From Bernardetiaceae bacterium (GTDB taxonomy: Bacteria > Bacteroidota > Bacteroidia > Cytophagales > Thermoflexibacteraceae), in assembly GCA_025057115.1 (NCBI GenBank), contig JANWWZ010000001.1, positions 248,001 to 312,000 on the forward strand: a stretch of 64,000 bases of DNA, given 5' to 3'. Below the pieces are notes generated by a model, which saw only the letters and a list, made by a program, of their open reading frames with translations, did no database searches and was not told the origin of the DNA. Shown here piece after piece: positions 1 to 64,000 of the stretch; positions within the stretch are counted from its first letter, which is position 1, and each line of letters starts with the position of its first letter. The translations under genes and the position numbers were made by a program.

Positions 1-576
1 GAGAGCAAAAAAATGGCAGAGCAGGCAACTAAAATTAAGCCTGATTTTGCACCTGCCCATGAAATGTTGGTCAATATTTCTAAAATGACAGTCAACCAAA
101 GCACTGTTATCAAACAACAAAAGATAGCTGCTGAAGCTCAAAAAGATCCAGGTGAAAAAGCACAATCTTTTTTCAAAGTGGCTCAGATGGAACTCAATTC
201 GGGGCTGTATAACGATGCTGTCGCTTCTGCCGATGCGTGTCTGGCTATTCAGCCTCTTAACTACAATGCTGCTTTTATTAAAGCAGTGGCATTGCACAAA
301 CTCAACAAGCTCAACGAATCGATGAATGTCATCAACGAGATACTAAAAAATTCTGGCTTGGACCAAGATACTAGAGCCCAGACATACTTTTTACAAGGCC
401 TTGTTTTTAACAAAATGAAAAACATCAAAGCAGCTAACGAAGCCTTCAAAAAAGCCGAGCAGCACCCTATATTCAAATACGCTGCCGTTTATGAGCTGCG
501 CAGGAATGACGACGAAACCGTAAGAGAAAAAGAAGACGAGGGCGATACGAATATTTCTACTCCAGAAGACCAATAA
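1..576 (+). CDS. TPR-repeat protein, 5'-truncated by window edge
   Basis: The reading frame is open from base 1, so the gene starts upstream and only its C-terminal part is here (first internal Met at base 13). The visible sequence carries tetratricopeptide-like helical pairs: FFKVAQMELNSGLYNDAVAS, the segment ending CLAIQPLNYNAAFIKA, and the helix around TYFLQGLVFNKMKNIKAANE, each with the small/aromatic spacing of a TPR. It ends in an acidic tail rich in D and E. TPR arrays are protein-interaction scaffolds, and no partner or enzymatic domain can be seen. A strong hairpin with a T-run follows within 30 bases, so this is the last gene of its transcript. The family call is fairly sure; the function is unknown. 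Confidence 0.8.
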   Translation, partial: ESKKMAEQATKIKPDFAPAHEMLVNISKMTVNQSTVIKQQKIAAEAQKDPGEKAQSFFKVAQMELNSGLYNDAVASADACLAIQPLNYNAAFIKAVALHKLNKLNESMNVINEILKNSGLDQDTRAQTYFLQGLVFNKMKNIKAANEAFKKAEQHPIFKYAAVYELRRNDDETVREKEDEGDTNISTPEDQ

Positions 577-602
577 TTATTTTCTACTTTTTAAGCTCCC
601 TG

Positions 603-642
603 GAGCGCATAGCCGCAGAAAGTTATGCGCTCTATTTTTTTA
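603..642 (+). terminator. Rho-independent terminator after TPR gene
   Basis: A perfect 9-bp stem GAGCGCATA (603-611) / TATGCGCTC (624-632) is followed by TATTTTTTTA. The stem runs into the stop codon of the convergent gene at 632. Confidence 0.85.
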
Positions 643-2023
643 TCCCCTGTTTTAGCGATTGAAAAATGATGTCATAAACCTGATTGGGAAGGCAAATTTT
701 TTCAGGAGGAAGGCAGTCCGCCTGGGACATTGCAACAATGGGTTTGAAGTCAATTTGTTCTACGATACGCCCATGAGAACCACGAACTAAAGAAGCATCT
801 AAAGGAATAACGTCCATCAAAGTGCGAAACCCAAGTTTTCTTTTAAACAGTTTCCAAGCTATTTGCAAAGGCACAAAGGGTTTTGCAGGGTCGGTAAATA
901 GTTCTACAGGGTCGTAGCCTGGTTTTTTATGGATTTCAACTAATCGAGCAAAGTCAGGAGCGTGTTTATCGTTGAGCCAGTAGTAATAAGTAAACCAACT
1001 GTTGGCATCTGCAACGGCTATTAAGTCCCCAGCGCGTTCATGGTCGAGGTGATGCTGGATTTTACCTTGGCGGTCAAGAACTTGTTCTATGCCTGGTGTC
1101 TGCTCGAGGAGTTCTTTTACTTGTGGCAATAAAGAGACATCATTGAGGTACACGTGAGCAATTTGATGATCGGCAACAGCAAATGCTTTGCTTGCTCCCG
1201 CATCGAGCAGCTCAGTTTGGTGATGCTCTCGGCGCACTTGCAACCAACCTTTCTGCCTTAACAACCGATTAATATGTATGGGATTGTTTACATCCGTAAT
1301 GCCATATTCAGAAAGCACAATCACTGTAGCGCCTCTGCTTTCATAGAAGGTAACCAAATCCTTGCAAACTTCATCTATTTGCTGTAAATCTTTGTGGATA
1401 ACAGGAGAAGAAACTCCGTAACGTTGGAGATTGTAGTCTAGGTGAGGTAGGTAAATCAAAGTGAGGGTAGGGGAGTGCCACTCTTCTACGAGCTTACAAG
1501 CCTGTGCAATCCATTGAGAAGAACGAATAGAAGCTCCTGGACCCCAAAAATCAAAAAGTGGAAAGGTGCCCAATGCCTTCTGCAATTTGTCGCGCAACTC
1601 GGGAGGATGAGCATAACAATCTGGCACTTTGCGTCCATCTGCCCAGTACTGAGGCCGTGGCGTAACGCTGTAGTCCACGCTGCTGTACATGTTGTACCAC
1701 CAAAACATATTACAAGCAGTGAAATGGCTCTTCCAGCGCCGCGCCTCTTCCCATATCTTAGAGGCTTGCACTAATTTATTAGACTGTTTCCAAAACTTGA
1801 CTTCACACTCGGTGCGGTCATACCAGCCATTGCCTACAATGCCGTGTTGATTGGGGTATTTGCCTGTTAGGTAAGTGGCTTGTACTGAACACGTAACCGC
1901 AGGCAGCACATTTTCTATTACCCTATGATTGCCTTTAGCAATCCAATGCTTGAGAAAAGGCGTATGCTCCCCTATCAAGGCTTTACACAAACCCACTATG
2001 TTAAGTACAACTGTTTTGTTCAT
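632..2023 (-). CDS. Type I phosphodiesterase / nucleotide pyrophosphatase-like hydrolase (alkaline phosphatase superfamily)
   Basis: A 463-residue protein of the NPP/alkaline phosphatase fold, whose members hydrolyse phosphodiester or pyrophosphate bonds using two metal ions. The probable nucleophile is Thr44 in LPAVTCSVQATYLTGKYP, followed by the family block HGIVGNGWYD. Later metal-site motifs are YLPHLDY (about 191-197), LSEYG (237-241) and ADHQIAH (284-290). No signal peptide is visible, so it is probably cytoplasmic. From memory it resembles the phosphodiesterase encoded in ebo-type clusters (EboF), but no other ebo gene lies nearby. It starts 2 nt after the spoT stop on the same strand, so it is probably co-transcribed downstream of spoT. 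The substrate cannot be told from sequence. Confidence 0.8.
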   Translation of the reverse strand: MNKTVVLNIVGLCKALIGEHTPFLKHWIAKGNHRVIENVLPAVTCSVQATYLTGKYPNQHGIVGNGWYDRTECEVKFWKQSNKLVQASKIWEEARRWKSHFTACNMFWWYNMYSSVDYSVTPRPQYWADGRKVPDCYAHPPELRDKLQKALGTFPLFDFWGPGASIRSSQWIAQACKLVEEWHSPTLTLIYLPHLDYNLQRYGVSSPVIHKDLQQIDEVCKDLVTFYESRGATVIVLSEYGITDVNNPIHINRLLRQKGWLQVRREHHQTELLDAGASKAFAVADHQIAHVYLNDVSLLPQVKELLEQTPGIEQVLDRQGKIQHHLDHERAGDLIAVADANSWFTYYYWLNDKHAPDFARLVEIHKKPGYDPVELFTDPAKPFVPLQIAWKLFKRKLGFRTLMDVIPLDASLVRGSHGRIVEQIDFKPIVAMSQADCLPPEKICLPNQVYDIIFQSLKQGIKK

Positions 2024-2025
2024 TG

Positions 2026-4461
2026 CTACAATACGCGACGGGTTACGTTAATAACGCCTTCTATCGTTTGAAGGTCTTTGATGAGGTTTTCTAGCTGATG
2101 GGTATCCTTTACCCGCACCACAATTTGACCCTCGAATAGTCCATCATGGGCTCCCATCGTAATGGCTCTCATATTTGCCTGATTGGCATGAATCATTTGA
2201 GTTACTTCGTTGACAATGCCGTCGCGGTCAAAGCCATTCATTTCCAAAATAGCTTCGTAATAAGCAGGAGTAGGAGGAGTGATAGAATGCGTAACTTGAT
2301 GAGGCAAAGGTTCAGAAGAAGGCGCTAACAAGGAAGCAATTTGCTCAATAGCAGGCTGTTGTGCTTGGGCTTGCTTTTGATCGGAAGGTGTGTTTTCCTC
2401 AGCCCAGGCAATGGGTATCACGCGGCTGTTATCTTTAGCCATTTGGTTGATGGCGTTGATGCAATCGATTCGATGTACCATTAGCCGGTGATTGACTGTA
2501 ATATACCCAATTACTTCATCTCCCTTAACAGGAGAGCAGCATTGGGCAAGTACGTAGGGAATATTGTCAGAGTGCCCATCGATAATAAGTTTTGCGCCGT
2601 TTTTCTTGATGTTTTTGATGACTTTTTCTATCTGTTCATTGGTGGCTGGCGTATTTTTTTTGCTGCGTTCTAGTAGCTCTCTAATGGCTTCTTTGATTTG
2701 CGTATGCGGTATTTCGTCTCTGCCTAGTTTTTCTTCGAATTCTAAGCTATTGTTATAGCCAAATTTTTTAGCCAGTTGCAAGCGAAACTGTTCAGTGAAA
2801 GGAATGTTGAGATTCATTTGTTCTATTTTTCGCTTGATGATTTCTTGTCCTTTTTGCGCGGAAGCGTTTTTAATTCGCTTGAGGAATTGCAATATTTTGC
2901 TTTGGGTGCGCTTATTTTTAGCAATGTGGAGCCAGTCTAGATTAGCACGAGGAAACTTGCTTTTTATAATTTCTACTGTTTCGCCATTTTTGAGCTCATA
3001 ACTAATGCTTTGGTTGACTCCATTGACTTTTGCGCCTAGGCAATGCAACCCTAGTTCAGTGTGGATAGTAAAGGCAAAATCCAATACGGTAGAGCCTTTG
3101 CGCAAAATTTTCATTTCTCCTTTGGGCGTAAAAACATATATTTCCTCAGAGTTCAGTTCCTTATAAACTTCGTTAATCATTTCTAAAGCGTTCAGGTCGC
3201 GGTTTTCTAGGATTTCCCGCAGGCGGTTAAGCCATTCTTCCATCACGGTTAAGGAGCGCTTAGCCGATTGAGGAGATTTGTCTTTATAACGCCAATGAGC
3301 GGCTAATCCCTTTTCCGCTATTTCGTCCATGCGCTTACTGCGAATTTGTACTTCTACCCATTGCCCTTTATTGCTCATGACCGTAGTGTGCAGGGCTTGA
3401 TATCCGTTAGGGCGAGGAGTGGTAAGCCATTGGCGCGTGCGTTCAGGATTGGGTTGATAAAAATCTGTTACAATGCTGTAAGCCGCCCAACAATCGTTGA
3501 TTTCTTTTTCTATGGGAGAGTCTAGTATGATCCGAATGGCAAACAAATCGTAGATTGCCTCAAAGGGCAATTTTTGAGTTTGCATTTTGTTGTAAATGGA
3601 AGAAATGGACTTCACGCGGCTTTTGATGACGAAATTAAAGCCGTATTCGCGCAGTTTTTCTTCGATGGGGCGAATGAAGTCTTTGATAAACTCCTCGCGA
3701 GCTGGTTGAGTTTTTTTGATTTTGGTAGCTATTTCCTGGTAAATTTCGGGGTGAGTGTATTTGAGGCATAAGTCTTCTAGCTCGCTTTTGATTTCGTACA
3801 ATCCTAAGCGATGGGCTAAGGGAGCGTAAATGAGTTGGGTTTCAGAGATGGTGCGCAATTGCTGGTCGCGACGCATTTCGCCTAAGGTGCGCATATTGTG
3901 CAAGCGGTCTGCAATTTTGATCAGCACAACGCGCACATCTTGGGAGATGCTCACTAGCACTTTTCTAAAGTTTTCTACTTGCTCGGTAGTGCCGTTTTCT
4001 AAATTGACGTTTTTAATCTTGGTCAGTCCGTCGATAATGCGGGCTTCTTTTTCACCAAACTGGCGTTGAATTTCCTCTAAAGTAATATCGGTATCTTCTA
4101 CTACATCGTGCAGGAAAGCGCAAATGACGGAAGTAGCTCCTAGCCCCATTTCTTCTACAACGATGCGCGCCACTTCTAAGGGGTGGTAAATGTAAGGCTC
4201 CCCTGATTTGCGCCGCATGTTTTGGTGAGCTTCTTTTGCCATCTCAAAAGCACTTCTAATGCGTTTTTCATCCTCTTGCGGGTTTTTAAGCACTGGGCGC
4301 ACTTTTTGCAAAATGTAGTTGTATCTCCTTTCGATTTCTCTTTCTTCTTTTTCGTATTGTTCTTCTGTAGCAAGGAACAGGGGCATAGGCTTAGAACTGC
4401 TTACCTGACTTTGTGGAGCAGTCCCTTGCTCGCTATGAAAATTTTGTACAGGGGTTTTCAT
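2026..4461 (-). CDS. spoT: Bifunctional (p)ppGpp synthetase/hydrolase (RelA/SpoT)
   Basis: An 811-residue RSH enzyme that makes and degrades the alarmone (p)ppGpp in the cytoplasm. The hydrolase (HD) domain is intact: YIYHPLEVA with His93, FLHDVVEDTD with His118-Asp119, and IADRLHNMRTL. The synthetase domain has RPNGYQALHTTV and VEVQIRSKRMDEIAEKG, so both activities are expected. A TGS domain follows (EIYVFTPKGEM, near residue 450), then the conserved CC region (VLAQCCSPVKGDEVIGYI) and a C-terminal ACT domain (FDRDGIVNEVTQMI). A linker of about 45 residues rich in Q, A, S and P separates the CC region from ACT and makes it slightly longer than usual. The NPP-like gene follows after 2 nt. The start used is the ATG opening MKTPVQ. 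Confidence 0.96.
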   Translation of the reverse strand: MKTPVQNFHSEQGTAPQSQVSSSKPMPLFLATEEQYEKEEREIERRYNYILQKVRPVLKNPQEDEKRIRSAFEMAKEAHQNMRRKSGEPYIYHPLEVARIVVEEMGLGATSVICAFLHDVVEDTDITLEEIQRQFGEKEARIIDGLTKIKNVNLENGTTEQVENFRKVLVSISQDVRVVLIKIADRLHNMRTLGEMRRDQQLRTISETQLIYAPLAHRLGLYEIKSELEDLCLKYTHPEIYQEIATKIKKTQPAREEFIKDFIRPIEEKLREYGFNFVIKSRVKSISSIYNKMQTQKLPFEAIYDLFAIRIILDSPIEKEINDCWAAYSIVTDFYQPNPERTRQWLTTPRPNGYQALHTTVMSNKGQWVEVQIRSKRMDEIAEKGLAAHWRYKDKSPQSAKRSLTVMEEWLNRLREILENRDLNALEMINEVYKELNSEEIYVFTPKGEMKILRKGSTVLDFAFTIHTELGLHCLGAKVNGVNQSISYELKNGETVEIIKSKFPRANLDWLHIAKNKRTQSKILQFLKRIKNASAQKGQEIIKRKIEQMNLNIPFTEQFRLQLAKKFGYNNSLEFEEKLGRDEIPHTQIKEAIRELLERSKKNTPATNEQIEKVIKNIKKNGAKLIIDGHSDNIPYVLAQCCSPVKGDEVIGYITVNHRLMVHRIDCINAINQMAKDNSRVIPIAWAEENTPSDQKQAQAQQPAIEQIASLLAPSSEPLPHQVTHSITPPTPAYYEAILEMNGFDRDGIVNEVTQMIHANQANMRAITMGAHDGLFEGQIVVRVKDTHQLENLIKDLQTIEGVINVTRRVL

Positions 4462-4515
4462 ACCGGCTTTGCAGGGTTCTTTTTAAAAGAGGTCAAAAAA
4501 GTACTTGCGCGAAAA

Positions 4516-4545
4516 TTGTCTTTCCCAATAAGTGAATTACCTTTG
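4516..4545 (+). promoter_or_regulatory. Bacteroidota-type promoter of tRNA-Leu
   Basis: TTG (4516-4518), a 19-base spacer and TACCTTTG (4538-4545) match the Bacteroidota housekeeping consensus TTG-N19-TAnnTTTG. The expected start is near 4552, just before the mature tRNA 5' end at 4558. It may also serve the trigger factor gene 40 bases beyond the tRNA. Confidence 0.8.
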
Positions 4546-4557
4546 CGGAGTTTGTTT

Positions 4558-4639
<82 letters not shown>

Positions 4640-4678
4640 CCCTTACTAGCTGAGTAAACTCAAAAATCGGTAGAAGCC

Positions 4679-6052
4679 TTGGAAGTTTCATTTCAAAAAA
4701 CCGACGCCCTCACAGTTCTTATTAAAGTTAGGCTAAAGGAGGCAGATTATCAAGATAGAATAGACAAAAAAATAAAGGAAATTGCCCGCAATGCCCATAT
4801 TAGTGGTTTTAGACCCGGCAAAGTGCCCCCTGCTATTATTCGCAACAGATACGGGAAATCTATCAAAATGGAGCAGGTAATTTCCCTTTCTGAAGAGGCG
4901 ATGCAAAATTGCTTGCGCGAAAATAACTTCTCTCCCCTGCTCAAGCCTTTATTACAAGACCCCGCTGAACAACCCGATTGGTTGCACCAGTCGGATTTTG
5001 AATTTTCTTATGAGGTAGGGCTCAAGCCAGAAGTGCAGCTGTCTGTAGGAAAAAATATTACTGTACGCAAGCCTATATTTTCCCCGCCAACTGAAGAAGA
5101 ATTAGACAAGCACATTCAGGAATTGCGCTATAGATATGCCTCTTCTAAAGAAATAGAGGAAGTGGCAGACAGCCCCAATGTATTCATTAAGTTTAAGGTA
5201 GTTACTGTTGATGGAATGCCCATTTACATTCCTACCTCTCTGGCGTCTGAGGAAAAATTGCCTTTCTTCACTGAGAATAATTACCTAGTAGGCGTTGCTA
5301 ATCTCTATCAAGACTTGGGAGAACATAAAGAACTTTTTATAGGCAAAAAGGTAGGTGAACAAATAACAGTGGATATACGGGAAATATTTCCTACAGATGA
5401 GCAAATAGGTAGATTTTTTCCCCTATTCCCCAAAGAAAGCCTTCCACTGGTTCGCGGTAAGTTTATTATGACTATTCAGGCTATTTTTGAAAGACAATTG
5501 CCTGAATTGAATGAAGACTTTTTCGAGCTCGTCTTTGGTAATTCACAAGAAATAAAAGAAGAAAGTGCTTTCCGAGAACAATTGCGCCAAATCAAGCAGA
5601 GGGAAATTGAGCTGGCACAAAAAAGGGCAATGGTAGAAGATTTTAAAAACCAACTGCTTGAAGCTCATCCCTTTTTACTGCCCGATGAATTTATAAAGCG
5701 CTGGCTAAAAGTCCATGCCAATTATACTCCACAGGAGGTAGAAAACAATTACGAATATTTTAGCCGCGATTTGCGCCTTGAAATGATTTTGAACAAATTG
5801 CTTAAAGACAGAAATATACAAGTGGAAAGGGAAGACCTAATACAAGTGCTCAAAGAAATCGCCGTGAGCAACCTCCTCCAAGAACGGCGATATGGAGCCA
5901 TTCAATACGAAGAACTGTTTGCCCTTTCCTTACTCAATAACTCGGAAAAAAAACAACTTGCTGACTATACAAAGTACGCTAAACTCAGCAAATTACTCGA
6001 GGCTTGCATGGAAGAAATTACCATCGTAGAATATGTTCCTCAGTTTAAGTAG
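4679..6052 (+). CDS. tig: Trigger factor, ribosome-associated chaperone
   Basis: A 457-residue trigger factor that binds the ribosome near the exit tunnel and shields nascent chains. The N-terminal ribosome-binding signature GFRPGKVP sits at residues 43-50, as in the family, and the C-terminal two thirds form the helical chaperone body. The middle region matches the PPIase/FKBP part only weakly, as is common in Bacteroidota. The start is TTG: an in-frame stop at 4655-4657 leaves no other start codon before the conserved N-terminus EVSFQKTDALTVLIKV. It lies 39 bases after tRNA-Leu with no promoter of its own that I can see, so it may share the tRNA promoter. Identity is sure; the TTG start is well supported. 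Confidence 0.93.
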   Translation: MEVSFQKTDALTVLIKVRLKEADYQDRIDKKIKEIARNAHISGFRPGKVPPAIIRNRYGKSIKMEQVISLSEEAMQNCLRENNFSPLLKPLLQDPAEQPDWLHQSDFEFSYEVGLKPEVQLSVGKNITVRKPIFSPPTEEELDKHIQELRYRYASSKEIEEVADSPNVFIKFKVVTVDGMPIYIPTSLASEEKLPFFTENNYLVGVANLYQDLGEHKELFIGKKVGEQITVDIREIFPTDEQIGRFFPLFPKESLPLVRGKFIMTIQAIFERQLPELNEDFFELVFGNSQEIKEESAFREQLRQIKQREIELAQKRAMVEDFKNQLLEAHPFLLPDEFIKRWLKVHANYTPQEVENNYEYFSRDLRLEMILNKLLKDRNIQVEREDLIQVLKEIAVSNLLQERRYGAIQYEELFALSLLNNSEKKQLADYTKYAKLSKLLEACMEEITIVEYVPQFK

Positions 6053-6123
6053 CAATATCTGCGTTTCACAACTTTTTCCTGCCTGTAAAATCAACAAACT
6101 CGTTGGTTTGCTTGCAAAAACTG

Positions 6124-6169
6124 AAAAAATCCACTAAATGGAAACTTGATTCTCATAGGTGGTTTTTTT
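6124..6169. terminator. Probable terminator after trigger factor
   Basis: CCACTA (6131-6136) pairs with TAGGTGG (6156-6162) with a one-base bulge. It is flanked by an A-run upstream and seven T downstream, so it could work in both directions. Confidence 0.55.
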
Positions 6170-6191
6170 AGTATGCTTGTAAAACTACGCG

Positions 6192-6226
6192 TTGGCTTTT
6201 TGCTCTTTATGTTTTGCTAAAGCCAA
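6192..6226. repeat. Inverted repeat upstream of dacB
   Basis: TTGGCTTT (6192-6199) and AAAGCCAA (6219-6226) are a perfect 8-base inverted repeat with a 19-base loop and no T-run after it. It lies about 90 bases before the dacB start. It could be an mRNA hairpin or an operator; nothing decides between these. Confidence 0.4.
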
Positions 6227-6316
6227 TAGAAAGGAGTTTAACCAGACAGTTCTTCGCTCAAAATTTAGTCGGGCTGCTGTATTTACTTTGTGCTTATTGG
6301 CAATCTAAGGCAAAAC

Positions 6317-7621
6317 ATGAGAGAGCTGCTAGGGTTAAGTTTAATCGCGTTGCTTGTTGGAGGCTGCCATCCTTCCTACTTAACGTTGAAAGGCTTTAGG
6401 AGGCAGATGGCAAAAAACAAAGCATATACAAATAGCTTTCACGGTTTGGCAGTGTACGACTTGGCAGCTAAGAAATACATTTTTGAGTATAACGCCGAAA
6501 AATATTTTACTCCTGCTTCCAACGTTAAACTGTTTACTTTTTATGCAGGTTTGTTGCTTTTGAAAGATACTATCCCAGCACTTCGCTACCAATATCGAAA
6601 TGACTCTCTAATTATTTGGGGAACGGGAGATCCTTCCCAGCTTCATCCCGTACTCAAAGGAGATGCGGTAGTAGAATTTTTAAAAAGTCAAAAAGCTAAT
6701 ATTTTTTTCTCTGCAGGTAATTTTTCTGACCAGTCCTGGGGAGCAGGGTGGGCATGGAACGATTACCTTCATGGCTATCAACCTGAAAAATCGCCTTTGC
6801 CACTTTATGGGAATTGTCTTTACTTGCAAAAAAAAGCTGATCATTTACAAGTCATACCAAAATTTTTTGCTTGTTATCTAAAACCCGTGAAAGACTTGCC
6901 CGTTTCCATAGTTCGTTCTATTGCCAGTAACGATTTTATTTACAATCCAGCAACCCTAAAGGAGGAAGAAATACCTTTTCGCGCTTCTGACCAAGTCATC
7001 GCCCAACTGCTCGCCGATACTGTTGGAAAGCCTGTAGTTCCCATCAACATGCCTTTACCCGAGAAAAATTTGCATTCGTTAAAAGGCTTGCCCACCAAGT
7101 TGCTTTACAAAGTGATGTTGCAAGAAAGCGATAATCTTTTGGCAGAGCAAATTTTGTTGCTGTGCGCCAATGAGTTACCACAAGGGCAATTCACCCTTCG
7201 CACCGATAAGGTAATTGAGCACCTGTTGAAAAACCATCTTAGCGACTTGAGCCAACCTCCGCGATGGGTAGACGGTTCAGGTCTTTCGAGGTATAATTTA
7301 TTTACACCGAAAAATTTTGTAGAGATACTTTGCAAAATTTATTATCAGGTTGCAACTGATTCGGTAAAAGAGCGAAATTTATTTGAGTTACTACCTCAGG
7401 CAGGCAGAACAGGAACTTTGAGAAATGTAAAAGTTTACCCGCCTTCCGTGTATGCCAAAACAGGCACCTTGAGCAATAATCACAATCTGAGCGGTTTCAT
7501 GATTACGCGCAGCGGCAAACGGCTGGCTTTTTCTTTTATGAACAACCATTTTATGCAACCTACCTCCCTTATCAGGGAAGAGATGGGAAAAATTTTGTGG
7601 CAATTGTATTACCGGTATTAA
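6317..7621 (+). CDS. dacB: D-alanyl-D-alanine carboxypeptidase/endopeptidase, PBP4 (S13) family lipoprotein
   Basis: A low-molecular-weight penicillin-binding protein that trims or cleaves peptidoglycan peptide cross-links in the periplasm. All three active-site motifs are present: SxxK as ASNVK (Ser68 and Lys71 from this start), SxN as ESDN, and KTG in YAKTGTLSNNHN. The start chosen, MRELLGLSLIALLVGGC, gives a lipoprotein signal with lipobox VGGC; an ATG 27 bases upstream would add nine polar residues before the signal peptide. At 434 residues it is somewhat shorter than E. coli PBP4, mainly in the inserted domains between SxxK and SxN. It stands alone as a transcription unit and is followed by a hairpin terminator. 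Confidence 0.9.
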   Translation: MRELLGLSLIALLVGGCHPSYLTLKGFRRQMAKNKAYTNSFHGLAVYDLAAKKYIFEYNAEKYFTPASNVKLFTFYAGLLLLKDTIPALRYQYRNDSLIIWGTGDPSQLHPVLKGDAVVEFLKSQKANIFFSAGNFSDQSWGAGWAWNDYLHGYQPEKSPLPLYGNCLYLQKKADHLQVIPKFFACYLKPVKDLPVSIVRSIASNDFIYNPATLKEEEIPFRASDQVIAQLLADTVGKPVVPINMPLPEKNLHSLKGLPTKLLYKVMLQESDNLLAEQILLLCANELPQGQFTLRTDKVIEHLLKNHLSDLSQPPRWVDGSGLSRYNLFTPKNFVEILCKIYYQVATDSVKERNLFELLPQAGRTGTLRNVKVYPPSVYAKTGTLSNNHNLSGFMITRSGKRLAFSFMNNHFMQPTSLIREEMGKILWQLYYRY

Positions 7622-7875
7622 ACAAATGAAGACTTTTTGATGAGTCAAGCAACCTTGCTCAAGGCAGTAAATTTTTCAGTGGATTGTAAAGTTGTTCGGA
7701 AATGAACGAGTGCTGTGCGCAAGTGGACACTCAGCGGAAGTAAAGCAAATCCACGTTAGGCTTCAATCAATTGGGTTACAGTTACTTACTGAAACTGGCA
7801 TTCCTTTTGGCAACTATATAGCAGTCTTGCTCAAGTTTTGAATTTATAGGTTGATATGTTTTAATTGTTATAGCG
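7622..7875. other. Intergenic stretch, nothing recognised
   Basis: The space between dacB and the convergent symporter gene is 380 bases. Apart from the terminator at 7876-7904 I see no gene, RNA or repeat. A 63-codon minus-strand frame at 7782-7973 runs through the terminator and has no family features. Confidence 0.5.
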
Positions 7876-7904
7876 AAAGGCTGTCCTGTTTCAGGGCAGC
7901 TTTT
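7876..7904. terminator. Bidirectional terminator between dacB and symporter
   Basis: AAAGGCTGTCCTG (7876-7888) pairs with CAGGGCAGCTTTT (7892-7904) around a three-base loop, with G-U pairs only at the wobble positions. The A/T ends allow termination in both directions for the two convergent genes. Confidence 0.8.
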
Positions 7905-8001
7905 GTCATTTAACGACAGATGCAGGCTAAATTGTTGCGCAAAGCAAGCAAATTTTTCTTTCCTTCCTATCAAAATAACCTACATGGGTAGAATGAAGTG
8001 G

Positions 8002-9399
8002 CTACTTACCCGTATCTGGCTTTATTAAACTGCCGCCTATCATGCAGAAAATGCTTACTGCTGTTGCGTAAATTAATGGTGGTGTTGTCGTTTCTAGCCC
8101 AATGCAGATTAACCACACCGCCATGCCGCTGAGCATAGAAGCCAACGCTCCCAAAGAACTTGCTTTTTTCCAGTACAATCCAGCAGTAAGGGGTGCAAAT
8201 AGCGAGACGAGAGTAAACGCTGAAGCCATTCCCGCTAATTCGTAAATACTGGAATGCAAATTTGCCATAATAGCGGAAAGTACAGCCACTATAACTACCG
8301 AAGTACGCATTAAGGCTAACATTTGTCGATCAGAAAGAGGAGTGCCTTTAAAAATCGGTTTGATAATATTTTCTCCCAGTACGGAAGCGGGCGCTAAAAT
8401 AGCCCCGCTGGTAGTGCTCAGAATTGCCGAAAGCAACGCTCCCATGAACAAAATCTGCATCCATGTATCGGTATGCCGTAGTACCATTTCGGGAAGGACT
8501 AATTGGGAGTCTGTATTGTTATGTAACACATCGGGGTAAATCATAGAGCCGCATAAAGTTATCATAAGTGGCATAATGCCGACAGAAAGGTACATTACTC
8601 CACTCAAGACGGAAGCATTAGCAGCGGCTTTTGCTGAACGAGAAGAAATAATTCTCTGGAAAATATCTTGTGAAGGAATAGAGCCCAGTCCTAAAGTAAT
8701 GAGGGCTGCTACATAAGTAGTAATGCCCTGCCAAGAAAACTCTGGCACAATGCTGAAAAATCCCTCAGGTGTGCGGCGCTGAATCTCTTCCCATCCTCCC
8801 ACATCTGTCCAAAGGCGCTGTAGGAGAAATATCAAACCGACAATAATGACAATAGTTTGCACAAAATCTGTCACTGAAATTGCCCACATGCCTCCTATAT
8901 AGGTGTAACATAAAACTACCAACATGCCTAGCCAAACTCCCCATGCAACTGGCAAGTCAGTCAAGGTATGTAGTAATAAGCCTAAGGCTACCAGCTGGGC
9001 AGCAATCCAGCCAAAGTAGGAAGGCACCATTAACAGGGCAGAAATGAGTTCAGCCTTAACCCCGAACCGAAGTCGAAAGTAATCGTTAATCGTCAGCACA
9101 TTGAGGTTGTAGAGGGGCTTGGCATAAAACAATCCCACCAGCACAAAGCACAATGCCGCGCCTAAAGGATCTTCAATAACGCCTATTGCGCCTTTTTCCA
9201 CAAACTCAGAAGAAGCCCCCATCAAAGTTTCCGAGCCGAACCAAGTGGCAAAAAGCGCTGCTGCTGTAACACTCATGGGCAATTGTTTGCCTGCCGCTAA
9301 AAAATCAGTAGTGGTGCTTACGCGGCGAGAAGCTAAATACCCAATCAAAATAGTCAAAAGCAAATAGCCGATCACAAAACCTAATACCATCTCTATCAC
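8002..9399 (-). CDS. Sodium:solute symporter (SSS family)
   Basis: A 465-residue inner-membrane protein with about 12-13 hydrophobic helices and the SSS-family N-terminal block VSTTTDFLAAGKQLPMS, followed by ATWFGSETLMGASSEF. A later conserved segment is LGSIPSQDIFQRIISSRSAK. The family couples Na+ entry to uptake of proline, pantothenate, sugars, nucleosides and other solutes; nothing here fixes the substrate. The length is on the short side for the family but covers the whole core. It is a single-gene unit, divergent from the unknown membrane protein at 9467 with a 67-base intergenic space, and ends about 100 bases before the shared terminator. Confidence 0.9.
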   Translation of the reverse strand: MIEMVLGFVIGYLLLTILIGYLASRRVSTTTDFLAAGKQLPMSVTAAALFATWFGSETLMGASSEFVEKGAIGVIEDPLGAALCFVLVGLFYAKPLYNLNVLTINDYFRLRFGVKAELISALLMVPSYFGWIAAQLVALGLLLHTLTDLPVAWGVWLGMLVVLCYTYIGGMWAISVTDFVQTIVIIVGLIFLLQRLWTDVGGWEEIQRRTPEGFFSIVPEFSWQGITTYVAALITLGLGSIPSQDIFQRIISSRSAKAAANASVLSGVMYLSVGIMPLMITLCGSMIYPDVLHNNTDSQLVLPEMVLRHTDTWMQILFMGALLSAILSTTSGAILAPASVLGENIIKPIFKGTPLSDRQMLALMRTSVVIVAVLSAIMANLHSSIYELAGMASAFTLVSLFAPLTAGLYWKKASSLGALASMLSGMAVWLICIGLETTTPPLIYATAVSIFCMIGGSLIKPDTGK

Positions 9400-9466
9400 T
9401 GGAAAATTTACTTAACTTAGGTGCAGTTTATTGCATGTGTTGTATTAGCCATACAAGTTTAAAAAA

Positions 9467-10525
9467 ATGGAAGAGGAACTTTACGTATTAACTCAAAAAA
9501 CACCTTCCAAAAATGTGGCCCTTAGCTACGCATTGGGAGGAATATTGCTAACCCTAGTCAGTGGGTTGATAGCAGGGGGGGCAGCATGGATGGTTGGAAT
9601 TGCTGGAGTAGTTGTCTTAATAGCAGGAATTGTAAAATATTTTGCCAAGCCTTCTCAAAAAATTACCCTTACTGAAAAAATGCTTTTGCTGCAGTCTCCT
9701 GGCAAAGAACAGCGAATGATCCTTAGTGCTATAGAAAAGGCAGAGATAGTGCAGCGAAAAGGCGGCAAGATTGAAAAAATCCCCCTTCAACAAGCTGACT
9801 CGCTTGCTGTTGGTGCTGAGGCTTTTCTTGTGGTAACAGATGCCAAAGGTCAGCGCATGGAGCTAGCCTCTTCTCAATTCAGCACCTCTGATTTTGAAGG
9901 TTTTCTTTACGTTTTGAAAAATCATTTGCAAACCAGTGGCAACTTACCCGATATAGCTGCTTATGACAAATTAATTGCTGAAAATCTTTCCCTTTTGCAA
10001 AAAGATGAGCAACTCAAAAAAACGATGCAAAAAAATTTAATAGACGCTTTCAAAGCCTTGTACGTACCTCGAGGCGAGCTTTATTTGAAAGAGCATCCAA
10101 AGGCAAAGGTCATTTTCAAGTATCAACCTAATCCCAACGAAGGAGCAACGTACTTTTTAGAACACGACTATCAACCTGGTTTAGATGCTCAAGCGGTTGA
10201 ACAAGGGAAACAACTTTTGTTACAAGCCCATCAAAACATCGCAGTCCTTGAAAAGCGCATGGAAGCCTATCGGCATATTGCTCAAAAACTCACTGCAATG
10301 AAGGAGCGCCTCACTGCTCAGCGCCGACTTACTCGCTTGGCTGGTGAGATGGAAATACTACAAGCCCAAAATGCTCATCACCAAGAAGCTCAAAGCGAAC
10401 ACGACCTACAGGTAACTACCTTTGAACAACTTCAACAGCTTACTTCTCAACTAAGCAGCATCCAAGACTTGGGCAATGCTGCTATCTTAGAACAGGTGGA
10501 TAAAATTTTAAACACTTCTTCCTAG
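9467..10525 (+). CDS. Unknown protein with N-terminal membrane hairpin and coiled coil
   Basis: A 352-residue protein that I do not recognise. After about 18 polar residues come two closely spaced hydrophobic helices (about 20-60: ALGGILLTLVSGLIAGGAAW, then MVGIAGVVVLIAGIV). A PH-like beta-rich stretch follows (about 65-140, KITLTEKMLLLQSPGKEQ onward). The rest is helical and rich in Q, L, K and E, typical of a coiled coil (about 150-350). It is probably an inner-membrane anchor with a cytoplasmic coiled-coil domain. Its TAG stop shares the palindrome CTAG with the stop of the convergent yajQ gene. No enzymatic motif is seen. Confidence 0.7.
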   Translation: MEEELYVLTQKTPSKNVALSYALGGILLTLVSGLIAGGAAWMVGIAGVVVLIAGIVKYFAKPSQKITLTEKMLLLQSPGKEQRMILSAIEKAEIVQRKGGKIEKIPLQQADSLAVGAEAFLVVTDAKGQRMELASSQFSTSDFEGFLYVLKNHLQTSGNLPDIAAYDKLIAENLSLLQKDEQLKKTMQKNLIDAFKALYVPRGELYLKEHPKAKVIFKYQPNPNEGATYFLEHDYQPGLDAQAVEQGKQLLLQAHQNIAVLEKRMEAYRHIAQKLTAMKERLTAQRRLTRLAGEMEILQAQNAHHQEAQSEHDLQVTTFEQLQQLTSQLSSIQDLGNAAILEQVDKILNTSS

Positions 10526-11016
10526 TCGCGCTTCATATTGACAAACTGTAAGGGAATATTGTAATCCTTTTGGCGCAACATAGCTATAATTTCTTGCAAG
10601 TCGTCTATTTTTTTGCCAGAAACCCGCACCATATCATCCATAATGCTTGCTTGTACTTTCAAGCCGGTTTCTTTGATGTCTTTGACGATCTTTTTGGCAA
10701 CTTCTTTGTCAATTCCTTCTTTGATGGAAATGTCTTTGCGCACCATGTTGCCAGAGGCGTATTCTGCTTTGCCAAAATCTAAGCACTTAGGATCGAGGTG
10801 TTGTTTAACCATGCGCTCAATGAGAATTTTAATGACTGATTTGAGGCTTAACTCATTGGCAGTTACAATGGTAATATGCAAATTTTTCTTGTCAAAGGTA
10901 ATTTCTGTTTTGCTGTCTTTGAGGTCAAACCGAGTGGCAATTTCTTTGCGCGCATTGTTAATTGCATTATCTAAAAGTTGGTGGTCAATTTTATTAACAA
11001 TATCAAAAGAAGGCAT
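10522..11016 (-). CDS. yajQ: YajQ family nucleotide-binding protein
   Basis: A 164-residue protein matching YajQ (UPF0234) along its whole length: MPSFDIVNKIDHQLLDNAIN at the start, RFDLKDSKTEITFD, and VRVSGKKIDDLQEIIAMLR near the end. The family has two ferredoxin-like domains. Some members bind cyclic di-GMP and act with transcription regulators, and binding to tRNA or other nucleotides has also been reported, so the role here is open. It is cytoplasmic and monocistronic. It converges on the unknown gene 9467-10525 with a 4-base overlap in which both stop codons lie in CTAG. Confidence 0.94.
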   Translation of the reverse strand: MPSFDIVNKIDHQLLDNAINNARKEIATRFDLKDSKTEITFDKKNLHITIVTANELSLKSVIKILIERMVKQHLDPKCLDFGKAEYASGNMVRKDISIKEGIDKEVAKKIVKDIKETGLKVQASIMDDMVRVSGKKIDDLQEIIAMLRQKDYNIPLQFVNMKRD

Positions 11017-11105
11017 AATTTAATTTCCACTAATTTGAGGTCAAATTTGCAAACAAGCCCGCTTTTTTGCAATTGAGTACAAGATTTGCACCACTTAGGG
11101 CAAGT

Positions 11106-12797
11106 ATGAAAAAACTCTCTCTACAATTGGGACTTTGGGGATGGCTGGCAATTTCTACTGCCTTAGGACAAGTGGCTATGATTCCCGACTCACTGGAAGC
11201 AAAAGGCAAGTTCCATCAAAACAAACGCACAGGAGTTTGGAAATTTTACTTTCCTTCTACCAAGGAGCTATTCATCGAAGGCAGTTTCCACAATCACGTG
11301 CCCGAAGGCAAATGGTGGTGGTATCGGCGGGGAAAAGTTTTTTTTGAAATTTCTTTTCGAAAAGGTTTGCCCGAAGGATGGGGAAAATGGTATGCCGAAG
11401 GGAAACTGGTTTATCAGCAGTGGTTTCAAAAAGGACGCGCCAGTGGGGCGTTTGCTTATTACAATCCCTCAGGACATTACGCGTTGCGGGGCGCAGTGGA
11501 GGAAAATCGCCATCGCGGTACATGGCAAGTATTTTTTCCCGATGGCAAGTTAGCAGCCGAGTGGAATTGTTACAAACAAGGCGTTTATCACGGAGAAGCC
11601 AAGTGGTTTTTGCCTGATGGTACGCCATACGCTAAAGGCAATTTTCTCACCGCACTTGCTGAAGGTCGCTGGGAGTTTAATTGGTCTCCCAAAAATTGGT
11701 ACTTGATTGGACATTTTAAAGACGGCAAACCCCATGGTCTCTGGCAGATTTATCACCAACAACAGCTTTTACATCAGCTTTCTTTCAAAGAAGGCATGCC
11801 TGATAAAGATCATTTACACTACGACCTTGCTGGGAATATTATCGAAAAAGTGCAATATGACAGCGGAAAAGTAATAAGCTGGGAAAGCAAATACAGCCTG
11901 CAAGAATCTCTAAAAAGAGAAAATCGCATCTTTCTGGATGACTATGGCAAACCCATTGCAGAAGGCACCTACCAAAATGGTCTCTTGGAAGGTCAGTTCA
12001 CTTATTGGGGTGCTTTAGGGGAAACCTTGACTATCCACTATCTGCAAGGGCAGCTTGCTTCTTTTGCCGAACTACAACAGAAAGGAAAAGCATTAGCCAA
12101 AATTGCCTATGCAAAGGATAAAAATATGAGTCAATGCCAGCTCTTCTATCCCGATGGCACTATAAAAGCGCAAGGTGTTTTGTGTGGCAACCAACCTTCA
12201 GGGGTTTGGCAGTTCTTTCATTCCAATGGAAAACTAAAAGCACAAGGAGAGTTCATAGGAGGATTGCCTTCCAATCACTGGAAATATTACGATGAAAATC
12301 AACAACTTCAAGCAGAAGGAAGACTGCAAAAGGGATGCCTTCAAGGACAGTGGTCCTTTTACCACAAAGGAGTTTTAAAAGCAGTAGGCAACTTTGAAGA
12401 GGGACTACGGCACGGTTTGTGGACAGACTATTATGCTCAGGGAGGAGTAAAAGCCATAGGCAAGTATTGGTACGACCGCGAGGATAGTCTATGGCGATAC
12501 TTTCATCTTAACGGTCAGGAAAGCCAACAAGAGCACTGGTACAAAGGCAAGTTATTGGAAGTAACTGATTTCAAAGCACCTAATGGTCGCTCGTTGCCCA
12601 AAGGTACGCTCAAGCAAGGCAACGGAAGTCGATTTATCTACCACTCGCGTCGGAGTTGGATGGGCAAATGGCGCCTCTCGGTAGAAGGATACTACAAAAA
12701 TGGCTTGCCAGAAGGGCGCTGGCGTTATTACCATCCCAAAGGAAGGCTGCTAAAAGAGCTTATTTTTGTGCAAGGTAAGCCTATTGACAATGAATAA
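11106..12797 (+). CDS. Exported MORN_2-type repeat protein
   Basis: A 563-residue protein built almost entirely of about 18 degenerate repeats of 23-25 residues with the pattern GxWxxYxxxGxLxxxGxFxxGxxxG, as in VPEGKWWWYRRGKVFFE and PSGVWQFFHSNGKLKAQGEF. This is the MORN_2 (YwqK-like) variant, a beta-hairpin solenoid. The start at 11106 gives the signal peptide MKKLSLQLGLWGWLAISTALGQ; an earlier ATG at 11067 would put 13 polar residues in front of it. It is therefore probably periplasmic or at the cell surface. Its end overlaps the start of the next gene by 8 bases, so translation is probably coupled. MORN_2 proteins lack a settled function; binding to peptides or envelope partners is an inference. 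Confidence 0.85.
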   Translation: MKKLSLQLGLWGWLAISTALGQVAMIPDSLEAKGKFHQNKRTGVWKFYFPSTKELFIEGSFHNHVPEGKWWWYRRGKVFFEISFRKGLPEGWGKWYAEGKLVYQQWFQKGRASGAFAYYNPSGHYALRGAVEENRHRGTWQVFFPDGKLAAEWNCYKQGVYHGEAKWFLPDGTPYAKGNFLTALAEGRWEFNWSPKNWYLIGHFKDGKPHGLWQIYHQQQLLHQLSFKEGMPDKDHLHYDLAGNIIEKVQYDSGKVISWESKYSLQESLKRENRIFLDDYGKPIAEGTYQNGLLEGQFTYWGALGETLTIHYLQGQLASFAELQQKGKALAKIAYAKDKNMSQCQLFYPDGTIKAQGVLCGNQPSGVWQFFHSNGKLKAQGEFIGGLPSNHWKYYDENQQLQAEGRLQKGCLQGQWSFYHKGVLKAVGNFEEGLRHGLWTDYYAQGGVKAIGKYWYDREDSLWRYFHLNGQESQQEHWYKGKLLEVTDFKAPNGRSLPKGTLKQGNGSRFIYHSRRSWMGKWRLSVEGYYKNGLPEGRWRYYHPKGRLLKELIFVQGKPIDNE

Positions 12798-14931
12798 TTG
12801 CTCTTTTGCCCTGCTCTGGTGGCTTGTTTTGGCAATATCTCAAACCATAGCCCAACCGCGAGCAGGAAAAATTCCTCAACTTCGCGAAGTAACCATTAGC
12901 ATCGATACAGGCTACTATGCGCTTTCTACACACGGCGTTGTTTTTCAGGGCGTTAGGCAACTGGCTTTCCCCTATTACCACAGCAATAGCACAGCTGAAG
13001 TCCGCTTTTATTTTTCCCATGCCGAAGCCATTCAACAATGGCGCTTGTTGCCCTCTGCTGACTTTGAAGTATTGGATTCCTTATTGCCTTTGGCCTGGAA
13101 CGATTATTTGACAGCAAAACTGCAATTCACCGACCTCAACAAGGTACAATTTCTTTCCCTTCACTTGTGGGTAGTGTACCACGACAACGGCTTGCGCGAG
13201 CAATTTTTTAGTGTGCGGCTAATGCCTTACAAGATACCGCAAGTGCGTTTGTTGAAACTCAAAGACGAAATTTACATTGGCGAGGAAGAAGTGTTAGACC
13301 TAGACGTAAGCGAGCCGGAGTGGTTGTTGGTAGAAAATAAATGGACCGAAAACCAGCCCGTTGATTATAAAATTTCCAATTTTCAAGGACGAATCAGGCT
13401 CCATCTTGCTGCCAATGAAGTGGGAAGGCACCAGCTCAACATCCAACTTGCCACCTTGCGACCATTCATCGGCGCACACGGACAGCCTACATATTTATTA
13501 CCCCCCCTGCAGCTAACGGTTCAAGCTCGCCCTAGCCGATTGGTTTTTCTTCGCTTGTATAAAAATGAAATCATTTACAGCGAGCAAACGGGCGCCGAGC
13601 AAGAAATTGAAATGGATTACCACAAAAATTTGCAGCTGCGAAAAACTTATCGCATCGAAAACCAACAAGAACCAGGAGGCAAACTCATAGGTGAAATCTT
13701 TACAAAAAGCAAATTAAGCACAAACCGCGTGCTATGCAACTTGAGAGTATACGGATTGCATCGGCAGCAAGATGGTTATTTATACCTCAAAGACGGCGAC
13801 AATACTGTGTATTTAACTAATGCCAACATTATCCCGCGCACCACTATTACCCGCGTAACCATTTCCCGCGACGGCGCCGAATGGACCGATAACTTGAGCG
13901 TGCAACCTGGAGAAACCATCGATCTGCGCATTGAAGGCAAATCTCTTAATAAAGCCTTTTTTAGCTTGGAAGGACTTTCTACCATGCGGCAAGATAGCCT
14001 TTTGCGCAATGAGAATTTGCTTCAGTTCAGAATTAAAATTCCCGCTGATATTGCCCGTCGGCGTCTTGCCTTGATTATGAACGAACAAAACTCTGGCTTT
14101 TATTTCACTGTAAAGGAGTTTCAGCGCGCCCGCCCCTTGGATTTTGTCCGCATTGACTACGGCAGGGGATACCAACCCTTGACAGATATTACCGCGGTGG
14201 TGCTATATGACAAAGTGGTGCAAGAAATCAAAATTGCCTTTGAAACAGATAGCATCGATTTGCCCAACCGCTTTTTTGGCAAGCAATACTTGGAAGCGGA
14301 GGTGCGCATCAGCTCGCAAAACAATCAATTGCAAGAGTTCAGGCGAATAGAAAACCTTTGTGCTTGTCCCTCAGAACAAACAATAAGAGGTCCTTACTAC
14401 GATCGGAAAGATTGTACCCGAGGCGTGGTCTTGCTCAACAACGTTCTTAGCCGAAAAACTCGCGACCTTGAAGATTGGAGTAGAATCGAAATTACTTTCC
14501 GCCACCGCCCAGACCGCTATGGAGGAGATGGCTATAGCCACAAAGTAGAAATTGTTTTGCAGCGGTATTATTCTTTTGACATAGACGTTTCTTTCCCTGC
14601 CGGGCTGATTACCAAAAAAGTAGGGACGGAGGGATTTACTTCACTGGGTGGTATTAGCTTGGCAGTCATTGCCCAGTTTCGATTTTTCCAGCCCAACAAG
14701 ATAGCTGCTCTGCGCCCCTACAGAATAGGCGTAGGAGCGTTAGCACTCAATACCTTTAATTTCAACACCACTAATGACAACCGCGATTTAGGACTTGTAG
14801 TACTTGGTTCGGTATACCCCAGCCGCCGCGATGTAAAATTGAGTTTTCCGCTTTTTGGAGGTTTTGGCTACTTGCTTCGCGAAATGCGTTGGTTCTTCTT
14901 GCTCGGACCTGGAGTGCGAATTCAGCTCTAG
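12790..14931 (+). CDS. Large exported beta-rich protein of unknown function
   Basis: A 713-residue protein starting with signal peptide MNNCSFALLWWLVLAISQTIAQ (start at 12790; an ATG at 12766 lies inside the upstream gene and would extend it by eight residues). The body alternates beta strands in segments of about 90 residues that look like Ig/bacterial-surface domains. A cysteine-bearing loop follows (ENLCACPSEQ, then YYDRKDC). The last 130 residues alternate hydrophobic and polar with repeated Gly/Phe, ending MRWFFLLGPGVRIQL, as in an outer-membrane beta barrel. It overlaps the MORN_2 gene by 8 bases in a different frame. I recognise no family. A surface or outer-membrane location is inferred from the barrel-like tail. 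Confidence 0.75.
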   Translation: MNNCSFALLWWLVLAISQTIAQPRAGKIPQLREVTISIDTGYYALSTHGVVFQGVRQLAFPYYHSNSTAEVRFYFSHAEAIQQWRLLPSADFEVLDSLLPLAWNDYLTAKLQFTDLNKVQFLSLHLWVVYHDNGLREQFFSVRLMPYKIPQVRLLKLKDEIYIGEEEVLDLDVSEPEWLLVENKWTENQPVDYKISNFQGRIRLHLAANEVGRHQLNIQLATLRPFIGAHGQPTYLLPPLQLTVQARPSRLVFLRLYKNEIIYSEQTGAEQEIEMDYHKNLQLRKTYRIENQQEPGGKLIGEIFTKSKLSTNRVLCNLRVYGLHRQQDGYLYLKDGDNTVYLTNANIIPRTTITRVTISRDGAEWTDNLSVQPGETIDLRIEGKSLNKAFFSLEGLSTMRQDSLLRNENLLQFRIKIPADIARRRLALIMNEQNSGFYFTVKEFQRARPLDFVRIDYGRGYQPLTDITAVVLYDKVVQEIKIAFETDSIDLPNRFFGKQYLEAEVRISSQNNQLQEFRRIENLCACPSEQTIRGPYYDRKDCTRGVVLLNNVLSRKTRDLEDWSRIEITFRHRPDRYGGDGYSHKVEIVLQRYYSFDIDVSFPAGLITKKVGTEGFTSLGGISLAVIAQFRFFQPNKIAALRPYRIGVGALALNTFNFNTTNDNRDLGLVVLGSVYPSRRDVKLSFPLFGGFGYLLREMRWFFLLGPGVRIQL

Positions 14932-15102
14932 CCGTTGCTGACAGAAGCCACTCTTCGACAATTTCAACAAATGCAGGTATAGAAAGTTGTCCACTGTTGC
15001 TGTCTGATTTAGAGGGCTTAACGAAAAAACTTGCCTTTTGCTGTTTCATAATTGTCAAAAAAATCATTCATTTGCATAAATACACCTTAAATCTACCAAG
15101 TA

Positions 15103-18100
15103 ATGATGAAGCAATGGTTACTACGTAGTATTGCGAGTTTGTTTGCAATGCTAATTGCTGTTGCCACACAGGCTCAAACTAGGACCATATCAGGTAAGGT
15201 CACTTCTGCAGAAGATGGGTCGCCCTTGCCTGGAGTTACCGTGCAAATCAAGGGCACTAATACGGGTACTCAAACTGATGCAGAAGGTAAATTTTCTATC
15301 AATGCACCCGAGAACGCTACCTTAGTGTTTCGATTTGTAGGTTTGAAGACGCAAGAAATTGCCGTAGGAGGACGCTCTTCGATTGATGTACGCATGGAAG
15401 TAGATGAGCGGGTATTGTCAGAAGTAGTCGTAACGGGTTATGGGGCGATGGAAAAGCGCGAAATTACCGGTTCTATTGCCTCTGTAAGAGGAGATGTAAT
15501 TCAAAACCTTCCCCTACAAAGTTTTGACCGCGCTTTGCAAGGACGGGCAGCAGGAGTGCTAGTGCAAGCAGCTAACGGCGTTCCAGGAGGAGCCGTTTCT
15601 GTACGCATTAGAGGTATCGGCTCTATTACTGCAGGTAATGAACCGCTTTATATCGTAGATGGCGTAGTGATGAACAATGCCAGCACTACCAACTTTGTAA
15701 GCTCTAACCCTTTAGCATTTTTGAACCCTAATGATATTGAGTCTATTGAAGTGCTCAAAGATGCTGCAGCAGCTTCTGTTTACGGGGCTCAAGCAGGAAA
15801 TGGAGTAGTGTTAGTAACTACAAAAAAGGGTCGGGCTGGCAGAACCGAGTTTAACCTCAACTACTACTACGGCAGTGTTGAACCCATTCGGTACATGAGA
15901 GTGCTCAACAGTCAGCAGTGGATTCAGGTGCGGACAGAGGCTGTTCGCAACCAAAACCCTGCCCTTACTGAAGCACAAGCCCGCAGTGCCGTTTTGACAA
16001 GCATCCGCTTACCTGGTAACCTGACTGATGAACAAATTGCCGCCCTGCCCACTTACGATTGGCAGCGAGCTGCTTACCGGCAAGGCATTATCAATAACAT
16101 TGAACTTTCTGCCCGCGGCGGTAACGAAAAAACTACGTTTGCTCTCTCTGGCTCCTACAACCAGCAAGATGCCAACGTAATTGCAGTAGACTTCAAACGC
16201 GCTACGGGTAGAATGGCGGTTCAACACCAAGTAAACAATAAACTGCGCTTTGAAACTTCCATTAACTTGAGCAATATCAAACAGCGCGGTCCTTTCGGTA
16301 GCCCTGCTGGTGGCTCCTTTTTGGGTTCTCCTTCCTTCTCCTCTCCTTTGATTATTCCTACCAATCCCATCTATAACGAAGATGGTTCTTACTTCGGCAC
16401 TCCTGCTACAGGAGGTTTAGCAGGCATTCTGAACCAAAACGTAATTATGAATGCCGAGTACAATACAATACTAAACGTTACCCGCCAAGTAGTAGGCAAT
16501 GCCAAAGCAGTATGGAATCCGTTTAAAGAAGTTACTGTGAGCTCTTTCTATGGCTTAGATTACCGCGAAATCAAAGGGGAGTACTATGCCGATCCGCGCA
16601 CTGCCGATGGCTTCGGAGTAAGAGGACGCCTAACGAATGAAAGTGAATACAACGCTACTTTTACAGCCAACCCTATAGTTATCAATTTTGCTAAAAATAT
16701 TGGCTCATCTCATAAGCTAAACACTACTTTAGCCACCGAGTACGTGCAAGAAGTATTTGAAGGAATTAATCAACAGATTACCACTTTCCCTACTTCTCAA
16801 TTCCGCACTGCTAACACGGGAGCAACGCCTGTTTCTATTGGTGGCTTTTGGACAAGCTACCGCCGAGCAGGAGTAGCTGGCATTATGCAGTATGGATTTA
16901 AAAACCGCTATTTTGTTAATGCTGTGCTGCGCCGCGATGGTTCTTCTCGTTTTGGCAAGAACAATCTGTATGGTACATTTGGTTCGGTGTCTGCGGCGTG
17001 GCTTCTGACCGAAGAAAGTTTCTTGAAAGATAAAGTAGAGTGGATAGATGAAATTAAACTGCGCGTAAGCTACGGCTCTACAGGCAACTCGCAAATCGGC
17101 AACTTTGATTCGCGGGGCTTGTTCGGTGGTGGATTTAACTATGGAAACGACGCAGGCATCGCTCCCACTAACTTAAATAATCCTACCTTGCGCTGGGAAC
17201 GGCAAGTAAACACTGAAGGAGGCTTAGACTTGGCTCTCTTCAATCGCCGTCTCACCTCTACAATCGGCTATTTTAATAAAGAAAGTCGCGATTTGCTCTT
17301 GGACCAACCCGTACCCTGGACAAGTGGCTACAGCAGCATTACCAGCAACGTAGGACGCCTTTACAATCGCGGCGTAGAGTTTGAACTCAATACAGTTAAT
17401 GTAGATACGCGCGGCTTTAAGTGGACTACTAGCTTTAACGTCACTAAGCTAGAAAATAAGGTAACCCGTTTAGCTGAAGGGGATACAGTGCTTCCAGGCA
17501 ATCCTTCTGTGCGTTTAGGTCATCCCTTGGGCGCTATTTTTACTGCTCAATATGCGGGAGTAAACCCAGCTACAGGTCGTCCTATGTGGTATGACCGCAA
17601 TGGCAACATTACTTACTTGCCGCAAAACCCTGCTGATTTCCGCGTACTGGGCTCTGGATTGGCTAATCTGTTTGGAGGCTTTACAAATACCTTCTCTTAC
17701 AAAGGGTTAGAATTAACTATTTTCTTCCAGTATGAGTTTGGGCGCAAAGCCTTCAACAACCAAAACAGTTTCTTGATGGAAAACGGAGGTCGTTTATTTA
17801 ATTCTCTGTTAGATGTCTTCGAACGCCGTTGGACTACCCCAGGACAAATCACTGATGTGCCTCGTCCTATTAACGGCAATGCTGAAGTACGCGGTGCAAG
17901 CCATCTTAGCGGCTCCCGCACCCTGGAGGATGCCTCTTATATTCGCCTCAAGCAACTTACTTTAGCCTATAATTTGCCACAGAACTTGACACAAAAAGTA
18001 AAAATCAACCGCGCACGTTTGTACGCCCAAGCTATCAACCTAATTACATGGACCAAATGGACAGGTTACGACCCTGAATTTTTAAACTTGGGCGCTGGCA

Positions 18101-18159
18101 ATAATGGCGTAGTGCCACAATCTCGCAACTATACCTTCGGAGTTGAAATCGGCTTTTAA
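15103..18159 (+). CDS. SusC/RagA-type TonB-dependent outer-membrane receptor
   Basis: A 1018-residue TonB-dependent transporter. In order it has a signal peptide (about 1-24, ending ATQAQ), a carboxypeptidase-regulatory-like domain (ISGKVTSAEDGSPLPGVTVQ and following, about 29-105), the TonB-box-like VLSEVVVTGYGA, a plug (GRAAGVLVQAANGVPGGAVS, IRGIGSI, EVLKDAAAASVYGAQAGNGV) and a barrel of about 750 residues ending FGVEIGF. This is the SusC subclass that imports glycans or peptides together with a SusD-type lid. susD starts 22 bases downstream. No glycosidase, sigma/anti-sigma pair or sensor flanks it, so the substrate is open. The start is the first of two adjacent ATG codons. Confidence 0.96.
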   Translation: MMKQWLLRSIASLFAMLIAVATQAQTRTISGKVTSAEDGSPLPGVTVQIKGTNTGTQTDAEGKFSINAPENATLVFRFVGLKTQEIAVGGRSSIDVRMEVDERVLSEVVVTGYGAMEKREITGSIASVRGDVIQNLPLQSFDRALQGRAAGVLVQAANGVPGGAVSVRIRGIGSITAGNEPLYIVDGVVMNNASTTNFVSSNPLAFLNPNDIESIEVLKDAAAASVYGAQAGNGVVLVTTKKGRAGRTEFNLNYYYGSVEPIRYMRVLNSQQWIQVRTEAVRNQNPALTEAQARSAVLTSIRLPGNLTDEQIAALPTYDWQRAAYRQGIINNIELSARGGNEKTTFALSGSYNQQDANVIAVDFKRATGRMAVQHQVNNKLRFETSINLSNIKQRGPFGSPAGGSFLGSPSFSSPLIIPTNPIYNEDGSYFGTPATGGLAGILNQNVIMNAEYNTILNVTRQVVGNAKAVWNPFKEVTVSSFYGLDYREIKGEYYADPRTADGFGVRGRLTNESEYNATFTANPIVINFAKNIGSSHKLNTTLATEYVQEVFEGINQQITTFPTSQFRTANTGATPVSIGGFWTSYRRAGVAGIMQYGFKNRYFVNAVLRRDGSSRFGKNNLYGTFGSVSAAWLLTEESFLKDKVEWIDEIKLRVSYGSTGNSQIGNFDSRGLFGGGFNYGNDAGIAPTNLNNPTLRWERQVNTEGGLDLALFNRRLTSTIGYFNKESRDLLLDQPVPWTSGYSSITSNVGRLYNRGVEFELNTVNVDTRGFKWTTSFNVTKLENKVTRLAEGDTVLPGNPSVRLGHPLGAIFTAQYAGVNPATGRPMWYDRNGNITYLPQNPADFRVLGSGLANLFGGFTNTFSYKGLELTIFFQYEFGRKAFNNQNSFLMENGGRLFNSLLDVFERRWTTPGQITDVPRPINGNAEVRGASHLSGSRTLEDASYIRLKQLTLAYNLPQNLTQKVKINRARLYAQAINLITWTKWTGYDPEFLNLGAGNNGVVPQSRNYTFGVEIGF

Positions 18160-18181
18160 TCTTTAAAATGCAATAAGACCT

Positions 18182-19624
18182 ATGAATAATAAAATATTCC
18201 TCATCAAAGCACTGGCGCTAGCTGCAGTAGTGTTCTTTGCTTCGTGCAATAACTTACTCGATGTCAATCCACGCCAGTCTATTGATTCTGCTACTGCTCT
18301 TACTACTCAAGAAGCATTAGAAGCAGCTATTTCAGCTGTTTACGATAGGCTGCAAGGGTTGCGCATGTATGGGCGAGATTTTGTCGCCTTGCCTGAGGCA
18401 CTTTCTGACAATGGTCGAGCTACTCAAAAATCAGGGCGTTTATTTCCCGAGTATCTCAATCAACCCAATGCCCACTTTACTGCTGCTACATGGCAACTTT
18501 CTTATGCAGCTATCAACCAAATCAATCTAATTTTGGATGCTGCCCCACGCGTTTCCATGCCAGATGCAGCACGTAATAACATAGAAGGGCAAGCCCTTTT
18601 TCTGCGTGCGTTACTTTATCACAATTTGGCGCGCGTGTATGCATATGACCCTGGCGCAGTGATAGCTCAAAACAATCGTGGTTGCGTTCCTTTAGTACTT
18701 ACTCCCATTTTAAGCGCAGACCAAATAGAAAAACCTGCCCGAGCTAGTATCGATGCTGTTTATGACCAAATTTACAAAGACCTTAATGATGCTATTGTAA
18801 AGCTGGCAGGTGTTCCCAATAGCAGAGCGCCTTTTTATGCTACTCGTGCAGCGGCAGAGGCTCTCTATAGTCGTGTGGCATTATACCGTCGGGACTATGC
18901 CAACGTAATTCGGTTTGCTAACGATGCCCTTAGCAGAGGAGTAGGTACGTTTCTCAATACGGCGCAGTATGTTCCTGGCTGGCGCACACCTGTTCACCCC
19001 GAATCTATCTTTGAACTGCAATACGTAGCGGCTGAAAACTTGGGAGTAAATGAGGCGCTGCAAACTACTTATACCACCTTGCTTGAACTAGGCAACCGCG
19101 CTCGCACAGGTGGTTTTGGTGATCTGGTGCCTACTGCAGAACTGCTTAGGCTAATGGAAGCCGAAGGCAATGACGTACGGCGCCAGCTCTACGAATTAGG
19201 TACTACAGGACGCGGACCAGCAGAAATTGAGTGCACCAAGTTTTTTGGAAAAAATGGTCAACCTAATTTGGATAACATTCCAGTGATTCGCGTTTCGGAG
19301 GTAATTCTCAATCGCGCAGAAGCCCATGCTATGCGCGGTGAACAAGCCCAAGCCCTAGCAGACCTCAACCGCATTCGCACACGCGCAGGACTTCCTCCTG
19401 TCAATCTCAGTGGTCCAGAGTTGCTAGAGGAGATTCTCAAGCAGCGTCGCATCGAGTTGGCATTTGAAGGAGATCGCTGGTTTACGCTTAAGCGCTTAGG
19501 TCGCGATATTGTCAAGGCTGCTCCAGCACAAACGTTGCCCTTTACTGACTTCCGCATTTTAGCCCCCATTCCAGTGCGCGAAGTACAGGCAAATCCCAAC
19601 TTGCAACAAAATCCAGGTTATTAA
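18182..19624 (+). CDS. SusD/RagB family surface lipoprotein
   Basis: A 480-residue partner of the preceding SusC protein. Signal peptide with lipobox FASC (MNNKIFLIKALALAAVVFFASC), then the SusD-like N-terminal region (LDVNPRQSID, LTTQEALEAAISAVYDRLQG). TPR-like helices follow (NIEGQALFLRALLYHNLARVYA), and the C-terminal RagB domain has NRAEAHAMRGEQAQALADLN and the hallmark RRIELAFEGDRWFTLKRLGR. These lipoproteins sit on the outer surface and close over the SusC barrel. A 9-bp hairpin (19633-19655) separates it from the third gene of the unit. Confidence 0.96.
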   Translation: MNNKIFLIKALALAAVVFFASCNNLLDVNPRQSIDSATALTTQEALEAAISAVYDRLQGLRMYGRDFVALPEALSDNGRATQKSGRLFPEYLNQPNAHFTAATWQLSYAAINQINLILDAAPRVSMPDAARNNIEGQALFLRALLYHNLARVYAYDPGAVIAQNNRGCVPLVLTPILSADQIEKPARASIDAVYDQIYKDLNDAIVKLAGVPNSRAPFYATRAAAEALYSRVALYRRDYANVIRFANDALSRGVGTFLNTAQYVPGWRTPVHPESIFELQYVAAENLGVNEALQTTYTTLLELGNRARTGGFGDLVPTAELLRLMEAEGNDVRRQLYELGTTGRGPAEIECTKFFGKNGQPNLDNIPVIRVSEVILNRAEAHAMRGEQAQALADLNRIRTRAGLPPVNLSGPELLEEILKQRRIELAFEGDRWFTLKRLGRDIVKAAPAQTLPFTDFRILAPIPVREVQANPNLQQNPGY

Positions 19625-19632
19625 TCTTCATT

Positions 19633-19655
19633 GCTGGTAGGGAGATCCTACCAGC
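19633..19655 (+). promoter_or_regulatory. Intercistronic hairpin after susD
   Basis: A perfect 9-bp stem GCTGGTAGG (19633-19641) / CCTACCAGC (19647-19655) with a five-base loop. No T-run follows, so it may stabilise the mRNA 3' end or partly attenuate transcription instead of fully terminating. Confidence 0.6.
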
Positions 19656-19679
19656 TCTCTAAATCAAAAAACTCATTCA

Positions 19680-20150
19680 ATGCCTATGAAGAAAACATTT
19701 AGCTTATTGTTTACGGTAGTTATTGCATGTATCACGTCTTCTTGCTTTGAAGACAACCGCGTAATTTGGCAAGGCGCAGTATTGGAGTTTGACCAAGCAG
19801 TTACACTTACGCCCGCAGTAGGAGTTAACTACCCTATCATTACCACTACGCGTGGTGCTACGATTCGCGCTCGCATCAACTTAGTAGGTGCACAACGCCC
19901 TAACGACGAAGTAATTACAGTAGCAGTAGATCCTGTGAGCACTGGTCGGGAAGGAGTGCATTTCACCATGCGCAATGGCGGGCGCGTTACCATTCCAGCC
20001 AATAGCAGCTTTGGCTTCTTGGAAGTAGATGTACTCAATCCCCCGCCCGCCCCAGGCACTAGCGTAATATTCGTGTTTAACATTCAAGGCAACGAAAACC
20101 TTAAACCTAGCGAAAACTATCGCCGTCTTGGCTTCCGCTTGAACTTGTAG
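19680..20150 (+). CDS. Small lipoprotein of the SusCD unit
   Basis: A 156-residue lipoprotein with signal MPMKKTFSLLFTVVIACITSSC. A second in-frame ATG two codons on (19686) is an equally good start. The mature part is a single beta-rich domain with a Calx-beta/DUF4843-like pattern: EVITVAVDPVSTGREGVHF, then RVTIPANSSFGFLEVDVLNP. Such lipoproteins are often encoded directly after susCD and are thought to be accessory surface proteins; binding of the imported ligand is an inference. The gene lies 55 bases after susD and is followed by a strong terminator, so it closes the unit. Confidence 0.82.
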   Translation: MPMKKTFSLLFTVVIACITSSCFEDNRVIWQGAVLEFDQAVTLTPAVGVNYPIITTTRGATIRARINLVGAQRPNDEVITVAVDPVSTGREGVHFTMRNGGRVTIPANSSFGFLEVDVLNPPPAPGTSVIFVFNIQGNENLKPSENYRRLGFRLNL

Positions 20151-20167
20151 TTCCTTAAAGGAAAAAA

Positions 20168-20207
20168 ACAATCCCCTGAGGTTTTTGCTTCAGGGGATTA
20201 TTTTTTG
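20168..20207. terminator. Strong bidirectional terminator
   Basis: A perfect 10-bp stem AATCCCCTGA (20170-20179) / TCAGGGGATT (20190-20199) is followed by ATTTTTT and preceded by a run of A. It serves both the susCD unit and the convergent uspA-like gene. Confidence 0.92.
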
Positions 20208-20223
20208 TCGCCCCACTGTTTAC

Positions 20224-21078
20224 TTACTTTTTAAATACCAGCAGCGGAATGATAGCTCTCATGGCTATTTCTTGGCTAATGCTTGGGTTAAAAATCTTTT
20301 CAAACCAGGTGCGTTCGTGGGCAAACATGGCCAGTAAAGAAGGTCGATGCTCTTTTACATACTGCTCGATGCCTTCGCTGATATCGTTAGCTTGTTCGGT
20401 TTGAATAAAAAGAATGTCAATTTTATCGTAGTCGAAATGTTTTTTTAATTGTTGCAGAACTTTTTCTTTATCAAACTTGCTTACATCTATTAGCGGAGGA
20501 TCAACGGGGTAAACGTGGAAAATTTCTACAGTAGCATTAAAAGGACGCGCAAAGTCGATAATTTTTCCTAATTCTTCACTCAAGTCAGTTAAATCAGAAG
20601 CATAGCCAATTTTTTCAACAGCTTGCGTAGGAACATTATAGGGCACTACTGCCAATAGTGGAATATCTACACGAGTAACTAAATTAGCCGTGTTGCTACC
20701 AAAAAATACTTTTTTGAGTCCGCTGGCGCCTTGCGTGCCCATTACAATCATATCTGCCTTGTGTTCTTGAATGGCTAGATGAACCATGTCTTTGAAAGCT
20801 CCATATTTGACATCTAAAGAGTAACTACCTTCTGTGGGGGTAACACCAGCGTCGGCATAGGCTTGCGCTACATTTTTGCGCAATTCTTCCATATTTTCCT
20901 CTATGTCATTTTTGACAAGTTCGTGATAAAGATGTACTGGGGCAGTTTCGGGGATAATAGTGTCAGTGGCTCTAAAGAACACCAAATGGCTTTTGAGCAA
21001 CTGGGCAAGATGGATGGCGTATTCCATTGCCTTAAGTGCATTTTCAGAAAAGTCAGTGGGGACAAGAATGATTTTCAT
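20224..21078 (-). CDS. Tandem-domain universal stress protein
   Basis: A 284-residue cytoplasmic protein made of two UspA domains (about 1-140 and 145-284). The first begins MKIILVPTDFSENALKAMEY and carries the nucleotide-binding-type block MGTQGASGLKKVFFGSNTA. The second begins EKIGYASDLTDLSEELGKII and ends SISQEIAMRAIIPLLVFKK, without a clean GxxG-S/T loop, so it is probably non-binding. Universal stress proteins help survival under starvation and respiratory stress. It is a single gene, convergent with the SusCD unit across a bidirectional terminator. Confidence 0.93.
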   Translation of the reverse strand: MKIILVPTDFSENALKAMEYAIHLAQLLKSHLVFFRATDTIIPETAPVHLYHELVKNDIEENMEELRKNVAQAYADAGVTPTEGSYSLDVKYGAFKDMVHLAIQEHKADMIVMGTQGASGLKKVFFGSNTANLVTRVDIPLLAVVPYNVPTQAVEKIGYASDLTDLSEELGKIIDFARPFNATVEIFHVYPVDPPLIDVSKFDKEKVLQQLKKHFDYDKIDILFIQTEQANDISEGIEQYVKEHRPSLLAMFAHERTWFEKIFNPSISQEIAMRAIIPLLVFKK

Positions 21079-21165
21079 AGTGCCTTACGCATTGTAACAC
21101 CGAGCAATATAGCAGATGTTCATTACAGGTGCAAATAATGTAATATTTTAGATGAAAGAAACGTT

Positions 21166-21762
21166 TCAATCAGACAAAATGAGCACTAATAAACTTCGAG
21201 CCCCATGAGCACCTACTACTAAAGATTGCTCAATATCAGCAGTGCGAGAAGGACCTGAAATAAACACGCCAAAACCTGAATGCACTGTACCAAGATACTC
21301 ATATGCAAGATGCATATTGGCGACAATTTTCTCAATGGGAAGCAAGATTACTAAATGCTGAGTAATAAACGGTAATGCGCGAACTGCTATTTGTTCTTCA
21401 CCGAGCCATATGGCACCATTTTCAGCAACTCCCAAAACGCCTTCTAGCACAGCTACTTCCACATCAGCCAGTTCTGTGGGGTGCTGTATGTGCTCTATAG
21501 AAACATTTCCTTGCACATAAGAACAACGGCTACATATCTTAGCATTTGGGTAGTGCGTTTGGATAATTTTTTCAACAAGCTGGGCAGGTACAATTTGAGC
21601 CGTAGCATTCACGCGCTGAAGTACTTCCATGAACATTTTAGTTAGTGCTACCCTGTCAGTAGGCACTTCAAACTTGGGGATAGAGGGCAGCGGAGTTGGT
21701 TCTGGCTTATTTCTTTTAATGGCGCTTAGTATAGATTGGCGGCTTGTGTTCTGGTTACTCAT
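21166..21762 (-). CDS. LUD-domain protein (LutC/YkgG family)
   Basis: A 198-residue protein with the LUD fold: SIEHIQHPTELADVEVAVLE, then GVAENGAIWLGEEQIAVRAL and FGVFISGPSRTADIEQSLVVGAHGARSL. LutC is one subunit of the iron-sulfur lactate-utilisation complex LutABC, but lutA and lutB are not in this window, so a role in lactate oxidation is only possible. The start at 21762 (MSNQNTSRQSIL) is preferred to an ATG at 21816, which would place an 18-residue Cys-rich stretch running into the upstream terminator hairpin. Confidence 0.85.
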   Translation of the reverse strand: MSNQNTSRQSILSAIKRNKPEPTPLPSIPKFEVPTDRVALTKMFMEVLQRVNATAQIVPAQLVEKIIQTHYPNAKICSRCSYVQGNVSIEHIQHPTELADVEVAVLEGVLGVAENGAIWLGEEQIAVRALPFITQHLVILLPIEKIVANMHLAYEYLGTVHSGFGVFISGPSRTADIEQSLVVGAHGARSLLVLILSD

Positions 21763-21794
21763 ATGACTGATTTTTAGACAAGTGCAGCAATATA

Positions 21795-21832
21795 AAACAA
21801 AACACCCGCGCTGCAAAATGCAGCGGGGTGTT
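21795..21832 (-). terminator. Terminator of the nusB-ytxH unit
   Basis: AACACCC-g-CGCTGC (21801-21814) pairs with GCAGCGGGGTGTT (21820-21832), 13 bp with one bulge and loop AAAAT. Read on the minus strand it is followed by TTTGTTTTAT. It ends transcription arriving from ytxH and lies just upstream of the LUD gene. Confidence 0.85.
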
Positions 21833-21913
21833 CGAGCATAAACCTATTAAAACAACTTAAAACCTTCTACCTAAGAAACAATGCATCTAACAGATTAGTT
21901 GCATCAACAAATG

Positions 21914-22210
21914 TTATTTTTGCTTAATACGCGTTTCGAGGTCAGTTAGATCGCTGTAAATTTTTTCAGCTTGTTTGACGATATCCCCCACTACGCGCTG
22001 CCCATCAGCTTTGGCTTTATTAACTGGTTCTTCTTCCTTTTGGCTTAATTTGTCTATTAATTCTTTAAGCACGTCTAAATATTTTTCCAATTGATAACTT
22101 AATTTATCTCGTGTGCTAGTACCCTTGTCGGGAGCGAATAACACTCCTAGCGCTATTCCTGTAGCGGCGCCGGCTATAAAGCCTAGTAGTGCACTTGTGG
22201 ATTTGTTCAT
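21914..22210 (-). CDS. YtxH-domain small membrane protein
   Basis: A 98-residue protein with one glycine-rich N-terminal membrane helix (ALLGFIAGAATGIALGVLFAPDKGTSTRDKL), the YtxH signature, followed by an amphipathic helical tail with many K, E and D. YtxH proteins are linked to general stress in other bacteria, but their biochemical role is not known. It sits 53 bases downstream of nusB on the same strand and is followed by a strong terminator. Confidence 0.85.
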   Translation of the reverse strand: MNKSTSALLGFIAGAATGIALGVLFAPDKGTSTRDKLSYQLEKYLDVLKELIDKLSQKEEEPVNKAKADGQRVVGDIVKQAEKIYSDLTDLETRIKQK

Positions 22211-22263
22211 AAAGTTGTCAGTGTTAATAAATCCCTTGCTAATTTATATACGAAAAATGCAAT

Positions 22264-23439
22264 CTATTTGTTGTCGATAAGTCCTCTTCCGCTTTTTTTT
22301 ATTTTTCCCATCTGTTGTAAGTCATTAGCGATGGTATGCAACAAACCATTGACAAAAAAATAGCTTTTGGGAGTGCTGTATTTTTTGGAAATTTCAATAA
22401 ACTCATTAATAGTAACCTTGATGGGAATGTTGGGAAAGTGCATCATTTCGCTAATAGCCAAATTTAATATGACTTTGTCTAACAAAGTGATGCGGTCTAT
22501 ATCCCAATTTTGGGTGCGTTGGGCAATGATCTCTTGAGCAAATTGCATTTCTTCCACGCCTTTGGCGAATAGTTCAAGCATAAACACTTTGTCTTCTTCC
22601 CAATGAGGAGAAAGCTCTTGTAGCGGTACTTCTTCTTCTGGGCTACTTTGGGCAATTTGCTTAAGGGTTTTGATGGTCATTTTTTTTACAATGGATTGGT
22701 TATCCGCCCAGCATATATCTCCCTCTTCAAAGTAAGAAACTACCTCTTCATTGGCAAGCATGAACAATTTAACAATTTTAATAACCACATCGAGCTCTTC
22801 TTCTGCACTTGCCTGAGGAAGTTGACAATACTGCTGGTAGAACTCTTCTTTGAGAAGAAGTTTATACCACTTGCGCACCAGATCGCTGTTCCAACTAATA
22901 TTTTTGCGCAATGCTTCTTCTTTCAAAGTACGGTGGGCAGCTAATTGGAGCAAGATAGGGTTTTTTGACAACTTAAAATGATACTCGATAATAACAGAGG
23001 TGGTAAAACGGCGATTGAGTTTTTCCTGATAGTCTTTTTTAGCTTGCTGGCTAAATTCAACCAAAAGCAACAAGAAACGCAGGTAATATTCAAAGATTTT
23101 TTCGGTTTCTCTCAAGAGAGCACGTTTGAGATAATCATAGTCCTGCTTCAAAGACTGGTGGTAGAACTCAATGGCTTGAAGCGCTGATTGTTGCACTTTG
23201 GCTTCTACCGGGCGGTCTAATCTAAGGGTTTTAGTCTGGTACTGCTCCTTGAAAAGAGCTTGAGCTTCTTGCTTACCTCGTGCCAATTGAACAGGGTCTT
23301 GTACTTCCATCGAATTCAGGTCTGGAAGAAAGTCAGTAGCAATTTTATCTAAAGCAAGTTCGTAGTCTGATTGTAAGCACTGCAGGTAAGCGTAGAAGTT
23401 TTGAACAACTTTTGCACGAAGCAACCTTCGGGTAAGCAT
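22264..23439 (-). CDS. nusB: Transcription antitermination factor NusB, long Bacteroidota form
   Basis: A 391-residue protein whose last 130 residues are a NusB domain: DRITLLDKVILNLAISEMMHF, then IPIKVTINEFIEISKKYSTPKSYFFVNGLL. NusB binds boxA RNA with NusE and promotes rRNA antitermination. The first 260 residues form a helical extension found in Bacteroidota NusB and absent from the 140-residue E. coli protein. The start MLTRRLLRAKVVQ at 23439 matches the usual Bacteroidota beginning; another ATG lies at 23457. A -7 promoter element TAAATTTG (minus strand, 23482-23475) would give a leader of about 30 bases to 23439 but only about 11 to 23457, which supports the inner start. Confidence 0.92.
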   Translation of the reverse strand: MLTRRLLRAKVVQNFYAYLQCLQSDYELALDKIATDFLPDLNSMEVQDPVQLARGKQEAQALFKEQYQTKTLRLDRPVEAKVQQSALQAIEFYHQSLKQDYDYLKRALLRETEKIFEYYLRFLLLLVEFSQQAKKDYQEKLNRRFTTSVIIEYHFKLSKNPILLQLAAHRTLKEEALRKNISWNSDLVRKWYKLLLKEEFYQQYCQLPQASAEEELDVVIKIVKLFMLANEEVVSYFEEGDICWADNQSIVKKMTIKTLKQIAQSSPEEEVPLQELSPHWEEDKVFMLELFAKGVEEMQFAQEIIAQRTQNWDIDRITLLDKVILNLAISEMMHFPNIPIKVTINEFIEISKKYSTPKSYFFVNGLLHTIANDLQQMGKIKKSGRGLIDNK

Positions 23440-23502
23440 AAAATTAGACCGCTTCAAGTAGAGAAAAAGCGGCGCAAATTTACCCCAAAAAATGCTAAGC
23501 CT

Positions 23503-23952
23503 TCACGAAGAGGCCCATAACTTTGCATCTTCAAGGGTGTCGAATACTTTTATTTCATACTTGGCATGATAGTTATCCATCAAAAAAAGTTCTAAAGAAA
23601 TGTTAGAAAAAAGGTCGTTGGCAGTAACAATAGCCATTTTTTTTAACCCCGCTTTGTTCATTTGAGGGGTCCACTCTGCAATTAGCCAGTCTATGATTTC
23701 ATTCCAAGGTCCTACGATGTTAGAATGATCTGCTATTAAAGAGGAGAAACCGTATTGCTTGACCAATTCTATAATTTTGTTGTATCCAGTGTTTAGTTCG
23801 TCCATCAATAAAAAACCTCGCCACTTGTAGTACAACTGCCGCCTATGCACGTCGAGCTCAAAGCACATATATACATACCCACCTTCATTTTTCAGCTCCA
23901 GAAACGAATCGCTATCGGAGGGGAGAGAGAGTAGTGTCCGATCCATTGGCAT
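23503..23952 (-). CDS. Small cytoplasmic protein, SpoIIAA/STAS-like fold suspected
   Basis: A 149-residue protein with no signal peptide or membrane helix. The order of predicted elements (beta hairpin VYMCFELDVHRRQLYYKWRG, helix LNTGYNKIIELVKQYG, strand SSLIADHSNI, helix, strand LKKMAIVTAND, short C-terminal helix FDTLEDAKLW) resembles the SpoIIAA-like/STAS-like proteins common in Cytophagales. I cannot name a family. It is oriented like nusB, but about 63 bases and a probable nusB promoter separate them. An in-frame ATG two codons downstream (23946) is an alternative start. Confidence 0.7.
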   Translation of the reverse strand: MPMDRTLLSLPSDSDSFLELKNEGGYVYMCFELDVHRRQLYYKWRGFLLMDELNTGYNKIIELVKQYGFSSLIADHSNIVGPWNEIIDWLIAEWTPQMNKAGLKKMAIVTANDLFSNISLELFLMDNYHAKYEIKVFDTLEDAKLWASS

Positions 23953-24004
23953 TAGTTAAAAAATCAGCACAAATAACGCAATTACCCGATGAATTCACAA
24001 ACCA

Positions 24005-25639
24005 TTATTGAAAAACCTCTGTAAAGCGAAAATTAAGACCATCAAATAGCCCTAAATCACTCATTTTTAAAGTAGGAATTACCAGTAAAGCCATAAAACT
24101 CAAGGTCATAAAAGGTGCTTGCAGGCTTGTGCCTAGTTGCTTGGCAAAAAGATCGATTTCCTGATAGGCATGGGCTACTGCCAAAGCATCATCGGCAGAC
24201 ATAAGACCTGCTACGGGCAAAGGCAATATTTTTTGTTCAGTAGAAGAGCAAGCCGCTATTCCTCCTTGATGTGCAATCACTGCATTAATGGCTTGGCATA
24301 ATAGTTCATCGCTTGTTCCTACAGCTACGATATTGTGCGAGTCGTGAGCCACAGAAGAAGCCAGTGCACCTTTGCTAATACCAAAACCTTGCACAAAACC
24401 TATAGCTGGCAAGGCAGGTCGATAGCGATTTACAACTACTATTTTTAGCAAATCCTTCTGTGGATCGGCTACGGCTAACCCATCAACAATAGTGGCATCA
24501 AGAATGGCTTTCTGAGTAATTAAGCTACCATCTATGGCAACAATAGCCTGAACTTTATTCGAAAGGGCTTTGAGTTGAAGCATCTCAGGTGTAAGAGGAC
24601 AAGCCGCAAAGCGGTTAATAATTTTTGCCGATGGAGCTCTTATCAATGATCGTCCATTTTCTGCCACCAATGTGCCGTTAATCCATGTTTGCAGTACTTT
24701 GAAACTTTGTAAGTTTTCTACTAAAATAAAGTCTGCAGGATCGCCTTGTCGGAGTTGTCCCACTTGCAAGCCGTAGTGCTGGATGGGATTTAAGCAAGCC
24801 GCTTGAAGTACTTTGAACACGTCAATGCCTTTGGCTACACAGCGAGCAACTAACTGGTTAATATGACCTTCTAATAAACTATCGGGGTGTTTGTCATCAG
24901 AACAAAACATAACATGTTGCCAATGTGATTCAAGCAAGGGGGCAAGGGTATCCAAGTTTTTTGCTGCGCTGCCTTCTCTGATTATGATTTTCATGCCTGC
25001 TGCTAGTTTGTCTAAAGCTTCTTGTAGGGAAACGCATTCATGGTCGGTAGTGATGCCAGCAGCGGCATAGCGACGCGCTTGCTCTCCTTGTAAACCAGGA
25101 GCGTGGCCGTCAATGGGTTTGCCTAATTGTCTTGCAAGGCGAATTTTTGCCATTACTTCTTCTTCCCCTGCCAATACACCAGGATAATTCATCATCTCGG
25201 CAAGGTATTTGAGACGGTCTATTGTAAAAAGTGCTTGTATATGCTCAAGGTGGAGGCTATCGCCAGCAGTTTCAAAACCAGTAGCAGGCACGCAAGAAGG
25301 AACGCCAAAGTAGAATTTAAAAGGCACTGTAGCACCGTTTTCAATCATGTATCGAACTCCCTCTATTCCCATTACGTTAGCAATTTCGTGGGGGTCGGAA
25401 ACGGTAGCTACCGTTCCATGAACTGCGGCAAGGCGCGCAAACTGAGCAGGTACAAGCAAGGAACTTTCTATATGCACATGGGCATCTATAAAGCCAGGTA
25501 TGAGGAAGTGAGGGAAAGCACCCTGAACAGAGCGCACTGATGCAATTTTTCCTTCGCGGATGACTACTTCAGCAGGGAAAATTTGCCGCGCTGGAATAGC
25601 TACTACATTTGCACAAATGGCAATTGAATTCTTTTGCAT
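24005..25639 (-). CDS. ade: Adenine deaminase
   Basis: A 544-residue amidohydrolase that converts adenine to hypoxanthine in purine salvage. The metal-binding HxH is in GFIDAHVHIESS (His54, His56). Further adenine deaminase blocks are TVSDPHEIANVMGIEGVRYM, FKFYFGVPSCVPATGFE, MFCSDDKHPD and SVAHDSHNIVAVGTSDEL, the last in the C-terminal domain specific to this family. The length matches the family. The start codon abuts the start codon of a divergent lipoprotein gene: CATATG at 25637-25642 contains both. Each gene's promoter must therefore lie inside the other's coding region. Confidence 0.95.
   Translation of the reverse strand: MQKNSIAICANVVAIPARQIFPAEVVIREGKIASVRSVQGAFPHFLIPGFIDAHVHIESSLLVPAQFARLAAVHGTVATVSDPHEIANVMGIEGVRYMIENGATVPFKFYFGVPSCVPATGFETAGDSLHLEHIQALFTIDRLKYLAEMMNYPGVLAGEEEVMAKIRLARQLGKPIDGHAPGLQGEQARRYAAAGITTDHECVSLQEALDKLAAGMKIIIREGSAAKNLDTLAPLLESHWQHVMFCSDDKHPDSLLEGHINQLVARCVAKGIDVFKVLQAACLNPIQHYGLQVGQLRQGDPADFILVENLQSFKVLQTWINGTLVAENGRSLIRAPSAKIINRFAACPLTPEMLQLKALSNKVQAIVAIDGSLITQKAILDATIVDGLAVADPQKDLLKIVVVNRYRPALPAIGFVQGFGISKGALASSVAHDSHNIVAVGTSDELLCQAINAVIAHQGGIAACSSTEQKILPLPVAGLMSADDALAVAHAYQEIDLFAKQLGTSLQAPFMTLSFMALLVIPTLKMSDLGLFDGLNFRFTEVFQ
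25582..25611 (+). promoter_or_regulatory. Predicted promoter of the mini-lipoprotein genes, inside ade
   Basis: TTTG (25582-25585), an 18-base spacer and TACATTTG (25604-25611) fit the Bacteroidota consensus. The expected start is near 25618, about 22 bases before the first lipoprotein ATG. It lies within the antisense 5' end of ade. Confidence 0.6.
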
Positions 25640-25804
25640 ATGAGAAAAGCGATCTATTTATGTTTGTTTTCCTTATTGATAGGGGGGCTTAGCGCTTGTG
25701 TGCATGCTCCTCACACTGGATGGACGCCACGCAGGTCCAAGCCCATCAGAACTGGCAAACCAGTTGAACATGCTAAAACTAATAAACGAATTCGGATGTG
25801 GTGA
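25640..25804 (+). CDS. Tiny lipoprotein 1 (54 residues)
   Basis: An ATG at 25640 opens 54 codons ending TGA at 25802-25804. Residues 1-20, MRKAIYLCLFSLLIGGLSAC, are a textbook lipoprotein signal: a basic start, a hydrophobic core and lipobox LSAC. The mature peptide is only 35 residues, basic, and begins CVHAPHTGWTPRRSKPIRTG. The core HAPxTxWTP recurs in the next gene, so the two are paralogues. Its stop overlaps the next start (TGATG). It is divergent from ade with adjoining start codons. The function is unknown. The coding call rests on the perfect signal, the paralogue next door and the fitting promoter. Confidence 0.72.
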   Translation: MRKAIYLCLFSLLIGGLSACVHAPHTGWTPRRSKPIRTGKPVEHAKTNKRIRMW

Positions 25805-25956
25805 TGAAAAGGGGAAAAATTTTGCTTTTTAATTTGCTTGTTAAAGGGTTGATAGTAGTGGTATTGACGGGCATAGTAAGTTGCTATCATGCTCCACGCA
25901 CAGCATGGACTCCTCACAAGCCTAAACGCGTCAAGCCTGATGTTTTCCCGCGCTAG
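25804..25956 (+). CDS. Tiny lipoprotein 2 (50 residues), paralogue of lipoprotein 1
   Basis: An ATG at 25804 shares its A with the upstream TGA stop; 50 codons end TAG at 25954-25956. The signal peptide MKRGKILLFNLLVKGLIVVV leads to a lipobox-like IVSC with Cys27. The mature peptide of 24 residues begins CYHAPRTAWTPHKPKRVKPD and so repeats the HAPxTxWTP motif of lipoprotein 1, then becomes basic. The lipobox (GIVSC) is slightly less canonical than that of its neighbours. It overlaps the third gene by 17 bases in a different frame. The function is unknown. Confidence 0.7.
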   Translation: MKRGKILLFNLLVKGLIVVVLTGIVSCYHAPRTAWTPHKPKRVKPDVFPR

Positions 25957-26074
25957 AAAATGGGGATTGCTTTTATTACTGGTTGTAAGTATTGCAGGAG
26001 GATGTGCTTCAGGGAAGGGAGGTAGAAAACTGCGACGAGGCAAACCCATTCCATGCCCTATTAAAGATTGCTAA
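25940..26074 (+). CDS. Tiny lipoprotein 3 (44 residues) with CPxxxC tail
   Basis: The ATG at 25940 lies inside the end of lipoprotein 2; 44 codons end TAA at 26072-26074. MFSRARKWGLLLLLVVSIAGGC is a strong lipoprotein signal with lipobox AGGC at Cys22. The mature 23 residues are Gly/Lys/Arg-rich and end RRGKPIPCPIKDC, leaving two further cysteines near the C-terminus that could bind a metal or form a disulfide. An ATG at 25889 in the same frame would place 17 residues before the signal and is less likely. Its stop directly abuts the stop of the convergent SUMF1-like gene (TAA then TTA). The function is unknown. Confidence 0.72.
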   Translation: MFSRARKWGLLLLLVVSIAGGCASGKGGRKLRRGKPIPCPIKDC

Positions 26075-26926
26075 TTATTTGTGGGCGCTCATGGCTACGC
26101 GAAATCCAAAAAAAGGACCTGTATCTTGAGGCATATTGCTAATGCGAATGGCAATGCGGTTATCTCCTTCGTAGTTAATCCATGAACCGCTGCGCATGAC
26201 GCGCATGGAACCATTTTTAGGTCCTTGAGGGTCTTTATCAGGGCTTTTGGAGTAGTAGTCGCTGTCATACCAATCATTGACCCATTCCCAAGTGTTGCCG
26301 CTCATGTCGTACAAACCCAATTCGTTGGGAGCCTTCTCGCCAACGGGTTGGGCTCTTTTGTTGGAATTTTTGTCATACCACCCCACCTCATCCAGATTGT
26401 TAGAGCCAGCAAACTTGTATTTTTTAGTGTGTATGCCGCCGCGAGCTGCAAATTCCCATTCGGCTTCTGTAGGTAAGCGGTAAGGCTGTCCCGTCTTTTG
26501 GGCAAGCCATTGGCAGTATGCCTGGGCGTCAAACCAGCTTACATTGACAATGGGAGCGGTGTCTTGCCATCCCCATTTGGGAGTTTCAGGCATAGCGCGC
26601 CCTGTGTCCTTGCAAAACTCCCGATATTGTGCTACCGTAACTTCGTACTTGCCGATATAAAAACTGCTTACGGTAACCTTGTGAATAGGTTGCTCTTCTG
26701 GTTCACCGTCTTCACTGCCCATCAAGAAAGTTCCCCCCTCTACAAAAACCATCTCAGGAGGATTTTTGAGCAACCTGCTGATGTCTTTTTCCTGTTTGTT
26801 TTCTCTCTTGCGAGCTGAAGTGGCAACAATGACCTCGTTGTTGTGAGTACTTCCGACAGATCGCTGAGCATGTGCAGTTATCCCCAATACAGTAGAGGTA
26901 ATTAATGCAAACCAGTACTTCCTCAT
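26075..26926 (-). CDS. Exported SUMF1/formylglycine-enzyme-fold protein
   Basis: A 283-residue protein with signal peptide MRKYWFALITSTVLGITAHAQ (start 26926; an ATG at 27001 would overlap guaA and precede the signal by 25 residues). The mature part is one FGE-sulfatase domain: MVFVEGGTFLMGSEDGEPEE, IGKYEVTVAQYREFC, YRLPTEAEWEFAARGG, NELGLYDMSGNTWEWVNDWY, RSGSWINY and FGFRVAM. The cysteine pair used by true formylglycine-generating enzymes after the RGGSW motif is absent (YEGDNRIAIR instead), so sulfatase activation is unlikely. In Bacteroidota the fold also occurs in GldJ/GldK, but this protein has no lipobox. It is convergent with the mini-lipoproteins and divergent from guaA. Confidence 0.88.
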   Translation of the reverse strand: MRKYWFALITSTVLGITAHAQRSVGSTHNNEVIVATSARKRENKQEKDISRLLKNPPEMVFVEGGTFLMGSEDGEPEEQPIHKVTVSSFYIGKYEVTVAQYREFCKDTGRAMPETPKWGWQDTAPIVNVSWFDAQAYCQWLAQKTGQPYRLPTEAEWEFAARGGIHTKKYKFAGSNNLDEVGWYDKNSNKRAQPVGEKAPNELGLYDMSGNTWEWVNDWYDSDYYSKSPDKDPQGPKNGSMRVMRSGSWINYEGDNRIAIRISNMPQDTGPFFGFRVAMSAHK

Positions 26927-26991
26927 ACAAGCAGCTTTCGTTGTAGCAAAAGCAATAAGCATACCTAAACTAAAAGTACTACTTTTGAGCC

Positions 26992-28518
26992 ATGACAACA
27001 AAGATACTCATTCTCGACTTTGGCTCTCAGTACACCCAATTGATTGCCCGCCGAGTGCGCGAATTAAACGTGTATTGCGAAATTCATCCGTTTAATCATT
27101 ATCCTGCCATTGATGAGAGCGTAAAAGGTGTTATTTTGTCAGGAAGTCCTTGTTCAGTACACCAGGAAGGCGCCCCCGATATTTCCCTTTCTGAATTTGC
27201 ACAAATTCCTATTTTAGGCATCTGCTACGGGGCTCAACTTATCGCACAGAAAACTGGAGGACAAGTGCTGCCTTCTGCCATTCGCGAATATGGTAGGGCC
27301 CATTTGCATTTTGTTGATGAAAACGATCCTCTTTTCAAATACTTGACCCCTGGCTCCCAAGTCTGGATGTCTCACGGAGATACAATTGCTTCTATTGGAA
27401 AGGATTTTGTATTAACAGCCAGCACCGATACAGTACCCATTGCCGCTTACCGACATAGTTCAAAGCCTTGGTATGGCATTCAGTTTCATCCTGAAGTAAC
27501 TCACACTATTGAAGGAAGACAACTGCTGCGCAATTTTGTAGTAGATATATGCAAATGTCCTCAAGAGTGGACCCCTAGCGCCTTTATCGACACTACTATA
27601 AACCAATTGCGCCAGCAACTGAACGGCGATAAAGTAGTATTAGGGCTTTCTGGGGGCGTAGACTCCTCTGTAGCAGCTCAACTGCTTCACCGCGCCATAG
27701 GCAATAATTTACACTGTATTTTTGTAGATAACGGATTGTTGCGCAAAGGCGAGTTTGAACAGGTATTGCACTCTTATAAAGATTTAGGGCTCAATGTAAA
27801 GGGAGTAGATGCCAAGCAGCGTTTTTACAGTGCTTTAAAAGGACTCACCGATCCTGAAGAAAAACGCAAAGCCATTGGTAGAGTATTTATAGAGGTTTTT
27901 GAAGAGGAAGCACACGCCATTAGTCAAGTAAAATGGTTGGCACAGGGAACTATTTACCCCGACGTGATCGAGTCAGTTTCTGTTAAAGGTCCTTCGGTAA
28001 CTATTAAAAGTCATCACAACGTAGGAGGTTTGCCTGAGCGAATGAAATTAAAAGTAGTAGAGCCTTTGCGGCTGTTGTTTAAGGATGAAGTAAGAGCAGT
28101 AGGGCGCGCTTTAGGTGTGCCCGAAACGTTGCTAAGTAGGCATCCTTTTCCTGGTCCAGGGCTTGCTATTCGCATCTTAGGCGAAGTAACTCCTCAAAAA
28201 GTAGCACTTTTGCAGGAAGCAGATGCTATCTTTATCAACGCTCTGCGCGAACACGAACTTTACGACCAAGTCTGGCAAGCGGCAGCCATTTTGCTACCTA
28301 TTCAAAGCGTAGGAGTGATGGGCGATGAACGAACTTATGAAAACGTAGTAGCCTTAAGAGCCGTCAATAGTGTAGATGGCATGACAGCAGACTGGAGTCG
28401 CTTGCCTTACGAGTTTTTAGCTGAAATATCTAACCGCATTATTAACCAAGTGCGCGGCATCAATCGCGTAGTATATGACATTAGCAGCAAGCCACCAGCT
28501 ACTATTGAATGGGAATAA
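26992..28518 (+). CDS. guaA: GMP synthase (glutamine-hydrolysing)
   Basis: A 508-residue cytoplasmic enzyme that aminates XMP to GMP. The glutamine amidotransferase domain has [12 protein letters not shown] with catalytic Cys78 and QFHPEVTHT for the His/Glu pair. The ATP pyrophosphatase domain has the P-loop [16 protein letters not shown]. The C-terminal dimerisation domain contains [17 protein letters not shown] and [16 protein letters not shown]. The length and order match the family. It is monocistronic. A TACTTTTG element at 26980-26987 lies so close to the ATG that, if used, the transcript would be almost leaderless. Confidence 0.97.
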
Positions 28519-28556
28519 GATAAAAGTTGCCTTGCAATAGAGTCAGCACATTATGG

Positions 28557-30050
28557 CTAATGCTGTGTGGAATTTTTAGTTGCCATTAATTTGAGGTAAG
28601 CAATCAAGGTGTGGCGGATATCAGAACGGACATCAGAAGGGTCATCAAAAATGTGTAGGTTAGAGATTTGGTCATTGCGTGGATTGAAAAACTCCAAGTT
28701 AAATTCTTTGCCACTTGCTAAGAAATCTGTAGTAACGATGTGATAAATAGCCTCTTCTTGGAGGGGCTTTCCGCCAATGAACCATTTGCCACTAGCTTGT
28801 TGCTGAATTCCTTCACTGATCAAATACCCTCCTGTACCCTTGTTATTTCGACCCGTTTGCAACACTTCTTTGAGCAAACCTCCTTTGACGTGAAGACTTA
28901 CTAACTTTCCTCCAAAGGGCAATATGCGCATTATGTCGTACTGGGTAATATTGCCTTCCAAGTAATCGTCTATGCGAATAGCTCCTGCATTAATAATTGC
29001 CGCATCTGCATCAGGGACAGCATACCAAAGCGCTTTAGCAATTAATTGACTTAAGTTAGTAGGTTGATTGCGCACATACTTTTCCATTCCATTCCAAGGC
29101 GTTGAGGCGAAAGCAACCATTTCATCGGGCTGAAAACCCAATTGTTGAAGATTTGCTCGAGCTATTGACTGCCAACGGTTTACCACAGCAGCAGTAGCAC
29201 TGTCTTCTTCTATGGATGAACGGATGGCAATCAAGCGCGAAACTACCTTGCACTTTTTGTTTTTGGGAGAAACCTTTAAGCGATGGATGTATGCTGTTTT
29301 GGCGTTGGCATCTGCTTTTGCAATAATAGTTTTTCCCACTCGATGGTAAATATGGTGGTGTTCATGTCCTCCAATGATGAGGGCTAATCCTGGCAAGCGA
29401 CGAGCCAATTCTTTATCTTGTTGTAGCTCCAAATGAGTCAGCGCTATTACTGCGTCGCATTGGCTGGCAAGTTGGGCATACTCCGCCTGTGCGGACTGGT
29501 AAATATCCTTAAAAGTGATAAAAGGCTTTTTTACTGGAATAGATACGGCTAAGATTCCGATGCGGAGTTTATCAATTTGCAAGATCACTGAAGTAGGCAG
29601 AGGGGTACCGCGTTGGAAGAATGGCTGTAGGGCAGAGTCTTTTCGGTGTAAAATATTAGTTGTAATCCATTGAAAATTAGACTCTTGTATTCGGTCAATT
29701 AAATCGTGTTCCTCCAGGTCAAACTCGTGGTTGCCAAAGGTAGCGTATTGTACCCCCATTGTGTTCATTGCTTCCACCATGTGGCGCCCTGCGATGCGCT
29801 TGCCTTCAAAGCGCAAGGTGCTAAGTACTGAAGGGCTGAGAAAATCACCTGCATGGACAAAAAAGGTGTTAGGTTGTTTAGCCTTCTCTCTTTTGTAGAC
29901 CGTTGCCACTCTTGCCATGCCACCTACGGCTCCTCCACTTAGCGGAGCAATTTCATAAGTATCGTTAATAGCAAAAAACTGAACGGTATAGTAATTGCGG
30001 CAACTGGAAAGGAGAATTCCTAGCCAAAGCCAACGTAAACAAATTTGCAT
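28557..30050 (-). CDS. UshA-like 5'-nucleotidase / metallophosphatase lipoprotein
   Basis: A 497-residue envelope protein with lipoprotein signal MQICLRWLWLGILLSSC. The N-terminal calcineurin-like metallophosphatase domain shows FFAINDTYEI, VHAGDFLSPS, TFGNHEFDLEEHDL and IIGGHEHH. The first metal motif reads NDTY where UshA has NDxH, a variant seen in some bacterial relatives. The C-terminal 5'-nucleotidase domain contains IINAGAIRID and ITQYDIMRILPFGGKLV. It probably dephosphorylates extracellular nucleotides for purine scavenging, which fits the nearby ade and guaA, though these are separate transcripts. It converges with guaA across a 38-base gap. Confidence 0.9.
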   Translation of the reverse strand: MQICLRWLWLGILLSSCRNYYTVQFFAINDTYEIAPLSGGAVGGMARVATVYKREKAKQPNTFFVHAGDFLSPSVLSTLRFEGKRIAGRHMVEAMNTMGVQYATFGNHEFDLEEHDLIDRIQESNFQWITTNILHRKDSALQPFFQRGTPLPTSVILQIDKLRIGILAVSIPVKKPFITFKDIYQSAQAEYAQLASQCDAVIALTHLELQQDKELARRLPGLALIIGGHEHHHIYHRVGKTIIAKADANAKTAYIHRLKVSPKNKKCKVVSRLIAIRSSIEEDSATAAVVNRWQSIARANLQQLGFQPDEMVAFASTPWNGMEKYVRNQPTNLSQLIAKALWYAVPDADAAIINAGAIRIDDYLEGNITQYDIMRILPFGGKLVSLHVKGGLLKEVLQTGRNNKGTGGYLISEGIQQQASGKWFIGGKPLQEEAIYHIVTTDFLASGKEFNLEFFNPRNDQISNLHIFDDPSDVRSDIRHTLIAYLKLMATKNSTQH

Positions 30051-30154
30051 GCAATAAAATAAGACAAAACTGCAAAATGAACAAGGCTATGTTGTTTGCG
30101 TCAAGTTTGGCAAAAAATGCTTAGATTGCAAACAAGTTATTCAACATTTGCACC

Positions 30155-31321
30155 ATGTTACCACGCCAGTTAAATCTTGCTGAAATAGAAAAATATGCTC
30201 GTCGTTTTGCCACCGCAGTATGTAGTAGTTTTTTTACTCAAAAGGAGCGCATCAGTGGGCAGGAAATTGTAGGGCTGCCTATAGAAAAGCAAGTGAGTTT
30301 GATGGTTATTAAAAACATTTTTATCAAATGGCAACTAGAGGCGGCTAATCTTCGCAGTCCATTTTTTGACTACACCAATGCGGAAGTGCAAAATGCTCTT
30401 AAGTCTTTCATGAATGTAGTATCGCGGCATATCAGCATTGCCCGCAAGCATTTTGAGCCACTTTTAGCTGATGCTGTACAAGAAACATTGGTGCTCACTT
30501 TAGCCCCTGCTAACTATTTCAACAATCTCTTTATACAAAAACAAAAAAATTTTTCTGTAGAAACGGACCTAAAGCCTTTGCTCAAATACTTTAAAGTGCA
30601 TCGCAAATTGGTGGAAGAGCTAGTGCGTCGCCTCAGTGGTGTGCCGATGCCTTCCAATCCTTCGGCAGTGCAAGAACTGATCCGCCAACTTGCTGGAGAA
30701 AAGGCTTTGCTAGATGACGAAAATGAGGTAATTGCATCATTGAGTCGCACCTTGCCCGCAGAAAAAAATCAACTTTTGCAAATTGTCTCTCCCTCTTCCC
30801 CAGAAGATCCTTTAGACTTTAGCAGTGATACCATCAACCCCCTCGCATTTGAAAATACAAAAATCAGTTTTGGAGTAGAAAACGATGAACCCCCTGTAAC
30901 TCCACCGTATCAGGAAAAAAAGCCAGAATTATTAGCAAAACCTACTCCCGCAAAAGAAGAACCTCAAGCCACTCCTCTAAATGCCCGATTTGCTGGCGAA
31001 GCCGACCAAAGAAAGCCTTCGCTCAACGAAATATTGGCTCAACAACAGCCTAAGGCACCCTCTGTGTCAGACATGTACAGAAATGCGCGCATCCAAAGCC
31101 TTAACGAATTCATTCCAGTGAACAAACGCTATCAATTCATCAATGAACTATTCCGAGGAAATGCTGCCGAGTTTGCCGAAGCCATCGAAGCTATTGACCG
31201 CTGCACATCTTACAACCAAGCCATGTTGCTCATTAGGGATAAATACTTGCCCAAATACGGCTGGGACTTTTCCAAAGACGAAGTAAAAGAGTTTTATGAG
31301 CTCATCGGTCGCAAGTTCTGA
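30155..31321 (+). CDS. Unknown cytoplasmic protein with conserved C-terminal helical module
   Basis: A 388-residue protein without signal peptide or membrane helix. The N-terminal 200 residues are mostly helical and contain no motif I know. A low-complexity linker rich in P, E, S and K follows (about 205-300). The last 70 residues, beginning SLNEFIPVNKRYQFINELFR and ending near EFYELIGRKF, match a tail I recall on many otherwise unrelated Bacteroidota proteins (the INELF module). That tail may be a shared interaction element. The function is unknown. A weak hairpin terminator follows. Confidence 0.75.
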   Translation: MLPRQLNLAEIEKYARRFATAVCSSFFTQKERISGQEIVGLPIEKQVSLMVIKNIFIKWQLEAANLRSPFFDYTNAEVQNALKSFMNVVSRHISIARKHFEPLLADAVQETLVLTLAPANYFNNLFIQKQKNFSVETDLKPLLKYFKVHRKLVEELVRRLSGVPMPSNPSAVQELIRQLAGEKALLDDENEVIASLSRTLPAEKNQLLQIVSPSSPEDPLDFSSDTINPLAFENTKISFGVENDEPPVTPPYQEKKPELLAKPTPAKEEPQATPLNARFAGEADQRKPSLNEILAQQQPKAPSVSDMYRNARIQSLNEFIPVNKRYQFINELFRGNAAEFAEAIEAIDRCTSYNQAMLLIRDKYLPKYGWDFSKDEVKEFYELIGRKF

Positions 31322-31326
31322 AAATG

Positions 31327-31353
31327 CTCTGTACCTCAGAGTGATTTTTATTT
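31327..31353 (+). terminator. Weak terminator after unknown gene
   Basis: The stem CTCTG (31327-31331) / CAGAG (31337-31341) is followed by TGATTTTTATTTA. The stem is short, so termination may be partial. Confidence 0.45.
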
Positions 31354-31471
31354 AGTTGCCAGTAGAAAAATCCATTGCTACAATCTGGGTAGCAGGTGAA
31401 GGCACAAAGTAGTGCAGCGCTTTTTCTGCCTGCACGAAAGTGTATCTTAGCACAACTTTTATCAAACAAAC

Positions 31472-33319
31472 ATGAGGTCTCCTTCTGTTTTTCTGTTTGC
31501 TTTTATGCAGTTGGCAACTGTTGCAGCTCAGGTTCGCATAGAGCGCATAGAGCCTCCTCACTGGTGGGTAGGCATGAAGCAGCGCTGCTTGGAAATTATG
31601 GTGTATGGCAAAAATATAGGCAACTGCCGAGTGAGCATGCAACCCCATCAAGGAGTGCAACTGATCGAGACTATTCATCCGCAAAATGTTAATTATTTAT
31701 TCTTAGAACTGGATATTTCTCCTGAAGCATCTCCAGGCACGCTTTCTTTTACCTTTACCTCTGCTGACGGTCGCCAAACAATAGTGAGTTATCTTCTTAA
31801 AGCGCGGCAATCTCCTGCTAACCGCATTCAGGGATTTGGTCCACAAGATGTAATTTATCTTATCATGCCCGACCGCTTTGCCAATGGCAATCCCGCTAAT
31901 GACAATATTGCAGGTATGCGCGAAAAAGCAGATCGCAAAGCTCCCTTTGGAAGACATGGCGGCGACTTGGAAGGCATCATCCAGCATTTGGACTACCTTC
32001 AGTCTTTAGGAGTAACTGCCTTGTGGCTCAATCCCGTCCTTGAAAATGATATGCCTACTGCTTCCTATCATGGCTATGCTATCACGGATTTTTACAACAT
32101 AGATAGGCGTTTAGGCGGCAATGAAACATATCGCCAACTGATTGACCAGTGTCATCAGCGCGGCATCAAAATTATCAAGGACATGGTGATGAATCATTGC
32201 GGACTTTACCACTGGTGGATGCAAGACTTGCCTTATCCTGATTGGATCCATCAGTTTAGCCAGTTTACCCGATCTAATTATCGCTTGGCAACCCTTTCTG
32301 ACCCCCACGCTTCCCAGCAAGATCGCATCTTGATGAATACAGGGTGGTTTGATACCACCATGCCTGACTTAAACCAACGCAATCCAAGACTTGCCACATA
32401 CTTGATTCAAAATACCCTGTGGTGGATCGAAGAATTTGGTATTGATGGAATCCGAATGGATACCTATCCCTATCCTGACCCTGAATTTATGGCTCGGTGG
32501 GCAAGCAGAGTGTTGGAAGAATACCCCCAGTTCAATATCGTAGGAGAAGTCTGGATTCACTCGGCTGCTATGGAGGCTTATTGGCTGAAAGGAACGCACA
32601 ACCGCGATGGCTATCGTTCTGCCTTGCCTTCTGTTACCGACTTTCCTCTTTTTGAGGCTATTGCTCCAGCGCTTAATGAACCTACAGGTTGGAATAGTGG
32701 ACTGGCCCGACTGTATCACGTCCTTGCGGAAGATTTTTTGTATGAAAACCCTTCCAACAATCTCATTTTTTTAGATAACCACGATGTAACTCGATTTGCT
32801 ACTGCTGTAGGGGAACATATTGGCAAAATCAAAATGGGAATTGCCTTTTTGCTCACCACAAGGGGCATTCCACAGATTTACTACGGCACTGAAATTGGCA
32901 TGACTGGCGATGGCGGTTTTCATCCTGATGTGCGAAAAGATTTTCCAGGAGGTTGGTCCGGCGATCCACTCAACGCATTTACTCCACAAGGACGCACTGA
33001 CTTGCAAAATGAAATATGGAACTACCTATCTACTCTTGCTCGTTGGCGAAAAAACAAAACAGTGATTCATACCGGCAAACTGACTCATTTTATTCCCGCC
33101 GAAGAGGCTTACGTTTATTTTCGCCACAATGAAAATGAAGCAGTAATGGTTGTTTTACACAATGGCAATCAATCTAAAACTCTGGAAACCAAGCGCTTTC
33201 AAGAAATTATCGGCAAGTTTCGCCAAGGCAAAGAAGTAGTAAGCCAAAAAATTTACAATGACTTATCAAAGATCGATTTACCTGCCCATAGTGCACTTGT
33301 CATCGAGTTAATGCAGTAA
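31472..33319 (+). CDS. Exported GH13 alpha-amylase family enzyme (neopullulanase/cyclomaltodextrinase type)
   Basis: A 615-residue glycoside hydrolase with signal peptide MRSPSVFLFAFMQLATVAAQ. An N-terminal beta-sandwich (about 21-110) precedes the catalytic barrel. Conserved regions are DMVMNHCG (237-244), DGIRMDTYPY with nucleophile Asp330, IVGEVW with acid/base Glu359, and LDNHD with Asp438. GADLEGI-type spacing (HGGDLEGIIQHLDYL) and the N-terminal sandwich point to the neopullulanase/SusA-like subgroup, which cleaves alpha-1,4 (and some alpha-1,6) bonds in starch, pullulan or cyclodextrins in the periplasm. It is not adjacent to the susCD pair at 15103, so a joint starch-uptake role is only possible. 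Confidence 0.94.
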   Translation: MRSPSVFLFAFMQLATVAAQVRIERIEPPHWWVGMKQRCLEIMVYGKNIGNCRVSMQPHQGVQLIETIHPQNVNYLFLELDISPEASPGTLSFTFTSADGRQTIVSYLLKARQSPANRIQGFGPQDVIYLIMPDRFANGNPANDNIAGMREKADRKAPFGRHGGDLEGIIQHLDYLQSLGVTALWLNPVLENDMPTASYHGYAITDFYNIDRRLGGNETYRQLIDQCHQRGIKIIKDMVMNHCGLYHWWMQDLPYPDWIHQFSQFTRSNYRLATLSDPHASQQDRILMNTGWFDTTMPDLNQRNPRLATYLIQNTLWWIEEFGIDGIRMDTYPYPDPEFMARWASRVLEEYPQFNIVGEVWIHSAAMEAYWLKGTHNRDGYRSALPSVTDFPLFEAIAPALNEPTGWNSGLARLYHVLAEDFLYENPSNNLIFLDNHDVTRFATAVGEHIGKIKMGIAFLLTTRGIPQIYYGTEIGMTGDGGFHPDVRKDFPGGWSGDPLNAFTPQGRTDLQNEIWNYLSTLARWRKNKTVIHTGKLTHFIPAEEAYVYFRHNENEAVMVVLHNGNQSKTLETKRFQEIIGKFRQGKEVVSQKIYNDLSKIDLPAHSALVIELMQ

Positions 33320-33395
33320 GATCAAAATGATAGAAATAAGTGTTATTTTAGTATCCGCGTTCCCTATCGCTTTTTTGCAAATTTATTAATTCATC

Positions 33396-33719
33396 ATGGC
33401 ACATTTACCTGAAAAACCTACTTTAGCTGACTATCAAGCATACATGGAAGAAGTTTGCCGCGAGCGGGGGTGGAAAAAGAATACTGCACTAGAACTGTTT
33501 TTGCTTTTTGCCGAAGAAGTGGGAGAACTTGCAAAAGCCATTCGGCGACATCATCGCCTTTACATTGAACCTTCTAAAGCCCACAAAAAACCCAACTTGG
33601 AAGAAGAATTTGCTGATGTGTTCGGCTATTTGCTAGATTTGGCTAACTGCTTCGGAATAGATCTTGAAAAAGCCTTTCGAGAGAAAGAAGCAATAAACAG
33701 CCAAAGGCATTGGGAATAA
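33396..33719 (+). CDS. MazG-like nucleotide pyrophosphohydrolase
   Basis: A 107-residue all-helical protein with the MazG metal-binding pattern: EEVGELAKA (helix 2, ExxE) and EEEFADVFGYLLDLA (helix 3, ExxxD). Single-domain MazG proteins hydrolyse (d)NTPs to monophosphates and are seen as house-cleaning enzymes. The length is right for a one-domain, iMazG-like member. It lies 76 bases after the amylase gene and is the last intact gene before the decayed methyltransferase locus. Confidence 0.87.
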   Translation: MAHLPEKPTLADYQAYMEEVCRERGWKKNTALELFLLFAEEVGELAKAIRRHHRLYIEPSKAHKKPNLEEEFADVFGYLLDLANCFGIDLEKAFREKEAINSQRHWE

Positions 33720-33798
33720 CTGCGAGCCTTTTTGAAGTTTTATTTTTAAATAAAGCGATTGTATCTAAAGCCACTACCTCACATGCAAAAGTTTAAAA

Positions 33799-34265
33799 AT
33801 GCTCACCAAAGAACTGATCACTGATCTTAAAAATAAAGATAGCTAACAATTGAGCTCTTTAGTTAGCAAACAAAGAGATAGTGGAAGTATCGTGTTTATT
33901 TTGGAGCATTTAGGACACCTGCCAAAAGATTTCAACGGGGATTTTTTAATTCCTTTGCTTAAGCACGAGCATGCTCAAGTTAGGTACTAGCAGTAAAAAA
34001 TATTGGAAAGTTAAATAGCGAAAAATTTTTACCAGAACTTTGGCAAATGCTTGGCAGAGAGACTCATTCAAAAGTGAAACGCGAAATAGTTTCAGCTATT
34101 GGCAGAGTGAGAAATCCCAAAAACAAGGAAATTTTGTGTACAATCTTACAAGATGCAGATCCTAAAATTGTCTACCAAGCAATACGCGCTTTGCTAGTTT
34201 TTAAAAATGACCAAAAAGTAGAACAGCATCTAAAATCAAATAGTGCGGAATGTAATTTACAATAG
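33799..34265 (+). pseudogene. HEAT-repeat protein remnant
   Basis: An ATG at 33799 opens MLTKELITDLKNKDS, then an in-frame TAA at 33844-33846. The same frame continues as HEAT-like sequence (SGSIVFILEHLGHLPKDFNG, then LKHEHAQVRY) to TAG at 33988-33990. Beyond that point the similarity shifts frame: IGKLNSEKFLPELWQMLGRE, then KREIVSAIGRVRNPKNKEIL and KIVYQAIRALLVFK, ending at 34265. At least one nonsense change and one frameshift are thus needed to explain it. It lies 45 bases before the broken methyltransferase, in the same orientation. Calling it a pseudogene is well supported; its former role is unknown. Confidence 0.75.
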
Positions 34266-34309
34266 CTTTTTCACAAAGCAGCAACCTTCCCAGCGGTCAA
34301 CTTTACCTC

Positions 34310-35180
34310 ATGCGCAAACATACGATTTTTAAAAAAATGCAGTTGTACATGGGGATGTGCTGGATGTGCTGAAATATATTCCTAATGAAAGTGTGCATTT
34401 GACTTTCAGTTCACCACCTTATTACAATGCACGCGACTATTTGATTTATTCAAGTTATCAAACGTATTTAGAGTTTTTAGAAGCGTTTTTAAGGAAGTAC
34501 ATCGCGCTACAAAAGAAGGCCGGTTTTTAATTGTTAATACTTCGCCTGTAATTATTTCGAGAGTGAGCCGTTCTCATAGCAGCAAGCGCTATCCTATTCC
34601 TTTTGATTTGCATCCTTACTTGGTTAAAAATGGATGGGAGTTTATAGATGACATTATTTGGCAAAAACCTGATTATTCTGTAAAAAACCGCATTGGTGAA
34701 TTTATGCAACGCCGCAAGCCTCTAGATTATAAACCCAACGCTGTAACTGAGTATTTGATGGTCTACCGAAAGGAAACTAACAAGTTAATTGATTGGAATA
34801 TAAGAAGTTATGATAAAGAAACTATTCAAGCAAGCCGAGTTCCCAACGGTTTCGAAACCACTAATGTTTGGAAAATAGAGCCTTGTTTCGATAAAATTCA
34901 CTCGGCGGTCTTTCCTGCAGAACTATGCAAGCGAGTAATTCAATACTATTCGTTTAAAGGAGATTTAATTTTTGATCCTTTTGCTGGAAGTGTTACTGTA
35001 GGGGAAACAGCAAGAGCATTAGGCAGAAAATTCTTTTTGACAGAAAAAGAAGCTACTTACTTTGAGTACATGAAGAGCAAGGAAAAACCGTGTTTATTTG
35101 AAAAAGAGGCAACTAAATTTTTAACCTTGAATGAATTTATTGAATCTACTTTAAATTTGAGTACTGGTGGTATTAACTGA
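34310..35180 (+). pseudogene. DNA methyltransferase (N4/N6 type) disrupted by two frameshifts
   Basis: The pieces make one N4-cytosine/N6-adenine DNA methylase. MRKHTIFKK starts at 34310. One base missing in the A7 tract at 34331-34337 moves the frame to NAVVHGDVLDVLKYIPNE and the catalytic motif IV FSSPPYYNARDY. One base missing in the T5 tract at 34486-34490 moves it again to KEVHRATKEGRFLIVNTSPV and on to the AdoMet-binding motif I LIFDPFAGSVTVGETARALG, ending at 35180. Restoring one A and one T gives an unbroken protein of about 289 residues. The two simple homopolymer losses could be decay, sequencing error or reversible phase switching. The longest unbroken piece (34563-35180) lacks SPPY, so the gene as read should be inactive. 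Confidence 0.8.
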
Positions 35181-35187
35181 ACAAATA

Positions 35188-35440
35188 ATGCAAAGTATCA
35201 TTCTGCGCTTCATTAAGGGGCAAGACTACCGCATTGAGGTAGTAGCCCATTATTAATGCACAGTTTTTGCAGTTTGCTATGAGTTTTTTTGAAAAAGTTG
35301 TACAAGCTAAGCTAAGAAATAACAATGTTGTGGATTGGTATAAAAAAGAATTTTTGGATCCCAATCTGACTTCGGAAGAGATTGCTATCAACTCAGGTCT
35401 AGATAAGAAAACCATAAACAACATGTTTAATTCCGCATAA
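35188..35440 (+). pseudogene. Remnant of the gene partnered with the methyltransferase (possible restriction enzyme)
   Basis: An ATG at 35188, eight bases after the methyltransferase stop, opens MQSIILRFIKGQDYRIEVVA and stops at 35254-35256. Sequence continuing the same protein resumes in another frame from about 35246: NAQFLQFAMSFFEKVVQAKL, then SEEIAINSGLDKKTINNMFN with a helix-turn-helix look, ending at 35438-35440. More HTH-like sequence (IDLQNLGVSNN, stop, IAEIVRQP) is visible to about 35560. Its place directly after a methyltransferase suggests a restriction endonuclease or controller gene. From memory it resembles the N-terminal part of some type II enzymes, but I cannot name one. Confidence 0.5.
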
Positions 35441-35594
35441 GAAATTTTCAGGCGATGTTGAGCAAAAAATAAGGGAAATGTTCGGATCGATCTTCAAAAC
35501 TTAGGCGTTAGTAACAATTAGATCGCCGAAATTGTTCGCCAGCCGATTTCAATTTTTACAAAAATAGAGTTTATTTTGCACAATTTGCTTAAAT

Positions 35595-35918
35595 ATGCCT
35601 AAGTATTTGCTCTTTAAAGATTTATCAGAAGCCAAAGAAAAAGTACCGCTGTACACTACTGCATTAGTCCGTGCAGGAAAATTAGAAATATGTTTAGCAC
35701 ATACCGAAGAGGGGTTTTTTGCCGTTAGCAACGAATGCACTCATCAGCGCGCACCTATGCACAAGGGCAAAGTGGTACAGGGTTGTAAAATTATTTGTCC
35801 ATGGCACAATTATACCTTCTCTTTGCGCAACGGAGAAGAACTCTCCGAACATGGCTGCCCTTCACTGCGTACTTATCCCATTAGCATTTCGGAAAAAGGT
35901 GTAGAAATTGAACTTTAG
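35595..35918 (+). CDS. Rieske-type [2Fe-2S] ferredoxin
   Basis: A 107-residue soluble protein consisting of one Rieske domain. Both cluster-binding motifs are intact: CTHQRAPMHKG (Cys48, His50) and CPWHNYTFSL (Cys68, His71). It has no signal or membrane anchor, unlike respiratory Rieske proteins, so it is probably an electron carrier for an oxygenase or reductase. The partner is not encoded nearby. It lies between the decayed methyltransferase locus and the cytochrome-biogenesis gene. Confidence 0.92.
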   Translation: MPKYLLFKDLSEAKEKVPLYTTALVRAGKLEICLAHTEEGFFAVSNECTHQRAPMHKGKVVQGCKIICPWHNYTFSLRNGEELSEHGCPSLRTYPISISEKGVEIEL

Positions 35919-36038
35919 TAGCCTTACGTTGTTCGTATAACCGAAAAAAATCCACTCCAGTACAGAAAGATAGCCATCCACTAAAACAAACAAAATTGAC
36001 ATATGCAGAGTATATTTGCATAAAGGTTTTTTATTTCT

Positions 36039-36707
36039 ATGAAACTTGCTTGGTGGAAATGGTTGACTATTATACTGTTGTTTTACACTCTTATAGGAGG
36101 ATTGCTATTTGAAGTTCCTCGTCTTGCTATTTTGAATGAAACAATTCGCAATCTTTACTTTCATGTTCCAATGTGGTTTGGAATGATGATTTTATTGACT
36201 ATTTCGCTGTTTTTTTCCATTAAATACCTGCGCCATCCTTTAGAAAAATATGACTATTGGGCAGTAGAATCGGCTAATACAGCTATTGTTTTTGGAATTT
36301 TAGGTTTGCTCACAGGCATGCTTTGGGCAAATTACACCTGGGGAAATCCGTGGCATGGAGACCCCAAGCAAAACGGCTCAGCTATTGCCCTGTTAATTTA
36401 TCTGGCTTATGGGCTGTTGCGTGGCTCTTTTTCCGATCCCCAACAGCGAGGGCGAATTAGTGCTGTTTACAATATCTTTGCTTATGCCGCTTACATTCCG
36501 CTAATTTGGATTTTGCCGCGCTTAACCGATTCACTGCATCCAGGTTCGGGAGGCAATCCAGGATTTAATGCCTATGACTTAGATGCTAAACTTCGCCTTG
36601 TATTTTATCCTGCCGTGATTGGTTGGGCACTGCTGGGTATTTGGATTACTTCCTTGCGCGTCCGATTGCGACATTTAGAAGCTAAAAAAATGGAAAAACT
36701 GCTTTAA
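36039..36707 (+). CDS. ccsA: CcmC/CcsA-type cytochrome c biogenesis membrane protein
   Basis: A 222-residue inner-membrane protein with six hydrophobic helices and the tryptophan-rich WWD-type segment LWANYTWGNPWHGDPKQNGS, which handles haem in CcmC/CcsA. Conserved histidines flank it (LYFHVPMWFG near residue 42, SLHPGSGGNP near 168). The size and helix count fit CcmC, which exports or presents haem for cytochrome c maturation. The other Ccm genes are not in this window. A -7 element TATATTTG lies at 36011-36018, without a well-placed -33. The symbol is a best guess between ccmC and ccsA. Confidence 0.85.
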   Translation: MKLAWWKWLTIILLFYTLIGGLLFEVPRLAILNETIRNLYFHVPMWFGMMILLTISLFFSIKYLRHPLEKYDYWAVESANTAIVFGILGLLTGMLWANYTWGNPWHGDPKQNGSAIALLIYLAYGLLRGSFSDPQQRGRISAVYNIFAYAAYIPLIWILPRLTDSLHPGSGGNPGFNAYDLDAKLRLVFYPAVIGWALLGIWITSLRVRLRHLEAKKMEKLL

Positions 36708-36732
36708 TAGCTTATTTTTTTGGTTATACGCC

Positions 36733-37887
36733 ATGCGTCTGCTTCACACTGCTGATTGGCATTTGGGCAAATCACTCAAAAATGCGGACTTGAGCCAAAA
36801 TCAACGGTATGCCCTTGAACAATTGCTTGATGTAGTTGAAAAGGAAAAACCTGATGTAGTGCTTCTTGCAGGGGATATTTACGACCGTGCGTTGCCACCT
36901 GCTCATGCGGTAGAAATTTTTAACTGGGCAATGTCTGAAATTGTGCTACGATTGCGCACCCCTGTGATCGCCATCGCAGGAAACCACGACAGCCCTGAGC
37001 GAATAGACTACCTCAGCGGTATGTTGCATCAACAAGGATTGTACATTTTTGGCAAGCCGAACATCTATCGCCCAGTGGTGCTGCAAGATAGGTATGGAGA
37101 AGTCCACTTTCATCCTTTGCCTTTTGCCGAGCCAGCAAACTGCAATCATTTCGCAGGTCAAGCTGCTTTTAGTAGTCATGAAGAAGTCCTTGCTACTTGG
37201 GTGAAAAATATAAAAATGCAAATGGATCCCAAGGCAAGGCATGTTGCTATTGGGCATGTTTTTATTACCAATGGCAAAACAAGTGAGTCGGAGCGACCTT
37301 TGCATACCGTAGGCGGAGCTTCTGAAGTTCCAGCCGAGATATTTTCTCCTTTTCATTACACTGCTCAAGGACATTTGCATCGCCCGCAATCTTTTCTTGC
37401 AGGTTCTCTTCGTTATTCTGGTTCGCTGCTCAAGTATTCTTTTTCCGAAGCCGATCATCAAAAATGTTTTTTAATAGTTGAAATAGACCAGTATGGCAAG
37501 GTAACTAGTGAAAAAATTTCCATTTTGCACAAGCAAGAAGTTCTTTCTGTAGAAGGATACATACGCGAAGGAGTGTTTCAATTGCAACTTCGCCAAAATC
37601 AAAATCCTCCTGGTAAAGAGGACTTCTTAGAAGTTACTCTTCTAAATTTAGAACCTGTAATTAATGCTGCAGAAATTATTCAGCGCCAGTATCCTTTTAC
37701 TTTATCGATCCGCCAGTCTTGTTTTATTCGTCAACATGAAGAGCAGTATACTTCTGCTGAAGAAATATCTCTTCTCAGCGACGTAGAAATTATTACTAAA
37801 TTTTTCCAACGCTACTTGCCTGAAATAAATGCGATGCAAGAAAAAGTTATTAAAGAGCTGGTAGAGCAAATTAAACAAGCGTTATGA
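36733..37887 (+). CDS. sbcD: Exonuclease SbcD (Mre11-type) subunit
   Basis: A 384-residue metallo-nuclease, partner of SbcC in processing hairpins and DNA ends. The phosphoesterase motifs are complete: HTADWHLGKSL (Asp7, His9), LAGDIYDRALPP, AGNHDSPER, AIGHVFI and GHLHRPQ. It starts 25 bases after the cytochrome-biogenesis gene and overlaps sbcC by four bases (ATGA at 37884-37887), so translation of the two is coupled. Confidence 0.96.
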   Translation: MRLLHTADWHLGKSLKNADLSQNQRYALEQLLDVVEKEKPDVVLLAGDIYDRALPPAHAVEIFNWAMSEIVLRLRTPVIAIAGNHDSPERIDYLSGMLHQQGLYIFGKPNIYRPVVLQDRYGEVHFHPLPFAEPANCNHFAGQAAFSSHEEVLATWVKNIKMQMDPKARHVAIGHVFITNGKTSESERPLHTVGGASEVPAEIFSPFHYTAQGHLHRPQSFLAGSLRYSGSLLKYSFSEADHQKCFLIVEIDQYGKVTSEKISILHKQEVLSVEGYIREGVFQLQLRQNQNPPGKEDFLEVTLLNLEPVINAAEIIQRQYPFTLSIRQSCFIRQHEEQYTSAEEISLLSDVEIITKFFQRYLPEINAMQEKVIKELVEQIKQAL

Positions 37888-40800
37888 GACCTCATTTTAT
37901 TGAAATTCAGGCATTTGGACCATATGTAGAAAAACAGCGAATCGATTTTAGCAAATTCAGTAACAATCTTTTTTTGCTACACGGTCCAACAGGAGCAGGC
38001 AAAACTACTATTTTTGATGCCATGAGCTGCGCACTTTATGGAACTTCAACTGGCAGCCGAGAAGGAAAAAAGATGCGCTCTGATTTTGCTCAAGATGACT
38101 TACCGACGTTAATTCGCTTTTGTTTTTGCTTGCGCGGTAATTACTTCACGGCTTGTTATAAAGCTGAGAAAAAACGCTCAGAAGGTTTTAAACCTAAGCG
38201 CTTATTTTACCGTTCTACTCCAGAAGGAAATTTCTTAGAAAATGAAAGAGTTTATACTAAAGAAGAAGAAATCAAAGCCCAGATAGAGCAATTGCTGCAA
38301 ATTAATGAAAATCAATTTCTGCAAGTTGTCGTGTTACCGCAGGGCGAGTTTCAAAAGTTTTTGCGCGCAAGTGGCAGTAAAAAAGAAGAAATTTTAAGCA
38401 ACATATTTCAAACCCAGCGATTTAAGAATTTTCAAGAGCAACTTAAAAACTGCGTTAAGCAAGCAGAAGAAGAATTACAACAGTTTCAGTCTATATATCA
38501 GACGCTGTTGGAAAGTGCTAATATTCCAGAAGGAAATTCACTTGAAGAACGTTTACAAGAACTTGTAAACCATCGCAAACAACTTACTACGAAACTTGTT
38601 GAGTTAGAAACAACCTACGAACAAGCCCGACGAGTTTTTGAACAAGCCCGAATTTTAGCTGAAGAAATTGGGCAAATAGAGGAAATTCAAAAAGGACTTA
38701 ATGAACACCGATCAAGCAAAAAACAGCTTGATGATTGGATACAGAAAAAACAACAGATAGAAAAGGCTATCCAACTCAAACCTATATTCGATAAGGCAAA
38801 AGAGATAAAAAACAAAATAAATCAACTAGAGCAAAATGAACATAGCCTCGAAGAAAAACAAAAAACTACTCAGTCACAGCTCGAATGCTTTCAAAAAAAG
38901 CAGTTAGCTCATCAAGGAGAGCAAATCCGAGCTGATCAGGCTCGCCATCAAGCGCAACGGCTCAAAGAACAACTTCAAGACTTTGTCCAAGTGGAAGAAA
39001 TTGTAAAGCAAATCAATCAGAAAAAGGAATCTATTCAAGCTATTTTAGAGGATCAAAAACGAAAGCGAGAAAAACTTGAAGAATTAGAAAAGCAAATCAG
39101 CAACGCAGAGGAGAAAAAACTGCAGCTTCATTCCGCTGCTGAACGAGCTGATTTTTACCAGAGTCAAGAAATATCTTTAAAACAGCAGCAAAAGCAATTA
39201 CAAGAATTGTTACAAAAAAGACAACAACTAGAAAAAGCGCGTCTAAATTTGCAAGTAGTTGCTCAGCAGTACGAAATTGCTCAGCAACAAGCTGAAATAT
39301 CAAGAGAGCAATACATTTTAATAGAAAGGCAATGGAGAAATAATCAAGCGGCTTTGCTAGCAGAGATTTTGCAATCAGGGCAACCTTGTCCAGTATGCGG
39401 TTCGTTACATCATCCCAATCCAGCGCGTTCACATGGTGAAAGGGTTACAGACGAAGAACTGGAAAAGGCACAGAAAAATAAAGAAACAGCAGAAAATAAT
39501 CAGCAAAAAGCCTTGAAAGCCTACCAAGCCGCGCGAAATGAATACGATCAAATAAAAGCAGCTTGTCAAGTGCTTGAAAACAATTTTTCTGAAGTTCCCC
39601 AACCTGAAACAATTGCTACTAAGTTAAAACAAATCACAAATTTGCGCATACAATCCGAACAGGCTAAAAATCAGTTGCCACAAATAGAACAGAAAATTTC
39701 TCAACTTAGACAGGAAAATGGAAACTTACAAACGCAGCTAGAGAAAACAAAAGAACTATTCCAGCAACAACAAAAAGAATTGGCAAGTTTAGAAGGTCGC
39801 TTGCAAACTTTGCGCGAAAGATTGCTGTTCGATTTTGCTACTCAGAAAGAAGTACAAGACCGCATTTCTAAATTAGAGCAGTTTTATCAGCAGTGGGAAG
39901 AACAAAAAAAGCAACTGGAGGAAATTGTAGAAAAAAAACGCCACGAACTAGTTCGTCTAGAAACGCAACGGGAAGAAAATAAAAGAAGTCTTGCGAGTTT
40001 AAAAAGAGAACTTGAACAATTGAAAGAACAAGCGATGCACTTGTGCTATGAAAAAGGTTTTGCCAGCTTGTCAGAAGCAAATCAGTGGGTACAAAAATAC
40101 TCGGAACCATATCTCAAGCAATTAAATGATTCTATCGAACAGTGGAATAAAAAGGAACTTCAGTTAAAAGAGCAGCTTAAGATATTACTTGACAGAACTG
40201 GCGGTAAGCCGAAACCAGATATAGAAAATCTCCGTCGGAAAGTTGAAGCAGCAAAGCAAGATTTTCAAAACTGCCAGCAGCAAGTTATCTCGCTTGAACA
40301 CCAAATATCTCAGCTTGAAAAAATGAGCCATCAACTTCGGCAAATATCCATGCAAATTGCTGAAAAAGAATCAGCTTTAATGCCTTTGAAACAACTCCAC
40401 TTGCTTGCCAGCGGAGATAACTCGGAAAGACTTAGCTTGCATCATTTCATATTGCGGTTTTACTTTCAAGAAGTAATTGCCAAAGCAAATTACCGCTTGA
40501 AACAGTTGTCAGGTGGTCGCTACTTGCTTTACAACGAAACTGAACGAACAAATAGAAAGGATGGTATGCAACTTTCTGTTTTCGATCACTACACTGGCAC
40601 TACTCGCCCTGTAGAAAACCTCTCTGGTGGGGAAACTTTTTTTACTTCGTTGGCTTTGGCATTAGGGCTAAGTGATGTAATTACTTCTCAGAGTGGAAAT
40701 GTAAGGCTCGAGTCTATGTTCATTGATGAGGGTTTTGGAACTTTAGATAGCGATGCGCTGGATTTAGCTATTCGGACACTTTCGGAGTTAGAAGGCAGCA

Positions 40801-40907
40801 ATCGCTTAGTAGGTATTATCTCTCATGTCAGTGAACTAAAAGAGCGCATTCCTGCCAAAATTGAAGTCATTAAAACGCAACGCGGTAGCCGAATTATTCA
40901 ACACTAA
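37884..40907 (+). CDS. sbcC: Exonuclease SbcC (Rad50-type) ATPase subunit
   Basis: A 1007-residue SMC-like ATPase. The N-terminal Walker A is GPTGAGKTTIFDAM. Two long Q/E/K-rich coiled coils flank the zinc hook CPVC at residues 502-505, exactly in the middle. The C-terminal lobe carries the signature NLSGGETFFTSLALALGLSD and Walker B MFIDEGFGTLD. With SbcD it forms the ATP-driven nuclease that opens DNA hairpins and trims protein-blocked ends. The start overlaps the sbcD stop. Confidence 0.97.
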   Translation: MRPHFIEIQAFGPYVEKQRIDFSKFSNNLFLLHGPTGAGKTTIFDAMSCALYGTSTGSREGKKMRSDFAQDDLPTLIRFCFCLRGNYFTACYKAEKKRSEGFKPKRLFYRSTPEGNFLENERVYTKEEEIKAQIEQLLQINENQFLQVVVLPQGEFQKFLRASGSKKEEILSNIFQTQRFKNFQEQLKNCVKQAEEELQQFQSIYQTLLESANIPEGNSLEERLQELVNHRKQLTTKLVELETTYEQARRVFEQARILAEEIGQIEEIQKGLNEHRSSKKQLDDWIQKKQQIEKAIQLKPIFDKAKEIKNKINQLEQNEHSLEEKQKTTQSQLECFQKKQLAHQGEQIRADQARHQAQRLKEQLQDFVQVEEIVKQINQKKESIQAILEDQKRKREKLEELEKQISNAEEKKLQLHSAAERADFYQSQEISLKQQQKQLQELLQKRQQLEKARLNLQVVAQQYEIAQQQAEISREQYILIERQWRNNQAALLAEILQSGQPCPVCGSLHHPNPARSHGERVTDEELEKAQKNKETAENNQQKALKAYQAARNEYDQIKAACQVLENNFSEVPQPETIATKLKQITNLRIQSEQAKNQLPQIEQKISQLRQENGNLQTQLEKTKELFQQQQKELASLEGRLQTLRERLLFDFATQKEVQDRISKLEQFYQQWEEQKKQLEEIVEKKRHELVRLETQREENKRSLASLKRELEQLKEQAMHLCYEKGFASLSEANQWVQKYSEPYLKQLNDSIEQWNKKELQLKEQLKILLDRTGGKPKPDIENLRRKVEAAKQDFQNCQQQVISLEHQISQLEKMSHQLRQISMQIAEKESALMPLKQLHLLASGDNSERLSLHHFILRFYFQEVIAKANYRLKQLSGGRYLLYNETERTNRKDGMQLSVFDHYTGTTRPVENLSGGETFFTSLALALGLSDVITSQSGNVRLESMFIDEGFGTLDSDALDLAIRTLSELEGSNRLVGIISHVSELKERIPAKIEVIKTQRGSRIIQH

Positions 40908-40924
40908 TTTTATACTTTTTAAAC

Positions 40925-41470
40925 ATGTTTGGCTTTTTTAATCGCAAATCTTATACTCCTAGAGAAAAAGTTATGTTTCGGCTGTTGCGTCGCAGCGAGC
41001 TATTTCGAGATTTGACTGATGACGAGTTAGCATTATTTATTCCCCATTTACATCCTCGTCGATACGTTCAAAACGAAGTTATTTTTTTCCGTGGTGACCC
41101 TAGCCAAGCTCTTTATATTATCAAATCTGGGGAAGTAAGGTTAAACTTAGACGTAGAAGATAAATTTGAAGAACTAATTATTCTTTCACGAGGTGATAGC
41201 TTTGGAGACAACGCTATTTTGCAAGGAGCGCGGCGCAACTTTAACGCCATCGCAGCCTCTGAAGTTTGCGAGTTATGGGCAATTCCACAAGTAAATATCA
41301 TGGAAATTTTTGAGGAAGAAGCTCAAATTAAGGCTAAAATGGCTCTTGCTTTTGCAGCTTATTACGATCGCTATGTGCGACACATTGTAAAAGCCTACCG
41401 CAATAATTTCGGTTTTTTCAATTTGGGAGAGGCTTATTTAAATGCAAAACGCGAAGCAAGTAAAAAATGA
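40925..41470 (+). CDS. Cyclic nucleotide-binding-domain protein without DNA-binding domain
   Basis: A 181-residue protein with one cNMP-binding beta-roll (about 25-145): LFRDLTDDELALFIPHLHPR, IFFRGDPSQALYIIKSGEVR, and the phosphate-cassette region RGDSFGDNAILQGARRNFNA, in which the usual RxA is altered. No helix-turn-helix follows, so it is not a Crp/Fnr-type regulator; the C-terminal 40 residues are helical. It lies 17 bases after sbcC and is probably in the same transcript. Whether it binds a cyclic nucleotide is uncertain. Confidence 0.85.
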   Translation: MFGFFNRKSYTPREKVMFRLLRRSELFRDLTDDELALFIPHLHPRRYVQNEVIFFRGDPSQALYIIKSGEVRLNLDVEDKFEELIILSRGDSFGDNAILQGARRNFNAIAASEVCELWAIPQVNIMEIFEEEAQIKAKMALAFAAYYDRYVRHIVKAYRNNFGFFNLGEAYLNAKREASKK

Positions 41471-41593
41471 CACTTGTAATTATTGCAGCAATATTTTACC
41501 AGTTGCAAAAACTTGTCGGCAACAACGCTTTTACCTTGTCATCTTTGCAAGTTATTTTGTAAGATTAGATTTCAGTTATCAGTTTAGGCGAGT

Positions 41594-42358
41594 ATGATTT
41601 TGCAAATTGCTCAGCCAATTGGTTTTTCTCGTCAGGGAAGGCGTTCTAACAACGAAGATTGCATTTTCCCGCTTGAGGGTACCGCTACACCTGCTGACCG
41701 CTTATTTATCGTTTGCGATGGAGTAGGAGGAGCAGCCAAAGGCGAAGTAGCTAGCCAACTTGCTTGTCAAATAATTAGTGATTTTTTTAGGCAAAATTAC
41801 TACAAGGACTACGAAGACTACAAAGAATTTATATTTCAAGCAGTAAAGAAAGTTCAACAGGCGTTTGATGAGCATGTTGCTAACAATGCCGATGCTTCGG
41901 GTATGGCTACTACGCTTGCCTTGCTACACTTACACGATGACTTAGGAGCCGTTGTTGCCCATATTGGGGACAGTCGCATTTATCAAATCCGAAATGGGCA
42001 GGTAATTTTTTGTACCAGCGATCACAGTCTTGTAAATGAATGGGTGATGCAAGGCATCCTCACGGCACAAGAAGCAGCTTTTCATCCTCAAAAAAACATC
42101 ATCACGCGAGCACTACATGAAAGCATATACGGCAAATCTATTCCCGATATTGAATTAATTGATGACATCCAGCCTAATGATTACTTTTTTCTTTGCACTG
42201 ATGGCATGTTAGAAGCTTTTACTGATGATCAACTCGCCGATTTACTAAATGGCAACTTGTCTGAAGAGCAGAAAATGGCTGCTCTTGAACGCATGGGTGA
42301 AAATGCTAGTTACGATAACTTTTCAGCCTATTTAGTCAAAATACAAGCAGTTGAGTAA
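41594..42358 (+). CDS. PP2C-family protein serine/threonine phosphatase
   Basis: A 254-residue soluble phosphatase with the PP2C metal-binding motifs in order: RSNNEDCIFP, IVCDGVGGAAKGE, HIGDSRIYQIRNG, LCTDGMLEAF and the final NFSAYLV. It is a compact domain with no kinase or sensor attached, like PrpC/PstP. It removes phosphate from Ser/Thr residues; no kinase gene lies in the window. A cNMP-domain gene lies just upstream, 123 bases apart. Confidence 0.93.
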   Translation: MILQIAQPIGFSRQGRRSNNEDCIFPLEGTATPADRLFIVCDGVGGAAKGEVASQLACQIISDFFRQNYYKDYEDYKEFIFQAVKKVQQAFDEHVANNADASGMATTLALLHLHDDLGAVVAHIGDSRIYQIRNGQVIFCTSDHSLVNEWVMQGILTAQEAAFHPQKNIITRALHESIYGKSIPDIELIDDIQPNDYFFLCTDGMLEAFTDDQLADLLNGNLSEEQKMAALERMGENASYDNFSAYLVKIQAVE

Positions 42359-42539
42359 ATAAAGTTTTCTTTTTGCAGCAAACTTGTTCCAATTTAGTGC
42401 ACATTTTCTTTTCGTTTTTGAAATCCATAGCGATAATTCATGTCCAACTAATCGAGATTAATTTTAAATTGCAAATTTTTTGACAACGCAGCTAGTCAGT
42501 GTTGTAAATTAGCCAGCGTTAGGGCTAAATAGCTTTTCT

Positions 42540-45500
42540 ATGAATGCCATCATAGCTTTTTCTGTGCGCAATAAACTTATTGTCGGCTTGCTTACTTTGG
42601 CGTGGATAATAGGGGGAGTGTACTCTGCTACGCAAGTTGCAATAGATGCTGTACCAGATATTACAAACAATCAAGTACAAATCATTACCCAATCACCAGC
42701 TCTTTCACCACAAGAGGTAGAAAAATTTATCACTTTTCCTATTGAGCTGGCAATGGCTAACTTACAAGGCAAAAAGGAAATTCGTTCTATTTCGCGCTAT
42801 GGACTTTCGGTAGTTACCATCGTATTTGAAGACGAAATGGACATTTTGAAAGCCCGCCAGCTGGTGTCTGAACAACTACAAATTGCCCAATCTGCTATTC
42901 CTTTAGGGTTAGGCAAACCTGAAATAATGCCCATTACTACTGGCTTAGGGGAGATTTATCAGTACGTCTTACAAGTAGCACCTGGTTACGAAAATCGCTA
43001 CTCTCCCATGGAATTGCGCACTATTCAGGATTGGATAGTAAAGCGCTACTTGGTAGGAATTCAGGGAATTGCCGATGTGAGTAGCTTCGGAGGTTTTGTC
43101 AAGCAATACGAAGTAGCTGTTTTTCCTGACCGCTTGCACAGTTTGGGGCTTACTCCTTTAGATTTGTTTGATGCCTTGCAGAAAAATAATCAAAACACGG
43201 GAGGCAGTTACATTGAACGCGGACCGCGTGCCTTTTACATTCGCACAGAAGGTTTGGTAGGAAGCATTGCTGATATAGAAAAAATTGTAGTCACTCGCAA
43301 AGGAAATGTGCCAATTTTAGTGCGCGATGTGGCAGAAGTGCGCCAAGGATATGCCCCCCGATTTGGAGCAATGACCAAGGACGGCAAAGGAGAGGTAATA
43401 GGGGGCATTACTTTGATGCTCAAAGGAGCTAACTCCTTGCAAGTGGTAGCCAACGTAAAAGCACGCATCGAGCAGATACAAAAAATTTTGCCTGAAGGAA
43501 TTCGCATAGAGCCTTACTTAGACCGCAGCGTTTTGATTAATAAAACCATTAAAACCGTAACACAGAATCTATTAGAAGGAGGGCTAATCGTAATAGCGGT
43601 GCTTACTTTCATGCTAGGTAATTGGCGAGCAGGAATAGTAGTGGCTTCCGTCATTCCCCTTTCCTTTCTTTTTGCTTTGGCAATGATGCACTTGACAGGA
43701 GTATCAGCCAACCTAATGAGTCTAGGAGCTATTGACTTTGGACTTGTTGTAGATGGAGCTATTATTATCGTAGAAGCGGTGATGCATCGTTTGCATAACC
43801 ATTTAGTGCCTACCCAACTTTCTCAGCTTCAAATGAATGAAGAGGTCATTCACACTGCCGCTCAAATACGGCGTTCTGCTGCTTTCGGGGAGTTGATCAT
43901 TTTAATTGTCTATCTACCTATTTTAGTTCTCACTGGCATTGAAGGCAAAATGTTTCGCCCTATGGCACAAACGGTGGGTTTTGCCATTATGGGAGCACTG
44001 ATCTTGTCTTTCACTTATGTACCTATGATGACCTCTCTCATCTTGTCCAAAAAGACTTCTAAAACAGTCAATTTTTCTGACCGGGTGATAAATGCCTTGC
44101 ACAGAGGCTATCAACCCATGCTGGAATGGGTTTTGGACCATAAAATTGCCTTCATAAGCCTACTGGCTCTCGTTTTAGGATTTACTGCATGGTTATTTAG
44201 CCGCCTCGGCGGAGAGTTTATTCCTACTTTAGACGAAGGCGATCTTGCTTGCCAACAAGTAGTGCCAGTAGGTAGCTCACTTTCTGAAAGCATTCGCACA
44301 TCACTAGAAATGCAGAGAATTTTGTTGGCAAAGTTTCCCGACGAAGTAAAAACTATTGTAAGTAAAACGGGTTCAGCAGAAATTCCTACCGATCCAATGG
44401 GTATAGAAGATTCCGATGTTGTTATCGCTTTGCATCCCCGCCAGCAATGGAAAAAAGCCCAAAGCCGCCAACAGCTAGCCGATATGATGAAAGCCACGCT
44501 GGCTCAATACATGCCTTGGGTGAATTACGAATTTACCCAACCTATTCAATTGCGTTTCAATGAGTTGATAACTGGCGTAAAAAGCGACGTAGCCATTAAA
44601 ATTTTTGGAGAGGATTTGGACATATTAGCAAAAAAAGGAGCACAAGCTGCCGAATTAGTTGCCCGAATACAAGGCGCTGGCGATGTGCGTGTGGAACAAA
44701 TCGAAGGAATGCCTCAAATAGTAATTCGCTACAAGCGCGAGAAAATTGCTCAGTACGGCTTATCTATAGAAGCCCTTAATCAAACGGTGCAGATTGCTTT
44801 TGCTGGCCTTGCGGCAGGTATCGTTTACGAAGACCAGCGCCGTTTTGAATTAGTAGCGCGCTTACCCGAGCAGTTGCGCCGTAGTGTAGAAGATATTGCG
44901 CGTTTGTACGTGAGCCTGCCAGATGGCAATCAAGTAATGTTAAAGGAAGTGGCTGACATAGTTGAAGAGCAAGGAATTGCCCTTATTGCCCGAGAAGATA
45001 CGCGCCGACGCGTGGTAATTGGAGTCAATGTTCGCAACCGCGATATAGAATCTTTTATCAGAGAAGTAGAAGCAGTGTTAACGAGTAAACTTCAGTTGCC
45101 TCCTGGCTACCAAATTGTCTATGGTGGACAGTTTGAAAACTTGCAAGCAGCTAAAAAGCGCCTTCGCGTTGCTGTTCCAGTAGCTTTGGCGTTAATTCTG
45201 ATTTTGTTGTATTTTACTTTTGTTTCCGTGAAACAAACATTGCTCATATTTTCCGCTATTCCATTGGCTGCCGTTGGTGGAGTGTTGGCTCTATGGTTGC
45301 GCGATATGCCTTTTAGCATCTCGGCGGGAGTGGGATTTATTGCCTTATTTGGCGTGGCAGTGCTCAATGGAATTGTACTCATCGGCCAGTTTAATCATCT
45401 GGAGAAAATGGGAGTAAGCCAAGTGCGCAGTCGGATATTGCAAGGTGTTCAAATCCGTTTTCGACCTATCTTGACTACTGCTCTAGTAGCCGCCTTGGGA

Positions 45501-45671
45501 TTTTTTCCTATGGCTACTTCTCTACAACCTGGGGCAGAAGTACAAAAACCTTTAGCCACAGTGGTCATCGGAGGATTGATTACCGCCTTAGTTTTAACCT
45601 TACTTGTAATTCCTCTTCTTTATGAATGGATTGAAAACCATATGGCTTCTGCCAATCATGCCCAGAGTTGA
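42540..45671 (+). CDS. czcA: Heavy-metal efflux RND pump, CzcA/CusA family
   Basis: A 1043-residue inner-membrane RND transporter with 12 predicted helices and two large periplasmic loops. It starts NAIIAFSVRNKLIVGLLTLA and contains VDAVPDITNNQVQI. The helix-4 motif DFGLVVDGAIIIVEA is the form typical of divalent-cation (Co/Zn/Cd) pumps and differs from the copper/silver CusA form, so Czc-type substrates are more likely. It exports metal driven by the proton gradient, together with the adaptor encoded next. The adaptor gene overlaps its end by 14 bases. No outer-membrane factor gene is next to it. Confidence 0.95.
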   Translation: MNAIIAFSVRNKLIVGLLTLAWIIGGVYSATQVAIDAVPDITNNQVQIITQSPALSPQEVEKFITFPIELAMANLQGKKEIRSISRYGLSVVTIVFEDEMDILKARQLVSEQLQIAQSAIPLGLGKPEIMPITTGLGEIYQYVLQVAPGYENRYSPMELRTIQDWIVKRYLVGIQGIADVSSFGGFVKQYEVAVFPDRLHSLGLTPLDLFDALQKNNQNTGGSYIERGPRAFYIRTEGLVGSIADIEKIVVTRKGNVPILVRDVAEVRQGYAPRFGAMTKDGKGEVIGGITLMLKGANSLQVVANVKARIEQIQKILPEGIRIEPYLDRSVLINKTIKTVTQNLLEGGLIVIAVLTFMLGNWRAGIVVASVIPLSFLFALAMMHLTGVSANLMSLGAIDFGLVVDGAIIIVEAVMHRLHNHLVPTQLSQLQMNEEVIHTAAQIRRSAAFGELIILIVYLPILVLTGIEGKMFRPMAQTVGFAIMGALILSFTYVPMMTSLILSKKTSKTVNFSDRVINALHRGYQPMLEWVLDHKIAFISLLALVLGFTAWLFSRLGGEFIPTLDEGDLACQQVVPVGSSLSESIRTSLEMQRILLAKFPDEVKTIVSKTGSAEIPTDPMGIEDSDVVIALHPRQQWKKAQSRQQLADMMKATLAQYMPWVNYEFTQPIQLRFNELITGVKSDVAIKIFGEDLDILAKKGAQAAELVARIQGAGDVRVEQIEGMPQIVIRYKREKIAQYGLSIEALNQTVQIAFAGLAAGIVYEDQRRFELVARLPEQLRRSVEDIARLYVSLPDGNQVMLKEVADIVEEQGIALIAREDTRRRVVIGVNVRNRDIESFIREVEAVLTSKLQLPPGYQIVYGGQFENLQAAKKRLRVAVPVALALILILLYFTFVSVKQTLLIFSAIPLAAVGGVLALWLRDMPFSISAGVGFIALFGVAVLNGIVLIGQFNHLEKMGVSQVRSRILQGVQIRFRPILTTALVAALGFFPMATSLQPGAEVQKPLATVVIGGLITALVLTLLVIPLLYEWIENHMASANHAQS

Positions 45672-46812
45672 TTTTTTTCTCTTGTGGCATGTAGTTGTTT
45701 TGTGGGCGTGCAACTCTCCCTCAACAAGTCCTCCCTCTTCGCCTATTCGGTCAGCTACTCAAGTAACTAAAGTTGTAGTCATCAATGCGCTTCAGGTTCA
45801 ACAAGCAGGCATTAAGTGGGATACTTTGCCATGGCGGCACATCGGAATGGTAGTTACGGCTAGCGGTACTTTAGAGGTCCCTCCCTCAGAACATATTTCT
45901 ATTACTGCTATAATGGGAGGCGTTGTCAAGCAAACTAATTTGTTGCCTGGAATGCTCGTTAAGAAAGGAGAAGTGCTAGCAATAATGGAGCATCCTGAAT
46001 ATGTGCGCTTGCAACAAAGCTATTTAGAAGCACGCAACCAAATGATTTATGCGGAAAAAGAACTTCGCCGCCAACAAGAGCTCGTTGCCGCCAACGCCAC
46101 TGCCCAACAAAAGCTAGAAGCCGCTGAAAGCAGTTTCAATGCTGCACAAATTCAAGTCAAATCCTTGGCTAGCCAATTGCAAATGCTGGGAATAAACATA
46201 GCACTCCTTCATCAGGGCGAAATCCAACCGCAAATATTGATTCGTTCTCCTGTCAATGGTACGGTTACTCAAGTGTACATTAACACGGGCAAATTCGTGG
46301 CAGCCAATGAAGCCATTTGTCAAATTATTAGTCGTGAGCATCTTCACGCCGTGTTGCACGTGTTTGAACGCGATATTATGAAGGTCAAAGTAGGACAACC
46401 TGTCACTTTGCGCATCATGGGAGCAGATAAATCCTATGAGGGTCAAATTATTTTAGTCAATCGCACCTTTGACAATACCACTAAAACTGTAGAAGTGCAT
46501 GCTCATCTCAAGCGCGATGATGCAAATTTAAAAGCAGGTATGTTCGTAGAAGCTCAGATTCATACACAAGACCACTTGCATCCCGTTTTGCCTAATGATG
46601 CTTTATTTAATGAAAATGACCAGTGGTATGCTTTTGTGCTTGCGGCTCAATCAGCGGATAGCTTTGCATTCGAAAAAGTACAAGTGTCAAGAGTAGCTTT
46701 TGAGGAAGGTTTTTCGGCAATTGTAGTTCCTCCTCAATGGAAAGGTAAACCCTTTGTGCAATCAGGTGTTTACTATTTGCTCTCTTTGCTCAAAAAGGCA
46801 GAGGAAGAGTAA
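45658..46812 (+). CDS. czcB: RND efflux periplasmic adaptor lipoprotein (CzcB/CusB type)
   Basis: A 384-residue membrane-fusion protein. The start at 45658 gives the lipoprotein signal MPRVDFFLLWHVVVLWAC; an ATG at 45622 would add 12 residues and overlap czcA further. Lipoyl-type halves (SITAIMGGVVKQTNLLPGML and RSPVNGTVTQVYINTGKFVA) surround a Q/A-rich alpha-helical hairpin (YLEARNQMIYAEKELRRQQE). Beta-barrel and membrane-proximal domains follow. It links the CzcA-type pump to an outer-membrane channel encoded elsewhere. It overlaps czcA by 14 bases. Confidence 0.92.
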   Translation: MPRVDFFLLWHVVVLWACNSPSTSPPSSPIRSATQVTKVVVINALQVQQAGIKWDTLPWRHIGMVVTASGTLEVPPSEHISITAIMGGVVKQTNLLPGMLVKKGEVLAIMEHPEYVRLQQSYLEARNQMIYAEKELRRQQELVAANATAQQKLEAAESSFNAAQIQVKSLASQLQMLGINIALLHQGEIQPQILIRSPVNGTVTQVYINTGKFVAANEAICQIISREHLHAVLHVFERDIMKVKVGQPVTLRIMGADKSYEGQIILVNRTFDNTTKTVEVHAHLKRDDANLKAGMFVEAQIHTQDHLHPVLPNDALFNENDQWYAFVLAAQSADSFAFEKVQVSRVAFEEGFSAIVVPPQWKGKPFVQSGVYYLLSLLKKAEEE

Positions 46813-46860
46813 CTAACATAGCAAGGAGTTTGATGCATTTACAACAACATCTCAGCCAGT

Positions 46861-47589
46861 ATGTGGACTATTTTCAAAAAGGAACTCAATAGTTTTTTTG
46901 GCTCCCTAGTGGGTTATCTGGTAATTAGCATTTTTCTGATTGCTACCTGGCTTTTTGTATGGCTATTTCCAGGTACTAGTGTACTGGACTACGGGTATGC
47001 TGGCATGGATAGTTTTTTTAGCATCGTTCCTTTTATGTTTTTGTTTCTTGCTCCAGCAGTTTGTATGCGCGCCTTTGCTGAAGAAAAGCGCAACGGCACT
47101 TTAGAATGGCTCCTTACCAAACCCTTGAGCGATTTAGAAATTGTCCTTGCTAAGTTTTTAGCTTCTTGGGCATTAATTGGAATTGCTTTGATGCCTACGA
47201 TAGTTTACTACTACTCAGTGTATCAACTGGGCTCTCCTAAGGGCAATATTGACACAGCCGCTGTCATTGGTTCATACGTAGGCTTATTGTTGCTGGGAGG
47301 AGTATTTGCCTCTATAGGTGTTTTTGCTTCTGCTCTGACAGATAGCCAAATCGCAGCTTTTTTGTTAGCGGTGTTTTTCTGTTTTGTGGTTTATTTTGGG
47401 ATAGGTGCAATCGCTTCGCTAGATGTGTGGTCGGAGAGTGCTTTTATTTTGGCGCAATTAGGGTTGGATTATCACTACAGTGCTTTAGGGCGTGGGTTGA
47501 TAGATTCGCGCAACGTGCTTTATTTGCTTAGTGTTGCTTTCTTGTTCAATTATTTAACTTGGCTGGTACTGCGCAGCCGCAAATGGTAA
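46861..47589 (+). CDS. gldF: Gliding-motility ABC transporter permease GldF
   Basis: A 242-residue inner-membrane permease of the ABC-2 type with six helices. MWTIFKKELNSFFGSLVGYL at the start and CMRAFAEEKRNGTLEWLLTK in the first loop are GldF hallmarks. With GldA (ATPase) and GldG it forms a transporter tied to gliding in Flavobacterium, though it is dispensable in some gliders. gldG, usually directly downstream, is missing here: radA follows after four bases. It lies 48 bases after czcB. Confidence 0.92.
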   Translation: MWTIFKKELNSFFGSLVGYLVISIFLIATWLFVWLFPGTSVLDYGYAGMDSFFSIVPFMFLFLAPAVCMRAFAEEKRNGTLEWLLTKPLSDLEIVLAKFLASWALIGIALMPTIVYYYSVYQLGSPKGNIDTAAVIGSYVGLLLLGGVFASIGVFASALTDSQIAAFLLAVFFCFVVYFGIGAIASLDVWSESAFILAQLGLDYHYSALGRGLIDSRNVLYLLSVAFLFNYLTWLVLRSRKW

Positions 47590-47593
47590 AAAA

Positions 47594-48973
47594 ATGGCTG
47601 CCAAATTAAAAACCGCTTACTTCTGCCAGCAATGCGGCTATCAATCTCCTAAATGGATGGGTAGATGTCCTGCATGCCAGCAGTGGAATACTTTTGCCGA
47701 AGAAGTCCTATCCAAAGAAGAGAAAACACAACTAGCGTGGCGCACCGAGAAAGAATCTTCTGCAAAACCCGTTCTTATTGATGAGATTGGATACATTGAG
47801 CAACCTCGCATAGTAACCCCGGACGGCGAACTGAATCGCGTGCTAGGGGGAGGTATTGTTCCAGGAAGCCTCGTGCTCATTGGCGGAGAGCCAGGCATCG
47901 GCAAATCCACCTTGCTACTTCAATTGGCCTTACGTCTTCCTTTGTCTGTTTTGTATGTTTCAGGCGAAGAAAGTCAGCAGCAAATTAAAATGCGCGCCGA
48001 GCGGATGGAAGGGGCTGAAAAAAAGCGCGCCAACCAATGCCATGTGCTTACTGAAACTGACATTCATTTGGTTTTCAAGCATATAGAGCAGTTGCAACCC
48101 CAGTTAGTCATCGTAGATTCCATCCAAACCCTATTTAGTTCGGCTATTGATTCAGCTCCAGGTAGCATTTCCCAAGTGCGTGAATGTGCTGCCCAACTGT
48201 TGCGCTATGCCAAAGAAAGCACTACGCCAGTAATACTCATCGGGCATATTACCAAAGAGGGGATGATAGCAGGTCCCAAGGTACTGGAGCACATGGTAGA
48301 TACTGTTCTGCAGTTTGAGGGAGATAGGCATTTGAGCTATCGCATATTGAGAACAATCAAAAATCGCTTTGGTTCAACTGCCGAGCTGGGCATTTATGAA
48401 ATGCAGTCAAGTGGATTGCGACAAGTAAACAACCCTTCGGAAATACTCCTTTCTCAGCGCGACTTGCCTATCAGCGGAATAAGTGTATCAGCTACCTTGG
48501 AAGGCAACCGACCTTTATTGATAGAAGTGCAATCTTTGGTCAGTCCAGCGGCATATGGTACTCCTCAGCGAAGTACCACTGGTTTTGATATTCGTCGGCT
48601 CAATATGTTGCTAGCTGTGCTAGAAAAACGCGGTGGGTATCGGTTAGGTGGGCAAGATGTATTTTTGAATATTGCTGGCGGCTTGCGCGTGGAGGACCCT
48701 GCTACTGACCTTGCCGTTTGCTTATCCGTTATTTCTTCCTACGAAGAAAAGATAATTCCACCAGATACGTGTTTTGCTGGTGAAGTAGGATTGGGGGGCG
48801 AAATTCGCGCCGTGAGCAGAATAGAAAGCCGCATCGCCGAGGCAGAAAGATTGGGATTCAAAAGGATTTTCATTTCGCGATACCATGCCAAAGGCTTGCC
48901 GACCAGTCGCTTTAATTTGCTCATCCAACCAGTGATCCATCTGAGCGAAGTGGTGGAAAAACTTATAGCATAG
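47594..48973 (+). CDS. radA: DNA repair protein RadA
   Basis: A 459-residue DnaB-like branch-migration helicase of recombination. It has an N-terminal zinc finger (CQQCGYQSPKWMGRCPAC), Walker A GGEPGIGKSTLL, Walker B VIVDSIQTL and the RadA-specific KNRFGSTAELG. A Lon-protease-like C-terminal domain includes LNIAGGLRVEDPATDLAV and FAGEVGLGGEIRAV. It starts four bases after gldF and is followed by a terminator hairpin. Confidence 0.97.
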   Translation: MAAKLKTAYFCQQCGYQSPKWMGRCPACQQWNTFAEEVLSKEEKTQLAWRTEKESSAKPVLIDEIGYIEQPRIVTPDGELNRVLGGGIVPGSLVLIGGEPGIGKSTLLLQLALRLPLSVLYVSGEESQQQIKMRAERMEGAEKKRANQCHVLTETDIHLVFKHIEQLQPQLVIVDSIQTLFSSAIDSAPGSISQVRECAAQLLRYAKESTTPVILIGHITKEGMIAGPKVLEHMVDTVLQFEGDRHLSYRILRTIKNRFGSTAELGIYEMQSSGLRQVNNPSEILLSQRDLPISGISVSATLEGNRPLLIEVQSLVSPAAYGTPQRSTTGFDIRRLNMLLAVLEKRGGYRLGGQDVFLNIAGGLRVEDPATDLAVCLSVISSYEEKIIPPDTCFAGEVGLGGEIRAVSRIESRIAEAERLGFKRIFISRYHAKGLPTSRFNLLIQPVIHLSEVVEKLIA

Positions 48974-48986
48974 CTTTAAGCAAAAT

Positions 48987-49023
48987 AAGCTAACCTTTTT
49001 ATTTGCAATAAGTTAGCTTTTTG
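48987..49023 (+). terminator. Terminator after radA
   Basis: A perfect 8-bp stem AAGCTAAC (48987-48994) / GTTAGCTT (49012-49019) is followed by TTTT. The loop of 17 bases is long but T/A-rich. Confidence 0.75.
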
Positions 49024-49053
49024 CTAACTTTCCTGCAAATAAACACTTTTGCC

Positions 49054-49794
49054 ATGCCAATTATGAAAACTGTCTTCTGGTTTGCTGCAATGGCATTAGC
49101 CACCACACCGCTATTGGCGCAAAACAAGATGAAATACACAGTCAAAAAAGGCGATACGGTTATTGGAATTGCTCGCCAATTTGGCATGAAGCCCCAAGAA
49201 CTCATGGCTTTGAATCGCCTTGCCAATCCAGACCGCATTAGAGAAGGACAAGAGCTAACAGTAATCCCCTCCCATGCACCAGAGGCGTTGGCTTCTGTTA
49301 CCTTGGTTGCAAAGCCTATTAAGCTAGATGATAACCGTCGCTATCATGTGGTAGCAAAAGGAGAAACCCTCAGCAGCATTGCACGCAAGTACAGTACCAC
49401 TGCAGAAGCGCTTGCTCAGTGGAATAATTTTATTTCTCCTCACACAAAACTAAAGGAAGGTCAAAAAATTATCGTAGGCACTTTAGATCAAAGTGTTGGC
49501 TCGCGTCAATTTATCACTGGTAAAGGGCGCATTGTCAACGAACGTGGCATGGGAGCTGTAATCAGTGGCATAGACAACCAGCTAAGTGTAGCCTTGCACC
49601 GAACTGCACCCGAAGGCACCATCATTCGCATCTACAACGAGAGCACTAAAAAAGCTGTCTTTGCCAAAGTAATTGGAAAACTTCCCAATATAGACAGTGA
49701 AAAGAAAATCATTGTCAAACTTTCCAAAGGAGCTTGCCGCGCCTTGGGCGTAGTAGGTGAACGCTTTCCCGTAGAGGTTACTTACGAAAAATAA
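49054..49794 (+). CDS. Exported LysM protein with double-psi-barrel-like C-terminus
   Basis: A 246-residue protein with signal peptide MPIMKTVFWFAAMALATTPLLAQ (the Met three codons later at 49063 is equally possible). Two LysM peptidoglycan-binding repeats follow: YTVKKGDTVIGIARQFGMKP and YHVVAKGETLSSIARKYSTT. The C-terminal 90 residues (LHRTAPEGTIIRIYNESTKK, IVKLSKGACRALGVVGERFP) have the pattern of an RlpA-like double-psi beta-barrel without an obvious catalytic aspartate. It is probably a periplasmic protein that binds the cell wall. Confidence 0.87.
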   Translation: MPIMKTVFWFAAMALATTPLLAQNKMKYTVKKGDTVIGIARQFGMKPQELMALNRLANPDRIREGQELTVIPSHAPEALASVTLVAKPIKLDDNRRYHVVAKGETLSSIARKYSTTAEALAQWNNFISPHTKLKEGQKIIVGTLDQSVGSRQFITGKGRIVNERGMGAVISGIDNQLSVALHRTAPEGTIIRIYNESTKKAVFAKVIGKLPNIDSEKKIIVKLSKGACRALGVVGERFPVEVTYEK

Positions 49795-49844
49795 TTTGAA
49801 AAGGGCGAAAAAAATACTAACGGCTTGAGACATGTTTGCCAGAT

Positions 49845-50039
49845 TTATTTTTTGAGCTGATATTTTCGCCTTATTTGGTTAATTTGATAAAGTTTTTGAG
49901 CCAAAAAACTCTTGGGATGTACTTGCGAAAAAAGTTGCAGCCATTCTTCAAACTGTTGTGATTCGGCATTGGCAAAAGCTGCAGCGTCGATATTTTTGCT
50001 TTCCAAAAACTGCACAAATTCTTTGCGGATTTCTTCCAT
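49845..50039 (-). CDS. Small conserved protein coupled to rfbB
   Basis: A 64-residue basic, helical protein (MEEIRKEFVQFLESKNIDAA at the start; HPKSFLAQKLYQINQIRRKY near the end). From memory the C-terminal KLYxIN-IRRxY pattern recurs in small uncharacterised Bacteroidota proteins; I know no function. Its ATG overlaps the rfbB stop in TAATG, so it is probably translated by coupling with rfbB. There is no signal or membrane helix. Confidence 0.75.
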   Translation of the reverse strand: MEEIRKEFVQFLESKNIDAAAFANAESQQFEEWLQLFSQVHPKSFLAQKLYQINQIRRKYQLKK

Positions 50040-51070
50040 TAGGTTGCTAGATTGGGCTCTGCAGCGTACTTATTTATGTACCATACGACGGTTTTTTCAA
50101 TTCCTGTGTCAAAATTTTCATCTGCTCGCCATCCTAGTTGTGTTTCAATTTTAGTGGCATCGATGGCATAGCGGCGGTCATGTCCAGCGCGGTCTTTAAC
50201 AAAAGAAATAAATTGCTTGTACGAGCCCGAAGGCAATGGCTTGAGGCGGTCCAAAATGTTGCAGATAGTGTGCGCTACTTGCAAGTTTGTCCGTTCATTT
50301 CTTCCGCCGATATTGTAAGTTTCTCCTTTGATGCCCTTATGATAAGCCAAGTTGATGCCTTTGCAGTGGTCTAACACATACAACCAGTCGCGAATGTTGA
50401 GACCATCGCCGTAGATGGGAATAGGTTGCTGGCTTAAGGCTTTGCGAATAATTACGGGAATGAGTTTTTCATCGTGCTGTTTAGGACCATAGTTATTAGA
50501 GCAGTTAGTTGTGATACAATTCATTCCATAAGTATGGACATAGCTTCGCACAATCATATCGCTGGCAGCTTTGGAAGCACTATAAGGACTGTTAGGAGCA
50601 TAAGGCGTAGTTTCAGTAAAAAAGCCAGTAGGACCTAGCGAACCATAGACTTCATCCGTAGAAACGTGGTGAAAGCGACAGCCTTCGTATGCCTCTTTGT
50701 AACAAAAGGGCTCTTTCATCCAATGATGGCGGGCTACGTCCAACAAGGTAAATGTTCCGTGTACATTAGTGCGGATAAAAGCTTCGGGTCCAGCAATAGA
50801 GTTATCCACGTGGCTTTCTGCAGCAAAGTGAATTACGCCCCGGATATCGTACTCTCTAAAAATAAACTCTACAAGTTGTCGGTTGCAAATGTCGCCTTTA
50901 ATAAACTTATAGCGCGGGTGAAAAGCTACTTCTTGGAGGTTTTCTAAGTTGCCTGCGTAAGTGAGCAGATCTAAATTCACTACAAAGTATTCTGGATTTT
51001 CCTGCAAAAAGTAAGGAATGAAGTTAGAACCGATAAAACCTGCCCCTCCAGTAACAAGTATGCTTTGCAT
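50039..51070 (-). CDS. rfbB: dTDP-glucose 4,6-dehydratase
   Basis: A 343-residue extended short-chain dehydrogenase acting second in dTDP-L-rhamnose synthesis. It shows the NAD-binding GGAGFIGSNFIPYFL, HFAAESHVDNSI, STDEVYGSLG and the catalytic YSASKAASD, with NNYGPKQHDEKLIP for substrate binding. The start at 51070 (MQSILVTGG) is standard; an ATG at 51094 would add eight residues. A -7 element TATATTTG lies on the minus strand at 51099-51092. rfbA, for the first step, is 2 kb away in a separate unit; rfbC and rfbD are not in the window. Confidence 0.96.
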   Translation of the reverse strand: MQSILVTGGAGFIGSNFIPYFLQENPEYFVVNLDLLTYAGNLENLQEVAFHPRYKFIKGDICNRQLVEFIFREYDIRGVIHFAAESHVDNSIAGPEAFIRTNVHGTFTLLDVARHHWMKEPFCYKEAYEGCRFHHVSTDEVYGSLGPTGFFTETTPYAPNSPYSASKAASDMIVRSYVHTYGMNCITTNCSNNYGPKQHDEKLIPVIIRKALSQQPIPIYGDGLNIRDWLYVLDHCKGINLAYHKGIKGETYNIGGRNERTNLQVAHTICNILDRLKPLPSGSYKQFISFVKDRAGHDRRYAIDATKIETQLGWRADENFDTGIEKTVVWYINKYAAEPNLAT

Positions 51071-51165
51071 AACGTAGTGTAATCCGATATGCAAATATAA
51101 AGTCAGGCGAAGTGTTTTTGCATACAGGTTTTGTATATTGGTTTTTCACTAAATAGTTTTTAGCC

Positions 51166-52395
51166 ATGCAGCCCGAGCCCTCTCAATTAAATATCGATCC
51201 AGTAACCTTTCGACAAGAAACCGATGCTTCCACTACCTCTGTTGAAAGTTCCTCTGAGTCTAAAGAGGAGAACCATCCGCTAGCAGTAGAGCCTGCAAAG
51301 AGCATTCGCGAGCAAATTAAATGGGCAGCAGAAGAAGCCAACATATTGCTAGAGTACACTGTGCATAAAGGCATTGAAATAGATGATGACACTTTTAATA
51401 CCATTATCGAGGCTAAATATATCAAAACATGGGACGCGGAAAAAGAAATCAATTTTTGGAAGGCATATCGCAACATTTCTATTGCCATTCGTCCAGCGAC
51501 AGTGCAAAGCATCAAAGCGGGAAAGGGATTTTATGGAAGGAAAGTTTCTTGGGTGCTAAAGTTATTAACAGGCAGGTGGTCTCAAGCTACAGTAGCCCAG
51601 TCGCGAATTGCTGTGCTGCGCTACCGAGCCGTTGCTATCGTAGTGCTTTTGATAATTATCATTGCTCAGATTTACTCTTTTACAGGCAGTGAACTGACAA
51701 AGGAAAACAAAGAACTGCGCCGCGCCTTTGATTCACTTTTAGTGAAGAGTTGGCTAGTGCATCAAAAACTAGTACAAGCTAATACTAATCCTTCCGCCAC
51801 TGCTGATAGTACTGAATACTGGCAATTGTACTACGAACTGGGAAAAGTGGAAACAATGCTAGAAGCGAATTTTAATTACATGATAGGCTGGCATAAGTGG
51901 TGGACACGAGCAGCAACTATTGGACTTTATACGCCTAATATTCAAAAAGATACAGCAGCTGTCATAGACATTGGCTGGGCTGCCCCTGATGAAAATTTTC
52001 AGCGCTATCGTCCTTTGGCGCGAATGGCTTATTCAGTGGATTTTCCGTTACAGGTGGTGAATATGTATTTATTACCCCTGTTGTACGGCATGATAGGAGC
52101 TTGCGCTTATGTGCTGCGCGAAATTTCCAAAGAAGTGCAAAATATGACCTACTCAAGCGACGACTCAGTTAATTATAACTTGCGCATCCAGTTGGGAGCA
52201 CTGGCAGGACTGATTGTGGGTTGGTTTCTTACTCCTTCTGGAGGAATGGCAGATAGTTTATTTAGTGTGTATAACTTAGGACCATTTGCATTATCTTTCC
52301 TGGCTGGATACAGCATCGAACTTGTCTTTTCTGCTATGGACAGGTTTATTACGGCTTTTTCTAACAAAACCGCTAGTAATACTAACGAAAAGTAA
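51166..52395 (+). CDS. Unknown multi-pass membrane protein
   Basis: A 409-residue protein. The N-terminal 50 residues are disordered and rich in S, E and P. A soluble helical part follows (about 55-145), then one membrane helix (VAIVVLLIIIIAQIYSF, near 165). An extracytoplasmic helical segment of about 120 residues comes next, and three more helices lie near the C-terminus (LYGMIGACAYVLREI, LAGLIVGWFLTP, LSFLAGYSIELVFSAMDRFI). I do not recognise the family, but the last segments look conserved in type. It ends one base before the start of the TSUP gene, so the two form an operon. Confidence 0.7.
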   Translation: MQPEPSQLNIDPVTFRQETDASTTSVESSSESKEENHPLAVEPAKSIREQIKWAAEEANILLEYTVHKGIEIDDDTFNTIIEAKYIKTWDAEKEINFWKAYRNISIAIRPATVQSIKAGKGFYGRKVSWVLKLLTGRWSQATVAQSRIAVLRYRAVAIVVLLIIIIAQIYSFTGSELTKENKELRRAFDSLLVKSWLVHQKLVQANTNPSATADSTEYWQLYYELGKVETMLEANFNYMIGWHKWWTRAATIGLYTPNIQKDTAAVIDIGWAAPDENFQRYRPLARMAYSVDFPLQVVNMYLLPLLYGMIGACAYVLREISKEVQNMTYSSDDSVNYNLRIQLGALAGLIVGWFLTPSGGMADSLFSVYNLGPFALSFLAGYSIELVFSAMDRFITAFSNKTASNTNEK

Positions 52396-52396
52396 A

Positions 52397-53197
52397 TTGA
52401 GCCTGTACGAAGTTGGTCTTTACTTGCTGCTGTTGCTGGCAGGGGCTTTTGCGGGGTTTATCAATACCTTGACGGGAAGCGGCTCGGTAGTAACCATTGC
52501 AGCGTTAATTTTCGCAGGACTGCCTGCCAATATTGCCAACGGAACCAACAGACTTGGGGTAATGGTGCAAACTTCTGTTGGCATGCTCACCTTTGCTCGG
52601 CACGGAAGAGCACATGTCAAAGGTTCCGAGTGGTTTATTATCCCTGCTGTGATAGGAGGCATGCTAGGTGCATGGGTAGCCACGCAAACCTCGGGTCAAG
52701 TCTTTGAGCGCTGGCTAGGGTTTGTCATGGTGCTGATGCTATTTATTATCCTCTACAAGCCGCAAAAATGGTTGCGCCAACATAGCCAAGCCGAGCAACA
52801 ACGCACATTGCTGAATTTACTTGTGTTTTTCGGCGTCGGGTTTTACGGTGGCTTTATTCAAGCAGGCATCGGCATCTTTCTAATGATAGCATTGGTGTTG
52901 CTGGCAAAGTTCAACCTCCAAGAAACAACTATTCTCAAACTCAGCGTAGTGTTTTTTATCAACATTCCCTCTCTGCTCATTTTCATTTACTACGGTCAGG
53001 TAGAGTGGGTGTACGGGAGCATTATGGCAATTGGTCAAAGCATAGGTGCTAACCTTGCTGCTCGGTTTGCCTTGAAAAGTCAGCAGGCAGCCTTGTGGAC
53101 TTATCGCCTGCTGGTGGCTGTGGTATTGCTCTCCATCTGGGAACTGTTTGACTTAGGAGAATATACGCTCAAAATTTTTACTCTTGTGCTAACTTGA
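52397..53197 (+). CDS. TSUP family membrane transporter (TauE/SafE)
   Basis: A 266-residue inner-membrane protein with eight hydrophobic helices and the TSUP repeats [18 protein letters not shown] and [20 protein letters not shown]. Members export or import sulfite, sulfoacetate, thiosulfate or other small anions; the substrate here is open. I chose a TTG start at 52397, one base after the upstream stop. It opens [20 protein letters not shown], right before the first conserved helix. An ATG at 52286 would overlap the upstream gene by 110 bases and add a non-conserved stretch. The 3' end overlaps rfbA by 20 bases, convergent. Confidence 0.87.
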
Positions 53198-54041
53198 TCA
53201 AATACTGTCCGTAACCGCTTTTGAGCAACGGTTGAGCAATAGCAAGTAATTGTTGGCGGTTGATATAACCCATTTTGTAGGCTACCTCTTCAATACAACC
53301 GATTTTGAGCCCTTGCCGCTCTTCAATGACTTGGACAAATTGCCCTGCTTGCATTAAAGAAGCAAATGTACCTGTATCCAGCCAAGCAGTACCGCGTTGG
53401 AGAACGCATACTTTGAGCTTTCCGCGGCGCAAATATTCTTTATTTACATCAGTAATTTCGTACTCGCCTCTGGCAGAGGGTTGAAGGCGAGCTGCAATTT
53501 CCAATACAGAGTTGTCGTACAAATACAGCCCTGGCACGGCATAATTTGACTTTGGTTGCTTAGGTTTTTCCTCGATAGAAATAGCATTCATGTTAGCGTC
53601 AAATTCTACTACGCCGTAGCGTTCTGGGTCAGAGACGTGGTAAGCGAATATCACACCGCCATCGGGGTCATTGTGGGACTGCAGTAAGCCAGACATGCCC
53701 GCACCATAAAAAATGTTGTCTCCTAGAATAAGCGCTACTTTGTCGTTGCCCACAAAGTCGCGTCCAATGACAAAGGCTTGCGCCAATCCATTAGGAACGG
53801 GCTGTATAGCGTATTCGAAGCGACAGCCAAGGTGGCTACCATCCCCTAACAACCGCTTAAATGCAGGTTGATCTTCAGGAGTAGTAATGATAAGTATTTC
53901 GCGGATGCCTGCTAGCATAAGCGTTGAAAGCGGATAGTAGATCATGGGCTTGTCGTAAACAGGAGCTAGCTGCTTGCTGATTGCCATTGTGATGGGGTAA
54001 AGCCGCGTGCCAGAGCCACCAGCCAAAATGATTCCTTTCAT
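53178..54041 (-). CDS. rfbA: Glucose-1-phosphate thymidylyltransferase
   Basis: A 287-residue nucleotidyltransferase making dTDP-glucose, the first step to dTDP-L-rhamnose. It has the signature [50 protein letters not shown], and [15 protein letters not shown]. The length matches the family. A good promoter lies just upstream (54080-54110) and overlaps the terminator of the large gene before it. The 3' end overlaps the convergent TSUP gene by 20 bases. Confidence 0.97.
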
Positions 54042-54050
54042 ACTAAAAAC

Positions 54051-54080
54051 AACAAGGCGAAGGCTTGAAACACCTTCGCC
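54051..54080 (-). terminator. Terminator of the large T9SS gene unit
   Basis: A perfect 8-bp inverted repeat GGCGAAGG (54056-54063) / CCTTCGCC (54073-54080), read on the minus strand, is followed by TTGTTGTTTTT. It lies between the stop at 54114 and the rfbA start at 54041. Confidence 0.8.
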
Positions 54081-54110
54081 AAAGTTACATGCCTTGAGCT
54101 AATTAGCCAA
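54080..54110 (-). promoter_or_regulatory. Promoter of rfbA
   Basis: On the minus strand, TTG (54110-54108), a 20-base spacer and TAACTTTG (54087-54080) fit the Bacteroidota consensus. The predicted start near 54073 lies inside the terminator hairpin, so transcripts made here would lack its first arm. Confidence 0.7.
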
Positions 54111-54113
54111 TTT

Positions 54114-57100
54114 TTATTCAATCACTATCCTGCGTGTTGCTACCAGAGGTCTTTCAAGCAAAGCGTGACTTACTTGCATGCGACACAGGTAAACTCCTGC
54201 AGGCAGGGCTTGCACGCCATTCTGCTCCCAAGTGCGGGTATGAAAACCTGGATTGCATTGTATGCTTTCGCTATAAACTTCCTGACCTATACTGTTAATG
54301 ATACTTAGCCGAATAGTAGCACCTTCTAAACCTTCAGGCAAAGCAAAGTCAAAGTTTACTTGATCATGCGCAGGATTGGGATACACTTGCAAAGAGAAGC
54401 GCTCTACCTGCATTTGCTTTTGGACAAAATTCCAATCTCCGTAAATAATGCGGAAGCGGCGCACAGGTCCTTCGCTTTGAAATACATAGCGGTTGAGTTT
54501 GTTCATCTCCACGTATCGATCAGCATCGCGGTCATGTAAGAATAGCTGGGTACCCTGACCGAAATAACTATTGTCCCACTGGATGGATACCTTGCCACCG
54601 ATGCGATTGGTTTCTATGGTAAACTCCCAAATATACTGGCTGGCTGTAGGTACCACATCTTTGGAAAACTTGGGGTAAAAGTACTCTGGGTGCAAAAAGT
54701 TCACTTCTAAATAATCGCCGAAGCGCGGCAAGGTCATCTCGTCATAGTCATCCTTGTTAGGGCTAGCATCAGTACGCATGCCAAAACCCGCTAGCTGATT
54801 GATGAGCTCGCCGTTTTGCACTTGCAGTGGTACTTCCCAATTAGGGCTGTTGATGGGATTTCGAAGTGCAACAGGTTCAGGCTCTTCTGTTCTACCACTA
54901 TTGATATTGCGATTTTTCAGTACAGGGATTTGAATGCTCATAGCTCGGTCAGCAAACACAAATCCACCGCGAAAACGCCTTAATACATCCTCATCGCGGA
55001 AGGAGCCATTGCTGAAGGTGCGAAGTCTTCCTAATCCAGAAGGGTTGTTGTTAGCAGTGCGTACATCGTTCCAAGAAATATTGAAGTTATACGGGGAGCC
55101 GATTTGGTTCCAGCCTTGCTGCAAATTCATCACGAAAGGATTTTGTTGATTGGCGCGCGCGCCATCTCCTGGTCCAGTATCAATGGTATTAGAAGTAGTT
55201 GACCAAGGTTCGCGCACAATGAGCCAGTATCCTTTGCCCAACAAGATGTTTCGGAAGCCTTCAGGATACTCCAGATTTTGACCATTCTCGTAATGGAATA
55301 GCCGCCAACGCTTGTTGTCGTAACTACCTAGCTCGTTTTCAAATACAGCAAGGGCTTCTTTGTTATCCAAGTTAAGAGGTATGGAAATGATTTGATAATC
55401 CTGCTGAGTAAAGCCAAAGCGAATATCGGGAATGGAGATGCCGCGCGCACTAGAATAACGCACATACGTATAACCTCTCTGCGAACGGGTTGTATTTCCA
55501 GCGCGGTCAAATACTTCAAAGAAGTATTCTACTCCCAACTCGTCAAAATCAGCGCTGGCGATGAAAGCGCGGTACACGTTGTCGGTTAGTACGGCGTCGC
55601 GCTGGCGGAAAGCACTCTCAGGCTGGGTGATTCCTTTAAAGGAGCAAACTACTCGCTGAATGCCTACGTTATCGGTAGCGGTAATAGTAGGAGCGATAGA
55701 TTCAATAGTTTGGCTAAAATCCAGAACAGTGGGGAAGTTCGTGTTAGTAATCACAGGCGGGATGTTATCGATAGCAATGCTAAAAATTCCACTAAGTCCA
55801 AATACAGCAGAGTTAGTGGCTACCGAAACGCGAATGCGGTAGTTAGTTCCTAAAGGAAAATCAGGGGTGATGAGTCGGTTAAAAGTGCCGCTGTTTTCCA
55901 CAGTGCTGGCAATTTCGCGCACTAAAGTTCCATCAGCAGTAACCAAATCAATCCGATGCAGTAGGTTGCCTAAATTGCTTTGCCATACAATATTGTAGCT
56001 AAGTGTACGGAACCATATATCGCCATTAGCAGGAGAAATAACCGTAATTTGAGGTCTGGTAATGCGGAAATCAGCGTTGCTATCGTCAAAGAAGGCAGGA
56101 GCACCAGCGGCACTAATGCGCACGCGGTAATCTGCGCCAGTTTGTAAATTGTCGGGTAGAGTCCAGGCAAATGAACCACCTGTAGCGGAAGGGGTAATGT
56201 TTTGCAGCACTGCACCGCCTTTGAGCAAATCTATCCGAACAGGATTGCCAGCTAAGTTATCTTCCCACGTAATGGTATAGCGGAAGTTGTTGCTAAACCA
56301 AGATTCGCCGCCGTTAGGTGAAATAACTCTGATCTGCGGGCGGGTTATAGTGATGAAGCCAGTATTTTCGTCAAAGCGGGTTTCATCAGTCAGGTTGGTA
56401 ATTCTTATGCGGTAATCGCTACCTGGGATGATGTCAGTAGGCAGGGTCCAGCGGAAGATATTTCCTGATACGTTATTGGCTATATTGCGCACTATTACGC
56501 TTCCACGAACAAGATCTATTCGCACATTGCCAGGTAAATTGCTTATCCAGGTAATATCATAGGTATAGCCTAAGAAAAGTTCTTGTCCACTGGAAGGAGT
56601 AACGAGGGCAAATTGCTGTGCTAGCAATCGGAAATCATTATCACTTACGTCAGAAGCGCGGTTGTCGTCAGTGCGAATTCTGATGCGGTATCCTTCGCTG
56701 CCTAAGCCCAGCGTTGTGGAAGCAATCCATACAAAACTACCTTGCGTAGCTGGCACAGCGGGATTGATAACACCAACGAGTGTATTGTTTTGCAACAGTT
56801 CAATAATCACGTTCCCGCTTGTGATATTAGTTTGCCATTGAATCGTAAAGGAAGTACCTCTTACAATGACTTCTCCACCGTTGGGTGCAACGACGCGAAT
56901 GGTGTCATTGTTAGCAATAGTAAAGGGATTGTCGCTAAAGTCGCGTAAAGTAGAGTCTGCTGTACTGCTAATGCGCACGCGGTAATTATTTGCCAGCGGT
57001 AAAGTTCCTGGAACAGTCCAAGTAAATATTCCCGTGCTGGGTACGCTTGCGGCAATTGTTTGCAAAAAGTTAGTGCCTCTGAAAAGGTCAATTTTGACAT

Positions 57101-58682
57101 TTTCAGGAATGTTGTCCGTCCATGTAATATTGTGGTTGCGCGTGCGGAAAAACGTTTCCCCGCCGTTAGGCACTTGTACAGTAATGGAAGGATCGCCAAT
57201 AATTTCAAAGTTAGCATCGCTTTCGTCTATCGAGCCATTGGCATGAAAAGTGATGCGAATGCGGTAATTATTTGCCAGTGTTACCGTAGGAGGAATCAAC
57301 CAATTAAAAGTGCCACTGTTGGGAATATTGGAAGCCAAATTGAGAATAAGCGTTCCAGCGCGCATGAGGTCTATGGTTACATTGCCTCCTAAGTTGCTTT
57401 CCCATGTGATGGGATAGGTGCGCGTGCGATTGAACACTTCTCCCCCATTAGGCGAGGTAACTCTTCCAAAAGGACCACTAATGTTAAAATTACCTGACGT
57501 AGCTACGTAAATTGGCGTAGTAGCCAGACTTCTCAATCTAATTCGATAACTTCCATCGGGTAGAGTAATGGGAACCGTCCATGTAAAAGAACCTGCTGCA
57601 GCAGGAGTGCTAGCAGAAACGATAGTTGAGTCCGTTCCGTGAAGCAGTACAATGGCTAAATTTCCCGTGAGATTGGTTTCCCAAGTGATGTTGTAATTAG
57701 CTCCTTTTAAGACATTGGTGCCAGTGGAAGGAGTATTGAGAATTAAGTAATTGCCGATGATAAAATTAGGCGAAGTAACTGTTGCGGTGGGATCGGAGTT
57801 ATTAGTCAGGCGAATTTGATAGTCGTTACCGTCTGCTAGGGTATTAGGAACGGTCCAAGAAAAAGGATTGACGCTTGTACCTAAGCTAATAGTAGATACT
57901 AGCACTCCTGCTTTTAATAAATCGATGCGGAAGTTACCTGAAAGGCTTGTTTGCCATTGAATTTGTTGAGTAGTCCCGCGTTGCCATTTAGAAGTAGCAG
58001 TAGGAGAAAGGATGCGCAGCACTCGCCCAATCATAAAGTCATCGGCGCTAACTGCATTGACAAAAGGGTCTGCTACACTACTGATGCGAATGCGATAGGT
58101 GTGGTCATCAGGTAACCCAGCATCCACATTCCACAGTTCGGAACCATCATTAGGAGTAGCGTTAAACAGTACGCTTTGCACTACATTGCCTCGTAGTAAT
58201 TCTATGCGCACATTTTGCGTAGCGGGTAAGTTAACACTTGTCCAGGTTATCATGTAAGCCCCAGGCTTTGGAATAGCTTGCCCTCCATTAGGTTGGGTGA
58301 TACTGATGCTTCTACCCCCTGTGATGGAGAAAGTCCCATCGCTAAAGTCGCTTTCTGCTGATGCGGTAGCACGCCGAACGCGAATCCGATAATCATTGCG
58401 GCTAGCAATCGTACCAGGAATGGTCCATGCAAAAGGACTTGCTGTAATGCTACTAGGAGTAAGTGTTTGATAAAGCTCACCTCCAGCAAACAATTCTAAT
58501 ACAAACACGTCGTTAGCCGGACCTCCAGGAGTAAAACTAAAGGTAATATTTATAGTACTTCCAGCGGTTAGCGTTTCCCCGCCGTTGGGATAGGTTAACG
58601 TTACAGGTTGTGATAATGCAATCAATGGCAATAGCAAAAGCAACCACGTTGCTAGAGTGCTGAGTATCTTTTTCATAGGCAT
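54114..58682 (-). CDS. Giant secreted protein with ten Ig-like repeats and T9SS type A sorting domain
   Basis: A 1522-residue protein. Signal peptide MPMKKILSTLATWLLLLLPL, then ten tandem repeats of about 94 residues (about 24-970). Each has the pattern PNGGE...I-TW-SN--G-V-IDL, a central TW/FxWTVP strand and -YRIRIS--, ending in FxI. This is the Kre9/Knh1-like (Ser-Thr-rich surface glycoprotein) domain. A middle part follows with FEVFDRAGNTTRS and a C-terminal domain (about 1080-1410) with repeated aromatic strands. The last 90 residues are a T9SS sorting signal: LQVYPNPAHDQVNFDF, LPAGVYLCRM and the final RRIVIE. The protein should pass the outer membrane by the T9SS and be anchored or released as an adhesin-like surface protein. 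Its binding target is unknown. It is co-directional with the gene 55 bases upstream. Confidence 0.92.
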   Translation of the reverse strand: MPMKKILSTLATWLLLLLPLIALSQPVTLTYPNGGETLTAGSTINITFSFTPGGPANDVFVLELFAGGELYQTLTPSSITASPFAWTIPGTIASRNDYRIRVRRATASAESDFSDGTFSITGGRSISITQPNGGQAIPKPGAYMITWTSVNLPATQNVRIELLRGNVVQSVLFNATPNDGSELWNVDAGLPDDHTYRIRISSVADPFVNAVSADDFMIGRVLRILSPTATSKWQRGTTQQIQWQTSLSGNFRIDLLKAGVLVSTISLGTSVNPFSWTVPNTLADGNDYQIRLTNNSDPTATVTSPNFIIGNYLILNTPSTGTNVLKGANYNITWETNLTGNLAIVLLHGTDSTIVSASTPAAAGSFTWTVPITLPDGSYRIRLRSLATTPIYVATSGNFNISGPFGRVTSPNGGEVFNRTRTYPITWESNLGGNVTIDLMRAGTLILNLASNIPNSGTFNWLIPPTVTLANNYRIRITFHANGSIDESDANFEIIGDPSITVQVPNGGETFFRTRNHNITWTDNIPENVKIDLFRGTNFLQTIAASVPSTGIFTWTVPGTLPLANNYRVRISSTADSTLRDFSDNPFTIANNDTIRVVAPNGGEVIVRGTSFTIQWQTNITSGNVIIELLQNNTLVGVINPAVPATQGSFVWIASTTLGLGSEGYRIRIRTDDNRASDVSDNDFRLLAQQFALVTPSSGQELFLGYTYDITWISNLPGNVRIDLVRGSVIVRNIANNVSGNIFRWTLPTDIIPGSDYRIRITNLTDETRFDENTGFITITRPQIRVISPNGGESWFSNNFRYTITWEDNLAGNPVRIDLLKGGAVLQNITPSATGGSFAWTLPDNLQTGADYRVRISAAGAPAFFDDSNADFRITRPQITVISPANGDIWFRTLSYNIVWQSNLGNLLHRIDLVTADGTLVREIASTVENSGTFNRLITPDFPLGTNYRIRVSVATNSAVFGLSGIFSIAIDNIPPVITNTNFPTVLDFSQTIESIAPTITATDNVGIQRVVCSFKGITQPESAFRQRDAVLTDNVYRAFIASADFDELGVEYFFEVFDRAGNTTRSQRGYTYVRYSSARGISIPDIRFGFTQQDYQIISIPLNLDNKEALAVFENELGSYDNKRWRLFHYENGQNLEYPEGFRNILLGKGYWLIVREPWSTTSNTIDTGPGDGARANQQNPFVMNLQQGWNQIGSPYNFNISWNDVRTANNNPSGLGRLRTFSNGSFRDEDVLRRFRGGFVFADRAMSIQIPVLKNRNINSGRTEEPEPVALRNPINSPNWEVPLQVQNGELINQLAGFGMRTDASPNKDDYDEMTLPRFGDYLEVNFLHPEYFYPKFSKDVVPTASQYIWEFTIETNRIGGKVSIQWDNSYFGQGTQLFLHDRDADRYVEMNKLNRYVFQSEGPVRRFRIIYGDWNFVQKQMQVERFSLQVYPNPAHDQVNFDFALPEGLEGATIRLSIINSIGQEVYSESIQCNPGFHTRTWEQNGVQALPAGVYLCRMQVSHALLERPLVATRRIVIE

Positions 58683-58737
58683 ATTTGATTGGTTTTTAGT
58701 TTCAACTCACAACAAGTAAAGTCAAATCAGTAAGAAA

Positions 58738-59271
58738 TCAGGGACCCTCCGGCAAAGGTGGTTCAGGCAAGGGCTTAGTTTTGGGTTTGGCAAGTTGGAT
58801 ACCTAAAAAAGAGAGGCCAGTAGCTAGCAGCAAGCCGCCAACTGCCCATAGATATATGCGTTTGCTCTTCTTGTCAGCTTTAAAAGTAAGCAAATTGGTT
58901 TTGCCTTGTACTTCACTATAACTGGTTGATTGTACCACGATGCGATAGTTGCTTCCTTTGGCAAGCGTGGAAGGAACTTTCCAAATGATGCTATTGGTAC
59001 CACGGCGGCTAGGAACCTTGTACTCGATGGTAGCAAAAAGCATCTCATTTCGGTAGAGTTCTATTTGTACTGTGTCGTTAAAGTTAGTTGTCCAGGTAAT
59101 TATCTGCTCTTTGCCAAGAAAGACTACTTCTTGAGGTTGTTCGATGCGAATTATCTTTGAGCTGTCAGAAAGGGCAAAAGTTTTACAAAACAAAGGTTTG
59201 GCAGCACGGGAGTGAACACACAATAACGATCCCATCGTTACTGCCAGTAGTAACTTTGACTTCATAAGCAT
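58738..59271 (-). CDS. Membrane-anchored single copy of the same Ig-like repeat
   Basis: A 177-residue protein with signal peptide MLMKSKLLLAVTMGSLLCVHSRA (an in-frame ATG at 59265 is possible). One repeat of the type in the giant neighbour follows: IRIEQPQEVVFLGKEQIITW, VQIELYRNEMLFATIEY, NSIIWKVPSTLAKGSNYRIV. A single membrane helix (LWAVGGLLLATGLSFLGIQL) and a short proline-rich tail, KPLPEPPLPEGP, complete it. The exported repeat would face the periplasm and the tail the cytoplasm, or the reverse if the signal is uncleaved. It precedes the giant gene by 55 bases on the same strand and is probably in the same operon. I find no known family for the whole. Confidence 0.8.
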   Translation of the reverse strand: MLMKSKLLLAVTMGSLLCVHSRAAKPLFCKTFALSDSSKIIRIEQPQEVVFLGKEQIITWTTNFNDTVQIELYRNEMLFATIEYKVPSRRGTNSIIWKVPSTLAKGSNYRIVVQSTSYSEVQGKTNLLTFKADKKSKRIYLWAVGGLLLATGLSFLGIQLAKPKTKPLPEPPLPEGP

Positions 59272-59734
59272 CTAAAAATTTTTTGGTAAAATAATGCAAC
59301 TTACAAGTGAGATAGTGGACCTATTCCATTTAATACGCAACCCTTCATCAAAAGGATACGTCAAATGCTTTGCGGTATGGGATTGAAAAATACCAAATTT
59401 TCATGATTTTGTGCTTTTTAACAGCAAATTGAGCCATAATATAGTTTAAACCATCTTAAGTATCTAATGCGTAAGCTTCGACATTTTCATTTTGCAATTC
59501 CTTAGAATAGAAACTCTCGAGCTTTTCCAGCATCTGGCTTTTGGTGCCAGGTCATTCTACAAACGGCTTGACTTTTAGCATATTGCATGGTTTCCACTTG
59601 CAAAAGTGCAAATCTCAAAGTAAAGTTTTGAAATTGATAGTTTCAGTTGTAAGTCAATAGCTAAGTTACTTTAGCAAATCAAGACTTACTTGCTGCTACT
59701 GCTTTGAGCAACAGCAAGTAAATTTAATTCAACA
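59272..59734. other. Intergenic region with one clear hairpin
   Basis: A 463-base space between two minus-strand genes. A perfect 10-bp inverted repeat TTACTTGCTG (59686-59695) / CAGCAAGTAA (59712-59721) lies 14 bases after the stop of the ATP-grasp gene and may end its transcript, though no clean T-run follows. A smaller hairpin, CTGGC...GCCAG, lies near 59535-59551. I see no gene or RNA in the rest. Confidence 0.5.
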
Positions 59735-60952
59735 TCAATGAGTTGGTTTCTCGGCAGGCGGCAAGGATACAAAAAAGTCTTGGTAAAATCGCTGTGCGTA
59801 GTTTTCCAACAGTTCAACTACTCTTGCCAGTTTTTCAGAACGTACAATGAGTCCTGCATGGTGAGGCATTTGAAGCCGCCAAACAATCTCGGGATCGTTG
59901 TAGGCGCTTGTGTCTGGGTGTTCTTGCTTGGCAAGAGAGAGGATAATGCCTGCATATAACTGAGTAATAGTAGGTAACTCATAGCGTTCTCCTTTGCGGC
60001 GAGTCTCAATCTTAGCCCACTCAGACCAAAGATTAATCCCCGAAGAGGCTTCTATCATTTCCACTAAATGGGCACCTCCTACGCGTGCTGAAGTTTCCAA
60101 AAAATAAAATTTGCCATCAGCAGCTGATTTAATAAATTCAGTGTGAGAAGCTCCGCGTTTCATGCCTAGAGCTCTGAGTACTTTTTTATTAAGCTTGAGC
60201 AATGCTTTTTCGTCTTTGCTGCCAAATTCCAAGGTATATGAGCGAAATACACGACCTTCGTGTGCCACTTCCATTGGTGGATTCATGTAGCGGCTAGCGC
60301 GTGCAAAAATGACTTTGTCGCCATCTATCAAAGAATCAACGTGATATACTTCACCAGGTATAAAACTCTCCAGTAAATAAGTGTGTTGCCTATCACCAAG
60401 CGCTTCCAGTTCTGCCCATAATTGGTTAGGGTCGTGAATTTTTTTAATTCCTGTAGCTGAAGCAGCGGAACGCGGTTTGAGTAACCAAGGAGCAGGAGTA
60501 GCAGCGGTAAAATTGCGCAATTCATCGTGGTTAAATGTAGGGCAGAAGGGAGGTACTTGGATGCCTTCTTCAGCTGCTTGCATGCGCATGGCTAATTTAT
60601 CGCGAAAGTAGCGCGCCCGCGTTTGACCCATGCCTGGAATGCGAAACTCTTCTCGTATGTGAGCCGCTTTTTCTACATCGTAATCGTCTAAAGCTACTAC
60701 TCGGTCAATTTTTCGGGATCGAAATAAATATGCTATCCCGCGTATGACCTCATCCATGTTCCAATTATCTGAGTCCTGAGGTACGTAATAAATTTCATCG
60801 ATGCTTTCGCGGGGCCATTCTTTATGCTCTAGTTTTTTTGCCGTTATCAAAATTACGTAGCAGCCTAAGGCTTTTGCAGTGCGCAAAAACTGAGTGCCTT
60901 TAAAGTAACAAGTGATGCACAAAATGGTCATTGGTTGTTGATGAAGGTTCAT
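59735..60952 (-). CDS. ATP-grasp domain enzyme
   Basis: A 405-residue cytoplasmic protein with an N-terminal Rossmann-like part (MTILCITCYFKGTQFLRTAK), the pre-ATP-grasp loop RDKLAMRMQAAEEGIQVPPF, the ATP-grasp core (PWLLKPRSAASATGIKKI, LLESFIPGEVYHVDSLIDGD) and the metal-binding FYFLETSARVGGAHLVEMIE. ATP-grasp enzymes join an acid to an amine or thiol with ATP; the closest types are carboxylate-amine ligases and biotin-carboxylase-like proteins. No neighbouring gene reveals the substrate. I chose the start MNLHQQPMTIL at 60952; 60931 (MTILCIT) and 61018 are alternatives. Confidence 0.85.
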   Translation of the reverse strand: MNLHQQPMTILCITCYFKGTQFLRTAKALGCYVILITAKKLEHKEWPRESIDEIYYVPQDSDNWNMDEVIRGIAYLFRSRKIDRVVALDDYDVEKAAHIREEFRIPGMGQTRARYFRDKLAMRMQAAEEGIQVPPFCPTFNHDELRNFTAATPAPWLLKPRSAASATGIKKIHDPNQLWAELEALGDRQHTYLLESFIPGEVYHVDSLIDGDKVIFARASRYMNPPMEVAHEGRVFRSYTLEFGSKDEKALLKLNKKVLRALGMKRGASHTEFIKSAADGKFYFLETSARVGGAHLVEMIEASSGINLWSEWAKIETRRKGERYELPTITQLYAGIILSLAKQEHPDTSAYNDPEIVWRLQMPHHAGLIVRSEKLARVVELLENYAQRFYQDFFVSLPPAEKPTH

Positions 60953-61086
60953 AAGTGGGCTATTTTGCATATAACTTGGGTAAGTTAAACAAAGTGCCGA
61001 GAATTTTAACGCCCTCAATCTAATTTTGCTGGCAAAAACTGAGAAGGTTTTTCATTCGTTTTACTACTGATTAAACTAAAACTACT

Positions 61087-61701
61087 ATGAACGCCCCTTT
61101 ATACATTAAACCCAAAAACAGCGGCACTAAGCAACTCTTCCAGCATCCCGTTTTAGAACGCCTTACCCGCACTCACATCGCCGTGCCTATTAGTTTGTTT
61201 GTAACCATTGCCATAGTTTTGGTCTACTACGGTGCCACTTACACCGACTTAAGCATTGGGCAACTAATGGGATTGTTTTTCACAGGCGTGGTTGTGTTTT
61301 CATTTGTGGAATACAATGTGCATCGGTATGTATTTCACATGGCTACTGACACGCCGCGCAAGGCAAAAATTCAATATACTATGCATGGAGTGCACCATGA
61401 GTATCCTAAAGACAAGTCGCGTTTGGCGATGCCTCCCGTGCTGAGCTTTACAATTGCTGTTATACTAGCGGGCATTCTATACTTTTTAATGGGCAAATAT
61501 ATGTTTGGCTTTTTGCCTGGCTTTTTGGTAGGGTATTCCGCTTACTTATTTATCCACTATGCCGTACATGCCTTTGCGCCACCAAAGAACTTTTTGAAAA
61601 TATTGTGGATTCATCACGGCATTCATCACTACAAAGATGCAAATAAAGCTTTTGGCGTTTCTTCTCCGTTGTGGGATTGGGTATTCCGCACTATGCCTTG
61701 A
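61087..61701 (+). CDS. Fatty acid hydroxylase / sterol desaturase family protein
   Basis: A 204-residue integral membrane di-iron enzyme. The histidine clusters are NVHRYVFH (about 80-87), MHGVHHEYPKDKSRLAMPP (about 98-116), HYAVH (about 158-162) and IHHGIHHYK. The order and the HEYPxDxxRLxMPP block match fatty-acid 2-hydroxylases of the FA2H/Scs7 type, so it may hydroxylate membrane lipid acyl chains, such as sphingolipid- or sulfonolipid-like lipids known from Bacteroidota. The exact substrate is not visible. It is a single gene followed by a terminator, divergent from the ATP-grasp gene. Confidence 0.92.
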   Translation: MNAPLYIKPKNSGTKQLFQHPVLERLTRTHIAVPISLFVTIAIVLVYYGATYTDLSIGQLMGLFFTGVVVFSFVEYNVHRYVFHMATDTPRKAKIQYTMHGVHHEYPKDKSRLAMPPVLSFTIAVILAGILYFLMGKYMFGFLPGFLVGYSAYLFIHYAVHAFAPPKNFLKILWIHHGIHHYKDANKAFGVSSPLWDWVFRTMP

Positions 61702-61708
61702 ACAAATT

Positions 61709-61747
61709 GCTCCCATCTAGAGACTGTCTGATGGGAGCTTTTATTTT
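61709..61747. terminator. Terminator after fatty acid hydroxylase
   Basis: A perfect 9-bp stem GCTCCCATC (61709-61717) / GATGGGAGC (61730-61738) is followed by TTTTATTTT. It sits at the stop of the convergent gene at 61747. Confidence 0.9.
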
Positions 61748-62535
61748 CAGTTGCTTTGCTTGTGACCTGACTGCTGACCAAAAAGTTTGTTGTAAAACTC
61801 AATTGCTGCTATTAAATCTGTAGGCTTGGCAAAATCGGGTTTGTCTCTTTTTAGATAAGCCTCGAACTCTTTGTTTGGGGGTAAGGCTTTAAGCAAACTT
61901 TTGTAACTTTTTTTAATTTTTGCTAGCTTTCTCTCAGGGTTGACTATATAAAAATCTACTCGGGAAATAAATTTGTCATAGTACCTTCCAGTGCTCTGAG
62001 CTTTGTTGATATCAGAAGGCAAGAAGAGGCGCGTGTGATGGGCAATAAGGCTGTAAGTGCCTTCATGCAAAACTTGACAAAATTTATCACTATTTTTCTC
62101 GCCTATAGCAAAGCGGCGAAATACGTGTCTGTTTCCACTGGAGTCTTGCAAAACAAACTGGCTGATGGCTGAAAGGTCTGCCATTAGCGAATCTCCTACT
62201 TGGTTATGCAAAATGAAGAGGGCTTGCTTTTGATAAACATTGAATTTTGTAGGAACGTGCTTCAATACTGTGCCATCTTTGAGGTAAATATCTGCTGGCA
62301 GCCAATAGGGAAATACGTAAGGAGAACCTTGATAAATTTTTCTGCGGTTGTCAAAAGTGCGCATCATCATGTTAGTGCCGCGGTTGAGAGTACCGTCATT
62401 AGCAAATAATTTTCGCAAATCGTTGTCAAAACTCACAGCTTGGACTGCTTGCCTGGCTTGAGAGGGCTCCTCTTGGGCTTGAGATAGTTGGACAAAGCCC
62501 AGAAAGAGAATCATTATCGCTCGATAGAATTTCAT
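61747..62535 (-). CDS. Unknown exported protein
   Basis: A 262-residue protein with signal peptide MKFYRAIMILFLGFVQLSQA (start 62535; an ATG at 62577 would add 14 residues in front). The mature part alternates beta strands with basic and acidic loops (GSPYVFPYWLPADIYLKDGT, KFNVYQKQALFILHNQVGDS) and ends in a helical, lysine-rich region (LAKIKKSYKSLLKALPPNKE). It is probably periplasmic. I know no family or motif. It converges with the fatty acid hydroxylase. Confidence 0.75.
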   Translation of the reverse strand: MKFYRAIMILFLGFVQLSQAQEEPSQARQAVQAVSFDNDLRKLFANDGTLNRGTNMMMRTFDNRRKIYQGSPYVFPYWLPADIYLKDGTVLKHVPTKFNVYQKQALFILHNQVGDSLMADLSAISQFVLQDSSGNRHVFRRFAIGEKNSDKFCQVLHEGTYSLIAHHTRLFLPSDINKAQSTGRYYDKFISRVDFYIVNPERKLAKIKKSYKSLLKALPPNKEFEAYLKRDKPDFAKPTDLIAAIEFYNKLFGQQSGHKQSN

Positions 62536-62720
62536 ACCCCATGTTAACTTAACCGCTACCTTGAACATGCAAGCCACTAACTACAAAGAAAATAATGTTC
62601 ATCTAAATGTCATAGAACCAGGTTGGATAAGCAGCAAGCGCAAGATCTAATTGCAATTTGCCGCAGCAAGATAAACTTATTGATAAATCGGATTACTTTG
62701 TACATTGCACAGGCAGTTGC

Positions 62721-63890
62721 ATGAATATGTTTACTTCTCAACACTATAGGCGCTTTGCTCAGCTAGAGACGCCGTTTTACTACTACGACCTTGCCTTGCT
62801 TGAAAAAACTCTCCAAGTAGCGGATTTATATGCTAGCAAATATGGATTTCACATCCACTATGCCTTGAAAGCCAATGCAAATTTTGAAATTCTTCAACCG
62901 ATTGTGAAAGCGGGTTTTGGCGCTGATTGCGTCAGTGGCAATGAGGTCAAACGAGCTGTAGAGGCAGGTTTTCCGCCAGAGAAAATTGTCTTTGCTGGAG
63001 TGGGAAAATCAGACAGGGAAATTTTGATTGGCCTTTCAGAAAATATTTTTTGCTTCAATGTTGAATCTATTGAAGAATTGCAAGTAATTGATGCATTGGC
63101 TGCACAAGTAGGCACCACTGCGCGCCTAGCCTTGCGCGTTAACCCTTTGGTAGAGGTAAATACTCATCAGTACATTACTACAGGAACGGCAGAAAACAAA
63201 TTTGGCATCCCACCACGAGATTTTGATTCATTGCTTGCCTTGCTTCCAAAGCTAAGCCATTTGCAAATAGTGGGATTGCATATGCACATCGGTTCGCAAA
63301 TTTGCCAAATGAATAATTTCCGAGATGCTTGCCAAAAATTCAATGAAATTCGCCGATGGTTTGAGCAACACGGATTGCATTTCGCCCACCTGAACGTAGG
63401 CGGCGGACTAGGAGTAGATTACCACCATCCAGATCAAAACCCGATTGCTGATTTTGAAAATTATTTTGACACTTTCAATCGTTACTTAGAGCGCCAGCCT
63501 GGTCAGCAAGTGCATTTTGAACTAGGACGGGCTTTGGTAGCCCAATGTGGCAGTCTGATTACTCGCGTTCTGTATGTCAAACAAGGACAGACCAAACACT
63601 TTGCCATCGTAGATGCTGGCATGACCGAGCTCATCCGACCTGCCTTGTATCAAGCCTATCACAAAATCGAACTTTTGGATCCCTTCCATGGCAACCGCTC
63701 TTTGCAAACTTATGACATAGTAGGACCTGTGTGTGAATCTTCCGATTTTTTGGGCAAAGCAATAACCTTGCCCCAACTCCAACGGGGCGACTTGCTGGCG
63801 ATTCGCACAGCAGGGGCTTATGGTCAGGTAATGGCTTCTGCTTACAATTTGCGCGACAAAGTGCCTGCTATCTATGAAAACCAACCCTAA
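62721..63890 (+). CDS. lysA: Diaminopimelate decarboxylase
   Basis: A 389-residue PLP enzyme, the last step from meso-diaminopimelate to lysine. The PLP-binding lysine is in HYALKANANFEIL. Other family blocks are VSGNEVKRAVEAGF, FGIPPRDFDSL, GLHMHIGSQI, NVGGGLGVDY and GPVCESSDFLGK with the catalytic Cys; ELGRALVAQCGSL follows the group III decarboxylase pattern. I chose MNMFTSQHYRRFAQLETPFY at 62721; the Met at 62727 is equal, while an ATG at 62658 adds a non-conserved 21 residues. A weak hairpin lies 10 bases after the stop. Confidence 0.95.
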   Translation: MNMFTSQHYRRFAQLETPFYYYDLALLEKTLQVADLYASKYGFHIHYALKANANFEILQPIVKAGFGADCVSGNEVKRAVEAGFPPEKIVFAGVGKSDREILIGLSENIFCFNVESIEELQVIDALAAQVGTTARLALRVNPLVEVNTHQYITTGTAENKFGIPPRDFDSLLALLPKLSHLQIVGLHMHIGSQICQMNNFRDACQKFNEIRRWFEQHGLHFAHLNVGGGLGVDYHHPDQNPIADFENYFDTFNRYLERQPGQQVHFELGRALVAQCGSLITRVLYVKQGQTKHFAIVDAGMTELIRPALYQAYHKIELLDPFHGNRSLQTYDIVGPVCESSDFLGKAITLPQLQRGDLLAIRTAGAYGQVMASAYNLRDKVPAIYENQP

Positions 63891-64000
63891 AACAAGTATA
63901 GCTTACTGCTATAAGGGCTAAAGAAATCAAAACTCGTGCAGTCGTTGGGCAATGTTTAACCGCAGGGCTAAAAAAGTGAAGCTAAGGTTGTTATTTCGAC

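Follow-up and report, generated by a model that had tools for sequence, protein, structure and literature searches.

The window, by which we mean the whole 64,000-nucleotide stretch of the Bernardetiaceae genome (G000) analyzed here, carries three short, overlapping open reading frames (ORFs) on its plus strand, located between a divergently oriented adenine deaminase gene and a convergently oriented gene for an FGE-sulfatase (SUMF1-like) protein. The features of the locus are as follows.

24005..25639, minus strand: adenine deaminase gene ade (Pfam Adenine_deam_C PF13382 and Amidohydro_1 PF01979), the divergent neighbor
25582..25611, plus strand: promoter-like motif of the Bacteroidota type, TTTG-N18-TACATTTG, inside ade
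25640..25804, plus strand: ORF1, putative W-type lipoprotein 1, 54 residues; predicted lipid Cys20; mature part of 35 residues (CVHAPHTGWTPRRSK...RIRMW); relatives in families f1 and f2
25804..25956, plus strand: ORF2, putative W-type lipoprotein 2, 50 residues; predicted lipid Cys27; mature part of 24 residues (CYHAPRTAWTPHKPK...); relatives family-wide
25940..26074, plus strand: ORF3, putative C-type lipoprotein 3, 44 residues; predicted lipid Cys22; mature part of 23 residues; relatives order-wide
26075..27001, minus strand: FGE-sulfatase (SUMF1-like) gene (Pfam PF03781), the convergent neighbor

As pointed out in the first-pass annotation, the ATG of ORF1 adjoins that of ade and the stop codon of ORF3 adjoins that of the SUMF1-like gene at 26075, while ORF1 and ORF2 overlap by 1 base and ORF2 and ORF3 by 17 bases. 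Overlaps of the same two lengths are present in all three of the other genus members searched. The products of 54, 50, and 44 residues each begin like a signal peptide, with an n-region, a hydrophobic stretch, and a lipobox ending in cysteine, as judged by reading of the sequences. Also as had been noted, HAPxTxWTP is found in ORF1 and ORF2 and CPIKDC in ORF3, whose mature peptide ends GKPIPCPIKDC (tail cysteines Cys39 and Cys44).

The proposal that these are genuine genes for lipoprotein-like peptides was borne out by comparison with relatives, in which the peptides and their lipobox cysteines are conserved. Among genus members, 69–79% of synonymous sites in the mature parts differ versus 6–10.5% of nonsynonymous sites (one near-identical pair aside); the mature parts are thus under strong purifying selection, whereas the signal-peptide sequences drift. 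At E ≤ 1, matches to ORF2 were found in 11 of 13 genomes of the family and matches to ORF3 in 12 of 13. One match to each is probably due to chance: that to ORF2 in G001 (E 0.043) contains two internal stops and was not recovered in a later search, and that to ORF3 in G010 (E 0.138) is in a frame that a longer ORF overlaps on the opposite strand. Their removal leaves ORF2 in 10 and ORF3 in 11 of the 13 genomes. Because the mature parts are under purifying selection and the families are conserved across the order, we reject the view that these are antisense or chance ORFs; the three are almost certainly real lipoprotein genes.

A promoter had also been proposed within ade. The motif TTTG-N18-TACATTTG is indeed present there, but its count does not exceed chance (1 match versus 0.66 expected), and of the 17 cassettes inspected it is complete in only three, those of the window, G006, and G008, each time within the ade coding sequence.

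By sequence comparison, the three ORFs fall into two new families, the W-type (ORF1 and ORF2) and the C-type (ORF3). The W-type keeps a Trp-x-Pro motif, mostly 9 to 11 residues past the lipid cysteine: in 26 aligned forms, picked by hand, the lipid cysteine, the tryptophan, and the proline are invariant, and the tryptophan lies at +9 to +11 in 22. The motif has been lost from the counterpart of ORF1 in G012. Net charge ranges from +5 to +10 in 17 W-type forms.

C-type genes are present in 116 of the 291 genomes of the order and in 15 of its 22 families (E ≤ 1e-4, with the match extending at least to model position 41), and 99 of these 116 genomes match through to the last model position. We used this strict count because the looser one (171 of 291 at E ≤ 0.01) includes many genomes that match in the signal peptide only. 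On the strict count, seven families (f4, f7, f9, f10, f11, f17, and f21) had no C-type gene, and therefore the C-type is not universally needed. Outside the order, a narrower model (A5) applied to 395 genomes drawn from the phylum gave convincing matches only in four genomes that belong to the order (G000, G030, G072, and G085), and among 28 other matched genomes, none of the eight loci inspected (L174, L176, L179, L180, L182, L184, L186, and L188) showed a PCP...C tail behind a lipobox. Use of the wider model (A6) was confined to the order.

The hallmark of the C-type is a terminal tail resembling PCPxKDC. Across 36 model rows, drawn from the counted genomes or their kin, the lipid cysteine and PCP are invariant and the terminal aspartate and cysteine are kept in at least 90%. 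Named genomes were scanned with the pattern GKPIPCPxK, so that the pattern itself accounts in part for the conservation of those residues in the named set; of 88 confirmed loci, 80 were kept, and 78 remained when two (L075 and L110) were dropped for having no ORF under the tail pattern, which required a PCP..[DE]C-like end. The set of 76 distinct forms, drawn from beyond the named genomes as well, was filtered further to PCPx[KR][DE]C; that all 76 end in KDC is therefore by construction, and the other tails described here come from separate reads. In these 76 forms the first tail cysteine lies 14–22 residues into the mature peptide, and the net charge is +4 to +9. Some members have lost the terminal cysteine (GRNRPCCPNKK in f13, and a tandem copy ending PCPRF). 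In f12, tails of PCPCGH and PCPCDR have one cysteine shifted, and PCPCGH also adds a histidine. A cysteine tail under such constraint fits a thiol or metal role, and the f12 tails are suggestive, but only suggestive, of metal binding.

The two types belong together on the chromosome. A W-type gene lies directly upstream of a C-type gene in 30 genomes of five families, a count that draws on W-type matches down to E 6.6e-4, the one in G161, and the C-type matches from 38 genomes; some weak W-type matches, such as those in G064 and G161, were included because they adjoin a C-type gene. Among the 78 named loci, a filter detected an upstream W-type gene in only seven. In eight genomes of the compared lists both types are present but apart, and in genomes of f4 and f15 a W-type gene lies by cmk with no C-type gene within the stretch read. 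The W-W-C order of the window recurs, as W-W-C-cmk in G064 for example; G127 and G046 have W-C-cmk. The cassette is also present in the cultivable Thermoflexibacter ruber (L096). Of the earlier suggestion that the peptides work together, the association of the genes stands, and joint action is a conjecture from gene order alone.

In 67 of the 78 named loci, cmk lies 3′ of the C-type gene and in the same orientation; in 50 of the 54 loci for which a start was located by script, it begins no more than 20 nucleotides from the C-type stop. This tight coupling suggests steady housekeeping expression of the C-type. Five named contigs share the order ade / C-type / cmk / ispH / nqrA, and in f1, f2, and f12 there are genomes in which ade likewise borders either the cassette or a C-type gene. 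Meanwhile, the SUMF1-like neighbor looks incidental rather than constant: it is found in G007 as well, whereas G008 has a pyridine-nucleotide oxidoreductase in its place.

Searches of family libraries placed none of the ORF families in a Pfam-A or NCBIfam model. Matches to PG1828, BamK, and similar NCBIfam models fell below cut-off and mainly covered the signal-peptide part, and profile searches of the PDB returned nothing meaningful. No paper combining the terms lipoprotein, Cytophagales, and "small protein" was found in a literature search by topic rather than by peptide sequence.

Where would the peptides reside? The residue preceding the lipid cysteine is serine, alanine, or glycine in 72 of the 76 C-type forms, aspartate in three, and threonine in one; in L268 it is glutamate. 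According to PMC5080379 and PMC12578637, Bacteroidota lipoproteins destined for the surface carry an export signal that consists of at least two acidic residues close behind the cysteine. Scoring this rule, established in other Bacteroidota, as at least two acidic residues at +2 to +7, we found the signal in 0 of 76 C-type and 0 of 26 W-type forms. Of the two locations suggested previously, the surface is accordingly not supported, and the peptides probably face the periplasm.

These features can be combined in a tentative mechanism, the one favored here. The three genes probably form a small operon of lipoproteins, and their predicted mature parts are very short (23–35 residues in the window) and strongly basic. 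Signal peptidase II would cleave the peptides, which would be lipidated and stay on the periplasmic face, their basic leash resting on the anionic membrane. The Trp-x-Pro of the W-type, near the anchor, could give an envelope protein a place to dock, and the terminal dithiol of the C-type (PCPxKDC, with PCPCGH in some genomes of f12) could supply this partner with a soft-metal or thiol ligand. We consider this combination of docking and a metal/thiol role possible, if short of an even chance.

A related but somewhat unlikely explanation is that the peptides are assembly helpers resembling LptM (YifL), a lipoprotein of about 6 kDa in E. coli, their lipid anchor and first residues docking in and stabilizing an outer-membrane barrel machine during assembly while the C-type dithiol aids disulfide maturation of the partner. 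LptM, as presented in PMC10567701, likewise has conserved residues directly past its lipid cysteine, and the position of the W-type tryptophan is in keeping with this. However, the hosts differ (the same source reports LptM from Enterobacteriaceae and related lipoproteins from other Proteobacteria), no partner was identified, and the sole match to an LptM family profile (NF047847, E 0.012) is below cut-off and on the signal peptide.

The presence of nqrABC downstream of cmk, with nqrA so placed in 54 of the 78 named loci, raised the idea of an accessory to the Na+-translocating NADH:quinone reductase, such as an iron-delivery factor resembling NqrM (DUF539). NqrM is a small membrane-associated protein with clustered cysteines, and the C-type has paired cysteines. 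Yet C-type and nqrA do not co-vary in 19 genomes: G002, G003, and G013 carry a C-type gene with no nqrA match, and G005, G015, and G018 have nqrA without a C-type gene. The synteny fits an old neighborhood, Pfam searches gave no match to PF04400 (which we take to be the NqrM family), and we regard this role as very improbable.

Very improbable, too, is a lipidated RiPP (DAG-RiPP) whose C-terminal cysteine motif is enzymatically modified to a macrocycle or metal chelator, as in DybA. As portrayed in PMC12636315, DAG-RiPPs (DybA; the ChrH/DybH subfamily of MNIO enzymes) are short Bacteroidota peptides with a lipobox signal peptide and a C-terminal motif that starts with CP and has a second cysteine, much like the C-type, and an uncharacterized lipidated CxxxxC group is mentioned there. 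The idea was raised by matches of two C-type members to NF050125 (chryseobasin-related; E 0.0031 and 0.025; best of 36, 0.0027), all below the 40-bit cut-off. But the C-type tails are PCPxKDC and variants rather than CPxCGxG, and the MNIO family PF05114 was not found in the window's genome. In a survey of 77 chosen genomes, PF05114 exceeded its cut-off in four of 47 C-type carriers (C-type match at E below 1e-6) and six of 30 non-carriers, which does not support modification by an MNIO. Neither a biosynthetic cluster nor a modifying enzyme was seen among the neighbors clustered or mapped, most small clusters there being unnamed. Finally, the arrangement recalls the entericidin A/B toxin/antidote set of tandem, very small lipoproteins, but this is extremely unlikely, as no entericidin profile in Pfam or NCBIfam matched and the genes are kept order-wide in close coupling to the housekeeping gene cmk.

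The docking and metal/thiol mechanism can be carried further, to a bolder form that is unlikely: the W-W-C lipopeptides would be unfolded yet obligate subunits of a Cytophagales envelope machine, two Trp-Pro peptides docking it at the membrane and the third presenting a dithiol for soft-metal loading or disulfide maturation. If so, they would represent a new class of envelope subunits that consist of motifs only, dating back to the ancestor of a large part of the order. In any case, two families of proteins of about 40–60 residues, with a nearly fixed tail, span much of an order outside the Pfam-A and NCBIfam models. Gaps beside ade and cmk can thus conceal short conserved genes, and three genes with two motifs offer a precise, small target for the function of micro-lipoproteins in Bacteroidota.

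Three short open reading frames lie on the plus strand between ade and the SUMF1-like gene, with the anatomy that the first-pass annotation had described:

25640-25804, plus strand, ORF1, predicted lipoprotein gene
25804-25956, plus strand, ORF2, predicted lipoprotein gene
25940-26074, plus strand, ORF3, predicted lipoprotein gene
25582-25611, Bacteroidota-type TTTG-N18-TANNTTTG motif, the sole copy in the window, located at the cassette

Their mature peptides are 35, 24 and 23 residues in length. Among the 13 genomes of the family, matches at E<=1 were obtained in 11 for ORF2 and in 12 for ORF3, or in 10 and 11 once one probable chance match each (in G001 and G010, respectively) was set aside. 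We also counted substitutions between genus members by the Nei-Gojobori procedure, pooling the mature parts of all three frames. Five pairs exhibited 0.69-0.79 synonymous but only 0.057-0.105 nonsynonymous differences per site, and the near-identical pair G006/G008 exhibited 0.157 versus 0. The 15 residues preceding the lipid cysteine were under no comparable constraint (dN 0.46-1.16 in the more distant pairs), and hence the mature peptide is the product under selection. The search of relatives and the Ka/Ks comparison that had been proposed as checks thus both came out in favor of the peptides, and, judged by sequence comparison, ORF1, ORF2 and ORF3 are genes.

The motif at 25582-25611 had been proposed as their promoter. 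G006 and G008 retain all of it and G007 only the -7 half; the full motif is absent from the other 13 cassettes examined. In the window, 0.66 matches are expected by chance versus the one observed, which is chance level by count.

The peptides fall into two families. The W-type (ORF1 and ORF2) has a lipid cysteine, one tryptophan and one proline, common to all 26 aligned rows. Among 26 mature forms, the tryptophan is at +9 to +11 in 22 and at +13, 17, 19 and 20 in the remaining four; none of these forms has a second cysteine. Model A7, the W-type profile, matched 85 of the 291 genomes of the order Cytophagales at E<=0.01 and 47 at E<=1e-4. In the C-type (ORF3), all 36 diverse rows have the lipid cysteine and PCP, and at least 90% end in the D and C. 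Most often the tail reads GKPIPCPxKDC; variants include GPMPCPMKDC, GRIPCPIKDC, NKPLPCPQKDC, HPCPxxDC, RMPCPTHDC, KAVPCPCGH, KAEPCPCDR and, in family f13, GRNRPCCPNKK. PCPCGH or PCPCDR replaces PCPxKDC in relatives from genus g18 of family f12 (L257, L258, L262, L290). L086 has two C-type genes in tandem, one of them (L086:3787-3900) shortened and ending in PCPRF rather than PCPxKDC, and L349 (G162:C116:42500-45500) has three small lipoprotein-like frames in tandem, two ending in HPCPQIDC and HPCPTGDC and the middle one with SDCPGLDCGHTGKKK.

The wider C-type model, A6, matched 171 of the 291 genomes at E<=0.01, many of the weak matches being to the signal peptide only. Under a strict criterion (E<=1e-4 and a match to model position 41 or beyond), 116 genomes in 15 of the order's 22 family labels carry the gene, and 99 of the 116 matches extend to the last model position. 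Among the named genomes that carry it are those of Thermoflexibacter ruber and of species in the genera Fulvivirga, Reichenbachiella and Marinoscillum. When 395 genomes drawn from the phylum were searched with the narrower model, A5, the convincing matches all came from within the order. One C-type gene, followed downstream by cmk, ispH and nqrA, is in a record titled Rickettsiales bacterium (MAG; L094, PBTY01000020.1), which is possibly a mislabelled Cytophagales MAG.

A W-W-C trio adjoining divergent ade recurs in f1 (for example, G003, G008, G009, G011) and f2 (for example, G047, G061, G074, G099). W-type lies 5' of C-type on the same strand in 30 genomes of f1, f2, f14, f20 and f22; within the compared lists, eight further genomes have both types apart. 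The order is W-W-C-cmk in G064 (f22) and W-C-cmk in G127 (f22) and G046 (f20). In f4 and f15 genomes W-type is upstream of cmk, the stretch read having no C-type gene, and in f12 C-type adjoins ade, with cmk and ispH on the opposite side in L250, L252 and L253. Among 78 loci from named genomes, cmk follows C-type in 67, nqrA lies beyond cmk in 54 (with ispH in between in 15), and divergent ade is upstream of C-type in 11. In five loci (L128, L135, L136, L138, L139) the order is ade, C-type, cmk, ispH, nqrA. Most simply, these arrangements would descend from an ancestor with a single block, ade / W-W-C / cmk / ispH / nqrA, later split and pruned; the whole block including W-type genes was seen in none of the loci read. 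In 38 named loci, a cluster of proteins of about 229 residues (for example, L105:3226-3912) is encoded on the same strand as C-type, mostly directly upstream; the one member scanned had no Pfam match.

Where do the peptides reside? The surface export signal of Bacteroidota is described in PMC5080379 and PMC12578637 as acidic residues directly after the cysteine. Two or more acidic residues at +2 to +7 were found in 0 of 76 C-type and 0 of 26 W-type forms, which disfavors the earlier suggestion of surface peptides, and net charge is +4 to +9 (76 C-type forms) and +5 to +10 (17 W-type forms). The better guess from sequence is that both types face the periplasm, although the export signal was defined in other Bacteroidota.

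No Pfam or NCBIfam model was matched by either type, and PDB searches returned no useful match. Modification as DAG-RiPPs was a tempting reading because DybA-type peptides, as described in a preprint (PMC12636315), are lipid-anchored and carry a CP...C motif at the C terminus; the preprint also mentions an uncharacterised lipidated CxxxxC group. The modifying MNIO enzyme family, PF05114, however, has no match in the window's genome and exceeds the cut-off in 4 of 47 C-type carriers versus 6 of 30 non-carriers, which counters that reading. A role for C-type in Nqr fits poorly with gene presence, which is mismatched both ways (C-type without an nqrA match in G002, G003 and G013; nqrA without C-type in G005, G015 and G018). 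The nearest working analogue, though not a relative, is LptM as presented in PMC10567701. The reading that we favor, tentatively, is that the W-type and C-type products are periplasm-facing motif peptides, the C-type having a putative thiol or soft-metal tail.
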